Below the pieces are notes generated by a model. That model was not told the origin of the DNA and ran no database searches. It saw only the letters and a list, made by a program, of their open reading frames with translations. A stretch of DNA of 64,000 nt, taken from Spirochaetia bacterium. Lineage in GTDB: Bacteria; Spirochaetota; Leptospiria; Leptospirales; Leptonemataceae. Shown in pieces: positions 1 through 64,000 of this stretch (positions are counted from its first letter, which is position 1; every line of letters starts with the position of its first letter). Both the position numbers and the translations under genes were made by a program. The DNA is taken from assembly GCA_009885105.1 (NCBI GenBank), contig VFLI01000066.1, positions 1 to 64,000 on the forward strand. Direction: 5' to 3'.

Positions 1-105
1 ACCTCTGCGCAGTATTTTGGTCCGGGATGCCAACCAAGCCATGGGGCGCAACTCGGGCTTGCGGTACAAGCATTTTTTTTAGATCAAATTATTAAATTAC
101 GGCCC

Positions 106-489
106 CTAAGCGGCTCTTACCGGTTTTGTATACGTTGCATCGCCAAAGGCCATCTGGGCGAGAACAACAATATTGTAAATCGGAACGAATATCGCCCATG
201 CCGGTTTTCCAAAGGATTTCAGCAAATCCATTTGCATGATCAGCAAAATCACAATATTCACGCATGGCACCAAAGTCAGTATAAACCAGAGCATGGGTCT
301 TGCGACAATCTCTGTCAGAATATAGAGATTATAAATTGGAACTATTCCAGTCCAGCCTGGTTTGCCAGCCTTTTCATAGATTTTCCAATTGATTGCCAGG
401 AGACCGACAATGAGAATAACATAAAAAATTATCATCCCAATACCGATACCCGCACCACCGCCCGCGGATTGAGTTATATCTGGATCCAT
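106..489 (-). CDS. small integral membrane protein, DUF5684-like
   Basis: A 127-residue protein with three likely membrane segments (about residues 16-36, 63-85 and 98-115). It carries the repeated pattern G-K-P-G-W ... P-I-Y-N and G-K-P-A-W ... P-I-Y-N typical of DUF5684 proteins, whose function is unknown. The ATG at 489 is supported by an AGGAG ribosome site a few bases upstream. The next gene on the same strand is another small membrane protein. Recognition rests on motif memory, so the family call is good but no role can be given. Confidence 0.8.
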   Translation of the reverse strand: MDPDITQSAGGGAGIGIGMIIFYVILIVGLLAINWKIYEKAGKPGWTGIVPIYNLYILTEIVARPMLWFILTLVPCVNIVILLIMQMDLLKSFGKPAWAIFVPIYNIVVLAQMAFGDATYTKPVRAA

Positions 490-617
490 TTTAATACTCC
501 TAAAATTTTATTGAAGCATCACTGCCCCAGTCTCCATAGGAAGTTCACGCCTCTGCAAAGGTCAATCAGTTTTAGGCAAAAAAGCGGATTCCTATGGAGT
601 CTCGAGTCCCGAAGTCT

Positions 618-959
618 TTACTGATACAGTTTGTTCAATCGATCTTGAAGGATGTAAATCGCCGCAGGAGCGAAAAACAGAGCAAGCAGTAAAAACAGAG
701 TGCTGTCGTCCTGAGCCGGTATTCCTTTTTTGTCATACAATCTTTTCAATCGGCTTCCCTGCATGTACCACCAGTAGATCATATAGATTCCACAGGTGAA
801 CATAATCAGCAAAAGCTCTGTGCCGGGATTGATGGAATCATCCTGCAGATTGGCTTTTTCTTCTTCTGCAATTTTATAGTACCAGTACAGCCCGTAAATT
901 CCACAGGTAACGATCATCAGAAGGATCACCATTATCGGTTCTCTTTTTTCTCCAGTCAT
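618..959 (-). CDS. small membrane protein, DUF4234-like
   Basis: A 113-residue protein with hydrophobic segments near residues 8-28, 47-67 and 86-104. The two copies of the motif C-G-I-Y with following aromatic residues (Y-W-Y-Y, Y-W-W-Y) fit DUF4234 membrane proteins, which have no known function. The ATG at 959 follows a GGAG ribosome site. It lies upstream of the DUF5684-like gene on the same strand with a gap of about 130 bases, so the two may form one unit. Confidence 0.78.
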   Translation of the reverse strand: MTGEKREPIMVILLMIVTCGIYGLYWYYKIAEEEKANLQDDSINPGTELLLIMFTCGIYMIYWWYMQGSRLKRLYDKKGIPAQDDSTLFLLLALFFAPAAIYILQDRLNKLYQ

Positions 960-1108
960 ATTAACTCCATTGTTCTAGAATTGGGACTTGCGCCCGTAAG
1001 TTAAGCTGGCTCCTGAGGCTCCTTTATGTCAAACCAGATTGTGAAAAAAATGTAAATTCATCTTGACGAACAGGATACGGATGTGTAAGGTTATGTGTAG
1101 GAGACAAT

Positions 1109-1309
1109 ATGCCTACAAACCTTGCTATTGATGACAGGCTGCTGAATGAAGCAAAAAAAATCGGGGGGCAGAAAACGAAAAAAGCCACTGTGAATGAAGC
1201 TTTGAAGGAATATATCCAGAGGCGCAGGCAGACGGAAATTCTGGAAATGTTCGGACAGATTGACTTTGACCCGGAATATGACTATAAAGCGGGTAGAAAA
1301 AACCGTTGA
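1109..1309 (+). CDS. vapB: VapB-type antitoxin
   Basis: A 66-residue protein with a short N-terminal ribbon-helix-helix-like region (A-I-D-D-R-L-L-N-E-A then T-V-N-E-A-L-K-E-Y) and a charged C-terminal tail, the layout of VapB antitoxins. The start has a good TAGGAG ribosome site eight bases upstream. The stop codon overlaps the TTG start of the PIN-domain gene that follows, the tight coupling expected of a toxin-antitoxin pair. By family knowledge it would bind and neutralise the VapC partner and repress the operon. Confidence 0.88.
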   Translation: MPTNLAIDDRLLNEAKKIGGQKTKKATVNEALKEYIQRRRQTEILEMFGQIDFDPEYDYKAGRKNR

Positions 1310-1737
1310 AAGTCAGAGTTCTGGTGGATACTAGCGTATGGTCGTCTGTTCTTCGGAAAAAAGCGCCCGATGAAAGCAATCAGAAGGAAATGAAGATTCT
1401 GACTCAAACGGGACGAATCGCGATAATTGGAGCTGTTCGACAGGAGCTGCTGTCCGGGATCAAGAAACCCGATCAATTTGATATCATTCAGAAAAAACTT
1501 TACGATTTCCCCGATGAAATTCTTTCCGAACAGGATTACGAAGAAGCAGCGCGTATGAATAACACCTGCCACAGTCATGGAATCCAGGGGTCCCACACCG
1601 ATTTTTTAATATGTGCCATCGCCATGCGTCGGAGACTTTCAATTTATTCTCTGGATAACGATTTTGAAAACTACTCAAAATGGATTCCAGTCAGACTGCA
1701 CAGATCAAATCCACAGAAACTAAAGAAAGAAGAATAA
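1306..1737 (+). CDS. vapC: VapC-type PIN-domain ribonuclease toxin
   Basis: A 143-residue PIN-domain protein. The acidic metal-binding residues are visible: D8 in V-D-T-S-V-W, E in R-Q-E-L-L-S-G, D in S-H-T-D-F-L-I and a final D in D-N-D-F. VapC toxins are Mg-dependent ribonucleases, usually cutting tRNA or rRNA. The start is a TTG that overlaps the vapB stop as TTGA, so translation is probably coupled. The long form of the next reading frame would overlap the end of this gene, which argues for a later start there. Confidence 0.88.
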
Positions 1738-1904
1738 TTCCCGTTTTCCCTCCCCCATTTTCTACTCGACGCCCGCCGGCCTCCAAAGATTTTTCCCTTG
1801 TGGGTGAAAAAACAAACGTGAAACATACGGAAGCTGCGGCCAACAACCAGATCAGAAGCTCGCTGGCAAATCCGTTCCGGCCGGAAAGCGCAACCAGGGG
1901 CCCG

Positions 1905-3494
1905 ATGACAAAAACGGATATATATTCGGAAACTCTGGATATGGGGCGGGAGTTACTGGATAAACCGCTTCAGGGAGGCGGCCCGGCCCGTGTTATGGTA
2001 CAGCATTCCAAGAGCCGGATGACCGTCTGGGAAAGGATCCATGTCTTAACAGATCAGGAACCCAATATCCTCTATCAGAACTGGGGCCCCGGTCTTGACG
2101 GAGCCGGTATAGTCACCGGAATCATCAATATAAAAGGACGCGATTTTGCCATCTACGGACATGATTTCACAAACCGGGCCGGCTCCATGGACGCAACAAA
2201 CGGAGCCAAGCTGGCCCGGCTCATCTACATGGCGGCCGAACACGGCATCCCTCTCATTGGAATGAACGATTCGGCGGGTGCCTACGTGCCGGCCGGTGTC
2301 GGCGGACTGGACGGTTATTCAGAGGCGTTCTGCGCCGTTCGGAAGATTTCAGGAATCGTTCCCAGCGTGATGCTCATGTTCGGCTACAATGCCGGAGGCG
2401 GATCGTACCTGCCGAGACAGGGTTCTTTTATGATACAGCCGGAGAATACATTTTTCGGCCTGACGGGAGCCGGAGTCGTACGCGATGTTCTGGGCGAAGA
2501 CGTCACTCCGGACGAACTGGGCGGTCCGGGAGTTCACAGCCAGAGCGGAGTGGTGGACATCACCGCTTACGATGAACTTGGCGCACTGCGAAAAGCTCTG
2601 CGGCTGCTCAGCTATCTGCCGGACAACAACAGAAGCTTTGCTCCCTTCCATCCGACAAGTGATCCTATAGGACGAGAGACGCCGGAAGAGGACATCCTGT
2701 TTCACCGGACTTTCAGTTCCTCCTCAGGATTCAACACGCCCTTCGACATCACATTGCTCATCCAGCTGATCTGCGATCACGGAGAGTATTTTGAACTGCA
2801 GGCGACACGCGCCAGAAATATGATCACGGCCTTTGGCAGACTCGGCGGTCACGTAGTCGCTTTTCTGGCCAACAATTCGGCCGTGGCCAGCGGCCAGATC
2901 GACATCAAGGCGGCGTATAAAGCAGCGCGTTTTATCCGATTCGCGAATCTGTACAACATACCAGTCGTTTTCCTGGAAGATACAACGGGTTTTCTTCCGG
3001 GCAAGGAGCAGGAAACCGGAGGGATCGTGCAGGCGGGACGCGCTCTTCTGGACAGCATCGTCGATCTTCGCGTGCCGCGGCTTCTGCTGATCGTGAGAAA
3101 CGCATTCGGCGGCGCGTACGCTTCCTGGAATAATTATCACACGGGCGCGGACATTGTTTTTACATTTCCCACTGCCAGGATCGCCGTGATGGGCCCGGCC
3201 GGCAAAGAATTTGTCTACAAGAATGAAATGGCCGCGGCGAGATCGCAGTTCAACAAAGATTTAAATAATGGACGCGAAGCGGAAGGCCGCATTGAACTGA
3301 ACAGAACTCTGGCAGAGCTGAACTCACGATACGAAAAAGAGCTTATGAATCCCAAAGAAGCGCTTTCGCTGGGATCCGTTTCCCGCGTTGTGATGCCGGG
3401 ACAGAGCCGCAAGGTTCTGGGAGAGAATCTTTCTTTTCTTATGAAGCATTACAAACCGGAACCCATGAGCGACGTGCAGAGAGAATTTCACTGA
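1905..3494 (+). CDS. acyl-CoA carboxylase, carboxyltransferase (beta) subunit
   Basis: A protein of 529 residues with the two crotonase-like halves of biotin-dependent acyl-CoA carboxyltransferases. The N-terminal half has [25 protein letters not shown] and the oxyanion motif G-Y-N-A-G-G-G-S-Y near residue 160. The C-terminal half has N-A-F-G-G-A-Y-A-S near residue 399. The family moves carboxyl from biotin to propionyl-, acetyl- or methylcrotonyl-CoA; the substrate cannot be decided here. No biotin carboxylase or carrier gene lies nearby. The frame is open back to 1680, but the extra 75 residues overlap vapC and show no conserved domain, so I chose ATG 1905, which has an AGGGG a few bases upstream. 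Confidence 0.85.
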
Positions 3495-3506
3495 GAAGAA
3501 GGATTT

Positions 3507-3650
3507 TTCACCGCAGAGGCGCTGAGGCAGACGAGATGATGAAGAACAAATTCTTTCAGGACGCTGGTGAACCTGCCGGGACGCTTGCCGACCTCTTCAT
3601 TATTCCTTATCTTAAAATCTCCTCTGTGCTCTCTGCGCCTCTGTCGTGAA
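3507..3650. repeat. degenerate intergenic inverted repeat (CGCAGAGGCGC type)
   Basis: The gap after the carboxyltransferase gene holds an imperfect inverted repeat. The left arm at 3507-3525 and the right arm at 3632-3650 match at 16 of 19 positions and are about 105 bases apart. The arms are built from CGCAGAG/CTCTGCG words and the right side repeats CTCTG-type words in tandem (3621-3643). Repeats of this wording are scattered through intergenic DNA of many unrelated bacteria. No gene is seen inside. Confidence 0.55.
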
Positions 3651-3667
3651 GCTCTGATTGAAATCTT

Positions 3668-4579
3668 ATGAACGGTAAAGGAATTCTCATCGCCGGGGGC
3701 ACCGGATTCATCGGCGGAAGTCTGGCTCAGGCGGCGATTCATAAGGGCCATCAGGTCCGAATTCTTACAAGAAATTTATCAAATAAACAAATTAATAATG
3801 TGTCGTATTTCGAATGGGATCCGGAATCGGCAGAGATTGACGCGGAGTCGCTGACCGGCGTCGACTGCATCGTCAATCTGGCCGGAGAAAATGTCGGGGA
3901 GGGCCGCTGGACTTCAAGCCGCAAACGGCAGATTCTCGAAAGCCGTCTGCAGGCTTTGAATCTGCTAAAAAGCGCCGTCGAGAAAGTGGATATAAAACCG
4001 TCGGCGTTCATATCTGCATCCGCAGTCGGCTATTATGGAAATTCTCTGCAGACAGTGGACGAAGATTCTCCGGCCGGAACCGGATTTCTGGCGGATGTTA
4101 CGCGGCAGTGGGAAAATGCCGCAATGAAACTTCAGGATATAAATATCCGCACAACAATACTGAGAATCGGTCTGGTGCTGTCCGCGAACGGAGGCGCACT
4201 GCCAAAAATGGCTCTGCCGGTGCGCATGTTTGCGGGAAGCGCCCTGGGATCGGGACGGCAGCACATGGCCTGGATTCATATCGACGATCTGTGCTCCATG
4301 ATTCTGAGTGCAGCCTTCAACGATGCCTGGACAGGTATTTACAATGCGGCGGCGCCTCAGCCAGCAACGAATGAAGAATTTATAAAAACTCTGGCACGAA
4401 CTCTGCATCGACCCGTTTTACTGCCGGCCGCGCCGGAATTTGCGCTGCGAGCGGCTCTGGGTGAAATGTCATCGATGCTGCTGGAGGGCGCTCCTGTCTC
4501 GCCCCGGCGGGCGCTGGCTCAGGGCTTTCAGTTTCAGTTTCCGGATCTGGCCGAAGCTCTGGATAATTTGCTTGCCTGA
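3668..4579 (+). CDS. TIGR01777-type NAD(P)-binding epimerase-like protein
   Basis: A 303-residue SDR-superfamily protein with an N-terminal nucleotide-binding motif G-G-T-G-F-I-G-G (residues 9-16), N-L-A-G-E-N-V, S-A-S-A-V-G-Y-Y-G and W-I-H-I-D-D-L, which together mark the TIGR01777 (YfcH/SDR39U1) family. Length is normal for the family. The biochemical substrate of this family is not settled, so only a nucleotide-binding oxidoreductase or epimerase fold can be claimed. It lies between the two intergenic repeat elements. Confidence 0.85.
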   Translation: MNGKGILIAGGTGFIGGSLAQAAIHKGHQVRILTRNLSNKQINNVSYFEWDPESAEIDAESLTGVDCIVNLAGENVGEGRWTSSRKRQILESRLQALNLLKSAVEKVDIKPSAFISASAVGYYGNSLQTVDEDSPAGTGFLADVTRQWENAAMKLQDINIRTTILRIGLVLSANGGALPKMALPVRMFAGSALGSGRQHMAWIHIDDLCSMILSAAFNDAWTGIYNAAAPQPATNEEFIKTLARTLHRPVLLPAAPEFALRAALGEMSSMLLEGAPVSPRRALAQGFQFQFPDLAEALDNLLA

Positions 4580-4617
4580 GGACAGGGGTTTATAAATAAT
4601 CGAAGATTCGTAAAATC

Positions 4618-4687
4618 AACAGGATAGGCAGGATTATGAGCCTGATTCGCGGCGTTTTTGATCCTGAACATCCTGTCCATCCTGTTC
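4618..4687. repeat. intergenic ATCCTGTCC repeat element with inverted arms
   Basis: The gap holds an inverted repeat, left arm 4618-4634 and right arm 4670-4686, matching at 15 of 17 positions. On the right side the 9-base unit ATCCTG(A/T)(A/C/T)C occurs three times in a row, at 4661, 4670 and 4679. Repeats of the form ATCCTGTCCATCCTGT are dispersed in many bacterial genomes. The element separates two SDR-type genes and could form a hairpin in RNA. Confidence 0.6.
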
Positions 4688-4730
4688 GTTTTCTTATATT
4701 GATAGTAATTAAATTTTGCAACTCAAACAA

Positions 4731-5723
4731 ATGAAATCCGCGCTGATCACAGGAATTCGGGGCTTTGTGGGCTCTCATTTGAGCAGCCTGATGCTGGACG
4801 ACGGCTGGAAGGTGATCGGTCTGGACCGCAAGGGCGAAGGGCCGGAGCGGATGAACCAAGTTTTTTCAAGCCAGCACAACGGCGCGCCTGGCAAAATAGA
4901 AAATATTTCGTACATCGCTTCTGATCTGAGCAATCACGATCAGCTTCTCTCCATTTTTAAAGATCATTCTTTCGATGCCATCGTGCATCTGGCGGGCATG
5001 GCTTTTGTTCCGGAGGGCTGGAAAAATCCCGCTTCCATGCTTCAGAGCAATGCCATCTGCACAATCAATCTTCTGTCCGCCGGCCGCGAGGCGGGCTGGA
5101 AAGGCAGATTCGTCTATGTCAGCTCCAGCGATGTGTACGGAAACACGGACGCTTCGGACCTTCCGATACACGAAAATTCTCCGGTAAGGCCGAACAGTCC
5201 CTACGCATCGAGTAAACTGGCCGCGGAACAATTCTGCGGGTACTTTCTGCGCGACGGAATACAGGTCGTCATCGCGCGTCCGTTCAACCACATCGGTCCG
5301 GGTCAGAAAACGCATTTTGTAGTGCCCTCCTTCCTGCAGAGAATCCGACAGGCGGCGAAAACGAATGAAAATAAAATCACCGTCGGCGATATGGAATCGG
5401 GGCGGGATTTTACGGATGTGCGCGATGTCGCAAGAGCGTACATGCTTCTGATTGAGAAGGGAATAGTTGGGGATGTTTACAATATCTGCACCGGAAAAAT
5501 GGTGACGATCAAAGAAATCATGGACATCTCTCTGAAAATCGCCGGTACCGATCTGAAGTATCAGGTGGACCCGGCGCTTCTGCGGCCGGAGGGCGCCACA
5601 TATCGGTACGGATCCAGTGAAAAACTGAAAGCCGCCGGATGGAAACCCGGGTACACGCTGGAACAGAGCATTCGTGATATGTGGAAATTCATGGATCAGT
5701 ATCCGGAGGGAGGAATTCTTTGA
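4731..5723 (+). CDS. NAD-dependent sugar epimerase/reductase (GDP-4-keto-6-deoxymannose reductase-like)
   Basis: A 330-residue extended SDR. It has the dinucleotide motif G-I-R-G-F-V-G-S-H (residues 8-16), D-A-I-V-H-L-A-G, S-S-D-V-Y-G and the catalytic pair Y158 and K162 in S-P-Y-A-S-S-K. The stretch R-P-F-N-H-I-G-P-G-Q resembles GDP-mannose 4,6-dehydratase and GDP-4-keto-6-deoxymannose (Rmd) enzymes. It probably makes a deoxysugar nucleotide for surface polysaccharide. I prefer ATG 4731 to an upstream TTG at 4716 because the dinucleotide fold begins directly after it. The stop overlaps the TTG start of the permease gene. Confidence 0.82.
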   Translation: MKSALITGIRGFVGSHLSSLMLDDGWKVIGLDRKGEGPERMNQVFSSQHNGAPGKIENISYIASDLSNHDQLLSIFKDHSFDAIVHLAGMAFVPEGWKNPASMLQSNAICTINLLSAGREAGWKGRFVYVSSSDVYGNTDASDLPIHENSPVRPNSPYASSKLAAEQFCGYFLRDGIQVVIARPFNHIGPGQKTHFVVPSFLQRIRQAAKTNENKITVGDMESGRDFTDVRDVARAYMLLIEKGIVGDVYNICTGKMVTIKEIMDISLKIAGTDLKYQVDPALLRPEGATYRYGSSEKLKAAGWKPGYTLEQSIRDMWKFMDQYPEGGIL

Positions 5724-7300
5724 AAGGATTATTTCGCAGAAAAACCGTTGCCATGCTGCAGGCAGAGGCGGCCGGCGAATCAGACCGGCTGCATCGCGCG
5801 CTGGGTCCCGTGCATCTGATGCTTCTGGGAGTGGGCGCCATTGTGGGCGCGGGGATTTTTGTTCTGACCGGTCATGCAGCAGCTCAGAATGCGGGACCGG
5901 CCATCGTGCTGTCATTCATTCTGGCCGCTGTCGCCTGTGGTTTTGCCGGACTCTGCTACGCGGAATTCGCTTCGATGATTCCCATAGCCGGCAGCGCCTA
6001 CACGTACGCGTACGCAACAATGGGCGAGCTCGTCGCCTGGATCATCGGCTGGGATCTGATTCTGGAATACTCTTTTGCCGCAGGGGCCGTGGCGATCGGC
6101 TGGTCGGGCTACATGGTGAGTTTTCTCCATGGATTCGGAATCAGCATTCCTCCGGAACTCACACAGGCGACGGGACAGACCGTCGTTTTTTTTCACGGCC
6201 ACTGGATGAAGATCACGGACGAGCTGGCGCGTGAAATTCTGGGATACGATCCCACCGTTTCAATCTGGGTGAAATTTCTGCCGGCAGCGGTCATGCATGA
6301 TATCAATTCGGTTATGATGCTCCAGGCATCCGCCATCCTTCCTCATAAAACAGCAATGTTCAATCTGCCGGCCATCGTCATTATTTTCGCGGCCACGACC
6401 GTACTGGCCGTGGGCATCCGCGAATCGGCGAGAGCCAATGCCGTCATCGTTTTCATCAAGGTGGCCGTAATTCTGACCTTCGTGGCTGTCGGAGTTTTTT
6501 ATATACAACCGGCGAACTGGATTCCTTTCATACCGGACAACCAGGGAGAATGGGGGCATTTCGGCTGGAGCGGTGTTTTCCGCGGAGCGGCGACGATCTT
6601 TTTCGCGTACATCGGTTTTGACGCAATCTCCACGGCGGCGCAGGAGGCAAAGAATCCCCAGCGCGATATGCCAATCGGCATACTCGGGTCTCTGGCGATC
6701 TGCACAGTTCTCTACATCGCCGTCGCGGGAATCCTGACCGGCATCGTTCCCTATCGTCTTCTCAATGTGCCGGAGCCCATCGCTCTGGGTATCGACATGA
6801 CGGGCAACCGGTGGCTGGCGCCGTTTATAAAAATCGGGGCGATCGCCGGACTGTCGTCTGTGATTATCGTGATGCTCATGGGGCAGTCGCGCGTCTTTTA
6901 TTCCATGAGTCAGGACAGACTCCTGCCCGCCGTTTTCAGTTCCGTGCATCCCCGGTTTAAGACTCCGTTTGTCACAACGCTGGGAACCGGCGCCGTTGTG
7001 GCGCTGATTGCAGCGCTCACTCCAATCGATGATGTGGCCTATCTGGTCAATATTGGAACTCTGTTTGCTTTTGTGATCGTCTGCGGCGGCGTTCTGGTTC
7101 TGCGATACCGTCATCCGGAGATCCACAGGCATTTCAGAGTCCCGGCCGTGCATTTCGTATGCATCGGAGGAATTCTTTCCTGCCTCTACCTGATGTCCAG
7201 TCTTCCTGCCGGCGCCTGGGTTCGCCTTTTCCTCTGGATGGCGGCGGGCACAGTAATATTTTTTGCATACAGCAGACGGAAGAGTCGTTTGAACAGTTGA
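5720..7300 (+). CDS. APC-family amino-acid permease (cationic amino-acid transporter-like)
   Basis: A 526-residue protein with about 12-13 hydrophobic segments and the APC signature G-V-G-A-I-V-G-A-G-I-F-V-L-T-G in the first membrane helix. The segments G-F-D-A-I-S-T-A-A-Q-E-A and P-Q-R-D-M-P-I-G-I are typical of the YfnA/CAT branch. It should sit in the inner membrane and import or exchange amino acids. The reading frame extends upstream to 5681, but TTG 5720 overlaps the preceding stop as TTGA and lies just after a strong GGAGGGAGG ribosome site, so this start is clearly better. It is co-transcribed with the sugar-nucleotide enzyme. Confidence 0.87.
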   Translation: MKGLFRRKTVAMLQAEAAGESDRLHRALGPVHLMLLGVGAIVGAGIFVLTGHAAAQNAGPAIVLSFILAAVACGFAGLCYAEFASMIPIAGSAYTYAYATMGELVAWIIGWDLILEYSFAAGAVAIGWSGYMVSFLHGFGISIPPELTQATGQTVVFFHGHWMKITDELAREILGYDPTVSIWVKFLPAAVMHDINSVMMLQASAILPHKTAMFNLPAIVIIFAATTVLAVGIRESARANAVIVFIKVAVILTFVAVGVFYIQPANWIPFIPDNQGEWGHFGWSGVFRGAATIFFAYIGFDAISTAAQEAKNPQRDMPIGILGSLAICTVLYIAVAGILTGIVPYRLLNVPEPIALGIDMTGNRWLAPFIKIGAIAGLSSVIIVMLMGQSRVFYSMSQDRLLPAVFSSVHPRFKTPFVTTLGTGAVVALIAALTPIDDVAYLVNIGTLFAFVIVCGGVLVLRYRHPEIHRHFRVPAVHFVCIGGILSCLYLMSSLPAGAWVRLFLWMAAGTVIFFAYSRRKSRLNS

Positions 7301-7348
7301 AAGCGTTTTTAAATTTTGCTTGAGTAAGAAAAATTAAGAAGGCAAAAG

Positions 7349-7758
7349 ATGAGGCATATTGTTCTGATTTTTGGATTGATCGCTCTGCCGAGTTTGATTC
7401 GTGGTGAGCCGATTCTTCTTTTTGACCTCGATATACACTCAAAATATACGCCTCCACCCAGAGGTTATCTGGCATATAGAACTGAATCAGAGATTTCAAT
7501 TGCTGATAGAAGCATTCTCCATGCCTGAAGTTCATGGTTCTGCGAATCTCAATGTTATGTGGGCAGAAATTCTCTTACGGCCTGTCCCAATCTGAAACTG
7601 GATTCGCGACTGAAGCGCCGGTTCGGCGAAATATGCTGAGTGATTCTTATTCCCTTCAAAAATCGGATGAGTCCAGATCAGCTGTTCTATACTTTGGCGT
7701 GAGAGTATTTCTCCCTCTGGTTTTTAAGCCTCATCAAAACCAGCCGCCGACATTGTGA
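7349..7758 (+). pseudogene. possible remnant of a small exported-protein gene
   Basis: An ATG at 7349 with an AAGG ribosome site opens a frame of 59 residues that starts with a convincing signal peptide (hydrophobic core after M-R-H, then R-G-E-P) and stops at 7528. Coding-like sequence seems to continue in other frames (P-E-V-H-G-S-A-N-L-N-V-M-W-A near 7523-7594, then a frame ending at 7758 with V-R-V-F-L-P-L-V-F). This reads like one secreted protein broken by at least two frameshifts. No family is recognised. It could equally be a short intact peptide gene followed by chance open frames. Confidence 0.3.
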
Positions 7759-7822
7759 AATTCCCGCTGAAAAACCAAAGATTCGAATTGACTTAATCCA
7801 AATTATTTTAGTTTATGCTAGT

Positions 7823-8008
7823 ATGCCCGCCGCAATAGATTCATTAAAAATCTACGAACATGTGGCCACCAAAGACGATCTCCAGAAACTGAAATTGGAG
7901 CTACAGGCAGAAATCGAGAAAACAAAAGCCAGTGTCATACTCTGGATGGCCGGAATGCTTGTAGCCCAGGCAGGTCTGATCACAGCTCTCATGAAATTAA
8001 TGAGCTGA
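7823..8008 (+). CDS. small coiled-coil, single-span membrane protein (DUF1640-like)
   Basis: A 61-residue protein: a heptad-like charged helix (about residues 14-35, rich in K, E and L) followed by one membrane segment (about 36-57). The pattern A-T-K-D-D-L-Q-K-L then E-I-E-K-T-K-A-S is common in small proteins annotated as DUF1640/CCDC90-like coiled-coil proteins, often found near toxin or mobile genes. No function is known. No obvious partner gene is adjacent. Confidence 0.65.
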   Translation: MPAAIDSLKIYEHVATKDDLQKLKLELQAEIEKTKASVILWMAGMLVAQAGLITALMKLMS

Positions 8009-8051
8009 TTCAGATCGTTTAGCCATTATCCGCATTCTTTCTCAGCCATTT

Positions 8052-9008
8052 TCAGACGACGGCAGTCAGCACAATGTCGCGCAGCAGTTTCTTGTATTTT
8101 TCAACGGCCGAAGGGCGGTCTTTTTTCTTCAGATTGAACAGGCGTTTCTTGTTGAATATTTTTTTTGGATTTTTTCCAAGGCCCGCCCATGTGCCGATTT
8201 CCAGAGTCATCGGCATGAAACCGTTCTTTTTTGTCCCGACGTCTGAATCCAGCGATTCACGATAAAAACTGTCCCAGAGATCGCCGTGAATTTTGTACGA
8301 AGCGCTCTGCGGACCGAATTCGTAGCCCGTGTGTCCATCATGATGGAGCCGGCGGCGGATATCTTCGAATGCAGATTCGTGCGGACACCTATCGTCCGAA
8401 CTGGCGAATGGCCACCAGATTGAATCTTTCCTGCCAAATCCCGAGTGTATATCCAGCACGATCGCTCTGTGTTTTCTTCTGCCGTAAAAATTGTCGCGCA
8501 TCAGTTTTCGCAGTGTTCTGGCTTCAGGCTGCACTGCCAGACCGCGGTAGTACGGAAGCATGGGGGAAATAAAATGTCCCCCGAAAAAGAAAGGGGCTCC
8601 TTTTGCATCATCGCCGGAATTCCTCATCAGATCCACGCCGGCCGGATTGGATCTGGTGTTCAGCACAAAGCCGCCCGGATTGGCAACGGGGACGACAAGA
8701 ATGCCGATTTCGCCGTCCTCAACCTCTTTCATGAAGCAGGGGCTCCGGGGATCGAGCAGCTCCTCAAGAAATTCCACCAGAATCTGAACGCCGATTTTCT
8801 CAAGCCCGTGTATGCCGGCAACAAGACCCACCGGCTTCTTTTTAACGGCGGAAGGCTTGCCGATTTCAATGAGCCAGATCGGGAAACGAAGTCCGTCTTT
8901 GGTTCTCCGGGAAACTCCAATCTGCCGTATTCGGACAAGCTTCGATTTTTTAGCAAGGCGGAATATCTGCCTTTCCACCCGGTTGAATTTTACGAGTCCT
9001 TTCAGCAA
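8052..9008 (-). CDS. M14-family zinc carboxypeptidase-like protein
   Basis: A 318-residue protein with the M14 metal ligands H67 and E70 in G-I-H-G-L-E and H188 in L-D-I-H-S-G-F. The arginine/asparagine substrate motif reads N-P-A-G-V-D-L-M-R-N (normally N-x-x-G-x-D-L-N-R-N), and the general base is probably E270 in M-T-L-E-I-G-T. It would cleave a C-terminal residue from a peptide or an amide-linked acyl group. No signal peptide is seen, so it may be cytoplasmic. The start is a TTG with a weak ribosome site; no in-frame ATG lies close upstream. It is divergent from the Pho-controlled acyltransferase gene. Confidence 0.78.
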   Translation of the reverse strand: MLKGLVKFNRVERQIFRLAKKSKLVRIRQIGVSRRTKDGLRFPIWLIEIGKPSAVKKKPVGLVAGIHGLEKIGVQILVEFLEELLDPRSPCFMKEVEDGEIGILVVPVANPGGFVLNTRSNPAGVDLMRNSGDDAKGAPFFFGGHFISPMLPYYRGLAVQPEARTLRKLMRDNFYGRRKHRAIVLDIHSGFGRKDSIWWPFASSDDRCPHESAFEDIRRRLHHDGHTGYEFGPQSASYKIHGDLWDSFYRESLDSDVGTKKNGFMPMTLEIGTWAGLGKNPKKIFNKKRLFNLKKKDRPSAVEKYKKLLRDIVLTAVV

Positions 9009-9092
9009 GTTCCCAGGCTTGCGCGACCATCCTTCATGTAAAGAAAATCTGCTGGCATCTGTGTATTTTTTTTAATTTCCTTTACTTTTATA

Positions 9093-9120
9093 TGTCATTC
9101 GTCTGTAACAATATTGAAAC
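9093..9120 (+). promoter_or_regulatory. Pho box: three 11-bp-spaced repeats upstream of the acyltransferase-phoBR unit
   Basis: TGTCAT at 9093, TGTAAC at 9104 and TGAAAC at 9115 are spaced exactly 11 bases apart, as in PhoB-binding direct repeats. A -10-like TAGATT begins at 9131, ten bases after the last repeat, the spacing expected when a Pho box replaces the -35 element. The downstream genes include phoB and phoR, so the site would give autoregulation. Confidence 0.8.
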
Positions 9121-9197
9121 ACCGGTCGCTTAGATTCAATGCAATATTCCGGCTCTGGAATCTGACCGAGCCCAGAATCGAAACAAGGAGAAAATAT

Positions 9198-9956
9198 ATG
9201 GACATGAAAATTTTAACAAAAAAGAATCTCACTGTTCGTGTGGCTGAAAATCAATACGAAATAGAACAGGCCCTGATACTTCGTTACAATGTTTTCAATC
9301 TGGAACTCGGGGAAGGACTTCCCGAATCAAGAGAAACCCAGAAAGACCGGGATGAATACGATCTGTACTGCGATCATCTGATCGTACTGGACCAGGCCCA
9401 GGACAACAAGGTTGTCGGAACATACAGAATTCTGCGCAAATCTGTGGCGATAAAAAACATCGGTTTTTACTCGGAAAGCGAGTTCAATTTGACGGACCTA
9501 CACCGCATCGGATCAGAAATTGCCGAAGTGGGACGAAGCTGCGTTCACCGTGATTACCGGGACGGCTCGGTAATATCTCTTCTCTGGATAGGACTTGGAA
9601 AATACATGAAAAACTTTGATGTCCGCTATCTGATGGGCTGCGGTTCCGTGCATTCCACCGATCCACAGAGCGCATCAGAAATTTATGCCTATCTGAAAAA
9701 GAAAGACGGGCTGGAATTCAATTACGACATTCATCCCCTGTCCACGCACAGAATAGCGCAGTTTAATCCGGATCTGGTGAGTGCGGACGACAGAACAGCG
9801 GCATCCCGCGTCCCGCCAATCATCAAAGGCTATCTGCGGGCCGGAGCCAAAATTTGCGGTCAGCCGGCTATCGATCCTGTTTTCGGCACAATCGATTTCT
9901 TTCTGCTTTTTAACCGTTCGAACATTGACGCAAGGTACGGCCGGCATTACCTTTGA
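9198..9956 (+). CDS. GNAT-like N-acyltransferase, ornithine-lipid synthase (OlsB) family
   Basis: A 252-residue protein of the COG3176/OlsB-like acyltransferase family. Visible motifs are L-I-V-L-D-Q then V-V-G-T-Y-R-I-L, E-V-G-R-S-C-V-H-R-D-Y-R and G-S-V-H-S-T-D-P. OlsB transfers a 3-hydroxyacyl chain from acyl carrier protein to the amino group of ornithine, the first step in phosphorus-free ornithine lipids, which in several bacteria is induced by phosphate starvation. ATG 9198 has AAGGAG seven bases upstream. The gene sits between a Pho box and phoB, which fits that role. The second enzyme (OlsA) is not in the window, so the exact substrate is inferred. Confidence 0.78.
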   Translation: MDMKILTKKNLTVRVAENQYEIEQALILRYNVFNLELGEGLPESRETQKDRDEYDLYCDHLIVLDQAQDNKVVGTYRILRKSVAIKNIGFYSESEFNLTDLHRIGSEIAEVGRSCVHRDYRDGSVISLLWIGLGKYMKNFDVRYLMGCGSVHSTDPQSASEIYAYLKKKDGLEFNYDIHPLSTHRIAQFNPDLVSADDRTAASRVPPIIKGYLRAGAKICGQPAIDPVFGTIDFFLLFNRSNIDARYGRHYL

Positions 9957-9970
9957 GAGAGAAATATATT

Positions 9971-10744
9971 ATGATGGACTGCCGTCCGGATGCGTTCAAA
10001 ATAAGTCCTGTTCTTTCCAGTCCTGTTATGGTAAAAAATAAGGATACACAGAATGCAGGGTTTCGTGTTCTCATCATTGACGATGAGCCGGATATATGCG
10101 AACTCATTCGATTTCATCTCGAAGAGGAAGGATACTTAACAGCTGTCTCACACAATGGAATTGACGCCTGGAACAGAATAGAAAAATCAAAGCCGGATGC
10201 CGTGATACTGGATTTAATGCTTCCCGGAATCAGCGGACTGGATCTCTGCAAAAAGATCAAAGGGCTGGAAATCCCGATTCTCATGGTCACGGCGAAATCA
10301 TCAGAATCAGATGCGGTTATTGGTCTGGAGCTGGGCGCAGACGATTATATACGAAAGCCGTTCAGCCCCCGGGAGCTTACTGCCCGTCTGCGAGCCGTCC
10401 TGCGGCGCACCGTCACAAAAGAGGGGGACGTCAAATTCGGCAGCCTCACCATAGGCAAAATCACCATGGATGCCGATGCGCACCGAGTCATGATTGACCA
10501 CGAAACCGCGGATCTTTCATTGATTGAATACAAAATTCTGGAACTGTTTATGCGCAATCCGGATATCGCTTTTACCCGGGACCGTCTCCTGGACCGTATC
10601 TGGGGACGCGATATTTTTGTTTCCGACAGAACAGTGGACGTGAATATAAAAAGACTGCGTGAAAAACTCAAAGAAGAAGAAGAGAGGCTGGAGACCGTGC
10701 GCGGCGTCGGATATCGATTTCGAGGAGAAAAGAACCCCGGCTGA
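9971..10744 (+). CDS. phoB: PhoB-like response regulator, OmpR family
   Basis: A 257-residue OmpR-family regulator. The receiver domain has the acidic D-D-E cluster (residues 37-39), phospho-acceptor D81 in I-L-D-L-M-L-P-G and K129 in I-R-K-P-F. The C-terminal winged helix includes D-R-T-V-D-V-N-I-K-R-L-R and R-G-V-G-Y-R-F. It is followed, with a one-base overlap, by a PhoR-like kinase, and nearby promoters carry PhoB-type repeats, so the PhoB assignment is strong. Starts at TTG 9953, ATG 9971 or ATG 10028 are possible; the receiver fold begins only around residue 31 of this form. Confidence 0.88.
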   Translation: MMDCRPDAFKISPVLSSPVMVKNKDTQNAGFRVLIIDDEPDICELIRFHLEEEGYLTAVSHNGIDAWNRIEKSKPDAVILDLMLPGISGLDLCKKIKGLEIPILMVTAKSSESDAVIGLELGADDYIRKPFSPRELTARLRAVLRRTVTKEGDVKFGSLTIGKITMDADAHRVMIDHETADLSLIEYKILELFMRNPDIAFTRDRLLDRIWGRDIFVSDRTVDVNIKRLREKLKEEEERLETVRGVGYRFRGEKNPG

Positions 10745-12114
10745 TGCGCACTGTTTTTAAGAGGATTTTTTTCATTCCGCTGATCTCGATTGGAATTCTG
10801 TTGATCGCCCTTCCGTATATCAGCGGGGCGAATTTCAGATCCATTTTCTGGGAATTATCCGTCGTCATCAGTTTTACCGTAATCCTTTCATTCCTGCTTT
10901 CCTGGAAAACAGCTCTTAATACAGTTGAACCGATAAGGAACCTGCTGCGATTGACCAGAAAATTCCCAAATCCGGGCCCGTTTACCAGGAATGGATATTC
11001 CTATTCTGAAATTGAAAATCTCACTTCGTCCATCCGGGAGATTCTGGGACAGGCCGCGCATCAATATCAAAATGTTCGCATTGAAAAAGAATTGCTGGGA
11101 ATATTGCTGAACAATTTGAATGAAGGAATCCTCTGTATTGATAAATTCGGATCGGTTGAATTTACAAATGATTCGCTCGATCCCCGCCTGGTCGTTCCCG
11201 GATGCGCAGGGACTCCTTTTTTTCGCGCAATAAAAAATGCCAGCCTCCTGGACATGTTCCAGACGCTGATCCGGGATTCGGGGCCCTCTGAAGGAAAATC
11301 TAAGCCACGGAGTATAGAAATCGAGTGCGGATCGTCTTTTTTTCAGATCAACTGCACCCCTGTGATCGTTGAGGATGAAATTAAATTTTATATACTAATA
11401 TTCAGGGATATGACATCCGAATATGAGACCAGGAAAGCCCGGGAGCAGTTTTTTGAGAATGCCGGTCATGAACTGAAAACACCGCTGACAAGCATACGCG
11501 GGTACACAGAAACAATTCAGGAACGCAGCGACGATCATAGCACTATAAAATTTGCCGAAGCTATTCTTCGCAATACAGAGCGTATGGAACGACTGATCGA
11601 AGACCTGACAACAATATCCGCCATTGATGCGAAACGCTTCCGCTATCAATCGGAGACTATAGAACTGGACACCTTCCTGCCCGATATAGCCTCTCTTACG
11701 CAGGGAATGCTGCGAACAAAAAATCAAAATTTGAATTTCTCATACTCGAAAGAAAAAACATTTCAGGCCGACAGGATACTGATGGAGCATCTATTGCTGA
11801 ATCTGATTTCCAACGCATCGCGTTATTCTCCCGAACAGACGACGATTGAAATTTCCATGAGCGAGCGGGGCGGCTCGCAGACTGTCATTGAAGTCGCGGA
11901 CCGCGGTCCTGGAATAGCGACGAAATACCGCGAAAAGATTTTTGAGCGCTTTTTCAGAATCGACAATGACAGGAATCGATCGATTGGCGGCACGGGACTG
12001 GGTCTGTCAATCGTGCTTGAAATCACGCGGCTTCACGGCGGTACGGTCAGTGTGGATGACAATCCGCCCGGCGGTTCGATCTTTCGCGTTGTGCTGCCCG
12101 TTGTGAGGGCATAG
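10744..12114 (+). CDS. phoR: PhoR-like phosphate sensor histidine kinase
   Basis: A 456-residue kinase with two membrane segments in the first 55 residues, a PAS-like region (about 115-225) and a HisKA domain with the phosphorylated H242 in N-A-G-H-E-L-K-T-P-L-T-S. The ATPase domain has N-L-I-S-N-A-S-R-Y-S, D-R-G-P-G-I and G-G-T-G-L-G-L-S-I. There is almost no periplasmic loop, as in PhoR, where the signal comes from PstSCAB and PhoU rather than from outside ligand. The ATG overlaps the phoB stop by one base. It should phosphorylate PhoB when phosphate is scarce. Confidence 0.88.
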   Translation: MRTVFKRIFFIPLISIGILLIALPYISGANFRSIFWELSVVISFTVILSFLLSWKTALNTVEPIRNLLRLTRKFPNPGPFTRNGYSYSEIENLTSSIREILGQAAHQYQNVRIEKELLGILLNNLNEGILCIDKFGSVEFTNDSLDPRLVVPGCAGTPFFRAIKNASLLDMFQTLIRDSGPSEGKSKPRSIEIECGSSFFQINCTPVIVEDEIKFYILIFRDMTSEYETRKAREQFFENAGHELKTPLTSIRGYTETIQERSDDHSTIKFAEAILRNTERMERLIEDLTTISAIDAKRFRYQSETIELDTFLPDIASLTQGMLRTKNQNLNFSYSKEKTFQADRILMEHLLLNLISNASRYSPEQTTIEISMSERGGSQTVIEVADRGPGIATKYREKIFERFFRIDNDRNRSIGGTGLGLSIVLEITRLHGGTVSVDDNPPGGSIFRVVLPVVRA

Positions 12115-12192
12115 GGATGATGCGCAAAAACGCCCGGTCTGAACCATGTCTGCCTGTCCGATCACAATCAATGTACCAAATCTTCACTTTTC

Positions 12193-12209
12193 TGTCATAC
12201 ATATGTAAA
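12193..12209 (+). promoter_or_regulatory. Pho box upstream of the beta-helix-like lipoprotein gene
   Basis: TGTCAT at 12193 and TGTAAA at 12204 are 11 bases apart. A -10-like TAATGA begins at 12222. The site is about 75 bases upstream of the lipoprotein start and lies in the gap after phoR. Confidence 0.68.
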
Positions 12210-12283
12210 GTTTCTCCTGCTTAATGATCTCACATAATGAGCGCAACGGCATGCCCGTTGCGATTACATTCAGGAGAAATATT

Positions 12284-13663
12284 ATGATGAAAACAAAATG
12301 GATACTGGTTCTTGCGCTCAGCGCTGTAATCAGCCTTTCTGGCGCTTGCAGCCTTATAGGCGGGAAAGATAAAGCAGATAATTCACTGCTGATGTCGGCT
12401 TTGCTCTTGAACAATAATTGTTCAGTTATACAGGGAACGATATCGGCTAACACCACGCTTCCGATGACGAGCTGTCTCTCAGGAACAGTCTTTGTTGCTT
12501 CCGGAGTGATCCTGACAATTCCCGCCGGAGCCACCGTCTACGGTCTGTCCGGTTCGAGTCTGTTCATTCTCAGCGGAGCAAAAATCAACGCGGTCGGCAC
12601 TTCAATCAGCCCGATCGTCTTCACATCGGCGCAGCCAGCCGGCAGCCGCAGAGCGCAGGACTGGGGCGGAGTTGTGATTATCGGCAACGCCAGCACTAAC
12701 GATGCAGCACGATCGACGGAAGGAACCACGCCCCAGAATTACGGCGGAGCCAGCTCCAATAACGACGCGCACGATCCGGGCTCCCTGAAATATGTCCGTA
12801 TTGAATATGCCGGATTTCCCGTAACAACCAACAGCGAATTGAATTGCTTGAGCCTGTACGCGGTCGGCAACAGCAATATTCCGAACAGCGCCACGCCGAA
12901 TCTGGACTATATCCAGTGCCATTTAAGCGCCGACGATTCCTTCGAATTTTTCGGCGGAGCGGTTAACGCAAAGCACCTTGTATCTTCCTGCCCGGACGAC
13001 GACGGTTTCGACATGGACGTGGGGTATCATGGAAAACTTCAGCACCTGATTCAGTACGGCGATTGTAATTTTACATCCACGGAATCAAACAGCCGTGGAA
13101 TGGAAATGAACGGCGTGGGAGAATCTTCTGAAGGTTATGGTCAGACTCCCGGAACAAATGGCGGCGCTTACACTTCATTCAGCACACCTAAAGTTGCCAA
13201 CGTTACTGTCATCGGTCACGGCTCCAATACCCGCGGTGCGGGCATCGACGAGGGAGCGCGTTTCCGAAATGGAATGGCCGGCAACTTCACGCATATCAGT
13301 TTTGACAAACTGGGCACAGCGGGAGCGCAGGCGGGGGTCTGTTCGACGTCAGGCGCCAATGCATCCACTTCCGTATTGAACAATCATATACGAAATACGA
13401 GCACAGCGCCGGTGGCTCTTTCAAACACCTCCAGCTGCACTGTGGGCGCCGAAGTTACGACCGTAGTCCAGGTGATTACAACCTATCCGGTAATTGCAAC
13501 AGGTACGGCCGGCAACTTCACAACTTCACTGCCGGCAGCTGTGCAGAATGTTACGGCAGCAACCGGTTTTGTGGGAGACGCTTTTTTTGATTCGTCCACA
13601 ACATACGGCGGTGTAACGGGCGCTGACTGGACATCCGGTTGGACTACCTGGGTGCCAAACTGA
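12284..13663 (+). CDS. Pho-controlled lipoprotein with beta-helix-like repeats
   Basis: A 459-residue lipoprotein precursor: basic N-terminus, hydrophobic core and lipobox L-S-G-A-C around residue 22. The mature part is rich in Gly, Ser, Thr and Asn with motifs such as L-T-I-P-A-G-A-T-V-Y-G, S-P-I-V-F-T-S-A, D-W-G-G-V-V-I-I-G and L-K-Y-V-R-I-E-Y-A-G, which suggest stacked beta turns as in parallel beta-helix surface proteins. Proteins of this type often accompany TonB-dependent receptors. ATG 12284 has an AGGAG site eight bases upstream. Its promoter carries a Pho box and the TonB-dependent receptor lies two genes downstream with its own Pho box. Function unknown; surface capture of a phosphorus compound is an inference. 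Confidence 0.75.
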   Translation: MMKTKWILVLALSAVISLSGACSLIGGKDKADNSLLMSALLLNNNCSVIQGTISANTTLPMTSCLSGTVFVASGVILTIPAGATVYGLSGSSLFILSGAKINAVGTSISPIVFTSAQPAGSRRAQDWGGVVIIGNASTNDAARSTEGTTPQNYGGASSNNDAHDPGSLKYVRIEYAGFPVTTNSELNCLSLYAVGNSNIPNSATPNLDYIQCHLSADDSFEFFGGAVNAKHLVSSCPDDDGFDMDVGYHGKLQHLIQYGDCNFTSTESNSRGMEMNGVGESSEGYGQTPGTNGGAYTSFSTPKVANVTVIGHGSNTRGAGIDEGARFRNGMAGNFTHISFDKLGTAGAQAGVCSTSGANASTSVLNNHIRNTSTAPVALSNTSSCTVGAEVTTVVQVITTYPVIATGTAGNFTTSLPAAVQNVTAATGFVGDAFFDSSTTYGGVTGADWTSGWTTWVPN

Positions 13664-13685
13664 GAGAAGGAAACCCTTTATGATG

Positions 13686-13717
13686 AAAAGAGCGAGCTGA
13701 ACGGCCCGCTCTTTTTT
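13686..13717 (+). terminator. rho-independent terminator after the lipoprotein gene
   Basis: A 12-base stem (13686-13697 with 13704-13715, one mismatch) with a six-base loop, built on AGAGCG/CGCTCT, ends in a run of six T. It lies 22 bases after the lipoprotein stop codon and separates it from the next gene. Confidence 0.8.
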
Positions 13718-13750
13718 GTTCTCTAATAGATTTAAACGAAAGGCAATAAG

Positions 13751-14344
13751 ATGGTTCGATCTAAAATAGTTTTTCAGGTCATTTTTCTGTTACTCTCCAT
13801 GTCTTTGACTGTTCTTTACTGCAAAAAAAGAGAAGTCATCGGGACTTCCGATGAAGAAGCCCAAACAATCCTGGAAGCGCGAAAAATTGAACTGAGCGCA
13901 AAAATCAAAGATCACTATGACATTCAGGGCGCATCAATCTCTCCGGAGGCGGCGGTCCGGCTTTTTTTTCAGGCCATCGCCGACGGCAGGGCGGCCGAGA
14001 ATCCCTATGCTTTTTCGGAGTCGGAATATCTGAATATTTACTGGCCCAACAATCCTCCCGTATACACGATGAACCTGGGCCTTTCGCCCGATCGCTCCTG
14101 GCTGATTGAAAAACTGGGCCGCGATGCCCTGACATCCGGACTGGCAGATAAATTAGGAGGCAGGAAGATCGAACTTCTCAGCATCCAGTATGCGAGAGAT
14201 CCCGTCAAGTTCAATGCTCTGAACATTCTCACGCCAGCGATGGTTGTCGTTCGCGCCGGTACCGAGATCATTCGATTTGAAATCGTCAGGGTCATAGTGG
14301 AGCATGACGGAAAATTCAAGGTCTGTTCATATCGTCACGATTGA
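13751..14344 (+). CDS. putative lipoprotein of unknown function
   Basis: A 197-residue protein with a signal peptide and a loose spirochaetal lipobox (T-V-L-Y-C followed by K-K-R). The mature part has a helical stretch (about 35-55), then S-P-E-A-A-V-R-L-F-F-Q-A-I-A-D-G-R, and a C-terminal region of alternating strands ending in K-F-K-V-C-S-Y-R. No family is recognised. It is placed between the Pho-controlled lipoprotein and the TonB-dependent receptor, after a terminator and before a Pho box, so it probably has its own promoter. Confidence 0.7.
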   Translation: MVRSKIVFQVIFLLLSMSLTVLYCKKREVIGTSDEEAQTILEARKIELSAKIKDHYDIQGASISPEAAVRLFFQAIADGRAAENPYAFSESEYLNIYWPNNPPVYTMNLGLSPDRSWLIEKLGRDALTSGLADKLGGRKIELLSIQYARDPVKFNALNILTPAMVVVRAGTEIIRFEIVRVIVEHDGKFKVCSYRHD

Positions 14345-14358
14345 GATTTCACAGTTTC

Positions 14359-14386
14359 TGAAATAATTCTGTCATCCAATTGTAAC
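14359..14386 (+). promoter_or_regulatory. Pho box upstream of the TonB-dependent receptor gene
   Basis: TGAAAT at 14359, TGTCAT at 14370 and TGTAAC at 14381 are spaced exactly 11 bases. A -10-like TAAATT starts at 14397, ten bases after the last repeat. The receptor start codon is about 35 bases further on. Confidence 0.8.
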
Positions 14387-14435
14387 ATATCCATGTTAAA
14401 TTTGATCATTACATCAAAGCATGGTAACATAAAAA

Positions 14436-17342
14436 ATGAATCGGCCAATCTCTTCCAATAAATTATTTATTATCTCCTTCCTTTTTCTCTTTCTGCCGGC
14501 AACGTCCGCGCTTTTCGCGCAGACGGGAACTGTCCGCGGAACGGTGATAGATTCTGTTTCGGGGGAGCCGGTTTTCGGAGCCGGCGTTCTGGTTCCGGGA
14601 ACGAAATTTTTCGCGCAGACGGACTTTGATGGGAAATACTCCCTGACAATGGATCCCGGTGAATACGATATCGTAATAAAAATGGCAGGGTATACCGATC
14701 AGACGCGGCATGTGAAAGTGGAGGCCGGACGTGTGACAGCCCTGAACGTCACCATGGGCATCACTCAGGCTCAGGCCGTGATTGTGGAAGGACGCGCGCT
14801 GAACAACACAGAAGCTTCCATGATGAATTTACAGAGAAAATCGGGCTCTGTTTCAGACGGCATCAGTCAGGAAGCCATTCGGCGAAGTCCCGACGCTTCA
14901 GCGGGCGAGGCGCTGCGGCGGGTTACGGGAATCAGCATCATAGGAGGAAAATATATATTCGTCCGGGGCCTGGGCGAACGATATTCCAATACTCTGCTCA
15001 ATGACGTCATGCTTCCATCCCCGGAGCCCGACCGCCGCGTCGTGCCGATGGACTTGTTTCCCGCATCGCTGATAAAAAACATACGCGTCATTAAGACATT
15101 CCTGCCGGAAGATCCGGCTGAATTCTCAGGCGGACTTCTCAAAATCGAGACTCTGGAATACCCCGATGAATTCCTCATGACTGTGGGTCTGGGCATCGGC
15201 GTAAACAACAACACCACATTTCGCAACTTTCAAACTTACCGCGGCGGCGGTCAGGATTTTCTGGGCCGGGATGACGGCTACAGAGACCCGCCAAAAATTG
15301 TATCGGGACTGCCCGATATTGTTCCTTTTATACGCGGCTCGTCTTTTGGCGGTATACCCACAAATCTGGTGAGCGCGGGAGGCATAACATTTCCAAACAA
15401 CTGGGATACATACAATATCAATGCCCCTCTGGATCAGGATCTGAAGTTTACCGTCGGCAACACCGTAAATCTTTCAAACGGAAAAAAGTTCGGATTTCTT
15501 TTCGGCACGTCCTACATCCATAAATATCAGACAACACAACTGACTGACAATCGCTACGGAAATCTGTCCACTTTTGTCAATTTCGAGGAGACCTCCCTGC
15601 TGGCTCCCTTTCTCAAGGAAACATCGACGCGGAGCCAGGAGAATGTTCTGTGGGGCAACAATCTGAATCTCTCTCTGCAGTTCGCAAACAATCAGGAAAT
15701 CTACACCAAAACTTTTTTCTCGACAAACTCGGATAAATATGTCCGGCTGTCAGACGGAGAGAACAGCGCGGAGACGCGAAGGTATCACGCTCAGACCACC
15801 GGATGGATAGAGAGAAATATTCTGCATCAGGTATTTGGGGGCAAGCACGCCTTCAATTTCGGATCTCAGCCTCATAAACTGACCTGGAATTTCGGTTACT
15901 CGCAGGCTCAGAGAAACGAACCCGATCTCAAGCAGCAGCTCTGGGCGCTGCCCTCCGGATCAACTCCGCTCGAGCTGGCAGTGAGAACGAGAGATACGAA
16001 CAATGGTTCCCGTTTTTATTCGGACACGCGCGACATTGTCCGGACTCTGGGCGCCGGTTATGAGATCCCCTTCACACAGTGGAACGGACTGGCATCCAAA
16101 TTCAAGCTCGGATTTCTGGACCAGAGCCGGGAGAAAAATTACGATTCCAGCCGGTATCAGAATCGCAATGTCGGCGCGACGAATGCCACGGACTATTATC
16201 CTGTCCCCGGCAGCCTCTCTTTCAACGCAGCTCAGTTCGTGACCGTTAAATATCTTTTTGAGGAACAGATCGGGGAGAAAAACAGTTTTGACGCGCGCTC
16301 GACTGTGCGCGCATACTACGGCCAGTTTGATATGCCTATTGTCAATAAATTACGGTTCATCGGCGGGGCCAGATATGAGGACAGCTATCAGTACATAGTC
16401 ACCTATGACAGATACAACCGGGGGATGCCGGAGAATGATATTTTTCGTCCAGGTATCGGCGAACTTCGCAAGGTGGATGTGCTGCCGTCGGCCAACTTTG
16501 TCTGGGAATTCAGGACGGATATGAATCTGCGCGCAGCCTATTCGGAAACTCTGGCCAGACCGGATTTGCGCGAACTTTCAAATTTCGCTTTCACTCCCTA
16601 TTTCGGAGGCGAAAGGCTGTTCGGAAATCCAAACCTGGCAAGAACCTATATTCACAATTACGATTTTCGCTGGGAATGGTACATCACTCCGGACGAATAT
16701 ATCGGCATAGGCGTATTCGAAAAGCAGCTGTCGCAGCCCATTGAATCGATCGGCGTTGTTGCCGCGGCCGGATTCGGCCAGGATTTCACTTTTGACAATG
16801 CCCGACTGGGTAAAATAAACGGGCTGGAATTTGAAATGCGCAAGTATATCGGAAAACGATTCGGCGCCGAATTCAATCTCTTTTTTATCAAATCGCAGGT
16901 CGACGTCATGAGCTGGGTGGACCGCGAGCTTATCCGGAACGGATTTGTGGATCTGAGAAGCCCCCGGGCTCTCTACAATCCGACGAATCTGACACGGCGC
17001 CTTCAGGGCCAGTCGGATTATGTCTACAATGTAAAACTATCCTACTATTTTTCCGAGGAGAAAAAAAGCTCCTTTTCCCTTCTCTACAATATTTTTGGCG
17101 ACAGGCTGTACAGCGTCGGGACCAAAGGATTCCCGGACACGTATGAAAAATCCGCAGGTATCATGGATGCCGTACTAACGATCCATGCGTCCGAAAAGCT
17201 GGATTTCAAAATCGCCGCTAAAAATATTCTTGATACGCGATTCAAAATTGTTCAGGAAAGCAGACTGACCGGGGAGGAAATGAATTATCGCTCCTACCGG
17301 GTGGGACCGAGTTTTTCGACCAGTCTGACGTATAAATTCTAG
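14436..17342 (+). CDS. TonB-dependent outer-membrane receptor with carboxypeptidase-regulatory-like N-terminus
   Basis: A 968-residue outer-membrane receptor. A signal peptide (about 1-29) is followed by a carboxypeptidase-regulatory-like beta-sandwich (G-T-V-R-G-T-V-I-D ... V-F-G-A-G-V-L-V-P-G ... D-F-D-G-K-Y-S-L, about 31-115). Then comes the plug domain (S-P-D-A-S-A-G-E-A-L-R-R-V-T-G-I ... V-R-G-L-G-E-R-Y-S-N-T-L-L-N-D) and a long beta-barrel ending in an aromatic residue (L-T-Y-K-F), the outer-membrane sorting signal. Such receptors import large or scarce ligands with energy from TonB. The gene has its own Pho box, and an ExbB-ExbD-TonB set with a Pho box lies 3.7 kb downstream. The ligand is unknown; phosphate or an organophosphate is inferred from regulation only. 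Confidence 0.88.
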   Translation: MNRPISSNKLFIISFLFLFLPATSALFAQTGTVRGTVIDSVSGEPVFGAGVLVPGTKFFAQTDFDGKYSLTMDPGEYDIVIKMAGYTDQTRHVKVEAGRVTALNVTMGITQAQAVIVEGRALNNTEASMMNLQRKSGSVSDGISQEAIRRSPDASAGEALRRVTGISIIGGKYIFVRGLGERYSNTLLNDVMLPSPEPDRRVVPMDLFPASLIKNIRVIKTFLPEDPAEFSGGLLKIETLEYPDEFLMTVGLGIGVNNNTTFRNFQTYRGGGQDFLGRDDGYRDPPKIVSGLPDIVPFIRGSSFGGIPTNLVSAGGITFPNNWDTYNINAPLDQDLKFTVGNTVNLSNGKKFGFLFGTSYIHKYQTTQLTDNRYGNLSTFVNFEETSLLAPFLKETSTRSQENVLWGNNLNLSLQFANNQEIYTKTFFSTNSDKYVRLSDGENSAETRRYHAQTTGWIERNILHQVFGGKHAFNFGSQPHKLTWNFGYSQAQRNEPDLKQQLWALPSGSTPLELAVRTRDTNNGSRFYSDTRDIVRTLGAGYEIPFTQWNGLASKFKLGFLDQSREKNYDSSRYQNRNVGATNATDYYPVPGSLSFNAAQFVTVKYLFEEQIGEKNSFDARSTVRAYYGQFDMPIVNKLRFIGGARYEDSYQYIVTYDRYNRGMPENDIFRPGIGELRKVDVLPSANFVWEFRTDMNLRAAYSETLARPDLRELSNFAFTPYFGGERLFGNPNLARTYIHNYDFRWEWYITPDEYIGIGVFEKQLSQPIESIGVVAAAGFGQDFTFDNARLGKINGLEFEMRKYIGKRFGAEFNLFFIKSQVDVMSWVDRELIRNGFVDLRSPRALYNPTNLTRRLQGQSDYVYNVKLSYYFSEEKKSSFSLLYNIFGDRLYSVGTKGFPDTYEKSAGIMDAVLTIHASEKLDFKIAAKNILDTRFKIVQESRLTGEEMNYRSYRVGPSFSTSLTYKF

Positions 17343-17533
17343 GGCTGGCAGGGATGACGGCGTTCGGCTCATCATCGATTTAATCAGCATCGTGCAGCGG
17401 GTACAATAGCTCAGAATGAACGCTATGAAATTCAATGGACGGTCAGCTGGCACCGTTAATTCTCTAGATTAAAAATTCACGGCCCTCTCTGAGAAATGCT
17501 GGCTTGTCCGAAGCGGGCAGTTCGAAGTGACTC

Positions 17534-19153
17534 ATGGCCGAGCCGGAAATCAAGAAGCCAGCGGAGAAGAAAAGAACCCCGCGTCATAAACTCAAGCTGC
17601 GGAATCTCCTGCTTTCCGATTTTGATGCAGTGGTCGAGATCATGAATCAGGTCTATTCCGATTTCGGGGGGACCTACACCCGCGATGAGTTTGAGGAGCA
17701 GATGAACCGTTTTCCGGAGGGCCAGCTCTGCATAGAGAACAAAGGCAGAGCCGTCGCCATCGCGCTGAGCGTTATCGTAGACTATTCAAAGTACGGCGAT
17801 TCACACAACTACAATCAGATCACCGGCACCGGCAAACTCACCACGCACGATCCCAGAGGCGGCACACTGTACGCGGTTGATATTTTCGTCCATCCCCAGT
17901 TTCAGGGAATGCGCCTGGGCCGCAGACTGTACGATGCGCGCAAGGAGCTGGCGCGTTCACTGAATCTTCGGCGCATCATCGCAGGCGGATGGATGCCCGG
18001 TTACAAGAGTCACATCGACAAAATGACTCCGCAGGCATACATTGAACTGGTAAAGAAGAAGGAACTGTACGATCCGGTGCTGAGCTTCCAGCTCGCCAAT
18101 GACTTTCATGTACGCAAAGTGATGGAGAACTACTGGCCGGAACACAAGGGCGGTTACAATTCCATGGCCACTCTTCTGGAATGGATCAATATTGATTTTC
18201 AGGAGCCTCAGAAGACGGCGTTCTTTGACGAAAAAAAATCCGTTGTACGGATCGGCGTGGTGCAGTGGCAGATGCGCAAGGTCGATTCCGTTCCGGACCT
18301 CCTGCAAAATGTTGAATTCTTTGTGGACGCTGTCAGCGGATATAAGGCGGACTTCGTTGTTTTTCCGGAATTTTTCAACGCGGCGCTGATGGCGCCATTC
18401 AACAAACTCATGCCTGGTGACGCGATGCGCCAGCTGGCCGGATTCACCGAGCAGATCCGCAGCGAAATGCTGCAAATGGCCGTTTCATACAATGTGAATA
18501 TTATTAGCGGAAGCATGCCGGAATACCGAGATCAGAATCTGTACAATGTCAGCTATCTTCTGCGGCGGGACGGATCTTTTGACGAGCAGTACAAGATTCA
18601 CATCACCCCCGACGAGTTCAATTACTGGGGCGTACAGGGCGGCAGCAAGCTGAAGGTTATGGACACAGACGTCGGCAGGATCGGAATTCTGATCTGTTAT
18701 GATGTAGAGTTTCCGGAGCTGCCCCGGATTCTGGCCGAGCAGGGAATGGATATCCTCTTTGTGCCGTTTTCTACAGACACTAAAAACGCATACCTTCGCG
18801 TCCGACTCTGCGCGCATGCCCGCGCGATAGAGAACGAATGCTACGTTGTAATCTCCGGAAATGTCGGCAATCTTCCCAACGTGGAGAACATGGACATTCA
18901 GTACGCTCAGTCGGGCATTTTCACGCCGTCGGATTTCCTTTTCGCCCAGGACGCGATTGCCGCTGAGGCTGTGCCCAACACAGAATCCACCCTTGTCGTG
19001 GACCTGAACCTCGATCTCCTCAAGCAGGTGAGAACTGCCGGTTCTGTACGGAATCTGGAAAGCCGGCGGCACGATCTGTACAGAGTCCACTGGCACTTCG
19101 TATCCGAAGGGGAATACGCACCGACTGAAGAGAATCCCAGAAACCTGTCCTGA
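17534..19153 (+). CDS. bifunctional GNAT acetyltransferase / carbon-nitrogen hydrolase
   Basis: A 539-residue fusion. Residues about 20-215 form a GNAT acyltransferase domain (I-F-V-H-P-Q-F-Q-G-M-R-L-G-R-R-L-Y as acetyl-CoA loop). Residues about 240-515 form a nitrilase-superfamily amidohydrolase with the full catalytic triad: E279 in F-P-E-F-F, K354 in Y-K-I-H-I-T-P and C388 in L-I-C-Y-D-V-E-F-P-E. The same two-domain architecture is known in other bacteria (YhcX-like proteins), with no firmly established substrate. No Pho repeats were seen upstream, so it is probably not part of the surrounding regulon. Confidence 0.87.
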   Translation: MAEPEIKKPAEKKRTPRHKLKLRNLLLSDFDAVVEIMNQVYSDFGGTYTRDEFEEQMNRFPEGQLCIENKGRAVAIALSVIVDYSKYGDSHNYNQITGTGKLTTHDPRGGTLYAVDIFVHPQFQGMRLGRRLYDARKELARSLNLRRIIAGGWMPGYKSHIDKMTPQAYIELVKKKELYDPVLSFQLANDFHVRKVMENYWPEHKGGYNSMATLLEWINIDFQEPQKTAFFDEKKSVVRIGVVQWQMRKVDSVPDLLQNVEFFVDAVSGYKADFVVFPEFFNAALMAPFNKLMPGDAMRQLAGFTEQIRSEMLQMAVSYNVNIISGSMPEYRDQNLYNVSYLLRRDGSFDEQYKIHITPDEFNYWGVQGGSKLKVMDTDVGRIGILICYDVEFPELPRILAEQGMDILFVPFSTDTKNAYLRVRLCAHARAIENECYVVISGNVGNLPNVENMDIQYAQSGIFTPSDFLFAQDAIAAEAVPNTESTLVVDLNLDLLKQVRTAGSVRNLESRRHDLYRVHWHFVSEGEYAPTEENPRNLS

Positions 19154-19184
19154 ACAGTCCCATCTCACACTCCTGGAAAGTGAT

Positions 19185-20283
19185 TCAGATAACCACCGAA
19201 ACCATCGAAATATCATCCGTGTGCCTGGCCCCCTGGGTGAACGCTTCCCAGTGCTGATAGACGGCTTCGTTTGCCGACCTGGCGTCCCCGGATGTTGCAG
19301 TCCTGAGAACCTCTTTTACCCGGGCGGATCTGTATTCCTCATTTTCGATATTGCGGGCTTCCGTTATGCCGTCCGAACAGGCAAACAGAATATCACCCGG
19401 CTGTAAACGGAAATGAAACGGGGGAATCATCAGCATTTCCTGCTGGATTCCAATGAACGGCATGGACACAGAGCATCTGATTCAGAGACTGCAGCATCAG
19501 AAGAATCCGCGGCAGGTCGATTGTGTCGCTGTCCATCTTGAAGATCAGCGTCCGCAGGACCGATGCGATCGAATTCACCATCATCGCCGCCTTCAGGCCC
19601 TTGCCGCACACATCGAATAAAACTGCCAGCGTGAAGCGTTCGTTGAGTTCGATCACATCTGCATAGTCGCCTCCCGGGGCAAGAAGAGGCTCCACAATTG
19701 CATGAAAGTCCAGAGTAAATTCCACCGCACGGTTCAGCGGCTCCAGAATTCTTCGCTGCATCCTGTCGCAGGCGTGCGCATCCAGAAGAAGAAATCTGTT
19801 CAGACCTTCCATTACAGGCTGCACGGTGGCAGTCCCGTAGAACTCGCCGCCGAGAGTCACAACGAAGGGATCGAGCCGTATTTCGTCGGCACGGCCCATC
19901 AGTATTTTTGAAGCCTCGGATAGATTCGTGAAAGCGTCCAGCATTACGACCCGCGTATTCATGAGAGCGCCTGCATTGACTTCCTGACGAAGAAGCAGTT
20001 CCCTCGAATAGGCGGTTTCGCTCAGCTGCGCGAGGAAATTCTGACGGCGAAGGTATCCTGCAATCTCTCCGTATCTGCCGACCGGAACGAAATCCAGATT
20101 CTCGTATTTGCTGTAAAGATCATGAACGGTCTGGGCGGTCATGTCTGCTTCAATCTGAACGACGGGATAGTTCCGGGCCAGCTCGTGCTTCTGCAGTGCT
20201 ATCCGGCCCGGATCATAGGCGGAGAAAACAGGACGCTCAGCTGTACGGAGGCTTTTTTCTGCATCGATTGTTTCTGTGGTCAT
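19185..20283 (-). pseudogene. broken CBS-SpoIIE (PP2C-type) serine phosphatase gene
   Basis: From ATG 20283 the first frame has a CBS-like N-terminal region (P-V-V-Q-I-E ... D-F-V-P-V-G-R-Y-G-E-I-A-G-Y) and the start of a SpoIIE phosphatase (P-G-G-D-Y-A-D-V, L-F-D-V-C-G-K-G-L-K-A-A). It reaches S-L-N-Q-M-L near 19470, then runs out of homology and stops. The rest of the phosphatase continues in another frame (I-G-I-Q-Q-E-M ... L-Q-P-G-D-I-L-F-A-C-S-D-G-I-T-E-A ... T-D-D-I-S) to 19185. Compared with intact members about 60 residues between these parts, including the G-H-x-P-P loop, are missing, so an internal deletion plus frameshift is likely. A Pho box drives it. Confidence 0.75.
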
Positions 20284-20354
20284 TTCCAACTCGCTCTATC
20301 CGGCATCGGAAATGTCGATTTCCAGGATATTTCAGTTCAGTGTATACAGGCGGT

Positions 20355-20382
20355 GTTTCAATATTGTTACAGGCCACTAACA
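20355..20382 (-). promoter_or_regulatory. Pho box upstream of the broken SpoIIE phosphatase gene
   Basis: Read on the minus strand, TGTTAG (20382-20377), TGTAAC (20371-20366) and TGAAAC (20360-20355) are spaced 11 bases apart. A TATACA -10-like hexamer follows eight bases later at 20346-20341. The core is identical over 22 bases to the Pho box upstream of the acyltransferase gene. Confidence 0.72.
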
Positions 20383-20593
20383 GATGAAATTAAAGAATAA
20401 ACATCAGACAGCAGACAGGCCGCCCTCAGGCGATGTTCAGACAGGGAATGATCCTCACTCCGGATTTTTTTCCAATTTTCCCGCTTTCGCAGCATAGTCT
20501 TGCAGCAACTTTTCCAACCACGAATTCTCGTTTTTAGATTACCCCCGTCGGCGATATTCGCTGACTGACGGTGAATAAACAAAATATTTTTAT

Positions 20594-20898
20594 TCAAAAT
20601 ATGAGACGAATGTATTACAGAATGATGACACGATTGTCAGAATCCAAAGCCTTCTGGAGACAACATCGAAAAGAAACGAGTCGACATTCTCCTGAATTTG
20701 GACAGAGTTCAGTACGTGGATTCTTCCGGCATCGGAGCCATGGTTTCGATTCTGACCTTGCTGAAAAAACACTCCGGGAAATTGAAGATAGTCAATGTGC
20801 ACGGTTCTGTAAGAAGAATTCTCCAGCTTACGAAATTGATGAATTTCTTTTCCGTGCACGAAACGGAATCCGAGGCTGTTTCGGCTTTCGGGCAATGA
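20594..20898 (+). pseudogene. broken STAS-domain (anti-sigma factor antagonist) gene
   Basis: The C-terminal two thirds of a STAS domain are clear from about 20647 to 20898: V-D-I-L-L-N-L, Y-V-D-S-S-G-I-G-A-M, L-K-I-V-N-V-H-G and I-L-Q-L-T-K-L-M-N-F-F. The first strands appear upstream in a different frame without a start codon (K-Y-E-T-N-V-L-Q-N-D-D-T-I-V-R-I, about 20594-20645), and the first helix is missing. So the gene has lost its start and suffered a deletion with frameshift. Its neighbour is a broken SpoIIE phosphatase, the usual partner of STAS proteins in partner-switching modules, so the whole module seems to be decaying. Confidence 0.65.
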
Positions 20899-20985
20899 GG
20901 GAGTGAAATTATCGTGTTAAGGTGTATGATCAAAGCACAGAAGCCAGCCATCGGCACCATCCGTTTCACTGAATCGTAGTACTCC

Positions 20986-21002
20986 TGTCATTAAATTGTA
21001 AC
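20986..21002 (+). promoter_or_regulatory. Pho box upstream of exbB-exbD-tonB
   Basis: TGTCAT at 20986 and TGTAAC at 20997 are exactly 11 bases apart, the same pair as before pstS and the TonB-dependent receptor. A -10-like CAATAT at 21015 follows twelve bases later. The exbB start is at 21078. Confidence 0.78.
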
Positions 21003-21077
21003 AGAAATATCATTCAATATATCAAACCGAGAAAGATTCTCGATGCCATATTTCCATTTAGAGAGGAGTGCCGCAGT

Positions 21078-21965
21078 ATGTTTAGTATTTACAAAAATCA
21101 AAAAGGGATATCAATCGGAATTGCTTTTGCCGCGCTTATGTATGTGGGTTATACTTTTGCGCAAAGCCCCGGCACATCGCCTGCACAGGACGCTCCGACT
21201 CAGGCTGAACTGGCAACGCCGGCTGATCCGGCAGCTGTTCAGGAGGCTGGCGTTGAGAAGGACCAGCCTGCGGAAAACGCGCACCTGGCCGCTGCCGGAG
21301 AATTTCAAATCGGCAAAGATCCAACTGTCTGGGTTCTGATTGTTCTGTTCAATCTGGCTCTGGCGGTGGGGATTGAGCGCACATATATACTCTTCAGGAA
21401 TCGCGGAAACAACGCGGAACTGGTTCGCATACTTACAGAGCGACTGGCAAAAAATCCTGCGACGGTTGACGATCTGGCTGACGATGTTGGAAAAAAGACA
21501 TACGGGATGGAAGGCCGGGTGGCGGCCGTTGCTCTCCGCGGCTGGTCGAGCGGAGAAAGAGCCATGGAAGAATACGCGGCCTCCGCTCTGATAGCTGAGA
21601 AAAGAACGCTGGACAGGAGGCTGGTTGTGCTCTCCACGCTGGGAAACAACACACCTTTTATCGGTCTTCTGGGTACGGTTCTTGGAATTATGAGAGCTTT
21701 TCGCGATCTCGCAGTGATGGGCGATGCCGGTCCTGCTGTTGTCATGAAAGGCATATCGGAAGCTCTGGTGGCCACGGCAATGGGCCTTGGCGTCGCGATC
21801 CCCTGCGTCATCGCTTTCAACGCGCTCGGCAAGGCGGTGAAAGATCGCATGTCCTGCGCTGAAGAAATTGTGAGTCTGATTCGCGCAATTCGACTTTCCA
21901 TGCCCGTGCTTCATGGTTCGAACGGTTCCGGATCGGTCAGAGCGGAAGCTCTGGCGGGGAAATAA
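21078..21965 (+). CDS. exbB: ExbB/TolQ-family motor protein
   Basis: A 295-residue ExbB-type protein with an N-terminal signal-like segment (about 11-29), a periplasmic Ala/Pro-rich stretch (to about 75) and three membrane helices (about 82-98, 190-210 and 232-252). The last helices carry L-G-T-V-L-G-I-M-R-A-F and I-S-E-A-L-V-A-T-A-M-G-L-G-V-A-I-P, the MotA/TolQ/ExbB signature. ExbB and ExbD form the proton-driven motor that energises TonB. A GAGGAG ribosome site lies upstream of ATG 21078. A Pho box precedes the operon, which is unusual for a TonB motor. Confidence 0.9.
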   Translation: MFSIYKNQKGISIGIAFAALMYVGYTFAQSPGTSPAQDAPTQAELATPADPAAVQEAGVEKDQPAENAHLAAAGEFQIGKDPTVWVLIVLFNLALAVGIERTYILFRNRGNNAELVRILTERLAKNPATVDDLADDVGKKTYGMEGRVAAVALRGWSSGERAMEEYAASALIAEKRTLDRRLVVLSTLGNNTPFIGLLGTVLGIMRAFRDLAVMGDAGPAVVMKGISEALVATAMGLGVAIPCVIAFNALGKAVKDRMSCAEEIVSLIRAIRLSMPVLHGSNGSGSVRAEALAGK

Positions 21966-22024
21966 TTTATATAATTTTGTTTTTATATACATGCTATAAC
22001 TAAAAGGATACCAGGAACAATACC

Positions 22025-22450
22025 ATGGCAGCAAATACAGCGTCCGGCGACGAAGAAATCAGCGGCATAAATGTCACCCCTCTGGTGGATATCATGCTTG
22101 TGCTTGTGATTATACTGATGGTCACTGCGGAATTTACCCGGTACCGGACGGTTCCTGTCGCTCTGCCAAAAGTCAACGCATCGGCGATGCGAAGAGAGCC
22201 CCAGAAGATCAGTCTGACGATTAAGCCGGATGGATCGGTTTTCTGGGAGGACAAACGCATTGAAGACATGCGCACACTGCCGGCCCGACTTCGCGGCGCG
22301 AAACGGACGAAACCGGATATTGCCGTCATACTTCGAGCCGAGGGTAAAACGGATTACGATCATGTGCTGATGATTCTCGATCAGGTAAAGGATGCAGGGA
22401 TATCTAAGGTTGGCCTGGCAGTCGATTCAATTCGCCTGAGAAGGCCTTGA
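22025..22450 (+). CDS. exbD: ExbD/TolR-family motor protein
   Basis: A 141-residue ExbD-type protein. A short cytoplasmic start (I-S-G-I-N-V-T-P-L-V-D) leads into one membrane helix (about 21-40) with the conserved proton-carrying aspartate in L-V-D-I-M-L-V. The periplasmic domain ends with Y-D-H-V-L-M-I-L-D-Q-V-K-D-A-G-I-S-K-V-G-type sequence. It follows exbB and its stop TGA sits within the GAGGAG ribosome site of the tonB gene, so the three genes are one operon. Confidence 0.9.
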   Translation: MAANTASGDEEISGINVTPLVDIMLVLVIILMVTAEFTRYRTVPVALPKVNASAMRREPQKISLTIKPDGSVFWEDKRIEDMRTLPARLRGAKRTKPDIAVILRAEGKTDYDHVLMILDQVKDAGISKVGLAVDSIRLRRP

Positions 22451-22462
22451 GGAGAAATTTAT

Positions 22463-23143
22463 ATGGAAGCATCAATAAAATTTTACGGCGACAGCACCGG
22501 CACCACAATACTGGGCATTCAATCGTCGATCGGTCCTCTCTTTCCGGGACTTTCGAACAGTTTTCATATCTATGAACGAACCGCCTGGTTTCGCAAGAAC
22601 CGGTATATACTGTTTTTTGTCGCAATCACAACAATGCAGCTGGCAGCGGCGATCACCGGAGTGACCATTGCAATGCAGACCGACCGCCGGCTGGACGCAA
22701 TTGCCCTGTCCATCGATCTGGGAGATATTACCACAAAAACTGTCTCCGGTCCCTCCACTGAATACGATGAAATTTTCGGAAATGAATTTGTGAAGGATAA
22801 AACTATTGTTGATCCGAATACTGAGGATCCACGCATCGCCGGGGCTGAAAATCCCTATGCGGCCAGCGCCAGTCTTCCCGTGGATCTGAATCCTGAAATT
22901 CTCCCCGAGTATACGGCCGCCGCCCGCGCAGCCGCCGCACAGGGCACGGTAACTCTAGAGATCATCATAAGCGAAGAAGGAAAACTCCTGCGTGTGCGCT
23001 CAGTCGGAAGAAGTCTAGGATACGGACTGGAAGACTCTGCCATCCGAGCCTACCAGAGCAAGAAATTCAGACCCAGCCTGCGCGAGGGCCAGCCGATAAC
23101 CGTCAAGTATCTGCAGCCGGTTCGTTTTCAACTGATGAATTAG
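22463..23143 (+). CDS. tonB: TonB-family energy-transducing protein
   Basis: A 226-residue protein with one membrane helix at about 50-70 and a C-terminal TonB domain (G-T-V-T-L-E-I-I-I-S-E-E-G-K-L ... R-S-L-G-Y-G-L-E-D-S-A-I-R-A-Y-Q-S-K-K-F-R-P). The periplasmic linker is short and not rich in proline, unlike classical TonB, and the cytoplasmic N-terminus is long. It should carry energy from ExbB-ExbD to an outer-membrane receptor, most simply the Pho-controlled receptor 5 kb upstream. The start follows GAGGAG with good spacing. Confidence 0.86.
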   Translation: MEASIKFYGDSTGTTILGIQSSIGPLFPGLSNSFHIYERTAWFRKNRYILFFVAITTMQLAAAITGVTIAMQTDRRLDAIALSIDLGDITTKTVSGPSTEYDEIFGNEFVKDKTIVDPNTEDPRIAGAENPYAASASLPVDLNPEILPEYTAAARAAAAQGTVTLEIIISEEGKLLRVRSVGRSLGYGLEDSAIRAYQSKKFRPSLREGQPITVKYLQPVRFQLMN

Positions 23144-23218
23144 CGATCTGCGCGCTCTTTTTCACTCCAGGCTAGCCTGGTTGAGATAGGCAGGTATGCG
23201 ATCGTTGCGACTTTCTAC

Positions 23219-23830
23219 TTAAATATTCGACACTGATCCGTGACGGGTATCCTGGGCTTTCACTGAAAAAATAACATTTTCCGCAATGTTTGTCGCCAGA
23301 TCGCCGACACGCTCCATGGCTTTCGCAATGAAGGCCACTCCCAGCGACGGCGTGGCATCCAGTATCTTATTTTCCATATCATCGGTTTCAATTTCTAGCT
23401 GATTGGTCCTTTCTGCCTGCTGCAGATCCAGATTGATCAGAGAGTCCACCGCGGTCGCCAGGGCTTCTCCGGCCTTCTTACCCAGTTCAATCAGTTCAGC
23501 CGGGGCCATTCCCTGCATTTTTCGCGCCCATTTGGCGATCGTCTTGGACTCATCTCCGATCCGCTCCAGATCTCGAGTTGTTTTCATAACGCTGAAAACA
23601 AAACGCAGATCTCCGCCATACGGTTCAGAAAGGGCCAGAAGACGCATACAGAGGCTGTCCATCCGGACTTCCATTTCATTGATTTCAATATCCATATCGA
23701 GAACACCCTGGATTGTGGCTTCATTGCGGGTTATCAGCGCATTCAGGGCCTTCTCATAAATGGCCTCTGCCTTGCGGGCCATGAGAGTGATTTCCTGCTT
23801 CAACGCTTCGAGCTGTTTTTCTATCAACAT
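23219..23830 (-). CDS. phoU: PhoU phosphate-signalling protein
   Basis: A 203-residue all-helical protein with two copies of the PhoU repeat. The metal-binding E/D-x-x-x-D signatures are seen in T-R-D-L-E-R-I-G-D-E-S (first half) and A-K-A-M-E-R-V-G-D-L-A-T-N-I-A-E (second half). PhoU links PstSCAB to PhoR and keeps the regulon off when phosphate is plentiful. The gene is divergent from pstS, and the Pho box in the shared gap could serve both. The upstream ribosome site is weak. Confidence 0.92.
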   Translation of the reverse strand: MLIEKQLEALKQEITLMARKAEAIYEKALNALITRNEATIQGVLDMDIEINEMEVRMDSLCMRLLALSEPYGGDLRFVFSVMKTTRDLERIGDESKTIAKWARKMQGMAPAELIELGKKAGEALATAVDSLINLDLQQAERTNQLEIETDDMENKILDATPSLGVAFIAKAMERVGDLATNIAENVIFSVKAQDTRHGSVSNI

Positions 23831-23911
23831 TTTTGAAGCGAGAGCATGATCTTACAATAAGTCAAGTAAAAATCAGAAAATCTCAGACCGGTTCTGATTT
23901 AAAAGAAATCC

Positions 23912-23939
23912 CGTAATTCAATTGTCATGAATTTGTAAC
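23912..23939 (+). promoter_or_regulatory. Pho box upstream of the pst operon
   Basis: CGTAAT at 23912, TGTCAT at 23923 and TGTAAC at 23934 are spaced 11 bases apart. A -10-like TATCCT begins at 23950, ten bases after the last repeat. The site lies between divergent phoU and pstS, and its neighbour pst genes are the classical PhoB targets, which anchors the interpretation of the other sites. Confidence 0.85.
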
Positions 23940-24003
23940 AAATAAATCCTATCCTCAAGGGAGTGATTGAGAATCATTCACTAAGAATAAATGAGGTTAA
24001 AAA

Positions 24004-24924
24004 ATGAAATATTATCCACTACACAAAGGTTTTCTGGCGGTTGCGAGCATCATATTGGCGCTTTCTCTGCCGCTTTGCAAGTCAAAAAAGAACATTATCA
24101 TAGACGGTTCGAGCACTGTATTCCCGATTACGGAAGCTGTGGCTGAAGAATTCCGCAAAACAGACGATTCTGTCAATGTGTCCGTCGGTATTTCAGGAAC
24201 CGGCGGCGGCTTCAAGAAATTCTGTTCAAAAGAAACAGAAATTTCGGATGCTTCCAGACGAATGAAAGAATCGGAAGCAAAAGTCTGTAAAGACAACGGC
24301 GTTGAATACTTGCAGCTTGATATAGCTTTTGACGGACTTTCCGTTGTCGTCAATCCTGGAAATACTTACGTAGATAAACTGACGGTGGCGGATTTAAAGA
24401 AAATTTTTCAGTACGACAATCCAGCCAGAACCTGGAAAGATGTCAATCCTGCCTGGCCGGCCGATCCAATAAAGATTTTCTCTCCAGGACAGGATTCAGG
24501 CACCTATGATTATTTCGTGGAAGAAATCATCGGCAAGGGCGGCCGTGTCCGCGCGGATGCGTCTTTCAGCGAGGATGACAATGTGCTTGTCACCGGGGTG
24601 AGCGCGGATAAGGGCGCAATCGGTTTTTTTGGAATCGCCTACTACGAGCAGAATAAAGACAAACTGCGTGTAGTGCCGATTGTAAATCCAAAAACCAATG
24701 CTGCCATCACTCCCGATACGGAAACAGTGCGAAACGGAACCTATGCGCCGCTTTCCAGGCCTCTGTTCATCTATGTCAGCAAGACAGCCAATGCTAAACC
24801 GGAAGTCCGATCCTTTGTGGAATTTTTTCTCAAAAATGTGGAGAAGCTGACCGCACAGACCGGATACATTCCAATGCCCGCAGCCGCGTACGAGGAAAAC
24901 CTGAAAAAATATGGCGCATTCTGA
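24004..24924 (+). CDS. pstS: PstS phosphate-binding lipoprotein
   Basis: A 306-residue PstS-type binding protein. A signal peptide ends in the lipobox-like S-L-P-L-C-K around residue 25. Phosphate-binding loops are visible: I-D-G-S-S-T-V-F-P-I-T, S-R-R-M-K-E and G-Q-D-S-G-T-Y-D. It captures phosphate in the periplasm and hands it to PstC-PstA. A Pho box lies about 65 bases upstream and the pstC gene follows after about 30 bases. Confidence 0.93.
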   Translation: MKYYPLHKGFLAVASIILALSLPLCKSKKNIIIDGSSTVFPITEAVAEEFRKTDDSVNVSVGISGTGGGFKKFCSKETEISDASRRMKESEAKVCKDNGVEYLQLDIAFDGLSVVVNPGNTYVDKLTVADLKKIFQYDNPARTWKDVNPAWPADPIKIFSPGQDSGTYDYFVEEIIGKGGRVRADASFSEDDNVLVTGVSADKGAIGFFGIAYYEQNKDKLRVVPIVNPKTNAAITPDTETVRNGTYAPLSRPLFIYVSKTANAKPEVRSFVEFFLKNVEKLTAQTGYIPMPAAAYEENLKKYGAF

Positions 24925-24955
24925 CGCCGATTCGTAATTGGATTCAGGTGAAGGG

Positions 24956-25927
24956 ATGACTGAAAACCAGCCTCCGGGCAGTCTGCTTACGAGGGCTGTC
25001 GCCGGCAAAGACAGACGGGCCGTATTTGCCCGTTACGGCGACCGGCCCTCTTACTCCTTTCGCGAAAGGGCGCTGCGCTACACGCTGCGCTCTCTCGCCT
25101 ATCTGACCATCCTGATTACGACTCTCATCATTGTTATTCTGCTCGTCGATTCAGTGCGTTTTTTTCAGATGGCGAGCCTTCTTGAGTTTTTCACCGGAAC
25201 CAGGTGGGAACCCTTCGGCAGTCCCAAACATCTGGGCATTCTGCCGCTACTCTCCGGAAGTCTGATGGTTTCGCTGGGATCCCTGCTAGTCTGCGTGCCG
25301 TTCGGATTCGGATCCGCAATTTTTCTGACAATGTATGCTTCGCGCCGGACGCAGGCTGTAGTTTCGCCCATCGTGGAGATACTGGGCGGCATTCCCACGG
25401 TTGTCTACGGTTATTTTGCCATCACGGCGGTCAGTCCCTGGCTGGCGAATTTCTTTCCGCAGATCGATATTTTCAACGCACTCTCCGCATCGATAGTCGT
25501 CGGCATCAGCATACTTCCAACCGTCTCGTCGCTGTCCTCCGATGCCATAAGAGCGGTCCCCAAATCAATTCAGAGCGCGGGATACGCGATCGGCATGTCG
25601 AAATTTCACGTTGTTGTGAAAGTTACTCTGCCCGCGGCGATTTCAGGGATCGTGGCGTCTTTTATTCTGGCCTTCGCCCGCGCTATCGGCGAAACCATGG
25701 CCGTCTCTCTGGCCGCAGGCTCCACTCCCAACATGAACTGGAACTATCTGTCAAGCATCCAGACCATGACGGCATTCATAGTCCAGATCAGCATGGTGGA
25801 CACGCCGGCCGGATCGCTGGAATATTACACGATCTACGCCGTCGGCCTGACTCTTTTTGCGATAACATTTGCCTTCAACTTTGCGGCTTACAGGTTTGTG
25901 AAGCGATTTCGCGAGGTGTATCGATGA
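24956..25927 (+). CDS. pstC: PstC phosphate ABC transporter permease
   Basis: A 323-residue permease with six membrane helices and the binding-protein-dependent permease loop A-R-A-I-G-E-T-M-A-V-S-L-A-A-G near residue 248. The preceding segment A-G-Y-A-I-G-M-S-K-F-H-V-V is typical of PstC. The first 35 residues are a charged cytoplasmic extension. ATG 24956 with AGGTG five bases upstream is preferred to the TTG at 24938. The stop overlaps pstA as ATGA. Confidence 0.92.
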   Translation: MTENQPPGSLLTRAVAGKDRRAVFARYGDRPSYSFRERALRYTLRSLAYLTILITTLIIVILLVDSVRFFQMASLLEFFTGTRWEPFGSPKHLGILPLLSGSLMVSLGSLLVCVPFGFGSAIFLTMYASRRTQAVVSPIVEILGGIPTVVYGYFAITAVSPWLANFFPQIDIFNALSASIVVGISILPTVSSLSSDAIRAVPKSIQSAGYAIGMSKFHVVVKVTLPAAISGIVASFILAFARAIGETMAVSLAAGSTPNMNWNYLSSIQTMTAFIVQISMVDTPAGSLEYYTIYAVGLTLFAITFAFNFAAYRFVKRFREVYR

Positions 25928-26793
25928 TCAACCGCAGAGATCTCTACCGCATTTACGGCGTCATTTTTCAAGCGGCCTGCCTGACGGCCAACATTGTGGC
26001 GCTTTCATTTCTGGCAGTCCTGCTTTTTGAAATATTTTCCCGCGGATACTCGCATCTGTCGCTGGATTTTCTTACGTCATACCCGTCGAGATTTCCCGAA
26101 AAATCCGGCATTTTTTCCGCCATCATCGGAACGATTTTCACGATGCTTCTGACGGCTATGTTTGCAATCCCCATGGGAGTGGGCGCCGCCATATATATGG
26201 AAGAATACGCACCGAACACGCGATTTGTGCGCTTCATTAAGCTGAATATTCAGAACCTGGCAGGGGTTCCTTCCATTGTTTACGGAATCCTGGGTCTGAC
26301 TGTTTTCGTCCGCGCCCTCCATATGGGCCGCAGTCTCATAGCCGGGTCTCTGACAATGGCTCTTCTGGTCCTGCCCATCATCACCATTGCCGCGCAGGAA
26401 GCTCTACGCGCTGTTCCCAATTCATTCCGCCTGGCCGGATTCGGCATCGGCATGACGCGCTGGCAGGTTATCCGACACCAGATTCTGCCGGTGGCGCTGC
26501 CGGGGATCCTCACAGGAGTGATTCTGGCGCTCTCCCGTGCGATCGGAGAATCGGCCCCGCTGATTCTGATCGGCGCCCTGGCATTTGTTCCGTTTCTGCC
26601 GCGAAATTTGATGGACAGTTTTACAGTCCTTCCGATTCAGATATACAACTGGACCGGCCGGCCGCAGAAAGAATTTCATGAAATTTCCGCTTCCGCAATC
26701 ATAGTGCTTCTGGTTCTGCTTCTGGCCATGAACGCGGCGGCGATTCTGATGCGAAATCACTTCAACAAAAAAATGAAACAGATGCTGAAATGA
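25924..26793 (+). CDS. pstA: PstA phosphate ABC transporter permease
   Basis: A 289-residue permease with six membrane helices, [24 protein letters not shown] and the inner-membrane loop [14 protein letters not shown] typical of PstA. The ATG overlaps the pstC stop by four bases (ATGA), and its own stop overlaps the pstB start in the same way, so translation is coupled through the operon. The frame runs far upstream into pstC but that part is a shadow. Confidence 0.92.
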
Positions 26794-27614
26794 AAGAAAA
26801 CCAGTCCCCCATACGTATCACGGCCGCATCCTCAGGCCATCCTGACGAACAAAACAGAGGAGTGTTGAAATCTGTGTTCGCCTGCCGGAAAGTTAACATT
26901 TACTACGGTGATTTCTGCGCTATCAAAAATCTGGATATGGAGATTTACGAGAAGTGCATCACGGCGCTCATCGGCCCGTCCGGCTGCGGTAAGAGCACAC
27001 TTCTTCGCGCTCTCAACCGCATGAACGACTTCACGGAAAACTGCCGTGCGGAAGGCGGAATTCTGCTCGACGGCGAGGATATATATGACGAAAAAATCGA
27101 TCCTGTGGAAATACGTCTTCGCGTGGGCATGGTATTTCAGAATCCCAATCCGTTTCCAAAAAGCATCTATGAAAATATCGCGCTGGGCCCCAGGCTGAAC
27201 GGGTACAGAGAAAGCCTGGAAGAACTAGTGGAGGAAGCGCTTCATAAATCCTATCTATGGGACGAGGTGAAAGACAAACTCCAGGAAAGCGCATATTCCC
27301 TGTCCGGCGGTCAGCAGCAGAGACTCTGCATCGCCCGAGCCATCGCCATGCAGCCGGAAGTACTGCTGATGGACGAGCCGACCGCCTCTCTCGACCCGAT
27401 CTCGACGGCGCGAATTGAGGAACTGATTCTGGAATTGAAAAAAGACTACACGGTCATAATTGTCACACACAACCTGCAGCAGGCGGCCCGCATAGGCGAT
27501 TATACGGCCTTCTTCTATCACGGAGAACTTATAGAATACGATTCAACTTTCAAGATGTTTGCCAATCCGGCGCAGAAGATGACGGAAGACTACATCACAG
27601 GACGGTTCGGCTGA
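26790..27614 (+). CDS. pstB: PstB phosphate ABC transporter ATPase
   Basis: A 274-residue ATPase with Walker [11 protein letters not shown]-loop V-F-Q-N-P-N-P-F-P, signature L-S-G-G-Q-Q-Q-R, Walker B V-L-L-M-D-E-P and switch H in V-T-H-N-L-Q-Q-A. The Q-loop wording and N-R-M-N-D are specific to PstB. An N-terminal extension of about 30 residues precedes the usual start of the domain. It powers phosphate import with PstC and PstA. The stop overlaps a metallophosphoesterase frame. Confidence 0.94.
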
Positions 27615-28405
27615 AACTCAAAAAAGACAAATTTTACGACACTCTGTTCCTTTCAGACGTGCACTACCTGCTGGACAAACGGGTGAAAGACCACGCGCAC
27701 GAAGAGTTGATCGATCTTCTGAAAATGATCTACAAACGCGGTGTCCGGTTCGGACGGATCATCCTGGTCGGCGATATCCTGGAAAACTGGTTTTTCAGCG
27801 CAACCAGAAAGTTAAAGAAAAAGAGAAAAATGTTCAACCGTCTGTTCGACCGCATCGACAGGCTTGCCCCGGCAGGCAGCGAAAAAATCTATATTCTCGG
27901 AAATCATGACGCTGTTCGGTTCGATATGCGTCTTCCCATACATATAGAGGGATACCTGACCGCTCGCGATTGGCAGATCAAAGAGGTGTATGAAACCACT
28001 GAGATGGTTGTGGCCCACGGACATCAGGGACAATACGGAAAATTATTCTGGTTCTTCAACATTGTTTTTTTGCGTATTCTCTATAGATTTGCCTCGCTCT
28101 TTCCCTCGCTGTACAGATTCTGCGACTCATTCTACAGAAAGCATTTCAATTTTGACAGACACAACACGCAGGAACAGATGCTGGACTACTACGCCCGTCT
28201 GAGCCATATTCTGAAACAGGAGGACAGGCTCATGGTGTCCGGTCATACACATCAATTTCTCCATCTGGACGATTTGAAAGTGATCAACACAGGCGACTGG
28301 ATTGATTCCAAAACATTTGTAATTCAGGATGGACTGGTTTTCCATGGACTGCGCTATGCGGGAAAAAAAACATTGGTCGAAGAATTTGAATATAAACATA
28401 AATAA
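27611..28405 (+). CDS. calcineurin-like metallophosphoesterase (LpxH/YbbF-like)
   Basis: A 264-residue metallophosphoesterase with all metal-binding motifs: S-D-V-H, G-D-I-L-E-N-W, L-G-N-H-D, A-H-G-H and S-G-H-T-H. The layout resembles UDP-2,3-diacylglucosamine pyrophosphatase-like enzymes. The first in-frame conventional start (GTG 27659) is the valine of S-D-V-H and would remove a metal ligand. The likely start is CTG 27611, which overlaps the pstB stop as CTGA and has AGGA nine bases upstream. It is the last gene of the pst operon, so it should rise on phosphate starvation, perhaps to release phosphate from a phosphoester. Confidence 0.8.
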
Positions 28406-28452
28406 AAATCAGAAATTAACTGCGCGCTGATTCAGGAAAAATCTTCTTGAAA

Positions 28453-28491
28453 TGTCAAGTTGCTGTAATAAATCTGTAATCCGATTGTAAC
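28453..28491 (+). promoter_or_regulatory. double Pho box: four 11-bp-spaced repeats upstream of the porin gene
   Basis: TGTCAA at 28453, TGTAAT at 28464, TGTAAT at 28475 and TGTAAC at 28486 have an unbroken 11-base period. This is the longest array in the window and should allow binding of two PhoB dimers. The porin start codon follows only 25 bases after the last repeat, so the leader must be very short. Confidence 0.85.
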
Positions 28492-28516
28492 AAAATTAAT
28501 TTACTGTGGTGGCAAT

Positions 28517-30280
28517 ATGAAACTAAAAAAACTTTTTCTTTTAATAATGTTTTTGCCGGCAGCGCTGCTGGCCTATGAAACGGACTGGAATGACGGCAAA
28601 CTTCCAGTCGGAGAGCCGCCTGAGGTCAAAGAAGGCGAGGAAGCTCCCAAACCTATCCTGAACAGCCGCTTCAAACTGGGCGGACAGGTTTTTTCCGGTT
28701 ATGAATTTCTGGATCATACCCGCAACGGAGCGCCGGATGCCTCGGGGCCCAATAACAAAATCGGATACGGCGGCGGCAACGAAACGCAGGGTTTCACTCT
28801 CAACAGAGTCTATCTAAATTTTCAGGCGGAAATCGTGGATGGCCCGCTCAAAGGTTGGAGCTTTCGCGTCACTCCGGATGCCGGTCGGGCAGCATCATCG
28901 GGACTGGGATGCGGCGGAAGCGGCGGGACTACCGCGGTCAACTCCTGCAACAATGAATACACAATGTGGCTCAAATTCGCTTTTGTGAATATTCCTCTTT
29001 TCAAAGGCGCCCGACTTCGACTCGGACAGCAGAATGTGCCGATGATCAACGGAGCCGTGGTGAATCTGGAAGATGACTGGGGCCACAGATACATCGATCA
29101 GACCGCGTTTGAATTCCTGGGTATGTCGGCCTCTGCAGACCGCGGCATTGCCTTCTATTACAAGAACGATTATTTCGGACTCCACACTCTTCTGGCAAAC
29201 GGAGAAGGATTCCGAAAAGGCAACGGTCAGAATACATTTGTTCCATCAATCAATTCGTCGTCAACCGGAGCGCAGCGTGTATCCGCTCTCGACAGTCTTT
29301 CAACTGGAGCCGGAGATTCCTATGCGCTGGATCTCAGCAACATGATTTCAATCATACCCACCGGTAAAAATGAGAAGCACCAATTCAGCGTGAATTTTCC
29401 GTTCCGATTGCAGAATGTATACGGGATGGATTACGCGAACGAAACTCGTTTCTACCAGCTCGACATTACAGGCGCAGCGCCAACTTATTCGATGCTGATG
29501 AGCGATTCTCGATCGAAACGCGATTACTCATACGGAATTCAAACGGACTATACTTTCAAATCGGAAAGCGGAATGAAATTTTCCGTCGGAGCGGGAGAGA
29601 TGGTGAAAGTGGACCGACGTGGCAGCGCCTACATAGTGGACAATACAATCGTGGCCATGGGCGCATCGGTGGACCTCAACACACTGAGCCAGCACATACG
29701 GGTCGATCAGGATGCGAAGGGGCACGGACAGTTCATCTACGCATCTGTAAAGGCCGGCATGTTCGGCGCATTCATTCGATACCTGCAGGGCACGTCAAGC
29801 GATGGAACTCTCAACGGTCAGGTCGGTGTCGCGTCGAGCCGCAGTTATTTGCAGCAGGCCCTGGCGACCCCTCTTTACAATCTGGGTCTTCCGGCAAGTT
29901 ACCATCAGCTGAGAAATCCATCTTCGCTCACCGGAACAGTCTCTCAGAATGGATATGATCCGGGCAAGTCTCGCTTCCAATCTGTGGCGGGCGGCGTAAC
30001 ATTCCATGTTACACCTCTGTTCCGGGTGACTCTGGGCCTGAGCGTTCTGATCGGCACGGACAGAAATGGGCAGCGGATTCAGACCAATGCGCTGGAACGA
30101 GTGTCGGGCAATGCGGCCACAGGAACCGGCGCGTCGACGTTGAACAGTCAGATCGCGGCCAATTCAGCAGCGAAAGGCGCAATCGGACTGACATCGACAG
30201 ATCCCCTCAACATCAATTATTTTATTGGAAAAAACGTGGACAACAAGCAGGTATTCCTGAGAAGCGAATTTGCTTTCTAA
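28517..30280 (+). CDS. Pho-controlled outer-membrane porin
   Basis: A 587-residue protein with a signal peptide (cleavage near L-L-A-Y, residue 19), many amphipathic beta strands and a C-terminal phenylalanine (S-E-F-A-F), the outer-membrane signal. R-F-K-L-G-G-Q-V-F-S-G-Y, L-N-R-V-Y-L-N-F, R-L-R-L-G-Q-Q-N-V-P and L-E-D-D-W-G-H-R resemble the strands of phosphate-selective OprO/OprP-type porins, though similarity is too low to be certain by eye. The promoter carries four PhoB-type repeats, which supports a phosphate or anion channel. It closes the phosphate island. Confidence 0.78.
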   Translation: MKLKKLFLLIMFLPAALLAYETDWNDGKLPVGEPPEVKEGEEAPKPILNSRFKLGGQVFSGYEFLDHTRNGAPDASGPNNKIGYGGGNETQGFTLNRVYLNFQAEIVDGPLKGWSFRVTPDAGRAASSGLGCGGSGGTTAVNSCNNEYTMWLKFAFVNIPLFKGARLRLGQQNVPMINGAVVNLEDDWGHRYIDQTAFEFLGMSASADRGIAFYYKNDYFGLHTLLANGEGFRKGNGQNTFVPSINSSSTGAQRVSALDSLSTGAGDSYALDLSNMISIIPTGKNEKHQFSVNFPFRLQNVYGMDYANETRFYQLDITGAAPTYSMLMSDSRSKRDYSYGIQTDYTFKSESGMKFSVGAGEMVKVDRRGSAYIVDNTIVAMGASVDLNTLSQHIRVDQDAKGHGQFIYASVKAGMFGAFIRYLQGTSSDGTLNGQVGVASSRSYLQQALATPLYNLGLPASYHQLRNPSSLTGTVSQNGYDPGKSRFQSVAGGVTFHVTPLFRVTLGLSVLIGTDRNGQRIQTNALERVSGNAATGTGASTLNSQIAANSAAKGAIGLTSTDPLNINYFIGKNVDNKQVFLRSEFAF

Positions 30281-30296
30281 TAAAACAGTCTAAAAA

Positions 30297-30998
30297 TTGC
30301 TGGCGGATCGGAAGGTCCGCCGGCATCAAGGCTTTCTGGAAACTTTTCACCAACTCATAATTTACTGGTTCCACATTGTGGAAACGCTGGGATACAGCGG
30401 CGTATTCTTTTTAATGGCTCTGGAAAGTTCCATCGTTCCCGTTCCATCAGAAGTCGTCATGCCGCCTGCTGCCTTCTGGGCTTCACAGGGAAAAATGAAC
30501 TTCTGGGGTGTTGTGGCGGCCGGTACGGCGGGAAGCTACTTTGGATCCATTGTCAGTTACGCAATCTCAAGATATGTGGGCGCGCCCATCGTTCTGAAAT
30601 TTGTCGATAGGTTCGGCAGGTATGTTTTTCTATCGCGCCAGAAGCTCGACATGGCCCAGTCCTGGATAGTCCGCTACGGGTCCGCCGGCATTTTTTTTGC
30701 GCGTCTTCTGCCTGTAGTCCGGCATCTGGTTTCCATTCCGGCCGGCGTGTTTAAGATGAAGGTTCTGAATTTTTCTCTGTCCACAATTACCGGCGCATTT
30801 TTCTGGTGCTGGATTCTGAGCTGGTACGGCAGAGAAACTATCGGCGGCAGTCCGCAGCTTCTGGAGTCTCCGGAAGAGATGGTGGCGGTCATGAAAGACA
30901 AACTTCAGTGGTTTATTTTCGGTGTGCTGGCGCTTCTGGCGGCCTATCTGGCTGTAAAAATCGTTTCAGTCCAAATCCAGAAGAAGTATAAAAAATAA
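30297..30998 (+). CDS. DedA-family membrane protein
   Basis: A 233-residue membrane protein of the DedA/SNARE-associated family. It shows E-S-S-I-V-P-V-P-S-E-V-V near residue 43, and F-F-A-R-L-L-P-V-V-R-H-L-V-S-I-P-A-G, the conserved arginine-containing re-entrant motif. Four to five membrane helices are visible. DedA proteins help move lipid carriers such as undecaprenyl phosphate across the membrane. The start is unsure: TTG 30297 has no ribosome site, and the family usually begins near the phenylalanine-leucine stretch about 12 residues later. Confidence 0.82.
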   Translation: MLADRKVRRHQGFLETFHQLIIYWFHIVETLGYSGVFFLMALESSIVPVPSEVVMPPAAFWASQGKMNFWGVVAAGTAGSYFGSIVSYAISRYVGAPIVLKFVDRFGRYVFLSRQKLDMAQSWIVRYGSAGIFFARLLPVVRHLVSIPAGVFKMKVLNFSLSTITGAFFWCWILSWYGRETIGGSPQLLESPEEMVAVMKDKLQWFIFGVLALLAAYLAVKIVSVQIQKKYKK

Positions 30999-31007
30999 AG
31001 CGAACCA

Positions 31008-32246
31008 ATGAAGGATCGTCCTAAAAAATACGCTTTTTTCGATCTGGATTTCACCCTCCTTCCCTGCGATTCATTGACGCTTTTCTGCAATTTTATTCTC
31101 AAGAAAGAACGATGGCGTATTTTCTACCTGATTTTTTTTCTGCCCGTCGTTGTGCTTGCCGCTTTCAGGCTGATTGGTTCCGGCACACTGAAACGGTGCT
31201 TTCTTTCATTTCTCTGGAAAATGAAGAGCGAATCGCTTGATATGTATGCGAAAGAGTTCGTCAGATCAAAGATCGATCCGGCTATATTTCCGGAGATGCG
31301 CGATGAATTGCAGCGGCAAAAAAAATCAGGGTTTACAATCATTCTGAACACAGCCAGCCCGTCGTTCTATGTGAAGTATATCGCAGAACTTCTCGGCTGC
31401 GATGCCTTCTATGCGACGAACATACAGGTCGATCCTGTTATGCCGCTCTTTCCGCGCCTGGTCGGAAAAAACAATAAGAACATACAGAAGATTGTTTCCA
31501 TGCTGGACATTCTGCCAGAGAGCACAGTGAAAGAATTTCAGTCTGCCAATCCGCTCAAAACCGGGTCTTACTTTCCGGAGCGTATCCCGGATTCGGCAGC
31601 CTACTCAGACAGCGCCGCCGACCTGCCCATGCTCAGACTTGCCGAGAAAGTCACAGTCGTTCATCCTTCATCACGACTGAAAAATATTGCGGAAAAATCC
31701 GGCTGGACAACTGTGCATCCCCGCCAGCCCTATCATGGAAATATGGGAAAATATTTTATGTATCTGAAGCAGGTACTGGGCCTGGCCGCTCTGAACCTGG
31801 CTATTATTTTCTGCGCTTCAGCGATTTCCTGCACAAATTATTCTTCAAAGCCGCAGACGGCCAATCCGCCGATCATTCTCTCGATTGCGCAGGAAGGAAC
31901 CGGCCATATTCTCACAGTATCCGCGCAGAATGCAGAGATCGGCTTCTCCGGGTACGAACTATTCCAGGGCATCTCCGAATCGGCGGTGAGAAATGCAGCC
32001 AAGAACTCAGGCGTGTTATGCGGATCTCTTGCATTCAATCCCAATCAGGCAGTCAATTCGATTATCGAGGTAAAACCAGGACAGACAACCGCGTCACCGA
32101 CAGTATCCGGCGCGACGAACCGCCTGTGCGCCGTGCCTCTTTTGCTCACGGCGGGAACCTTTGTGGCGCTCAGATCCTTGATCACGCAGAATGTGGCCGG
32201 CGGCATTGGAGAAAGCATTTCTTCAAACGCCGTTGTTGTGCCCTGA
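31008..32246 (+). CDS. HAD-family phosphatase fused in frame to a lipoprotein-like domain
   Basis: Residues 1-245 are a HAD-IB phosphatase: motif I D-L-D-F-T, motif II N-T-A-S-P-S and motif IV S-D-S-A-A-D-L-P-M, ending with K-Y-F-M-Y-L-K-Q-V-L-G-L, the usual end of leptospiral members. The frame then continues into L-A-I-I-F-C-A-S-A-I-S-C-T-N-Y, a lipoprotein signal peptide with lipobox, and a secreted-type domain (G-F-S-G-Y-E-L-F-Q-G) resembling leptospiral surface lipoproteins. Either this is a 412-residue membrane-tethered fusion, or an internal start (for example ATG 31756) makes a separate lipoprotein. It lies nine bases after dedA. Confidence 0.75.
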   Translation: MKDRPKKYAFFDLDFTLLPCDSLTLFCNFILKKERWRIFYLIFFLPVVVLAAFRLIGSGTLKRCFLSFLWKMKSESLDMYAKEFVRSKIDPAIFPEMRDELQRQKKSGFTIILNTASPSFYVKYIAELLGCDAFYATNIQVDPVMPLFPRLVGKNNKNIQKIVSMLDILPESTVKEFQSANPLKTGSYFPERIPDSAAYSDSAADLPMLRLAEKVTVVHPSSRLKNIAEKSGWTTVHPRQPYHGNMGKYFMYLKQVLGLAALNLAIIFCASAISCTNYSSKPQTANPPIILSIAQEGTGHILTVSAQNAEIGFSGYELFQGISESAVRNAAKNSGVLCGSLAFNPNQAVNSIIEVKPGQTTASPTVSGATNRLCAVPLLLTAGTFVALRSLITQNVAGGIGESISSNAVVVP

Positions 32247-32250
32247 TCCA

Positions 32251-32910
32251 TCAGGGCAAAAAAGCTCCCAGATATCTGGCAACGCGCAGACCCGCCTGCG
32301 TTATGCCCTCTTCCGGCGACGGACAGGTTGTGGTCTTCTTTGTTGCGCGATCCGGCATGTTGAACGACATCTGGATCGATTCTTTAGAAGATTTATAAAA
32401 TATTCCTGTAATTGGAATTCTGGTCTCCCTGTCCTTCTGTGTTCCAAAGGAGTCCGCATTGATGCACTGCGTGGAAGGCGGCGTAGTGAATACAATCACA
32501 AGCAGCGCCTGTGCGCCGGTCTGTTTCAGTATCTCTTCCACGGGAATCTTGCCTGATATGGCCGATGGATCTGCGATCACAGCTTTCGAAAAAGATGCCA
32601 GCGATGCATTCTGTCCCCATACCGCATTGAGAACATTCCCGTTGACGATCTGGCTCTGGCTGTTTTTCATCAATTCCTGACGCAGACTTTCAAATCCCCT
32701 TTTTTCAAAACCGGCAAAATCACCGGTCAGAGGCTCTGTCGGAACGATCCAGACAAACCGCCTGTTCTGACCCAGAAAAGACCGGACAGCGTTCACCTGA
32801 TCAGCCGGCGGCCCCCCTTCTGCAGGCGGTTTGGGCGGGCATGCCGGATTGAGAAAAAATCCAGTGCATAGAATGATGACAGCTGTGAGTGAATAATTTT
32901 TTGTTTTCAT
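32251..32910 (-). CDS. putative lipoprotein of unknown function
   Basis: A 219-residue protein with a signal peptide and lipobox L-N-P-A-C followed by P-P-K-P-P-A-E-G-G-P-P. The mature region has F-V-W-I-V-P-T-E-P-L-T-G-D-F and a long segment with V-E-E-I-L-K-Q-T-G-A-Q-A-L-L-V-I-V-F-T-T, a Rossmann-like strand-helix pattern seen in outer-membrane-lipoprotein and penicillin-binding-protein activator families, but no firm family call is possible. It is convergent with the HAD-lipoprotein gene, with four bases between the stops, and lies downstream of a LysM-like gene on the same strand. Confidence 0.72.
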   Translation of the reverse strand: MKTKNYSLTAVIILCTGFFLNPACPPKPPAEGGPPADQVNAVRSFLGQNRRFVWIVPTEPLTGDFAGFEKRGFESLRQELMKNSQSQIVNGNVLNAVWGQNASLASFSKAVIADPSAISGKIPVEEILKQTGAQALLVIVFTTPPSTQCINADSFGTQKDRETRIPITGIFYKSSKESIQMSFNMPDRATKKTTTCPSPEEGITQAGLRVARYLGAFLP

Positions 32911-33018
32911 ATTTTACAATATTTCCGGAGTTGCCTCACCGACGTGGATCGATTCAGCAATTGTTTCCCTGCCATACTCCCGTCCTGCGACAAACCGACA
33001 ACCAATAATTCCAGGGAT

Positions 33019-33600
33019 TCACCAGGCCGGCACAAGGACTTTCGTGCCTTCCGGCAGTATGCGTCCAGCCGGCAGAGGCCGGCCCAGTTCGTCCCGGATT
33101 TCATTTTTTCTCCGGGAATTCTTAAGAAGTCTCGCCGCAAGTGAGGCGGTTGTCTCATTGCCGGGGGTTACGTACAGATAAAAAATATCGCTCTTAACAG
33201 GAAGAGGCGGCGCTTCCTCCGGAGGAACGATCACACGATGGCCGGACCGAGGACCATGCCGGCGGGGTTTTTCAGGCGGCCTGCTTTTTTCTTTTTCTTC
33301 CGATATACTGCTGGTATTGCTTTCTGTGACGCCGGTATCCTTATCAGAACCCGGAGCACAGCGTCGGCACGGAAAGCAGATAAATAATAGAGCAATCAGA
33401 ATCAATACCAGGGCCACCGCGATGATGCGCCGAACCGTGACTGTCTCCGACGGACGAGAAAGCGCCGAAAGCCGGAATTCCCTGCTGCGCGCATGCGCTG
33501 CCTCTGCCGCCAGCTGCGCAGTTTCCGGAGCCTCTCTCGCTGCAGGCGGGCTTTTTTTTACCGCTGAGGATCGAGATTTCTTTCCAGCCTTTGACGCCAT
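33019..33600 (-). CDS. membrane protein with C-terminal LysM-like domain
   Basis: A 193-residue protein. A basic, Ala-rich cytoplasmic part (1-57) precedes one membrane helix (about 59-77), then a Ser/Pro/Arg-rich linker and a C-terminal domain of about 55 residues. The latter (I-F-Y-L-Y-V-T-P-G-N-E-T-T-A-S-L-A-A-R-L-L ... L-P-A-G-R-I-L-P-E-G-T-K-V-L-V-P) follows the LysM pattern of strand, two helices and strand ending in a G-x-x-L-x-x-P motif. It may anchor to peptidoglycan. It ends seven bases after, and is probably co-transcribed with, the hydroxyacyl-CoA dehydrogenase gene. Confidence 0.72.
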   Translation of the reverse strand: MASKAGKKSRSSAVKKSPPAAREAPETAQLAAEAAHARSREFRLSALSRPSETVTVRRIIAVALVLILIALLFICFPCRRCAPGSDKDTGVTESNTSSISEEKEKSRPPEKPRRHGPRSGHRVIVPPEEAPPLPVKSDIFYLYVTPGNETTASLAARLLKNSRRKNEIRDELGRPLPAGRILPEGTKVLVPAW

Positions 33601-33607
33601 CTGCGCC

Positions 33608-34912
33608 TCAGCCGGCGCGGAAAAGCTGCCTGTAATCCAGTCTGTTTTGCAGCCTGTAGAAGGGCGAAGCGCTCGCTTTGGCCAGCGCCGGAGGAACTTC
33701 CAGTTTCGCTTTTTCTATGAATTTTCTTGTTTCATCCAGACCGCCAAGAATATCAACCCAGGCGGAAGGAGGCACCCAGCTGAATCCAAATCCCATTGCC
33801 CCGTCGATGCCGTCCTGATCCGTCACTTCCGGTACCAGAACAAACGAATACGATATATACCGCGCGATGAAATAACGGAGCAGCTCCGCTTCCATACCGG
33901 GCGCCTGCTTCAGTATTTCCGCTGCTTTTCTGTAATTGGAATTTTGAATGGCCGTGATCATATCTTTCTTGAATGGGATCTCCACTACCGGCAGCGCTTC
34001 ATACTCTCCGGTTTTAATATTGTAAACTTTTTTTAACGTTTTCCCATCCGGTGTTTTTTCGCGCCTGTAGAAACCTTTTTTGGCCTTATCGCCCAGGGCT
34101 CCCGTTGATATAAGTTCCAGCATGAACTCCGGCATAGTGAAAGTGTCGTGCGCCACATCCTCCGTCTGTTCCGAAATATTATTGACGATGGCCTTGTGCA
34201 CATCCAGCCCCACGAGATCTATCGTGGCGAGCGGACTCATTGCCCGTCCTGTATACCCGCTCAAAAGAGAATCCATGAAATAAATCCCGCCTTTATCCTG
34301 ATGCTTCTCCGCGAAAATGGCCGCTTCATTCATCAGCTGAAAACCGATCCTGTTGCCGGCAAATCCTGGAGTGTCGTTGGTAATCACCACCTGACGACGG
34401 AGAACCTTTGTCAGATATTCCGTGAGTTCCTGTGTGTATCCGGGATCGTTGCCTGGATGCGTGACCAGTTCGCAGAGGGTGAGTTTATAAGGAGGATTGA
34501 AAAAATGTGTTCCGTAATAATGCTTCACCCCGTCTCCATCAAAGGCTCTGGCAAGACGCGCAATGGACAGTCCGGAACTTACAGTCGATATGAGACTGCC
34601 CGATTTTCTGGCCGCAGAAATCCGTCTTTTCATCGGTTCTTTAACATCGTATGTTTCAGCGACCGCTTCAAAAACCCAGTCACTTTCCGAAATTGCTTTT
34701 TCCAGATCGGCATCGTATGTGCCTGGAATCAGGTTTGATTCAATAACACTGGACTTGATTGATGAGATAGCTTTTTGAACACCCTCTTTGGCCTTATCCA
34801 TGTCGCGGGCCAGCATATGAACCTTGCAACCGCCAAATGCGGCAATCACCCCGGCGCAACCGGCTCCCATTGATCCATTGGCGCCTACAAGAGTGACAGT
34901 CTTTATATTCAT
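33608..34912 (-). CDS. 3-hydroxyacyl-CoA dehydrogenase
   Basis: A 434-residue enzyme. The NAD-binding motif is G-A-N-G-S-M-G-A-G (about residues 8-16), the catalytic histidine lies in G-T-H-F-F-N-P-P, and the helical dimerisation domain starts with [11 protein letters not shown]. It oxidises 3-hydroxyacyl-CoA to 3-ketoacyl-CoA in fatty-acid beta-oxidation. There is no enoyl-CoA hydratase domain, so it is a single-function enzyme. ATG 34912 with AAGG upstream fits better than the frame's first possible start 12 codons earlier, because the NAD fold begins at once. An acyl-CoA dehydrogenase lies about 2.2 kb away. Confidence 0.88.
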
Positions 34913-35047
34913 GGAAGCCTTGTTCTGATATATACCGCAGGGGGTCAAGGTTGATTTTTCAATGCGATTTGAACAACAGCCATTTTTTTAATTGACCTGC
35001 GGCCGCCGATTTGCGACTTTATAAGGGTCTAATAAGGAGAATGTTCT

Positions 35048-35539
35048 ATGCGACTTCGGACAGCACTTTTTTTTACTTTATCAGTATTTCCAATTCTTTT
35101 ATTTTCACAGAACAACCAGCCCCGGGATATCCCGGTGGAGAATCTGCCTTCTGAAGTGCGCCAGGTCCTGGTCAGGTATCTGGAGATTTTAACCACATCG
35201 TCCAGTCTGGAAGACTGCGCGGCAAAGTTTCGGGATATTGCCGGCGGTTCGCTGGTGAATGAGGACGGCAGCCTGAGATCGACGGTGCCTCAATTTGCTC
35301 TTAAAAAAGATTTTAATGATGTGAAAGTTTACGCTGTTCCGCCGGTAATTACCAGAGTAAACACCGCGCGCACTAACAGAGACGGATATGGAAGCACAGC
35401 CCTTCGCGGCATGGTTTACAAAATCTGGATACAGAAGAAAGATGTGAGTCAGGGTATGCCGGCGCCCATCGCCATCATTGTGCCGGAAGGACACCCCTCC
35501 ATCACAACACCGAAAGTGATAGGAATCGGAAACCTGTAA
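35048..35539 (+). CDS. exported protein of unknown function
   Basis: A 163-residue protein with a signal peptide (cleavage near L-F-S-Q, residue 21) and a strong AAGGAG ribosome site. The mature part is mixed helix and strand, with V-R-Q-V-L-V-R-Y-L-E-I-L-T-T-S and later A-P-I-A-I-I-V-P-E-G-H-P. No known family is recognised. It stands alone between divergent and convergent neighbours. Confidence 0.7.
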   Translation: MRLRTALFFTLSVFPILLFSQNNQPRDIPVENLPSEVRQVLVRYLEILTTSSSLEDCAAKFRDIAGGSLVNEDGSLRSTVPQFALKKDFNDVKVYAVPPVITRVNTARTNRDGYGSTALRGMVYKIWIQKKDVSQGMPAPIAIIVPEGHPSITTPKVIGIGNL

Positions 35540-35583
35540 GAGGATCGTTGGTGATACTGGAAAAAAAGTTTTGCTGCTAAATT

Positions 35584-35916
35584 CTACAGGGACGTGATTG
35601 CGTGTTCCTCGGAATCGTAGATCTGGAACATGCTGACCAGGTCGATCACTTCAAAAACTTTCCGTACACCCAGCGGCAGATTGCAGAGTTTCAAGTTTCT
35701 GTTTGACTCTTTCAGAAGCCTCTGGATGGATACCATCACTCGCAGCCCGGATGAAGAAAAAGAATCCACTTCCGAAAGATTCAGTATCACATCTTTCTTG
35801 TTCTGCTGAATTATTTCTTTGAGTTCCCCCTCCACTTCCGAGGCCAGATACACATCCATTTTTCCGCCCAGATAAATAACAATATATTTATCAACTTCTT
35901 TAACTTTCAAACTCAT
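35584..35916 (-). CDS. STAS-domain protein, anti-sigma factor antagonist-like
   Basis: A 110-residue single STAS domain: Y-I-V-I-Y-L-G-G-K-M-D-V-Y-L-A-S-E, D-V-I-L-N-L-S-E-V-D-S-F-S-S-S-G-L-R, L-K-L-C-N-L and V-F-E-V-I-D. The serine in F-S-S-S-G-L is the expected phosphorylation site. Such proteins capture anti-sigma kinases in partner switching. ATG 35916 with CGGAG upstream is preferred over the longer frame. No kinase or phosphatase gene is next to it. Confidence 0.85.
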   Translation of the reverse strand: MSLKVKEVDKYIVIYLGGKMDVYLASEVEGELKEIIQQNKKDVILNLSEVDSFSSSGLRVMVSIQRLLKESNRNLKLCNLPLGVRKVFEVIDLVSMFQIYDSEEHAITSL

Positions 35917-35979
35917 GAAAAACTCCGATATTTTAATTCCGCCGGCGGCGGAGGCTGCATCCAAAGCCAGTGTGCCGGC

Positions 35980-37011
35980 TCAATCCCTGGTTTCAATGAC
36001 TTTTTTTTCACTCGGCGACCCGTCCGGCAGCGGCCTGTACAGTTCGTTTCGTATAAAAGAAGCCAGCTTCTCTGAAATACTAACCGTATCATCGGCGGCA
36101 TTGATTCCTTCCTTCTGGACTCGCCGGCCCGATGAATCAACAAGCACAAAATCAATTTCCCGACGAAGGTGCCTGCCGGATGAGCCTATTTCAAATGAGT
36201 CTGACAGTTTTACTTCCAGCGTGCAGCCTTCCTCGCCAATGGAAATATCATGCCGTGCCAGTGCCTTCTGCAATGGCCCCGAATATTCCGGCCAGAGGTC
36301 CCTTCCCCGGCGAGTTTTGAACGAAACGATTCGTATTTTTGGCGAAGGAGTTTTATTTTCCGACACAGAATTCAGGAGACTCAGAAGTTCCGGCTTTCTC
36401 TTTGCCTCGATGAGAAAGTGTGTGAGAAACCGATCGAATGCGTATTCCTGTGTCCGGTCGTCCCTCTGATCTCCAAACACGTACAGGCTGTCGGACAGCG
36501 GCGCAAAGACCGAACCGGGAAACGCAAGCCAGCCGAGAAAAAGGTAATCGTCGACATGAAAATCATCCCGGTACAGCTCCTCGCCCGTAACTTTATTATA
36601 GAGGAGAAATGTGGAATCATGATTGGTCGGCTGGTATATCGGAAAAATAAATAATGTGACTAAGGGCAGACATCGAAAGAACATGCTTTCCGTCGCGGGC
36701 AATTCTGTTTTGCTTTCAATTCTAATCACCAGGTTTGATTTTGGATCAATGGTAAAATGTCCGGATTCGACCAACATCTGCCGAACCATTTCATAATCAA
36801 AAGAAGCCCGGTTTTCCTCGCTGGGATTCACCCGCTGAAAATCCACAGAAAATATCTGCCGGGACGACCTCTGAATATAATCCAGACTGCCATAACGGTC
36901 GTTTTTTACGGAAATATAATGAAACGTACAATTCAGGGAAAGAATTGAAAAAACCGGAAAGAGGAACACGATTCGTTTGTTCACAGAATTATAATTGTTG
37001 ATTTCAGACAA
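35980..37011 (-). CDS. putative lipoprotein of unknown function
   Basis: A 343-residue protein with a hydrophobic N-terminal segment ending in a loose lipobox (I-L-S-L-N-C). A second hydrophobic stretch lies near 112-125 (C-L-P-L-V-T-L-F-I-F-P-I-Y), followed by repeated strand-rich regions. The segment near residues 250-275 seems to restart a similar fold. No known family is recognised. It lies upstream of the STAS gene on the same strand. Confidence 0.68.
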   Translation of the reverse strand: MSEINNYNSVNKRIVFLFPVFSILSLNCTFHYISVKNDRYGSLDYIQRSSRQIFSVDFQRVNPSEENRASFDYEMVRQMLVESGHFTIDPKSNLVIRIESKTELPATESMFFRCLPLVTLFIFPIYQPTNHDSTFLLYNKVTGEELYRDDFHVDDYLFLGWLAFPGSVFAPLSDSLYVFGDQRDDRTQEYAFDRFLTHFLIEAKRKPELLSLLNSVSENKTPSPKIRIVSFKTRRGRDLWPEYSGPLQKALARHDISIGEEGCTLEVKLSDSFEIGSSGRHLRREIDFVLVDSSGRRVQKEGINAADDTVSISEKLASFIRNELYRPLPDGSPSEKKVIETRD

Positions 37012-37138
37012 TCGTCAACTAAATTAACAGTCCCCATACAATAAAGATCAAACTTAACGATGTTCGGCCGGGCTACTTTTATATACTCAGCTGAGCTTTC
37101 CGCTTGCCCTGAAAGCCCCCCTTCGCCGGCATGCACCT

Positions 37139-38836
37139 ATGCAGCTTCTGAACCCCAAAAAATCCAAATTCGAATATCTCGACGAGAAGTCGCGGGATAT
37201 TATGCAGAAAACAATTAATTTCTTTGAGAAAAAAGGAAAAGAAAAACTAAAGGAAGACGACCGCAATCAAACCTGGTACGCTGATTTTCTGGAATTCCAG
37301 AAAAAGGAAAAAATATTCGCGACGATGATGACACCGGCCGGCTACGGAAGCAAGGACTCGCGCTGGGATTCCACCCGCATATGCGATTTCAATGAAATAC
37401 TCGGTTTCTACGGTCTGGCCTACTGGTACACCTGGCAGGTATCCATGCTCGGTCTCGGGCCGGTCTGGATCAGCAGCAATGAAACAGTGAAGAAAAGAGC
37501 TGCGGAACTTCTCGAGAAGGGCGAGATCTTCGCCTTCGGACTTTCGGAAAAAGAGCACGGAGCCGACCTGATCGGCACGGACATGGTTCTGGAAAAAGTC
37601 GGCGAAGGAAAATACATCGCCAACGGGGATAAATATTACATCGGAAACGGCAATGAAGGCGCCATCGTATCAATTTTCGCGCGCATGAAAGATTCGGGCA
37701 ATTATGTATTTTTCGCCGTCGATTCGCGGCATAAGAACTACAGGCTGATCAAAAAGATCTGCAATTCCCAGAGCTACGTCGCTGAGTTCGCTCTGGACAA
37801 CTACCCCATCACGGAAGAGGACATTCTCACAAAAGACCGGGACGCCTGGGATGCGTCTCTGGCAACCATCGCCTACTGCAAATACAATCTCGGCTGGGCA
37901 TCGATCGGGATCTGCACGCATGCTTTCTACGAGTCGATCAATCATGCTTCGCACAGAAAACTCTACAACAGAATGGTGACGGATTTTTCCCAGGTCAAGC
38001 AGCTGTTCACGGACGCGTACTGCCGTCTGACGTCCATGAAACTCTTTGCCCTTCGCGCAAAGGATTACATGCGCACCGCATCCGAAGAGGACCGGCGCTA
38101 TCTGCTCTTCAATCCAATGGTGAAAATGAAGGTCACAATTCAGGGCGAGGAAGTCATAAATCTTCTCTGGGACGTGATCGCGGCCAAAGGTTTTGAAAAG
38201 GATATGTATTTTGAAATGGCGGCCAAAGACATCCGCGGCCTGCCAAAACTTGAAGGCACGGCGCATGTGAACATGGTGCTCATAATTAAGTTTATTCAAA
38301 ACTATTTCTTCGCAGCAAAGCAAATGCCGGACATCGGACAGATCAACGACAACCGCAACGACGGCTTTCTCTTCCACCAGGGAGCCACAACCAAAGGCTT
38401 TGAAAAAATATTCTTTCATGATTACAAAATCGCCTATGACTCCATAGATCTCCCGAACATCGGCGTTTTCAAAGAGCAGACGGCGATTTTCAAGGATTTT
38501 CTGGAAAAATGCGGACCGGACAAAAAGCAGAACAAAGACATCGACTTCATGCTGATTGTGGGAGAAATCTTCACACTGGTTGCCTACGGCCAGCTGATCA
38601 TAGAAAACGCAAAAATTGAAAAAATTGAAAACGATCTGCTCGATCAGATTTTTGATTTTATGGTGCGCGATTTTTCAAAGTACGCTCTGCAGCTGTATTC
38701 AAAACCGTCAAGCACGGCGGAGCAGATGGATCACTGCATGCTGATGATCAAAAAACCAAATACCGACGAGGCTCGTTTTGAAAGAGTCTGGCAGACGGTT
38801 TATGCGCTGCGCGACACGTATGATATGAATCCATAG
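37139..38836 (+). CDS. acyl-CoA dehydrogenase
   Basis: A 565-residue flavoenzyme of the acyl-CoA dehydrogenase superfamily. The middle region has F-A-F-G-L-S-E-K-E-H-G-A-D-L, equivalent to the FAD/substrate-binding strand, and the C-terminal helical domain includes G-T-A-H-V-N-M. The protein is longer than the usual 380-400 residues, with an extra C-terminal helical domain of about 130 residues. It would catalyse the first step of beta-oxidation for an unknown acyl-CoA. A terminator-like hairpin follows. Confidence 0.8.
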   Translation: MQLLNPKKSKFEYLDEKSRDIMQKTINFFEKKGKEKLKEDDRNQTWYADFLEFQKKEKIFATMMTPAGYGSKDSRWDSTRICDFNEILGFYGLAYWYTWQVSMLGLGPVWISSNETVKKRAAELLEKGEIFAFGLSEKEHGADLIGTDMVLEKVGEGKYIANGDKYYIGNGNEGAIVSIFARMKDSGNYVFFAVDSRHKNYRLIKKICNSQSYVAEFALDNYPITEEDILTKDRDAWDASLATIAYCKYNLGWASIGICTHAFYESINHASHRKLYNRMVTDFSQVKQLFTDAYCRLTSMKLFALRAKDYMRTASEEDRRYLLFNPMVKMKVTIQGEEVINLLWDVIAAKGFEKDMYFEMAAKDIRGLPKLEGTAHVNMVLIIKFIQNYFFAAKQMPDIGQINDNRNDGFLFHQGATTKGFEKIFFHDYKIAYDSIDLPNIGVFKEQTAIFKDFLEKCGPDKKQNKDIDFMLIVGEIFTLVAYGQLIIENAKIEKIENDLLDQIFDFMVRDFSKYALQLYSKPSSTAEQMDHCMLMIKKPNTDEARFERVWQTVYALRDTYDMNP

Positions 38837-38864
38837 AAAAAGACCATCAGCCCCCGGAAAAACA

Positions 38865-38909
38865 GGCCTGAAGCGCGCCAGTTTCACAGTCAGGCCGCGG
38901 TTTTTTTTT
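38865..38909 (+). terminator. probable terminator after the acyl-CoA dehydrogenase gene
   Basis: A perfect 7-base stem GGCCTGA (38865-38871) with TCAGGCC (38890-38896), a loop of 18 bases, then GCGG and nine T. The gap between stem and T run is four bases, so efficiency is uncertain. Confidence 0.5.
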
Positions 38910-38954
38910 AGATTTGGCTTGTCGTTTGTCGTAAATTCCATACATTACTTTACG

Positions 38955-39974
38955 ATGACGCCTCCCTCCGAAAACGGCAGGATAGAAATCCCACCCGAAC
39001 TGCCGATTGAGCCTGTAAAGGGATCGGACATCGATTTTCTGCGTAAAATGTACCGGGAAATGCTGCTCATCCGGCGATTTGAAGAGGCGACCGCGCGCGC
39101 ATATTCGAAGGGACAGATCGGCGGATTCTGTCATCTCTACATCGGCCAGGAAGCGGTCGGAGTCGGCGCGATCAATGCTGTGAAAGAAAACGATTATATC
39201 ATATCCACATACCGCGATCACGGGCATGCTCTGGTTCGCGGACTCAGTCCCAATTCGCTCATGGCCGAACTTTTCGGAAAGCAAGACGGCTGCAGCGGAG
39301 GCAAAGGCGGTTCCATGCATTTTTTTGATAAGAGCCGGAATTTCATGGGCGGGCACGGCATCGTGGGCGGGCATGTGGCGCTTGCGGCCGGCATCGGCTG
39401 GGCGATCAAATACCGCAAACAGGACAGTGTCGCTCTGTGTTTTTTTGGCGAAGGCGCGGCAAACATCGGCGCGTTTCACGAAGGACTGAACCTGGCCAGC
39501 CTCTGGAAACTGCCCGTAGTTTTTATATGCGAGAACAATCACTACAGCATGGGCACAGCAAAATATCGCGCTCTCTCCGTTTCCGACGTAAGCATACGGG
39601 CTGTCGCCTATGATATGGGAAGGGATTCGTTTGACGGACACGATGTTCTTAAAGTTAAAGAACGGGTCGAGCAAAGCGTAGATCGCGCAAGGCGCGGCGA
39701 AGGTCCTTCTCTTCTTGAAATTTCCACGTATCGATTCCGCGGGCATTCCATGTCAGATCCGGCCCTGTACCGATCCAAAGAAGAAGTGGAAACCTACAAA
39801 CGGCGGGATCCTCTCCGACGCGCTTCGGAAGTTCTGGCCAAAAGCGGAATCGACGAAAAAGAACTGGCACGAATAGAATCTGAAATCAAAATCATTGTCG
39901 AGGAATCGGTGCAGTTTGCTGAAAAATCGGAGGCGCCGCCGCCGTCTGCCCTTTACACGGATGTTTATGCATAA
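38955..39974 (+). CDS. pdhA: pyruvate dehydrogenase E1 component, alpha subunit
   Basis: A 339-residue E1 alpha subunit. It has G-G-F-C-H-L-Y-I-G-Q-E-A near residue 57, the thiamine diphosphate motif G-E-G-A-A-N ... C-E-N-N-H-Y-S-M-G-T and the phosphorylation-loop-like T-Y-R-F-R-G-H-S-M-S-D-P. With the beta subunit it decarboxylates pyruvate and transfers the acetyl group to lipoyl-E2. The start at ATG 38955 is preferred to the frame's first possible start 12 codons earlier. The E1 beta and E2 genes follow in one operon. Confidence 0.92.
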   Translation: MTPPSENGRIEIPPELPIEPVKGSDIDFLRKMYREMLLIRRFEEATARAYSKGQIGGFCHLYIGQEAVGVGAINAVKENDYIISTYRDHGHALVRGLSPNSLMAELFGKQDGCSGGKGGSMHFFDKSRNFMGGHGIVGGHVALAAGIGWAIKYRKQDSVALCFFGEGAANIGAFHEGLNLASLWKLPVVFICENNHYSMGTAKYRALSVSDVSIRAVAYDMGRDSFDGHDVLKVKERVEQSVDRARRGEGPSLLEISTYRFRGHSMSDPALYRSKEEVETYKRRDPLRRASEVLAKSGIDEKELARIESEIKIIVEESVQFAEKSEAPPPSALYTDVYA

Positions 39975-40010
39975 AAAGAAAATAAAATCCATGGAGAGAA
40001 AGGAAATTCC

Positions 40011-40982
40011 ATGCAGATGAGTTACCGCGAAGCTCTGCGCCGGGCCATGACCGAAGAAATGGAAAGGGACGCCAATGTCTTTCTTATGGGCGAAGAAGTC
40101 GGTGAATACCAGGGCGCCTACAAAGTCAGCTCCGGTATGCTCGAGAAATTCGGACCGATGCGGGTTGTTGACACGCCCATTTCCGAAAACGGATTTGCCG
40201 GTGTCGGCGTCGGTTCGGCCATGTGCGGACTGCGGCCGATCATAGAATTCATGACCTGGAATTTTTCTCTGGTCGCTTTTGATCAGCTGATAAACAATGC
40301 GGCGAAAATGCTCTACATGTCAGGCGGCCAGTTTCCGGTGCCGGCCGTGTTCCGCGGTCCCGGAGGATCCGGAGGCCAGCTCTCGGCGCAGCATTCGCAG
40401 TCTCTTGAATCGTACTACGTGCACTGCCCCGGACTGATCGTCGTTGCGCCGGCCACCCCCCGGGACGCCTGCGGGCTTTTAAAATCTTCAATTCGTAATG
40501 ACAATCCTGTAATTTTTATTGAATCTGAGGTTCTCTACAAGCTGACCGGCGAAGTCCCCGACGAAGAATTCACAATCGAACTCGGGAAGGCCGACACAAA
40601 AAGGGAAGGTCGCGATTTAACCATCATCGCCTGGTCAAGAGCGCTGCAGTTTGTTCTGGATACGCTGCCTCAGATAGAAAAAGAAGGCTGGGATCCGGAG
40701 ATTATCGATCTGCGCACTCTTCGCCCGCTGGATGAAGAGGCAGTTTACAGATCCGTAAAGAAGACAAACCGGGTTCTGATCGTGGAGGAAGGCTGGCCTC
40801 AGGCCTCCGTTGGTTCGCACATCGCCGACCTGATTCAGAGAAATTGTTTCGATTATCTGGACGCGCCCGTGCTGCGCGTTCACCAGGAAGATGTGCCGAT
40901 GCCGTACGCGTCGAATCTGGAAAAACTCAGTCTGCCCAATCCTGTAAAAATCATGAAGGCCGTGGGCGAACTGATGTCTTGA
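40011..40982 (+). CDS. pdhB: pyruvate dehydrogenase E1 component, beta subunit
   Basis: A 323-residue E1 beta subunit beginning M-Q-M-S-Y-R-E-A-L. It has F-L-M-G-E-E-V-G-E-Y-Q-G-A-Y-K, E-N-G-F-A-G-V-G-V-G, F-R-G-P-G-G-S-G-G-Q-L-S-A-Q-H-S-Q-S and D-L-R-T-L-R-P-L-D, all typical of the bacterial alpha2-beta2 E1. An AAGGAA ribosome site precedes the start. It lies between the E1 alpha and E2 genes. Confidence 0.93.
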   Translation: MQMSYREALRRAMTEEMERDANVFLMGEEVGEYQGAYKVSSGMLEKFGPMRVVDTPISENGFAGVGVGSAMCGLRPIIEFMTWNFSLVAFDQLINNAAKMLYMSGGQFPVPAVFRGPGGSGGQLSAQHSQSLESYYVHCPGLIVVAPATPRDACGLLKSSIRNDNPVIFIESEVLYKLTGEVPDEEFTIELGKADTKREGRDLTIIAWSRALQFVLDTLPQIEKEGWDPEIIDLRTLRPLDEEAVYRSVKKTNRVLIVEEGWPQASVGSHIADLIQRNCFDYLDAPVLRVHQEDVPMPYASNLEKLSLPNPVKIMKAVGELMS

Positions 40983-41057
40983 TTGAAACCAGGCAGAGGA
41001 CTGACTGAGCGCCCGGGACAGAGATGAATTGCACACGATAGTAAAGCAGGAAAAACA

Positions 41058-42380
41058 ATGGCAGTGATCATAGAACTCACACAGCTTTCACCGACGATGT
41101 CGGAAGGAACATTTGTTAAATGGAGTAAAAAGAAGGGCGATGCCGTCGAACCGGGCGATATACTCGCGGAAGTGGAAACAGACAAAGCCGTAATGGAAAT
41201 GGAGGCGTACGATTCGGGCATTCTTCTGGTGCAGCTTGTCGGCGAAGGCGAGAGAGTTCCGGTCGGGGCCCCGATAGGCATAGTCGGCCAGGTCAGCGAA
41301 GAAATATCGGAGTTGACAGAGCAGGCAAAAGATCTGCTGGCAAAGAAACGATCGGCAAAGTCTCCCGCGAAATCAGAATCTCAAACTTCGCAAGCATCCG
41401 TAAGACTCACCGTCGAGACTGAAATCAGCAATTCGCCGCCGCCTGCCGCGCCAGACACGCCCGCGACAATTCCTGCCGTGCCCGGTGAGTTCGCACAGAA
41501 GACATCCGGAAGAATCATCGCCAGCCCGCTTGCTCGAAAAATTGCACAATCTCAAAGAATCGACCTTGGTCGCATCCGGGGAACAGGCCCGGGCGGACGT
41601 ATAGTAAAGGAAGATGTTGAAGCCTTTGCTTCATCCGGCGCCGGCGGCGGCACATTCCAGAGCCGTCCGGATCAGCGTGTTGAGATTTCCAGTATGCGGC
41701 GCATCATAGCAGCAAGACTACAGCAGGCAAAAAACAGCATTCCGCATTTCTATCTTACGATGGAATTCGACGCTGAACCAATGGCGGCCCTGCGCGAAAA
41801 TATCAATCAGGACATAGATTACGAAAAAGGAGCCGGCAATCCTTTAGAAAAATTAAAAATTACTTACAATGATTTGATAGTGAAAGCCTGCGCCCTGTCT
41901 CTTGTAAAACACCCGGTCTGCAACAGCTCCTGGCGCGGCGATCATATTCTTGCGCACGGCCGCGTTGATATTGGAATCGCAGTTGCTCTCGATGGAGGGC
42001 TGATCACTCCGTATCTGCGCAATGCAGATATGCAGCCTCTTGCCGTGCTCGCCGCGAATGTGCGAGAACTGACCCGCAGGGCGCGGGAGAGAAAATTAAA
42101 ACCGGAAGAATTTTCCGACGGAACATTCACAATTTCAAATCTGGGCATGTTCGGAATAAAAGAATTTTCAGCTATAATAAACGAGCCGGAATCGGCCATG
42201 CTTGCGGTAGGCGCTCTGATTGAAAAACCAGTTGTGAAAAATGGCGAGATTCGCCCCGGGAAGACGATGTCAGTTACATTGAGCTGCGATCACAGAGTCG
42301 TGGACGGCATTGAAGGCGCTCGATTTCTTGAAACATTCCGCAAATACATGGAACATCCGCACACACTGCTGCTGCGATGA
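41058..42380 (+). CDS. pdhC: dihydrolipoamide acetyltransferase (E2) of pyruvate dehydrogenase
   Basis: A 440-residue E2: one lipoyl domain with modified K43 in E-T-D-K-A-V-M-E, a Ser/Pro/Ala-rich linker, an E3/E1-binding domain (S-P-L-A-R-K-I-A ... G-T-G-P-G-G-R-I-V-K-E-D-V), and the catalytic acyltransferase domain with H412 and D416 in D-H-R-V-V-D-G. It takes the acetyl group from E1 and gives acetyl-CoA. No E3 (lipoamide dehydrogenase) gene follows. It is convergent with the next gene. Confidence 0.93.
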   Translation: MAVIIELTQLSPTMSEGTFVKWSKKKGDAVEPGDILAEVETDKAVMEMEAYDSGILLVQLVGEGERVPVGAPIGIVGQVSEEISELTEQAKDLLAKKRSAKSPAKSESQTSQASVRLTVETEISNSPPPAAPDTPATIPAVPGEFAQKTSGRIIASPLARKIAQSQRIDLGRIRGTGPGGRIVKEDVEAFASSGAGGGTFQSRPDQRVEISSMRRIIAARLQQAKNSIPHFYLTMEFDAEPMAALRENINQDIDYEKGAGNPLEKLKITYNDLIVKACALSLVKHPVCNSSWRGDHILAHGRVDIGIAVALDGGLITPYLRNADMQPLAVLAANVRELTRRARERKLKPEEFSDGTFTISNLGMFGIKEFSAIINEPESAMLAVGALIEKPVVKNGEIRPGKTMSVTLSCDHRVVDGIEGARFLETFRKYMEHPHTLLLR

Positions 42381-42414
42381 TTCTGACACGACGCAATTAT
42401 TTTTCTGTAACGAT

Positions 42415-43647
42415 TCAGCGGTGAACAGCGGTCTGCGCATCGCGGACCTGCTCTTCATACATCTGTATTCGTTCGCGCCGGTCGGCGCCGTCGTATTCCC
42501 GGTCGGAAAAACTGCTGATCGTGTATGCCTGAGTGCGGTATTTATTATCCCAGGACGGCATCACTTCCCGGTTGGGCTGCGCTGCCTCCGGACGGTTCAG
42601 GCTGGCCTGCATGATTCTTTCCATTTCTTCCGGCGATTTTCCCGCCAGCTCCGTCGGGCCGATGGGGAGATTTTTTCTTTCGCCGCGAAGACCGGTAAGC
42701 GCATAGGGACCGTCCAGCTCTCTGTCATGAAATATTTTTCCAAAAAATAAAAAATCAACCCACTGCGAGCCTGACTGCAGTTCACGGTCGATCCGATTGA
42801 TGGACACGGGGTCGCCTTTCTCCGTAAAAAGATTGGCTGTCAGCTCATAATGTCCGGCTATCAGAACTTTAACTTCCGCAGAAATCACAAGAGATCCTGT
42901 GGAAATATTTTCGCGGAAGTTGCCCGTAAATTCCGCCACCAGACGGGGACTGGAAAAAAAACTCGTGTTCAACTCGTACAGTCTGCTTTCTTTTTCTGAG
43001 GGTATTTTCAGCTTAACAGTCAGCTCCATTTCGCCCCAGTCCGACGGTGTCGGCCGGAATGTCATCGTGTAGATATTGTCTCCTGATTTATCATCGCCGT
43101 GCATGCCGCTGTCATTCAGGTCAGGCGTCGGCTGTCTCTGCGGTCCGGCCGGGATTCGCTTTACCAGGACAACTTCCTGAATATCCACGGGAACAAAAGC
43201 GCCGTTTCCGCCGCTGTTGCACCATAGAGTTACCTTCAAAGTTTCCGTGCCGATCACGGTGTGCTTGAGAGGCTGGAGAAGACATTCAAAATTGGATGAC
43301 TGCGGCTTTTTATCTGTCGGGTCCACAAACAGCAGGCGCTGCGGACGCAACTTGATGATTGAATAGTCGATCAGATCTTCATAATCCGGAAGCAGCGGAC
43401 GCGAATCGGGAGGATACACGGCCCATTTTTTATAATCTTCAAGCATCCGTTCGTAGGACGCGAGTCGGCCTTCCGGCGTATCCGGATATTCTATATCATC
43501 CTGTGGGGGGGCAAAAATATCCGGCAGACCCGTTCGTTCCTGTCCTTCCCCTTCGGGGCCTTCAGGAATATATCGTATTAAGAGAATTATTACAATAAGC
43601 ACTGCGACGATTATCGCCGCGATAATAAAAGTTTTACGGGATTTCAC
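42415..43647 (-). CDS. membrane-anchored protein with choice-of-anchor X-like domain
   Basis: A 410-residue protein with one N-terminal membrane helix (about 6-25) and a large outside part. The segment D-L-N-D-S-G-M-H-G-D-D-K-S-G-D-N-I-Y-T-M-T-F fits choice-of-anchor X domains (D-D-G ... G-D-G-x-Y-T pattern). The following region is strand-rich, and residues 340-410 are charged and helical. No enzymatic motif is seen. It is the likely downstream neighbour of nothing on its own strand, as a lipase-like gene follows after a terminator hairpin. Confidence 0.68.
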   Translation of the reverse strand: MKSRKTFIIAAIIVAVLIVIILLIRYIPEGPEGEGQERTGLPDIFAPPQDDIEYPDTPEGRLASYERMLEDYKKWAVYPPDSRPLLPDYEDLIDYSIIKLRPQRLLFVDPTDKKPQSSNFECLLQPLKHTVIGTETLKVTLWCNSGGNGAFVPVDIQEVVLVKRIPAGPQRQPTPDLNDSGMHGDDKSGDNIYTMTFRPTPSDWGEMELTVKLKIPSEKESRLYELNTSFFSSPRLVAEFTGNFRENISTGSLVISAEVKVLIAGHYELTANLFTEKGDPVSINRIDRELQSGSQWVDFLFFGKIFHDRELDGPYALTGLRGERKNLPIGPTELAGKSPEEMERIMQASLNRPEAAQPNREVMPSWDNKYRTQAYTISSFSDREYDGADRRERIQMYEEQVRDAQTAVHR

Positions 43648-43677
43648 GAATTGTCCTCAGGAAGATGAAAGAAATAA

Positions 43678-43702
43678 CGCGGACCGGATTGACCGGTCCG
43701 CG
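43678..43702 (-). terminator. hairpin terminator after the lipase-like gene
   Basis: A perfect 10-base stem (43678-43687 with 43693-43702) and five-base loop, GC-rich. On the minus strand it follows the lipase-like stop codon by about ten bases and is followed by a T-rich stretch. It would stop transcription from the lipase-like gene before the choice-of-anchor X gene. Confidence 0.65.
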
Positions 43703-43712
43703 AATTGTAATC

Positions 43713-44579
43713 TTAGTTTGGAACCTGGTAAACCTTTTTGTCCGCGATCTTGATATGACTCTGATCGAATGTTGTCCAGGTTGAGTGATTGTTGAACTGC
43801 CTGTAGTATCTCGACTTCTGGCATGGATACGGAATTCCCAGCCAGCCGCGACAGACACTCCAGTAATTCTGACTGTGTCCGCCGCATCTGTCGAAGCCTG
43901 TGACATCGGCCATGCCGCATGTGGAATGGTAGGCGACAACACTGTCGTCCTTTCCGGGCAGAACCAGATTCAACGGCCAGAACAGATCCTTATAACCGAC
44001 CGTGTGCTGGAATGGAACGCTGCCCGTATTGTCATGGCTGTAGCCCGAATTGCGGGCCGTGGAAACACGAAGACGATTCACAGCGTCCATCCATCCTTCA
44101 ATGAGAAGAGTGGTGGCGAATGGACCGATCAGCATCGCTGCAACAACCGGACCTGCGCTGGCATACTCGCTGCCGCCCTGCGCCGAAGCAATGGCCGTAA
44201 CTCCGATCATTCGATAGTTGCTGCCCCAGGTGGCCATTACATAGCCGGAAGTCAGGCATCCCATGGAATGGCAGAAGAGCCGGCATGAATTTGGACCCGA
44301 TTTGGAGCAGTACTGATTCAGAATCGAGACAAGACGATACGCGCCGCGATCGCTCTGCCATACCAGCGGATCACGCCAGCCATTGTAGGCAACATGACGG
44401 ACCTGGTAATTGTTCTGCTGCTCTCCCCATACTTTTGTACAGGTAGATTGGCCCTGACAGCCCTGTTCATTAACTGAAAAACCGTGAATGTAGATATTGT
44501 ACCGCTCTGCATTTACTGCCAGCGGAAGCGCCAGAACGCTCAAAATGAGCATTCCCATTAATTTTCTTAACATACGCAT
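43713..44579 (-). CDS. exported lipase-like alpha/beta hydrolase
   Basis: A 288-residue protein with a signal peptide (cleavage near V-N-A-E, residue 24). I-H-G-F near residue 31 forms the oxyanion region and S105 in C-H-S-M-G-C is the likely nucleophile (lipase G-H-S-x-G variant). D in G-K-D-D-S-V-V and H in Q-S-H-I-K-I-A-D could complete the triad. The mature protein has ten cysteines, which suggests several disulfides outside the cytoplasm. It would cleave an ester of lipid or other substrate. It has its own terminator. Confidence 0.72.
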   Translation of the reverse strand: MRMLRKLMGMLILSVLALPLAVNAERYNIYIHGFSVNEQGCQGQSTCTKVWGEQQNNYQVRHVAYNGWRDPLVWQSDRGAYRLVSILNQYCSKSGPNSCRLFCHSMGCLTSGYVMATWGSNYRMIGVTAIASAQGGSEYASAGPVVAAMLIGPFATTLLIEGWMDAVNRLRVSTARNSGYSHDNTGSVPFQHTVGYKDLFWPLNLVLPGKDDSVVAYHSTCGMADVTGFDRCGGHSQNYWSVCRGWLGIPYPCQKSRYYRQFNNHSTWTTFDQSHIKIADKKVYQVPN

Positions 44580-44781
44580 GAACCTCCGAAATCTTTATTT
44601 TGTCTAATGCTGTTAGATATGGATTTGACTGTCAACAAAAAAACTGTGAAAAACTTCTCCCCGGGAAAAATTCTGTCCCATCCCATATCTACACTATTAT
44701 AGAACAAATCCAAATCATGATCTTCCGTCAAGAATTGTTAGAAATTTTTTCAACAGTTTATTGCTTGTCAGACGACTCACG

Positions 44782-44818
44782 GGGCCCGCCACTGTTTCCA
44801 GAGTGCCCATTCGGGCCC
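44782..44818 (+). promoter_or_regulatory. inverted repeat / hairpin in the cytochrome c gene leader
   Basis: GGGCCCG at 44782-44788 pairs perfectly with CGGGCCC at 44812-44818. Inside, CACT and AGTG can pair as well, giving a stem with an internal loop. It ends 27 bases before the cytochrome c start codon, with no T run, so it is not a typical terminator. It could be an operator or an RNA structure. The rest of the gap from 44580 is AT-rich without another clear feature. Confidence 0.4.
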
Positions 44819-44845
44819 TATATTAATTTTTCAGGAGACTTTATA

Positions 44846-45259
44846 ATGAAGAAAACGATAGTTTTCCATGCACTGCTGACCCTGCTCGCTGCCGGCGCAA
44901 TAATGGTAACCGGATATTGTAAAAAACCGGCAGGGGACACCACCTCCACAACAACGACCAGCGCTGCTATGGATGCAGACGCTGAAAAAGGCAGAGCGCT
45001 TTATATTTCAACAGGGAATTGCATAACCTGCCACGGCGAATCAGGAAAAGGGGACGGCCCGGTTGGAGTCAGCCTGAATCCAAAACCCAGAAATTTCCGC
45101 AACATGGGCGACTACAAACAGGGGTCCTCACAGGAAGCGATCGCTGCAACGATCAAGAACGGAGTGCCTGGATCGGCCATGCCGCCCAATCCCGCAATAT
45201 CAGAAGCGGACAGAATGGCGCTGGCAAAATATGTAATCTATCTGCAGACTCAACCCTGA
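44846..45259 (+). CDS. cytochrome c class I lipoprotein
   Basis: A 137-residue protein with a signal peptide and possible lipobox (V-T-G-Y-C-K-K near residue 25), then a Thr/Ser-rich linker and a single cytochrome c domain. Heme attachment is C-I-T-C-H, and the distal methionine is probably in S-A-M-P-P-N-P. It would carry electrons in the periplasm, tethered to a membrane. AGGAG lies nine bases before ATG 44846. A terminator follows directly. Confidence 0.86.
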   Translation: MKKTIVFHALLTLLAAGAIMVTGYCKKPAGDTTSTTTTSAAMDADAEKGRALYISTGNCITCHGESGKGDGPVGVSLNPKPRNFRNMGDYKQGSSQEAIAATIKNGVPGSAMPPNPAISEADRMALAKYVIYLQTQP

Positions 45260-45271
45260 CAGAAGTGATGG

Positions 45272-45301
45272 AAAAAGCCGCATCACTGCGGCTTTTTTTT
45301 T
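45272..45301 (+). terminator. rho-independent terminator after the cytochrome c gene
   Basis: Stem AGCCGC (45276-45281) with GCGGCT (45288-45293), flanked by a run of five A before and nine T after, loop of six bases. The last T is directly followed by the start codon of the next gene. Confidence 0.82.
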
Positions 45302-46345
45302 ATGAACAATCCCGCCTTATCAAAGTTAATAGATGACAATGTAGCCGCCTGGACGCAGCGATTCGGCGTCGATACGGAATACAGAGACCTGGTTCCGACT
45401 CAAATTGAATGCGTGAAACCCGACGACGCTCTTCTGGGAAGTCTGGACGGCATACTTTTCAAGTTTGATGATCTGCAGACAGTGCGCCGGTTCTTCGATG
45501 TGAAAGAAATTCTCAAACGTCTGGACCTGCTCGCACCGGGCGGAACGGCGGTGCTGATTCTTTCTTCGGGCTGGAACCGCGACGATCTCCTTCGTATTTC
45601 GCAGGGCGGCGGATTTTCTTTAAGCCTGACCGGCGATCGGACCACGGCGGTTTTCATCCGGCCAATATTTACAAAAGAAGAATCCATAGAGAAAAAACGA
45701 CTGTCGGTGGTCATTCCGGCCGTGCAGGCATCCAATGTGTTTGCTGATTCTGTCCACAGCTGGGAATCATTTCTGGGGAAATACTACGGCGAACAGGCTG
45801 AAATTATCGTTGTTGACGACTGCATTCTCACTCAGGAAGATAAATTTGAAATGATGCGCAAGGAGACCGGCGGACGGATGCGTCTTGTTTCCCACTACCG
45901 AAAATTTGGACCTGGCCGGGCTGTACGAACCGGGATCCTTCATGCATCCGGCCGAAAAATCCTGATTGACGAGTCTCAGGGAAGCATTCCCTCATCGGAA
46001 ATTTTTCCTCTGCTTGTGTCCTATCTGCGCGACGAAAAAGAAAAGCGACATAAAAAAATTGGCGTGTACGCGGGCATCACACTGCAGACCGGAAGGGCCG
46101 ACCCGTATGATCTGAGAAACCGAAGAAAATTCAAGCCCGCATTTTCCGAGACAATCCGCCGTTTTTTCTTCAGCAGCGCTTCTCCGGATTCCCGGTTCAG
46201 ACTCTATACGATGGAAGCTGCAAGAACTTTCGCGATGAAAACGGCTTCCGACGGCGAAGATTTCCGCCGCGAAGCGTTGAAATGCCTGCGCAAAAACCGA
46301 ATGGCCTGCCGCGATATTTTTATTGATAGACTTCAGATAAATTGA
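45302..46345 (+). CDS. glycosyltransferase family 2-like protein with methyltransferase-like N-terminus
   Basis: A 347-residue protein. Residues 1-130 resemble the C-terminal half of a SAM methyltransferase fold (L-D-G-I-L-F-K-F-D-D, L-L-A-P-G-G-T-A-V-L-I-L). Residues 133-347 resemble family-2 glycosyltransferases (S-V-V-I-P-A-V, I-I-V-V-D-D-C, G-P-G-R-A-V-R-T-G-I-L-H-A-S-G-R). The acid motif reads I-D-E-S-Q-G-S-I-P where active enzymes have D-x-D, so activity is uncertain. The ATG follows directly on a terminator T-run with no ribosome site, so either it is read from a leaderless transcript or the start is later. Confidence 0.65.
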   Translation: MNNPALSKLIDDNVAAWTQRFGVDTEYRDLVPTQIECVKPDDALLGSLDGILFKFDDLQTVRRFFDVKEILKRLDLLAPGGTAVLILSSGWNRDDLLRISQGGGFSLSLTGDRTTAVFIRPIFTKEESIEKKRLSVVIPAVQASNVFADSVHSWESFLGKYYGEQAEIIVVDDCILTQEDKFEMMRKETGGRMRLVSHYRKFGPGRAVRTGILHASGRKILIDESQGSIPSSEIFPLLVSYLRDEKEKRHKKIGVYAGITLQTGRADPYDLRNRRKFKPAFSETIRRFFFSSASPDSRFRLYTMEAARTFAMKTASDGEDFRREALKCLRKNRMACRDIFIDRLQIN

Positions 46346-46372
46346 ATCCAAACGCACGATGCAGAGAAAACA

Positions 46373-47260
46373 TCAGCCGGCCCCTCGCCGGCGCGTTCTG
46401 AACATCTCCAGAATTTCAGAGAAAACGAGACCCGTCACAATGAGTATCCCGCCGATCACCGCCGCGCTACCCAGTTTTTCGCCGAGCAGCAGTCCAGCGA
46501 AAACAGCGGAAAAAACCGGCTCCATGACAAAGATGACGGCGGCTCGAACCGGTGTTGTATCCTTCTGGAATCGTGTCTGCAGATAGAAAGTTCCGATCGT
46601 GGCGAAGGGCACAAGATACAGCAAAGACAGCCAGAGATCGACGGAGGATGAAAATTGAAAGCCTTCAACAGACGCCGCCAGAAGAGACAGCACGGCAGTG
46701 ACGATCAGCTGCAGAAAAATCAGGATGTACAGATCATCCTCTCCGGAAAATATATCGAGCACCACAATATAAAGCCCGAAGCAGATAGCGCAGAAAAATG
46801 TGAGCAGATCGCCGATGTTGATGTCAGGACCCGTAGGCTGTGTGAGAAGATAGAGCCCGGTGATCACAACCGGAATGCCCAGAATGCTTCCCCTGTCCAG
46901 AGGCCGGCGGCGTATGATGATCTGAAAAATAGCCGTAAAAATCACCAGCAGCTCCGTGATGAATCCCGATTTGGAGGCCGTCGTGAATCGCAGACCGGCT
47001 GTCTGCAGAGCAAATCCCAGAAAAACAAGAAATCCCAGAAGAAGACCGCGCTGGATCGTGAGCCTGTGCTTTTTTTCGCCGCTATTCAGCCGCCTCCAGA
47101 CAAAAGGCAGAAACAGGATGCTGGAAATAGAAAATCGAATGAAAAGAAAAAACATCGGAGATGCCTGCTCCAATCCAATTTTTGTGGCAGCAAAGCTTCC
47201 GCCCCAGAAAAGAGTGCAGAGCAGAAGAAAAAATTCAGCCTTTTTCTGTGTGTTCCTCAT
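46373..47260 (-). CDS. EamA/DMT-family transporter
   Basis: A 295-residue protein with ten membrane helices arranged as two EamA repeats. Typical features are F-W-G-G-S-F-A-A-T-K-I-G in the first helix and E-P-V-F-S-A-V-F-A-G-L-L-L-G-E-K-L in the ninth. The family exports or imports small metabolites; substrate unknown. It is divergent from hemA, and the shared gap holds the Fur-like and HemR-like sites. Confidence 0.87.
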   Translation of the reverse strand: MRNTQKKAEFFLLLCTLFWGGSFAATKIGLEQASPMFFLFIRFSISSILFLPFVWRRLNSGEKKHRLTIQRGLLLGFLVFLGFALQTAGLRFTTASKSGFITELLVIFTAIFQIIIRRRPLDRGSILGIPVVITGLYLLTQPTGPDINIGDLLTFFCAICFGLYIVVLDIFSGEDDLYILIFLQLIVTAVLSLLAASVEGFQFSSSVDLWLSLLYLVPFATIGTFYLQTRFQKDTTPVRAAVIFVMEPVFSAVFAGLLLGEKLGSAAVIGGILIVTGLVFSEILEMFRTRRRGAG

Positions 47261-47390
47261 ATTCCCGATGCAAATTCAACAGGATCCCCGAACCTGGTTT
47301 TACCGGATTTGTACCGGATTTTGTACATGAATAATTTTTGCCTTTTTTACGACTGTGATTTTTCGCAGGGTATCCGAATAAATTACATAT

Positions 47391-47405
47391 TGAGAATGAT
47401 TCTCA
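47391..47405. promoter_or_regulatory. Fur-box-like 7-1-7 inverted repeat upstream of hemA
   Basis: TGAGAAT-G-ATTCTCA is a perfect 7-1-7 palindrome around one central base. It differs from the Fur core TGATAAT-N-ATTATCA at one position in each half. It lies 99 bases before hemA and could also act on the divergent EamA gene. Iron control of heme synthesis would be sensible. Confidence 0.6.
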
Positions 47406-47428
47406 TTTTCGACTAAAATAGACCTCTG

Positions 47429-47444
47429 TGACAACTTTCTGACA
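47429..47444 (+). promoter_or_regulatory. HemR-type site TGACA-N6-TGACA upstream of hemA
   Basis: TGACA at 47429 and TGACA at 47440 are separated by exactly six bases, the motif reported for the HemR regulator of Leptospira. A -10-like TAATAT is at 47467 and hemA starts at 47504. The regulator gene itself closes this operon, so the site suggests self-control of the whole unit. Confidence 0.75.
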
Positions 47445-47503
47445 AATACAATTTCAATCAGTGCTCTAATATAGAAGTTGAGAAGGAATTTCAGTATCTT
47501 GCG

Positions 47504-48748
47504 ATGAAAAACATTGGAACCATTGTGCTGAGTTTTGAAGAAGCGGGCGAGCTGGCCGGCCTTCTTCCGTGGAAGAATGTTGATCGGACTGTTTATTCTC
47601 AGCTCTTTGCAAAAAATCCCTGCCTTTCCGGACTCATTTTATTATCCACCTGCAATCGTGTCGAACTGATTTACAGCCTGAAAGACTCCGCCCGGCACAC
47701 AGATTTTGCGCTCTCTGTAATGGAAACAATGCCCCGCCTTCGTGACGGCATTCGTCCTGCCTTTCTCCAGAGGAAGGAAGCAGTCCGCCATCTGATTCGT
47801 CTGGCCACCGGCCTTGAATCCCTGGTGCTGGGTGAGACGGAAATCAAGGCGCAGATAAAAAACGCTCTCGACGATTCGGAAAAAGAGAATGCTCTTGATT
47901 CTCGTCTGCGAGTTCTGTTCCGCAATATTTTTCATGAAGCAAAAGTAATACGAACCAACATACCGGTCAACTATCTGCCTCTCTCTCTGGCGACGCTGGC
48001 CGTAAAAAAAATTCAGTCACGCGTGAACGATCCGGATGGGATCGTCATAATCGGGTCCGGGCCCATGAGCAGGCAGGCGGCGGAGTATCTGACAAAGTAT
48101 TCCCAGAATTTGATACTCGTCAACCGCACTGTTGATAAAATCGAAGGTCATGCGAAAAGAATCGGAGCTCGTGTTCTTTCATTTGAAGAATTTCTTAACA
48201 ATCCAGAATCGCTTGGAAAAATCCGCGCGATCATAACCGCCACTTCGCGGCAGGACGCTTTTATCACGCCTGAGTTTGTGCAAAAACTGGAAAGAAGCGC
48301 TTCGCTTTTCCTGGTTGACCTTGCTCTGCCGCCGGATGTGGACCCGGCCTGTTCAGAAATTGAAGGCACTCATGTCATTTCTATGGAAACCCTGCGCGAA
48401 GAACTGGAATTGAATCGTCAGAAAAGATCGCAGGCTGCGGCCGGAGCGGACACTCTGATTCATGACGCTGTTTACAGAATTCAGGCTGCCATGATCACGG
48501 GACTTTCCGGACCGGTGCTGAAAAAAATACAGAAGAATGTGCGCGAGAAATCGCGGGCACATCTGGACACACTGCTTGACGGCAGACTGGCGCACCTGAA
48601 CAGCAAAGACAAAAGACTTCTCTACAACTGGGCGATTCAGGCCAATCGCGAACTCAACCGCATCCACAGACAGGGACTGGAAACCGTTCTCAAATACTAC
48701 TACATTCCGGAAAGCATATCCACTGCGGAAGATGCCGCTCAGAACTGA
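47504..48748 (+). CDS. hemA: glutamyl-tRNA reductase
   Basis: A 414-residue HemA. The catalytic C50 is in L-S-T-C-N-R-V-E-L, followed by G-L-E-S-L-V-L-G-E-T-E-I, and the NADPH-binding domain includes I-G-S-G-P-M-S. The C-terminal helical dimer domain ends near L-K-Y-Y-Y. It reduces glutamyl-tRNA to glutamate-1-semialdehyde, the first committed step of the C5 heme route. It is the first gene of an operon with hemCD, hemL and the HemK/HemR pair. Confidence 0.95.
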   Translation: MKNIGTIVLSFEEAGELAGLLPWKNVDRTVYSQLFAKNPCLSGLILLSTCNRVELIYSLKDSARHTDFALSVMETMPRLRDGIRPAFLQRKEAVRHLIRLATGLESLVLGETEIKAQIKNALDDSEKENALDSRLRVLFRNIFHEAKVIRTNIPVNYLPLSLATLAVKKIQSRVNDPDGIVIIGSGPMSRQAAEYLTKYSQNLILVNRTVDKIEGHAKRIGARVLSFEEFLNNPESLGKIRAIITATSRQDAFITPEFVQKLERSASLFLVDLALPPDVDPACSEIEGTHVISMETLREELELNRQKRSQAAAGADTLIHDAVYRIQAAMITGLSGPVLKKIQKNVREKSRAHLDTLLDGRLAHLNSKDKRLLYNWAIQANRELNRIHRQGLETVLKYYYIPESISTAEDAAQN

Positions 48749-48766
48749 CATCTTCCCGGCAACTCC

Positions 48767-50473
48767 ATGAAAATACTCCGAATCGGAAGCCGGCCCTCCG
48801 ACCTGGCGATGACACAGAGCCGCTATATTCAAAAAAGAATATCGCAGCTGGCCGGCGCCCCTGAAACAAATATTATCACGATCACAACATCCGGCGACAG
48901 AATTCAGAATGTGCCTCTCTCGCAGGCAGCGACTCCGGATGATCGAAAAGGTTTTTTCACCAAGGAAATCGAAGACGCTCTTCTGGCGGGCGAAATCGAC
49001 GCTGCGGTTCATTCTTACAAAGACCTCCCCACTCTGATGGTGCCTGGACTCACCATCGCCGCCATGCCTCAGAGAGAGATCCAGCATGACATTCTTGTTT
49101 ATGCGCGCGGTAAAAAAATCCTCGGCGATTTTCCCTGGATTGCGCCGGGGTCAAAAATCGGCACGGCATCTGTGCGGCGGGAATCTCTTCTGAAAATGCA
49201 CTGCCCGGATATGATATGCATCCCTCTTCGCGGCAACGTGCCGACGAGAATCCGCAAATTGAAGGAGCGGGCGGATGGAATCGACGCAATACTGCTGGCC
49301 GGGGCCGGTCTCGACCGGCTGAGAACTGCCGGATTTTTTTCAGGCGAGAACGCCAAACTCCTCAATGATCTTGAAATTTCTCCGCTCCCTGTCAGTTTTT
49401 TTGTGCCGGCGCCGGCACAGGGCGCCCTGGGACTTCAGTGCCGCACAGACGACAGCTGGACGCGCGAAATACTCGGCAAGCTCCACAACGCAGCTCTTGC
49501 CGAGACGGTGGCGGCGGAAAGAGAGGTGCTGGCTGCCCTGGAAGGCGGCTGCCATCTGCCGCTGGGCGCACACTGCCGTCTGGAAAATCAAAAATATGTC
49601 ATGAGCATATTTTTAGGAGTGGATGCAAAAGATAACAGAAAAGGAAAATCGTTTTATTTCACCAGAGTATCGCGCGATGCGGCAAGTTTGGCAGAGCATG
49701 TGATTGATGAAATAAAAAAGGATCTGCCCGTTGTTCTGACAGGCCGCCGGGAAAGAATCGAAGAGATTCAGAGAAACTCGAACGGAAAAGTAATACTACC
49801 GCTTCCGCTCATTCAAACCTTGATATTGGAACCGACTGCCGCTCAGAAAGAATCTTTTATCAAAACAGCATCGTCCGGGAAAAAATTCATCCTGGCTGTT
49901 TTCAGCGCTTCCGGCGTCGAATCGTTCCATACCGCGGCTCAAAAATGGCAGAGCGGAAAAAACGCAGATCATCTTTTAACAAATGCTGTTTGGGCAGTAA
50001 CCGGCGCAGAAACAATAAAGAAAATTGAAAAACTTTTCCCGGGGGCGCGGATTGATTTTGTTTCGCCGGATGGAACAGGCGGGGAACTGGCGAAAATTCT
50101 TATCGGATCAAACTCCCCGGCGGGTATAGAAATAATTGCTGTGGGCGCCCGGGAATCAAGACCGGAGTTTGCCGCAGCGATACGGGCCGCCGGGATGACC
50201 GTTCAGGAGCTGATTGTTTACCGGACAGAAAAAATCGAACCGGAAATAAAATCATTGCAGAAAATTCCTGAAGACTGTTACATAATTTTTGGCAGTCCCT
50301 CCGGCGCGGACGCCTTCTTTCCCGCATACAGAAAAACATTTCCGCATTCAAAACCGGGACACAGATTCTGCGCGCTGGGACCGACCACGGCAGACGCACT
50401 GGAAAAGCACGACATTGTTGTTTACGCAAAAAGCCGATCCCCCGATTACGCTCAATTTGTATCTGAACTCTGA
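48767..50473 (+). CDS. hemC: fused porphobilinogen deaminase / uroporphyrinogen-III synthase (HemC-HemD)
   Basis: A 568-residue fusion. Residues 1-310 are HemC: G-S-R-P-S-D-L-A, D-R-K-G-F-F-T-K-E-I-E, H-S-Y-K-D-L-P-T and C262 in E-G-G-C-H-L-P, which binds the dipyrromethane cofactor. Residues about 318-568 are HemD-like (L-T-G-R-R-E-R-I-E, F-S-A-S-G-V-E-S-F, Y-R-T-E-K-I-E-P, F-G-S-P-S-G-A-D-A-F). Together they turn porphobilinogen into uroporphyrinogen III. The same HemCD fusion is known in Leptospira. hemB, which makes the substrate, is not next to it here. Confidence 0.93.
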   Translation: MKILRIGSRPSDLAMTQSRYIQKRISQLAGAPETNIITITTSGDRIQNVPLSQAATPDDRKGFFTKEIEDALLAGEIDAAVHSYKDLPTLMVPGLTIAAMPQREIQHDILVYARGKKILGDFPWIAPGSKIGTASVRRESLLKMHCPDMICIPLRGNVPTRIRKLKERADGIDAILLAGAGLDRLRTAGFFSGENAKLLNDLEISPLPVSFFVPAPAQGALGLQCRTDDSWTREILGKLHNAALAETVAAEREVLAALEGGCHLPLGAHCRLENQKYVMSIFLGVDAKDNRKGKSFYFTRVSRDAASLAEHVIDEIKKDLPVVLTGRRERIEEIQRNSNGKVILPLPLIQTLILEPTAAQKESFIKTASSGKKFILAVFSASGVESFHTAAQKWQSGKNADHLLTNAVWAVTGAETIKKIEKLFPGARIDFVSPDGTGGELAKILIGSNSPAGIEIIAVGARESRPEFAAAIRAAGMTVQELIVYRTEKIEPEIKSLQKIPEDCYIIFGSPSGADAFFPAYRKTFPHSKPGHRFCALGPTTADALEKHDIVVYAKSRSPDYAQFVSEL

Positions 50474-50484
50474 CAGGCGGCAGC

Positions 50485-51762
50485 ATGAAAACAAACGCAT
50501 CCGAAGAATTATTCCAGCGGGCCCTTAAAGTCATCCCCGGCGGTGTGAACAGCCCGGTGCGGGCATTTCGTTCCGTGGGCGGAAATCCGATTTTCATGAA
50601 ATCCGGCAGCGGGCACCGTATTGTGGATCAGGACGAAAACGTGTATGTCGATTTCTGCAATTCCTGGGGACCGCTCATCTGCGGACATCGCCATCCTGAA
50701 ATCCTGGCCGCCATCCGGGATCAGATTGACAGAGCTCTCACTTTCGGCACACCCTGCGAACAGGAAGTGCTGCTGGCGGAGTATATTATTTCCCGTCTTC
50801 GTCCTCTCGTCTCCACAATAGAAAAAATTCGATTCGTGAATTCCGGCACAGAAGCGGTGATGAGCGCTCTTCGTCTGGCGCGGGGTTTTACAGGACGCAA
50901 TAAAATCATCAAATTCGACGGCTGCTACCACGGACACAGCGACGGCCTGCTGGTCAAAGCCGGCTCAGGTCTTGCGACACTGGGAACGCCGGACTCGGCG
51001 GGGGTTCCGGAAGGTTTTACAAATGAATCGATCGTTCTTCCTCTGGCCGATACGGGGGCCCTGGATGCAGCCTTCGCAAAACACGGAAGGGACATCGCCG
51101 CGGTGATCATCGAAGGAGTGCCGGCCAACAACGGACTTTTAATACAGACTCCGGAATACATCAAATATTTAAGAAATATTACAGAAGAAAACGGATCGCT
51201 GCTGATCTTTGACGAAGTGATCACCGGTTTCCGGCTGGGTTTCGGCGGGGCTGCAGTTCACTACGGGATCAAACCGGACCTGGCGGCGTACGGGAAGATC
51301 ATCGGCGGCGGTATGCCGGTGGGAGCCTTTGCCGGAAGATCCGATATTTTCAAACACCTGGCGCCGGACGGACCGGTCTATCAGGCGGGCACTCTCAGCG
51401 GCAATCCGGTGGCGATGGCGGCTGGCCTGGCGCAGCTGCGTCTTCTCGACGATTCTCTCTACGAAAAAATAAGCGGCGTCGGCAAGATTCTGGAAGATAG
51501 CGTGAATGAGGCCCGTCTGGACTGGAAAATCGCCCGTATCGGATCCATTTTCTGGTTCCATCGCGGAGAAACACCGGCCAGAGCGGACAAAATCGAGCGC
51601 GAAAGCATGAAAGAGTATGCCGGTCTCCACCGGCGATGCCTGGAAAAAGGACTGTATCTGGCGCCCTCCGGTTATGAAGTCGGATTCATCAGCTCTCCCA
51701 TGAAAGAAGAGGATGCCGCTCTTCTGGCGGATGTCGCCGTGAATTTTTTCCGATCCCGATGA
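50485..51762 (+). CDS. hemL: glutamate-1-semialdehyde 2,1-aminomutase
   Basis: A 425-residue PLP enzyme: P-G-G-V-N-S-P-V-R-A-F, N-S-G-T-E-A-V-M-S, C-Y-H-G-H-S-D-G, F-D-E-V-I-T-G-F-R, and K271 in Y-G-K-I-I-G-G-G-M-P-V-G-A-F as the Schiff-base lysine. It converts glutamate-1-semialdehyde to 5-aminolevulinate. The stop overlaps the kinase gene start as ATGA. Confidence 0.95.
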   Translation: MKTNASEELFQRALKVIPGGVNSPVRAFRSVGGNPIFMKSGSGHRIVDQDENVYVDFCNSWGPLICGHRHPEILAAIRDQIDRALTFGTPCEQEVLLAEYIISRLRPLVSTIEKIRFVNSGTEAVMSALRLARGFTGRNKIIKFDGCYHGHSDGLLVKAGSGLATLGTPDSAGVPEGFTNESIVLPLADTGALDAAFAKHGRDIAAVIIEGVPANNGLLIQTPEYIKYLRNITEENGSLLIFDEVITGFRLGFGGAAVHYGIKPDLAAYGKIIGGGMPVGAFAGRSDIFKHLAPDGPVYQAGTLSGNPVAMAAGLAQLRLLDDSLYEKISGVGKILEDSVNEARLDWKIARIGSIFWFHRGETPARADKIERESMKEYAGLHRRCLEKGLYLAPSGYEVGFISSPMKEEDAALLADVAVNFFRSR

Positions 51763-52841
51763 TAAAAATATTTCAATTCAGAACCGGCACATTTAAGAAT
51801 AAAAGGCGCATACTCGCTGTGAGCGCGCTGCTGGCTCTGCTGTTTGTCCAGCTTTCCTGGTGGCTGGTATTTTTTGAATCCAACCGAAAAGAATACGATC
51901 TTCTTCAAAATCAGATCGACCAGATCAGCCTTCGCGATTCGCAGAAACTCCCCGACAGCCGTCTGCCGCCCGATATCATCCGGCAATCTGGAAAACTTGT
52001 CATCAGACCGGAAGTGCTGGATAAAAGACGCCGCGAGCATCGACGAAAAATAATGATGCTGATATCAGAGACAATATTTGTTCTCTCCGTGATAACGTAC
52101 GGCTCCTACAGAATCATCCGTTCCATGCAGGCGCAGATTCGACTGGGCGAAGAGCGCGATATTTTTTTAAACTCTGTCAGTCATGAACTGAAAACTCCCA
52201 TCGCGTCAATCTTATTGAATGCGCAGACGATGATTAAACGAGATATGCCGCGGCAAAAGCGCACAGAGCTTCTGGAGGAGAGCATTGCGGAGGCCAGAAG
52301 ACTGGAGGATCAGGTCGGCAATCTTCTGCTGAGCCGGGAACTGGGCAGGAAGAAATTCGTGGGGGGGCCGCTTCAGACTGTGGATGCGGCATCCGCTGTC
52401 CGGAGTTTTCTGGACAGAAATCAGATACTGATCCGCCGGGAAGATGTCCGTATCGATGTGCAGATGCCGGAAAAAGTGATTCTGGCTCTGGATAAAGAAC
52501 TGTTTTCAAAAATACTGGGGAATCTGCTGCAGAATTCTATTTCCTATTCAACCGGGAAGCCGTTTATAAAAATACGCCTGTCAGTCGAATCAAAGTTTTA
52601 CCGCAAGTCCGCTGTCCTGGAATTTGCCGATAACGGATCGGGCATCCCGAAAGAAGAACTGGAAAATATTTTCAAGCCGTTTTACAGATTGTCCAATGAC
52701 AGGGGAGTGGTGCGCGGCACTGGACTCGGTCTTCATATCGTGCGGCAAATACTGATAAATGCCGGAGGCACGATCGGGGCGGAATCGGAAGGTCCGGGCC
52801 GCGGAACAGTCTTTACATTGAGACTCCCCCTGGCCGCATAG
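51759..52841 (+). CDS. hemK: heme-operon sensor histidine kinase (HemK of HemKR)
   Basis: A 360-residue sensor kinase with two membrane helices (about 19-38 and 98-115) around a short periplasmic loop, HisKA with H142 in S-V-S-H-E-L-K-T-P-I-A, and an ATPase domain with N-L-L-Q-N-S-I-S-Y-S, D-N-G-S-G-I and G-T-G-L-G-L-H-I-V. Its position after hemL and before an OmpR-type regulator matches HemK of Leptospira, which controls heme genes. The name is shared with an unrelated methyltransferase. The start overlaps hemL by four bases. Confidence 0.88.
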   Translation: MIKIFQFRTGTFKNKRRILAVSALLALLFVQLSWWLVFFESNRKEYDLLQNQIDQISLRDSQKLPDSRLPPDIIRQSGKLVIRPEVLDKRRREHRRKIMMLISETIFVLSVITYGSYRIIRSMQAQIRLGEERDIFLNSVSHELKTPIASILLNAQTMIKRDMPRQKRTELLEESIAEARRLEDQVGNLLLSRELGRKKFVGGPLQTVDAASAVRSFLDRNQILIRREDVRIDVQMPEKVILALDKELFSKILGNLLQNSISYSTGKPFIKIRLSVESKFYRKSAVLEFADNGSGIPKEELENIFKPFYRLSNDRGVVRGTGLGLHIVRQILINAGGTIGAESEGPGRGTVFTLRLPLAA

Positions 52842-52847
52842 ATAATT

Positions 52848-53543
52848 ATGAACAAGAGAACAAAAAAACAGAATATTCTGCTGGTCGAAGATGAAGCTCC
52901 GCTTAGAAAAGGAATACGCTTGAATCTGGAGGCAGAGGGATTTGCCGTAACCGATTTTTCGGACGCGGCCAGCGCGCTGGAGGGTCTCGCGGATGCGCCG
53001 GATTTTTCTCTGGGCATTCTGGATATAATGATGCCCGGGAAAATCGACGGGCTGGAACTGTGCAAAAAAATTCGAGAGAGAAAACTTTTCTTTCCTGTTA
53101 TATTTCTAACGGCCCGGACGGATATAAAGGACAAACTGGAAGCCTTCCGGTCCGGCGCTGACGACTACATCACAAAGCCTTTTGACCTGGAGGAGCTGCT
53201 GGCCCGCGTCAGCGCGCGGCTTCGTAAAAAACCCCTGGACACCGTAACAATTGGAGATTTCACGCTCGATATGGAATCGGGCACGGCCGTGTCCGGCGGA
53301 AAAACCAAACGATTCAACGAAAGAGAACTGATCATTCTTTCTCTGCTGGTGGAGAATCGGGGGCGCCCTGTTACCCGTGACCAGATACTGGACAGCGCCT
53401 GGAGCACCGCAGAGTTTCCGACGAACAGGACCGTCGACAATTTCATAGTTAAATTTCGTAAAATTTTCGAGCCCGATCCGGCCAATCCCCGCCATTTTAT
53501 CACACGATTCGGCGTGGGTTACGAACTTTCCGCTGAAGAGTGA
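52848..53543 (+). CDS. hemR: heme-operon response regulator (HemR)
   Basis: A 231-residue OmpR-family regulator with phospho-acceptor D59 in I-L-D-I-M-M-P-G, K in Y-I-T-K-P-F and a winged-helix domain (N-R-T-V-D-N-F-I-V-K-F-R-K ... F-G-V-G-Y-E-L). It follows the kinase after six bases. The hemA promoter carries the TGACA-N6-TGACA motif reported for HemR of Leptospira, so it probably regulates its own operon. Confidence 0.9.
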   Translation: MNKRTKKQNILLVEDEAPLRKGIRLNLEAEGFAVTDFSDAASALEGLADAPDFSLGILDIMMPGKIDGLELCKKIRERKLFFPVIFLTARTDIKDKLEAFRSGADDYITKPFDLEELLARVSARLRKKPLDTVTIGDFTLDMESGTAVSGGKTKRFNERELIILSLLVENRGRPVTRDQILDSAWSTAEFPTNRTVDNFIVKFRKIFEPDPANPRHFITRFGVGYELSAEE

Positions 53544-53591
53544 CTGGAATCGCGTTTACATAAATACGGGCTCTGCTTATCTTAGTATTCT

Positions 53592-55172
53592 ATGCAGTAT
53601 CAATTAGAGCTGGAAATCAGAGGGGAAAGGGCCACGAACAAACTGCGGCTGTTTCTTCTAATAATATTTGCGGCGTCCACGGCCTTCAGCTATTTCCTGG
53701 GCAATACAAAAGGTGTGACGGAATACTTTCTGGCCGGAAATTTGTTTTATGCGGCCTCTCCGGTAGTATCGCTGATTTACCTGTATTCGAAAAAGTTCAA
53801 TTCCAATGTGAAATATTTCTGCCTGCCTCTGGAACTGATCGGCCTGTTTATTGTGCTGTACAGCAATCTACTTTTACCAGAGGTCAACTGGACCGTTGCC
53901 GTTAAGAGTCCCACTTTTTTTGCTATTTATTTTCTTTTTATTGGAGAGGCATTGCTGCGTTTCTCGCCCAGATTTTCCATCATTACGGGCCTGGGCTGCG
54001 CTGTAGTATACAGCGCTATATACATTATTCTGCTGACAACTCCCGGTATCAAACTTCTGTCTGAGAGCGCTTCTCTGTTCGATCCCAGAGGAGTTTCTAT
54101 CACCGACTGGGTGATCGGAACGGTCTTTCTGCTTGCGATGAGCATTGTGCTGGCGGTCGCAACCGGTTATGTCCGCGATCTGGTAACCAGGTCGGCCAGC
54201 TCGGAAACTACGGCCCGCGAGAATTTAAAGAAGCTCACAGAACTCATGTCAGAGAACCGCGCAACAGTCGCCAATATCAATTCATCGGTCACAAAAATCG
54301 ACGCAACAGCCGTTGCCAACGAAAGTCTCAGCCAGGAACAGCTCGCCGCGGTGGAAGAAACTTCCGCCACAATGGAAGAGTTGAGCGCGTCGATAAAATC
54401 CATCGCAACAATGGCAAAGAAACAGGATGAACTCGCGGAAAAAAGCGACAGCGCCATGGATCAGCTCAACGGGATGGTCCGTGGAGTGGAAAACCTGAGC
54501 CATGAAAATGCGGATAATGGAAACCAGACGCTCGAAAGAGCCGTAAAAGGGGAGAAAGAACTGACGCACGCCGGGGAAGTAATCCGGAGGATTCAGGAAG
54601 GCTCGCGGCAGGTGGGTGAAATAGTTACTGTCATCAACAGCATCGCGGACCGCACAAATCTCCTTGCGCTGAATGCGGCCATTGAGGCTGCACGGGCCGG
54701 CGCCGAGGGAAGAGGCTTTTCCGTTGTTGCGGATGAAGTAGGGAAACTGGCTGAAATGTCCAGCAAGAACGCCCGCAGCATTGAAAAACTGATTCAGGAA
54801 ACAAATTCTGTTACCCAGACCGGCGTGAAATCCATCGATGAAACTTTTATCGCAATCAAAAGTATAATTGAAGGAATTAAAAACATGGTCCGCATCACGG
54901 GAGAAGTCCATGAGCTGATCAAAGAATCGGGCAAAGCATTTGCCGCCATAACCGACGATATGAAAAAAATACAGATGATGTCGCGGGATATGCGCATGGC
55001 AACGGAGGAGCAGCTGGGCGGAACGCAGGAAATTATAAAAGCCATCGATTCCATCAACACCAGCGCCGAGAAATTTGTGCAGACATCGGCGTCATTGCGT
55101 CTTTCTATGTCCTCGCTGGAAGAGGCGAACAGGCGGCTCGGGGATAAAATTTCAACCGCTTCCCTGGCCTGA
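53592..55172 (+). CDS. methyl-accepting chemotaxis protein with multi-pass N-terminus
   Basis: A 526-residue chemoreceptor. The first 200 residues contain six membrane helices without a large periplasmic ligand domain. The signalling domain follows with a coiled coil and the conserved hairpin tip R-T-N-L-L-A-L-N-A-A-I-E-A-A-R-A-G (about residue 353) and G-R-G-F-S-V-V-A-D-E-V-G-K-L-A-E. It probably senses a membrane or intracellular signal and controls CheA. Six-span receptors of this type are common in leptospires. Confidence 0.9.
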   Translation: MQYQLELEIRGERATNKLRLFLLIIFAASTAFSYFLGNTKGVTEYFLAGNLFYAASPVVSLIYLYSKKFNSNVKYFCLPLELIGLFIVLYSNLLLPEVNWTVAVKSPTFFAIYFLFIGEALLRFSPRFSIITGLGCAVVYSAIYIILLTTPGIKLLSESASLFDPRGVSITDWVIGTVFLLAMSIVLAVATGYVRDLVTRSASSETTARENLKKLTELMSENRATVANINSSVTKIDATAVANESLSQEQLAAVEETSATMEELSASIKSIATMAKKQDELAEKSDSAMDQLNGMVRGVENLSHENADNGNQTLERAVKGEKELTHAGEVIRRIQEGSRQVGEIVTVINSIADRTNLLALNAAIEAARAGAEGRGFSVVADEVGKLAEMSSKNARSIEKLIQETNSVTQTGVKSIDETFIAIKSIIEGIKNMVRITGEVHELIKESGKAFAAITDDMKKIQMMSRDMRMATEEQLGGTQEIIKAIDSINTSAEKFVQTSASLRLSMSSLEEANRRLGDKISTASLA

Positions 55173-55185
55173 GTTTGATCGCCGG

Positions 55186-56115
55186 TCAGAGTTTTATTTT
55201 TCTGACTATCGCTCTATCTATTTCAAGCCGCGCTTTCAAGGCCTCCGCGCCGGAGAAACGAATCTCGTCCCTGATACGTTTGATGAAGTACAGCCTCACC
55301 TGCTCGCCGTATATTGTTTCAGAGAAATCCAGTATATTCGCCTCAACGCTCAGCAGGTTCTTGCCGAAAGTCGGCCTGTATCCAATGTTCACCATGGCTC
55401 GGTACTGTGTTCCCCCCCGTTCCAGTCTTGCGGCATAGACGCCTTCCCCTGGAATTACTTTTGTCTCGGAAATATCCAGATTCGCCGTGGGAAATCCAAG
55501 GATTCTACCGCGCTCATCGCCGCGGACGACAGTGCCGGTCACAAAAAAATCATGGCCCAGCATTCGATTCGCTTTTTCGACTTCTCCGCTTTCCAGATGC
55601 GCTCGGATTGCCGTGGAGGAGACAATCACTCCGCCGACGCGCACGGCGCGGATCTGTTCCACACGAAAATTGTAACGTCCGCTCATCTGTTTGAGAAACT
55701 TAAAATCGCCTTTGCGCCCGCGCCCGAAACACTGATCGTAACCGATGATGATATGTCCGGCTTTCAATTTGTCGAGAAGTATCTCTCTTAGATAACGAAG
55801 CGCGGTCATCCTGGCAAGTTCCGCCGTGAAGGGCAGAAAGATCACCGCATCAAAATTATACATCTGAAAGAGCGAAATTTTTTCAGCAAGCGTGAAGAGC
55901 TCCGCGGCAGTCCTGTTGTTTCTCTTCCCCAGAACAAAATCAGGGTGCGGATTGTATGTGACGATGATATTGGCCCTATTTTTTCCGCGGCTTCTTTTCT
56001 GAAGCTTCTTGATCAGCTCCTGATGGCCTCTGTGCAGTCCGTCAAAAACGCCCAGAGTCAGCGCGGAAGATTCCCAGGGCGCTTCAAAGTCGGATAGTCC
56101 ATGAACGACACGCAT
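55186..56115 (-). CDS. ribF: bifunctional riboflavin kinase / FAD synthetase
   Basis: A 309-residue RibF. The N-terminal adenylyltransferase domain has T-L-G-V-F-D-G-L-H-R-G-H near residue 21 and Y-D-Q-C-F-G-R-G-R-K-G; the C-terminal flavokinase domain has G-F-P-T-A-N-L-D-I and G-V-Y-A-A-R-L. It makes FMN and FAD from riboflavin. The gene is convergent with the chemoreceptor gene, with 13 bases between the stops. Confidence 0.93.
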   Translation of the reverse strand: MRVVHGLSDFEAPWESSALTLGVFDGLHRGHQELIKKLQKRSRGKNRANIIVTYNPHPDFVLGKRNNRTAAELFTLAEKISLFQMYNFDAVIFLPFTAELARMTALRYLREILLDKLKAGHIIIGYDQCFGRGRKGDFKFLKQMSGRYNFRVEQIRAVRVGGVIVSSTAIRAHLESGEVEKANRMLGHDFFVTGTVVRGDERGRILGFPTANLDISETKVIPGEGVYAARLERGGTQYRAMVNIGYRPTFGKNLLSVEANILDFSETIYGEQVRLYFIKRIRDEIRFSGAEALKARLEIDRAIVRKIKL

Positions 56116-56226
56116 TTTATCCAGGTCCCTTAAGGGGCCGCGCAGGCAAAGAAAAATAATAAGGTACGATGAGACCGGGCGGGTTTTTCGCCGTGTCGCC
56201 GCGCTTATCTGTCCGAAAATAAGAAT

Positions 56227-56847
56227 ATGGCATCATTGAAACGATCATTGGGATGGATTTACAATATTCCAGGTCTTCTGGCAGATCTGCGGTTCTTTCG
56301 TTTCCTTTCCATTCTTGTTTTTGCCGCAGGAGTTTCATTCGCGGACAGTCAGGGACCATCGTCAGAAATCAATTTTGGCCGAAACACAAAAGATGGTCTA
56401 TTCGTAACGGCTAAAGAACTGGAGACCTGGGGCCTGGCCAGAAACTTTCACTTAAGAAATGACAGCCCGCTGAAAAATATTCAGGATTATGAAGCAAACT
56501 ATGTGCCCACTACAGGTCTATCCTTCGATCTGCTGGCTCCTGGCAACAGCCGATCTTATCTGTATCTCGACCTTGTGACCTTTCAACCCGGTCCCCGGTA
56601 CAATTTGCTGCGCGTGCAGTGGCTGGAAATACAGATCAACGGCAGGGTAAAAAAAACGATCTATTTTGGAGGCGGCTCTTTTTTCGAATCACCGGTGCGC
56701 ATAACCATCGACCGGGAAGAAATGATGGATCGAATCGTCCATGTTTATCTGCGTCCTTCTCCGGGAGACGATACCTTTGCAATCTGGGACGCTTTTGTAA
56801 GTCCGATTCAGGAGGATATGAATCCTATGCAGGATAACGCTTTTTAA
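56227..56847 (+). CDS. exported protein of unknown function
   Basis: A 206-residue protein with a hydrophobic N-terminal stretch (about 20-38) that could be a signal peptide cleaved near F-A-D. The mature part is strand-rich (S-Y-L-Y-L-D-L-V-T-F, V-Q-W-L-E-I-Q-I-N-G, I-V-H-V-Y-L-R-P-S-P-G-D-D-T-F-A-I-W-D), like a small jelly-roll carbohydrate-binding fold, but no family is recognised. Its 3' end overlaps the convergent STAS gene by 23 bases. Confidence 0.65.
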   Translation: MASLKRSLGWIYNIPGLLADLRFFRFLSILVFAAGVSFADSQGPSSEINFGRNTKDGLFVTAKELETWGLARNFHLRNDSPLKNIQDYEANYVPTTGLSFDLLAPGNSRSYLYLDLVTFQPGPRYNLLRVQWLEIQINGRVKKTIYFGGGSFFESPVRITIDREEMMDRIVHVYLRPSPGDDTFAIWDAFVSPIQEDMNPMQDNAF

Positions 56848-57160
56848 AATCTTCCGGAGTCAGTATCTCAAAGTACGATGTAAGACCGCTTACTTTGAAC
56901 ACTTTTTCTATCACCGGCTTCAGATTGGCCACACAGAGGCTTCCGTTCAATCCTTGAACATAATTCAGCGCTTTGATCAATATTCCAATACCGCTGGAGT
57001 CGATATAAGTCAATTTATCCATGTCAATGATGACCTCAGGCGAGGAGCCTTTGACATGCTCTTCGAGGGCGGCTTTCAAATCAAGGGAGGTATAGATATC
57101 CAGACTACCCTCCAACTCAAACAAAATTTGGTTTTTATTTTTTTTAACGTTTATTTCCAT
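56825..57160 (-). CDS. STAS-domain protein, anti-sigma factor antagonist-like
   Basis: A 111-residue single STAS domain: I-L-F-E-L-E-G-S-L-D-I-Y-T-S-L-D, V-I-I-D-M-D-K-L-T-Y-I-D-S-S-G-I-G, L-C-V-A-N-L-K-P and F-K-V-S-G-L. The serine in Y-I-D-S-S-G-I is the expected phosphorylation site. ATG 57160 with GGAAAG upstream is preferred over the longer frame to 57220. It is an intact relative of the broken STAS gene at 20.6 kb. Confidence 0.86.
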   Translation of the reverse strand: MEINVKKNKNQILFELEGSLDIYTSLDLKAALEEHVKGSSPEVIIDMDKLTYIDSSGIGILIKALNYVQGLNGSLCVANLKPVIEKVFKVSGLTSYFEILTPEDFKKRYPA

Positions 57161-57348
57161 GGACTTTCCGTAAAATACACTGTCAGGGGGTACATTCCAG
57201 GTATACCGTGATGGAGTCAAAAACTAATCGGTGTGGAAAGGGAAAAATTTGGCATTTCCGGACGCAGAACGAATATCTCACAATCTCCCGATGACCACTC
57301 TATTTGGGGGGGTCGGTATTCCGAAAATAATAAACAGGTAAGAACTAT

Positions 57349-58131
57349 ATGAAGAAACTGCTATTTTACACAATACTCGGCACGGTGATCCCCTTTCTGG
57401 CGGTGAATGCAGAACAGGCTTCCCCGGGCACAACACCTCCGGTGAGGACCGCTGCCTCGAGCTCAGAGGGAAGGCAGAATGAATTCAATGCCGTCGAAAT
57501 GCCGGATGAAGTTGAGACCAGGGTGATCAAGGATCTGCAGAGGCAGATTGCCCGTGTCCAGGCGGATATCAGTCGCTACCACAAAGAAATGAAAGATCAC
57601 AATCTGATCGATCCGGTCAAACAGATCTCCAGAATTCCGATGCTGGCCGAAGTGCAGACAGAATACGGTGTCCGGGGCCGGAATGTGTTCAATGAGCAGG
57701 GTCTGATCGAGTGGAACCAGGACAAAATTGTATCTTTTACTTTTGAACAGAGAAGCGGAAAGGTCAATCAGGGGTATGTGGCCAGAAAACAGTTGAAAGG
57801 CCAAACAATCACAGATCCGGAAAAGATGGGTGTGAACGAATCGCCGCTGAATCTGGTGGTGGTCGAGCTGCTGGATTCCGGCCGCGGTCAGTCAGTGAAT
57901 TTTCGATTTCCAACGTCCGCAGAAGCCGTGGATGTAAAAGAAGAAATCGAATTTGACGGAGTAAAAAGAGAGATGATGGTTGTCTTTGTTCGAAACGTCG
58001 ATCAGAGGATCGCAATTCTAAGGGAATATCTGTCACTGCTGAGGCTTCTGGAAAGACGGATCGACTGGGTAATCCGCGCGGAAGAACAGAGAAAAGCGCT
58101 TGAAATAGAAAGGATTCTGCGAATTCATTGA
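57349..58131 (+). CDS. exported coiled-coil protein of unknown function
   Basis: A 260-residue protein with a signal peptide (cleavage near V-N-A-E, residue 22), a helical coiled-coil stretch (about 55-85, V-I-K-D-L-Q-R-Q-I-A-R-V-Q) and a C-terminal helix rich in Arg, Glu and Leu (about 222-258). The middle is strand-rich and ends with F-R-F-P-T. No known family is recognised. A DnaJ-like gene follows after six bases, so the two are probably co-transcribed. Confidence 0.68.
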   Translation: MKKLLFYTILGTVIPFLAVNAEQASPGTTPPVRTAASSSEGRQNEFNAVEMPDEVETRVIKDLQRQIARVQADISRYHKEMKDHNLIDPVKQISRIPMLAEVQTEYGVRGRNVFNEQGLIEWNQDKIVSFTFEQRSGKVNQGYVARKQLKGQTITDPEKMGVNESPLNLVVVELLDSGRGQSVNFRFPTSAEAVDVKEEIEFDGVKREMMVVFVRNVDQRIAILREYLSLLRLLERRIDWVIRAEEQRKALEIERILRIH

Positions 58132-58137
58132 TTCAAG

Positions 58138-58830
58138 TTGCAGCTGCCAGTAACAAACCACAGAATTTTTATTGATCACTATGCCGTCCTCGGACTGGAA
58201 GAATCCTCGTCGGCGGAAGACATAAAAAAAGCCTTCCGCCGGCTGGCCAAAGTTCATCATCCGGACAGGTCCGGCACAGACGCGCTCAAATTTCTCGAAA
58301 TATATTCGGCCTACCGGATTCTCGGAGATCAGTCATCCAGGCGTGTATTCGACCAGGCCAGGATCTCTATTCTGTCCGAGGCGAAATCCAAATCGGAAAT
58401 AAAAACTGCCGGCATTCGAATTCCCGGAAAACGGCTGGTATATCCGCGCAATGTGGTTTCTCTGGCGCGACGGGGATTGCTGCGAAAAAAATTTCGTTCC
58501 CACGATCACAGAAAATTTTTAAATATCGATTACGATTTGGAGCTCCCGCTTTCACGCGAAGAAATGAACTCGACTTTGATTGTTTCAATTCCCGTAATCG
58601 TGCGAAATATCTGCCCGGACTGCCGCGGCTCGGACAGAAACTGTCATGCCTGTTCCGGGCGGGGATCCTACAAAATCGGAAGACGGGTTGAAATGCGCAT
58701 CGACGGGGGCCTGACAGACGGACAGATTCTTGAAATAAATCTATCCGGATTCAAACCCGGCCCGCTCTCCTATTTTAAGAAAAAAAAGCTGCTGATTCGG
58801 ATTTCACTCTCTCGAGGTGTATTGACTTGA
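58138..58830 (+). CDS. DnaJ-like co-chaperone protein
   Basis: A 230-residue protein. Residues 10-70 are a J domain with the H-P-D tripeptide in H-H-P-D-R-S-G. Residues about 130-230 resemble the DnaJ C-terminal part, with only a small zinc-finger remnant (C-P-D-C-R-G ... C-H-A-C-S-G-R-G, two of the four CxxCxG motifs). It should stimulate a DnaK ATPase. The start is a TTG with a weak ribosome site, but it leaves a full J domain. The stop overlaps the nagZ start as TTGA. Confidence 0.82.
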   Translation: MQLPVTNHRIFIDHYAVLGLEESSSAEDIKKAFRRLAKVHHPDRSGTDALKFLEIYSAYRILGDQSSRRVFDQARISILSEAKSKSEIKTAGIRIPGKRLVYPRNVVSLARRGLLRKKFRSHDHRKFLNIDYDLELPLSREEMNSTLIVSIPVIVRNICPDCRGSDRNCHACSGRGSYKIGRRVEMRIDGGLTDGQILEINLSGFKPGPLSYFKKKKLLIRISLSRGVLT

Positions 58831-60536
58831 AATTGAACGTATTTTTCAGAAATGTTCTGCTGGTTCTTTTCCCGGCAGTTTTTATTGTGTATGCGATTTA
58901 CAGCGCCGGCCGTGAATACTACTTCGAAAAAGAGATGGCGATGAGTCCGGCAAATATTGTGAAAGCGATGACTCTTGAACAGAAGGTCGGGCAGATTCTG
59001 CATATCGGCATTGCAGGAAAAGTGATCACCCCGGAAATTGAAAAGGAAATTGTCGAAGGCCGCACAGGCGGCGTCATTCTGTTCGCCAAAAATCTTGGCA
59101 CAGTTGATGAAATAAAAAATCTGACGCGGCAGCTGCAGAAAAAATCGGTCGAATCGGGAGGGATTCCACTCTTCATAACTTCAGACCAGGAAGGGGGACG
59201 GGTGCTCCGTGTCGGGCAGGAAGGCACCGAGCAGTTCCCGGGCGCCATGGCCCTGGGGCAGACTAACAATCCCGACTATGCTCACGATGTGGGTTTTGTA
59301 ACCGCGTATGAACTGCGGCGGCTGGGAATAAATTTTATCCTGGCTCCCGTGATGGATGTTAACAACAATCCCGCAAATCCGGTTATCAACACAAGATCAT
59401 TCGGATCGACGCCGGATCTGGTCGCAAAGATGGGAACGGCCTATCAGGCCGGCGCGCACCAGGCTCTTTCAACGGCGATCATCAAACATTTTCCGGGACA
59501 TGGGGATACCAACATCGACAGCCATCTGGACCTTCCGCGAATCAGTAAATCTCTGGAAGAGCTGGAAAAGTGCGAAATCATACCATTTCGCCGGGCAATC
59601 GAGAACGGAGCCCAGGCGGTTATGACGGCCCACATACTGTTCGACCGGCTGGATCCGGAAAATCCGGCCACACTGAGCTCCAAAATATTGAAAGATTATC
59701 TTCGCGCCAAACTCGGCTACCGCGGACTGATCATGACCGATTCCATGGAAATGAAGGCGATTGCCGCCCGGTATGGCCGCGGACAGGCAGCGCGGCTGGC
59801 TTTTCTTGCAGGAGCGGATATCATTCTTCTGACGAGCTCCGGCAGGATTTCTCAGGAAATGCGGCAGGCGCTTCTGGACGGATTTCGAAGCGGAGAACTA
59901 TCCGTTAAAGATCTGGATATTGCTGTGGAAAGACAGATTGCTCTGAAATTTCAGAAAGGTCTTTTTTTCGCAGAAAATTCTCCTCTGATCGACATGAAAT
60001 TCTACCGCGGATATTTTGAACTCATGTTTTCCAAAGCCGATGCGCAGTATGAGAATCTGCGCAAAAAATACATTACGACCGGATTTTCCCTGAATGAGAC
60101 TGTTTCTCTGGAAGCCGTTTCCTCCCTGCGCAAAGAATATGGAGGATGGACATCCGCAAACGTGAAACAGTGCGTCGTTTTTTATCAATCCGAAGAATCC
60201 CGCCAGGCCGCAGAAAAGTCCCCCTGCCGCCTGGTGATGATTGCCGGCATTCAGAATCTGCCGAGTCTATCAGACACAGAGGGCTGGATTGTCGAGCTTT
60301 CGGAGCGCGATCTGTTCGGCTGGAATTCCCTGATCAAATCGACGCCTGCAGCGGGCGGTCCCTGGCTGGTGGGACTGTTCTCCGGGAATCCTTTCTTGAA
60401 AATTGAAATCCCAAATAGAGGCGCCCTCCTTGTTTCATTCTCGCCGACCGTCCAGTCCCGAAAAGCGCTGGTACAGGCCGCTCTGGGCGCAAAATCCATC
60501 CGAAAAGCCGACCTGGTGCTGTCAGATCTGAATTGA
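58827..60536 (+). CDS. nagZ: glycoside hydrolase family 3 beta-N-acetylhexosaminidase (NagZ-like)
   Basis: A 569-residue protein with an N-terminal membrane helix (about 9-27), so it is probably anchored. The GH3 catalytic domain (about 48-390) has D-Q-E-G-G-R-V, K-H-F-P-G-H-G-D-T-N-I-D-S-H and the nucleophile D305 in M-T-D-S-M-E-M. K-H-F-P-G-H-G-[DN]-T-x-x-D-S-H is characteristic of NagZ, which releases N-acetylglucosamine from peptidoglycan fragments. About 180 C-terminal residues form an extra domain absent from the short cytoplasmic NagZ. The start is a TTG overlapping the DnaJ-like stop. Confidence 0.85.
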   Translation: MKLNVFFRNVLLVLFPAVFIVYAIYSAGREYYFEKEMAMSPANIVKAMTLEQKVGQILHIGIAGKVITPEIEKEIVEGRTGGVILFAKNLGTVDEIKNLTRQLQKKSVESGGIPLFITSDQEGGRVLRVGQEGTEQFPGAMALGQTNNPDYAHDVGFVTAYELRRLGINFILAPVMDVNNNPANPVINTRSFGSTPDLVAKMGTAYQAGAHQALSTAIIKHFPGHGDTNIDSHLDLPRISKSLEELEKCEIIPFRRAIENGAQAVMTAHILFDRLDPENPATLSSKILKDYLRAKLGYRGLIMTDSMEMKAIAARYGRGQAARLAFLAGADIILLTSSGRISQEMRQALLDGFRSGELSVKDLDIAVERQIALKFQKGLFFAENSPLIDMKFYRGYFELMFSKADAQYENLRKKYITTGFSLNETVSLEAVSSLRKEYGGWTSANVKQCVVFYQSEESRQAAEKSPCRLVMIAGIQNLPSLSDTEGWIVELSERDLFGWNSLIKSTPAAGGPWLVGLFSGNPFLKIEIPNRGALLVSFSPTVQSRKALVQAALGAKSIRKADLVLSDLN

Positions 60537-60658
60537 GATACCCGGATTCTTACCCCGTATTCTGAGAAAATTAAAATTGATTGTGTCTCAATTCGGGCGC
60601 ATGGTAAGCCGTTTCAAATAAATGTTTTTTTACGAAAAAAGATTGAAAAAAAACTGAA

Positions 60659-60715
60659 CTTCAGGGGATGCTCTCAGTCTAACGCCCGAATGAAGCGTCC
60701 TGAAGATTTTTTTTT
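60659..60715 (+). terminator. rho-independent terminator downstream of nagZ
   Basis: CTTCAGG at 60659 pairs with CCTGAAG at 60699, and ATGCT with AGCGT inside (one G-T pair, two-base bulge), loop of about 20 bases, followed by nine T at 60707-60715. The 120 bases between nagZ and the hairpin are AT-rich without an open frame. The remaining gap to 60848 holds the promoter region of the next pair, in which I cannot fix the hexamers. Confidence 0.6.
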
Positions 60716-60848
60716 GAATTTGCAATTTTTCGTAAAATTACGGAAGAATTTGATAAAAAAACAAGTCTCATGATGTTGGTAAACGGCCGCTATTGCGGTA
60801 ATGCTATACACAATAGTAATAGGCTTAGGAAGTTAAATGGAGGTTCAA

Positions 60849-61199
60849 ATGAAAAAAACACTTATGATTAAAGTTCTGTTGCTTTTGGCTGGAATTTCTG
60901 TCTTTGCATACAATCTGGCAGCAGGGACGCAGGATTTCGATCTTGTCAACAGAACCGGAAAAGTGATCAATTATGTATACGTTTCAGAAGTGTCGAAATC
61001 GGAATGGGAAGAAGATGTTCTGGGTCAGGATACTCTTGCCAATAACGCGAAAGTAAAAATCACTTTTGGCGACAACGCCACTGAGTGCTACTGGGATGTG
61101 CGCGCAGTGGATGCATCCGGTGGAAAATATACATTCTACAAACAGAATCTCTGCACTCTATCAGAAATCGTCGTAACTGCGCGCGATTTAGACAGGTGA
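60849..61199 (+). CDS. small exported protein, first of a paralogous pair
   Basis: A 116-residue protein with a signal peptide (cleavage near A-A-G, residue 22). The mature part reads F-D-L-V-N-R-T-G-K-V-I-N-Y-V-Y-V-S, W-E-E-D-V-L-G, C-Y-W-D-V-R-A-V-D-A-S-G-G and Q-N-L-C, with two conserved cysteines. A family with this pattern occurs in many bacteria without known function. ATG 60849 is better than the ATG at 60837, because a GGAGG ribosome site lies between them. The stop overlaps the start of the second paralog as GTGA. Confidence 0.75.
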   Translation: MKKTLMIKVLLLLAGISVFAYNLAAGTQDFDLVNRTGKVINYVYVSEVSKSEWEEDVLGQDTLANNAKVKITFGDNATECYWDVRAVDASGGKYTFYKQNLCTLSEIVVTARDLDR

Positions 61200-61534
61200 C
61201 GAGAATAAAATATCTCTTTTTTGGGCCGGCGGCAATTCTGGTTATCCAGTCCATTGCCGCCGCGCCGCTTGAATTCGACATCACCAATGTGACTGGATAT
61301 CATTTAACAGAAATCTTCATAAAACCGGTCAGCGCCCGCAAATGGGAGCAGGAAATCCTGGCAGGGAAGGTTCTGAAATCCTCTGAAAAAATTCATATTT
61401 CTTTTGCGACTTTCTTCGGCGACTGCTTCTGGAATATTCGCGCTATTGACGCGGACGGCGACAGCTATTTTCAGAACCGTGTGAACCTCTGCGGCAATGC
61501 AGATATCTCAATCAAGCCTCTGGATCTGGACTGA
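61196..61534 (+). CDS. small exported protein, second of a paralogous pair
   Basis: A 112-residue protein with a signal peptide and the same pattern as the preceding gene: F-D-I-T-N-V-T-G-Y-H-L-T-E-I-F-I-K-P, W-E-Q-E-I-L-A-G, C-F-W-N-I-R-A-I-D-A-D-G-D and V-N-L-C, including the two cysteines and a C-terminal L-D-L-D. GTG 61196 overlaps the preceding stop and gives the natural signal-peptide start; the longer frame upstream is a shadow. Translation of the two is probably coupled. Function unknown. Confidence 0.74.
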   Translation: MTRIKYLFFGPAAILVIQSIAAAPLEFDITNVTGYHLTEIFIKPVSARKWEQEILAGKVLKSSEKIHISFATFFGDCFWNIRAIDADGDSYFQNRVNLCGNADISIKPLDLD

Positions 61535-61541
61535 AAATCTT

Positions 61542-63965
61542 CTATTTCTTTTCTTCACCGGGCGGCTGATTCTTCATTGCCGTGTAGTATTTATCAAAAA
61601 GGCTGTTCACGTCCCCGCAGATCGTTCCCTCTTCATCGGCCGAGCCCCATTGGATGCCGGTGAGAATTTCCATTCCCTGCTCCACGGTTTTTACCGGATA
61701 AATATGAAATTTTCCTTCCCGGACTTCTTCAATGATATCTTTTCGCATTATGATATGCCGGATGTTGGAGGCGGGAATCACAACCCCCTGGCTACCGGTC
61801 AATCCCTTCACACGGCAGACATCGTAGAATCCTTCAATTTTTTCATTGACTCCGCCGATTGCCTGTATCTGACCCCACTGATTGACAGAACCGGTTACCG
61901 CCAGATCCTGACGCAGCGGTATATCGGCAAGACGCGAAAGTAGAGTGTAGAGTTCCGCTGAAGATGCGCTGTCGCCTTCAACACCCGAATACGACTGTTC
62001 GAAGCAGAGACTGGCGGACAGAGTAAGCGGCCTTTCCTGGCCGAATGTGTTGCGAAGATACCCCGCAATGATCAGAACACCTTTGTTGTGAATATTTCCG
62101 CCGAGATTCGACTCGCGCTCGATGTTGACAATGCCGCCCTGTCCGATTGCTGTGCTCGCGGTAACTCGCGACGGACGCCCAAACATATAGCCGCCCATAT
62201 CAATCACAGAAAGACCGTTCACCTGTCCTTTTTTCTTTCCGTCAATGTCGATCAGGATGACACCGCGAACAATCATCTCCCGAAGCTCCTCCTCAAGCCG
62301 GCCGGAACGAAAAACCTTCATCCTGTACGACTCATCAATATGGACGCCGGTTATAAATTGAGAGTCTGCCGAGCGGGCAAGATAGGCGGCTTCGCGCAGG
62401 GTGTCTTCTGTCTGGGTTCTGGAGATGACCATTTTTTCTCTGTCCTGGGCCCATCGGGCCGCCAGCTGCAGAAGAGTTCCCAGCCCCGACCGGTCCAGAT
62501 GCGGAAGATTTTCGCGGCGGCAGAAAGCTGCTGTCATATGAGCGAATGCGTCGATGTTCTCCTCATTCAATTCCACCGACTGCCTGAAATCTGCATGAAG
62601 CTGGAAGATTTCGGGAAAATCATCATCGTGCTGATATAGAAGTTGGTACAGGTAGGGGCTGCCGACAGCAATAATCTTGACCTGAACATTTACAGGTTCA
62701 GGCCGGAGCCCCGAAGTTGAAAATATTGCAAAGGGCTCGTACGTTTCCATCTTGATGCTGCCGCTGCGCAATATTCGTTTGAGAGTTTTCCATACAGCCG
62801 GTTCTGTTATTGCATCCTCCAGATTGAAAATAAGATAACCGCCGTTCGCTTTCAAAAGAGATCCGGATTTGATACGCGTAAAATTGGTTACAAGTCTTCC
62901 GTACCGATCGACAACACGTTCGATCGATCCAAAGAGATTTATATAGATGGGCGAATCTTCGATTACCACGGGAGCGCCGGCTTGATTGGAATTATCTACC
63001 ACCACGTTGACATCGTATTCAAGGTGCTCATCCGGCTCAGGCGGGCCCTGGGCAAACCCAAACTGCTGCACCGGACGCGATTTAAAATCATTCAGATTGT
63101 CGATGATGTGGTCGTTCATCTCCTTCAGATAGACCGACGTTTTTGGATCGGCGACCTGAGCCTCAATCCGCTCCATCAGCGGTTTCAGAATATTTCCACA
63201 GAATCTGCGTTCAATCTGGCGTATCTCTTCCTCCAGTTCTCTTATTAAATCCTGCTGATCCCGGGCCAGCTTTTCCAGGTCTTCCGAGAGATCGTTCTGG
63301 TTATGCGAAATCCTCTCCTTTTCTTCTTCCGAAAGTTTCTGGAATTCTTCCTGGTTTTCAAGAGGTTTGCCGTTTATTATCGGTATGAAAAGGAAATTAC
63401 CGTTCTGCCCCGCGTTAACAACAAAGCCTCTTTCCCGCGCTATTTTTTCAAATGAACTGTTCAATTCATTGGATCGATTGTTATACTTTTCCTTCAGATT
63501 GGATTTCTCCCTGTCGAAAGCTTCCTGCCTGAACGCTTTGGGCAGCTCGTCGCGAAGAGTGCGCACAAGATCCCGCAAAAGAGTTTTTAATTTCTTCCCG
63601 CCGCCGGCCGGCAGATACAGAGATCGCGGCTCGTCGGGATTCTTAAAGTTATGAACATAGAGTATGTCGCCGGGCGATTTTTCCTTTTCACAGCGATGCG
63701 AGATCCATTCTTTCAGATAATTCAGTTTTTCTGATCCCGTCAGGCCCGACACGAATAAATGATGGGTGCTACCGGCGATGCCGATCACCAGCTGAAGAGC
63801 GCTGACGGCGCGGTTCTGACCGACCAGGTCTTCCTTTTCAGGCAGCTCGGCAGTGCTGGCGAAATTCCCGGGTATGTCGACCCTGAAATCAAGCTCCTGC
63901 GCTGTGATTTCAACTGCATCCGGGGCCTTCTTCATGATCCGTTCATCGTTTCCATCTTTTTCCAT
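61542..63965 (-). CDS. Lon-like ATP-dependent serine protease
   Basis: An 807-residue protein of the Lon-related (LonB/AAA_32) family. The N-terminal AAA region has a helical coiled-coil insert (about 195-270) and K-A-N-G-G-Y-L-I-F-N-L-E-D-A. The C-terminal Lon protease domain has catalytic S666 in E-G-D-S-A-S-S-A-E and K709 in G-V-N-E-K-I-E-G, so proteolysis looks intact. The Walker A-like loop G-L-T-G-S-E-K-L (residues 74-81) keeps the lysine but lacks the usual Gly before it and the Ser/Thr after it. The gene is convergent with the small paralogs. Confidence 0.87.
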   Translation of the reverse strand: MEKDGNDERIMKKAPDAVEITAQELDFRVDIPGNFASTAELPEKEDLVGQNRAVSALQLVIGIAGSTHHLFVSGLTGSEKLNYLKEWISHRCEKEKSPGDILYVHNFKNPDEPRSLYLPAGGGKKLKTLLRDLVRTLRDELPKAFRQEAFDREKSNLKEKYNNRSNELNSSFEKIARERGFVVNAGQNGNFLFIPIINGKPLENQEEFQKLSEEEKERISHNQNDLSEDLEKLARDQQDLIRELEEEIRQIERRFCGNILKPLMERIEAQVADPKTSVYLKEMNDHIIDNLNDFKSRPVQQFGFAQGPPEPDEHLEYDVNVVVDNSNQAGAPVVIEDSPIYINLFGSIERVVDRYGRLVTNFTRIKSGSLLKANGGYLIFNLEDAITEPAVWKTLKRILRSGSIKMETYEPFAIFSTSGLRPEPVNVQVKIIAVGSPYLYQLLYQHDDDFPEIFQLHADFRQSVELNEENIDAFAHMTAAFCRRENLPHLDRSGLGTLLQLAARWAQDREKMVISRTQTEDTLREAAYLARSADSQFITGVHIDESYRMKVFRSGRLEEELREMIVRGVILIDIDGKKKGQVNGLSVIDMGGYMFGRPSRVTASTAIGQGGIVNIERESNLGGNIHNKGVLIIAGYLRNTFGQERPLTLSASLCFEQSYSGVEGDSASSAELYTLLSRLADIPLRQDLAVTGSVNQWGQIQAIGGVNEKIEGFYDVCRVKGLTGSQGVVIPASNIRHIIMRKDIIEEVREGKFHIYPVKTVEQGMEILTGIQWGSADEEGTICGDVNSLFDKYYTAMKNQPPGEEKK

Positions 63966-64000
63966 ATTGAAAACCGGCCTTGTCTATATTACTGCTTAAC

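Follow-up and report, generated by a model that had tools for sequence, protein, structure and literature searches.

A predicted composite promoter for heme biosynthesis in Leptospirales, with a HemR operator and a putative Fur-type iron box in conserved register

The region in front of hemA in this spirochaete raises the question of whether iron and heme signals meet at a single promoter. The window, that is, the whole stretch of 64,000 nucleotides that we analysed, was thought to carry a perfect 7-1-7 palindrome 23 bp upstream of an exact TGACA-N6-TGACA motif, and this arrangement was confirmed. The palindrome, TGAGAAT-G-ATTCTCA (TGAGAATGATTCTCA), occupies positions 47391 to 47405, with no strand assigned, and we refer to it as the iron box, a putative Fur-type operator. 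The hem-box, TGACA-ACTTTC-TGACA (TGACAACTTTCTGACA), lies at positions 47429 to 47444 on the + strand and is a predicted HemR operator according to the motif defined in PMC11426443. The gap between them is 23 bp (47406-47428), and the two sites are found 98 and 59 bp, respectively, before the hemA start codon. Column information points to an extended -10 element, TGC-TCTAAT, on the + strand at 47462 to 47470, 20 bp after the hem-box. Counted from the transcription start that we infer from this element, the centre of the palindrome would be at about -79 and that of the hem-box at about -40, where it would occupy the place of a -35 element. Both sites are far above chance, and neither has a second exact copy anywhere in the 3.6-Mb assembly: there is one exact hem-box, against four copies of the reversed control pattern, and TGAGAATNATTCTCA also has a single exact copy, with 42 sites at up to two mismatches against 3 for the reversed control.

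Behind both sites there is an operon that ends with hemK and hemR, as had been described, and all of its genes are on the + strand. It begins with hemA, encoding glutamyl-tRNA reductase (47504..48748; PF05201 above the cut-off, and TIGR01035 at 8e-50, which is below its curated cut-off), and continues with a hemC/hemD fusion for hydroxymethylbilane synthase and uroporphyrinogen-III synthase (48767..50473; TIGR00212 above the cut-off, and PF02602) and with hemL for glutamate-1-semialdehyde aminomutase (50485..51762; NF000818 above the cut-off). The last two genes are hemK, for a membrane sensor histidine kinase with HisKA and HATPase_c domains (51759..52841), and hemR, for an OmpR/PhoB-type response regulator (52848..53543). 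The kinase is 23% identical to L. interrogans HemK and has the same operon position, and in both proteins a threonine of the phosphatase motif stands four residues after the histidine (HELKT in the window and HEMKT in L. interrogans HemK). In the stretch from 53543 to 55172, a chemotaxis receptor gene follows hemR where several relatives have hemE, and the window operon lacks hemB as well as hemE.

The identity of the regulator could not be settled by percent identity alone, given that some paralogs are as close to L. interrogans HemR as the window protein is, at about 35% (35-37%); the tree and the recognition helix decided. A HemR clade of 22 of the 40 regulators, with a FastTree support of 0.98 in a sample that includes few paralogs, unites the window protein with L. 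interrogans HemR. Its members have the helix FPTNRT[IV]DNxIV, unlike the PhoB-type paralogs, and the window protein shares the common FPTNRT-DN-IV pattern. Judged by these two features, the window regulator is a true HemR relative. The feedback that the original prediction attached to this regulator would apply to a subset of genomes only, as the window and at least five relatives have hemKR inside the hemA operon, but in G005 and at least the four g2 genomes hemL-hemK-hemR forms a separate locus that lacks an exact hem-box. In other relatives, hemKR and hemA are on different contigs.

A search with the window HemA, in a phylogenetic sample that covers one order, returned one orthologue in each of 16 genomes of the same family, for a total of 17 promoters from nine genera. 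All 17 promoters of this hemA type carry an exact hem-box in one orientation, and each also has TGAGAnTnAnTCTCA, or a version of it whose left half has decayed, with its first base 38 or 39 bp upstream of the hem-box, leaving 23 to 24 bases between the sites. The HemR site is thus conserved outside Leptospira, as had been suggested, and both sites have survived in the close relatives. Within the 60 bp before the hem-box, the best iron-box match always stands at -38/-39, with scores of 11.8 to 26.3 bits that are above the threshold of 9.0 bits (the 99.9th percentile of shuffled sequences) in every promoter and reach at least 18 bits in 13 of them; the left half of the palindrome is degenerate in three g4 and three g3 promoters. 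Among 30 genomes of the order, the pattern TCTCA-N22..31-hem-box is present in 18, in 17 of these at hemA, and the reversed pattern in only one. The column information of the 17 promoters reveals no conservation between or around the two sites, and since the sites are kept while the sequence that surrounds them is not, selection rather than recent descent explains their presence. A TGnTAnnnT block also begins in the relatives about 19-20 bp past the hem-box, a distance that fits an extended -10 element.

The palindrome had been described as close to the Fur consensus. Its ends, TGA...TCA in a 7-1-7 inverted repeat, have the layout of a Fur box, and of the 14 positions that are fixed in the Fur 7-1-7 core, TGATAATNATTATCA, it matches 12, but the element conserved across the relatives is the lineage variant TGAGAnTnAnTCTCA. 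A textbook Fur box was considered as the conserved element and rejected, as the relatives keep TGAGA-N5-TCTCA and the inner AAT-N-ATT is not fixed. In eight more distant hemA promoters, of a Leptospira-like type, the iron box was not found and the hem-box is retained. Two types of hemA, of about 290 and 415 aa and with matching HemR lineages, occur within one family (L263 and L264 in G008 and G012 versus the other genomes of the same family), and the iron box accompanies the long type, of about 415 aa.

What the palindrome responds to can be approached through its other occurrences. In the relatives, TGAGAnTnAnTCTCA is enriched, for example with 9, 9, 8 and 7 sites against 0-1 for the reversed control. 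We read the neighbouring genes at 56 sites of this type outside hemA promoters, and about 32 of them adjoin iron or heme genes. These neighbours include feoA-feoB, bfd-bfr, and genes for HiPIP, imelysin and rubrerythrin, as well as hmuT, for a heme-type binding protein (Peripla_BP_2), and HmuY with a TonB receptor, and in some cases the heme oxygenase gene hmuO, behind it. Because TGAGAnTnAnTCTCA precedes iron and heme genes elsewhere, the palindrome appears to mark an iron regulon, of which the window's own assembly has a single recognised target, a porin-like gene. Furthermore, in Enterococcus faecalis the identical 15-mer is listed as the Fur site of an iron transporter operon that is repressed by Fur and derepressed in a fur mutant (PMC6056675). 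The meeting of iron and heme signals that was originally proposed is therefore very probable, given this regulon and a true HemR relative, with feedback confined to the subset of genomes described above. Two kinds of proteins without a Pfam match were also observed behind iron boxes. One, of about 530 aa, recurs at L216, L225, L233, L238 and L245 and in the window's own genome at C80:18920 (L004), and is a candidate for a new iron-regulated outer-membrane protein; the other is a short Cys-rich protein of 70-80 aa (L240, L243 and similar) encoded 50 bp behind the box in two g3 genomes.

With regard to the protein that reads the palindrome, the window and all intact sites have G at position 2, the base of Fur boxes, and not the T of PerR-like TTA...TAA boxes. 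Each of the 16 other genomes with this promoter encodes a canonical Fur whose helix H4 has Arg and whose metal site is HHDH-CxxCG; the rule that relates the H4 residue to Fur or PerR specificity is that of PMC8638851. Canonical Fur was not found in the window's own assembly, which is 78% complete, and its gene may sit in the missing part. The sole Fur-family member there is a PerRA/Irr-like protein without cysteines (C40:96019-96318; G000, L017), whose gene and the hem operon share a contig, with PerRA and Irr as its best NCBIfam matches and Asn at the H4 specificity position. A box of the TTA...TAA type, TTAGAATAATTTTAA, precedes the orthologous gene in several relatives, and one such gene, in G006, has a near match to the iron box, TGAGACCAATTCTCA. 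As to fur autoregulation, no near iron-box match was found upstream of the canonical fur genes. From the G at position 2 and the Arg-type Fur of the relatives, Fur would be the likeliest binder of the palindrome.

On these grounds, we consider it probable that this is a composite heme-biosynthesis promoter, on which HemR would act at the hem-box and a Fur-family repressor, most likely Fur itself, at the palindrome. Phosphorylated HemR, the product of the operon's last genes, would bind near -40, replace the -35 element, and help RNA polymerase to use the extended -10 located 19-20 bp downstream. The iron-loaded repressor would bind near -79 and tune expression to iron supply. Our preferred sign of this control is that Fe-Fur would hold hemA down and iron shortage or peroxide would release it, raising hemA, with HemR as the activator. 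Given that the register of 38/39 bp is fixed, the two proteins may contact each other or compete on the same face of a short DNA segment.

A comparison with L. interrogans was made on one 350-kb replicon, NZ_CP020413.2, which carries the hem operon, hmuO and the HmuY-TonB receptor operon. It contains only two exact hem-boxes, at hmuO and hemA, and these are the published HemR targets (PMC11426443). With a weight matrix built from the 56 sites, from which hemA promoters and L. interrogans sequences were excluded, the first rank on this replicon went to the hemA promoter, with TGAAAATTAGTCTCA at 20.8 bits and 45 bp upstream of the hem-box. The hmuO promoter came second with a weak match, at 16.7 bits where the training sites have a median of 27.6, and the stretch ahead of the HmuY-TonB receptor operon came fourth. 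The third rank was an intergenic site at 52629 (L388), between SDR oxidoreductase and M61 peptidase genes, with no clear target.

Published work provides several observations that bear on the sign of the control. In L. biflexa, phosphorylated HemR activates the hem operon and represses hmuO; iron depletion lowers the hem operon in the wild type, a fall that depends on HemKR, and raises it 2.5-fold, through an unidentified factor, in a strain without hemKR (PMC11426443). The switch of HemK from kinase to phosphatase by ALA or porphyrin is published for L. biflexa only (PMC11426443). In L. interrogans, peroxide raises the hem genes independently of PerR (PMC7567364), and no regulated genes emerged when canonical Fur and PerR boxes were searched for (PMC3953431, PMC8638967). 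Restraint of hemA by Fe-Fur would fit the activation by HemR, the 2.5-fold rise and the peroxide effect, with the L. biflexa promoter lying outside this comparison. A wider proposal, on which our belief and our doubt are evenly balanced, is that Leptospirales, including L. interrogans, possess a true Fur regulon, which escaped notice because TGAGAnTnAnTCTCA serves as its box. Fur and HemR would then jointly control hemA, hmuO and the hmuY-TonB receptor operon, and the Fur-family protein with Arg in H4 (LIMLP_04825 type) would be the iron regulator of the hem operon.

Other readings of the two sites deserve consideration. Simple steric repressors would not usually bind at -79, upstream of an activator, which leaves room for co-activation: Fe-Fur could assist HemR or the polymerase from the same palindrome, and heme would be made only when iron is available. 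The fixed spacing between the box and the activator site, as well as the fall of the hem operon in iron-depleted wild-type L. biflexa (PMC11426443), would suit such a role, but that fall needs HemKR, without which the operon rises on iron depletion (PMC11426443), and in L. interrogans the hem genes rise, without involvement of PerR, under peroxide, which inactivates Fe-Fur (PMC7567364). We regard co-activation as rather unlikely, though worth keeping in mind. It is unlikely to a greater degree that the palindrome is bound by the PerRA/Irr-like protein (C40:96019), sensing peroxide or heme rather than iron. This protein is the only Fur-family candidate in the assembly, PerRA and Irr are the NCBIfam models that it matches best, and a passage of PMC8638967 cites control of heme synthesis by Irr in alphaproteobacteria; yet the hem genes of L. 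interrogans do not depend on PerR (PMC7567364). Asn at the PerR-type H4 position, the TTA...TAA boxes near its own gene in relatives, and the presence of canonical Fur in each of the 16 relatives that have this promoter likewise speak against it.

The palindrome also fits TGA-N9-TCA, which is the operator (IRO motif) of RirA, and an unrelated iron regulator such as this Rrf2-type protein could read it. A RirA-like protein has indeed been noted in L. interrogans (PMC8638967). The conserved inner positions (A 5, T 7, A 9 and T 11) are nevertheless those of the Fur 7-1-7 core, and we consider this reading highly improbable. Doubt about the hem-box itself could come from the Pho box, as TGTCA-N6-TGTCA, the core of the latter, is the reverse complement of TGACA-N6-TGACA, and a Pho box or generic OmpR-type site would thus have a similar core. 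The window happens to contain a Pho regulon, between 9093 and 28490, with phoB (9953), a phoR-like kinase gene (10744), a TonB receptor gene (14436), pstS (24004), pstC and pstA/pstB; TGTCAT-N5-TGTAA stands before at least six transcription units, with three overlapping copies before 28517. With this regulon as a control, the Pho box was rejected, since orientation and half-site differ: the window's own Pho boxes (10 sites against 0.7 expected) run the opposite way. Moreover, the window PhoB has another recognition helix (DRTVDVNIKRLR), and the hem-box is single in the genome, with a fixed orientation at hemA in 17 genomes, all of which makes a Pho-type site very hard to sustain. We give the least credence of all to an RNA hairpin, as a terminator or leader element, or to a chance repeat. 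As RNA, the palindrome can fold (-7.7 kcal/mol, z -3.5), and T's follow it, but no terminator-like site was found, its position upstream of the inferred -10 would place it outside the hemA mRNA, no + strand gene ends there, and the same word recurs before iron genes elsewhere.

If the composite promoter with Fur and HemR is the correct reading, it would be a case of two metal/heme inputs in fixed register on one promoter across genera, and this comparison now offers a concrete consensus for the operator, a set of predicted targets and a named candidate protein where canonical-box searches found nothing. Among known systems, the HemKR system of Leptospira shares with this locus the exact TGACA-N6-TGACA before hemA, the position of hemK-hemR beside hem genes as in L. 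interrogans, and a HemR of the same clade with a common recognition helix. In contrast, the window proteins are only about 35% (HemR) and 23% (HemK) identical, the Leptospira HemA has 289 aa rather than 414, with 25% identity over 122 residues, and the window operon is without hemB and hemE; the iron box is clear at 38/39 bp in the window type and stands at 45 bp with one mismatch in L. interrogans. The Pho box and PhoB offer a similar 11-bp direct repeat for an OmpR-type regulator, but in the opposite orientation and with another half-site (TGTCAT-N5-TGTAA in the window). The TTA...TAA boxes of PerR and Irr, including those before Leptospira perRA, have the same Fur-family 7-1-7 layout, and differ in that position 2 is G rather than T in the window and that the TTA type is found near the PerRA/Irr-like genes of relatives. 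With the Fur box of E. faecalis, the locus has in common the identical 15-mer, a related feoAB site, TGAGAACGATTCTCA (PMC6056675), and a regulon of iron genes; in this order, by contrast, the core drifts to TGAGAnTnAnTCTCA, and the box stands before hemA, upstream of an activator site.
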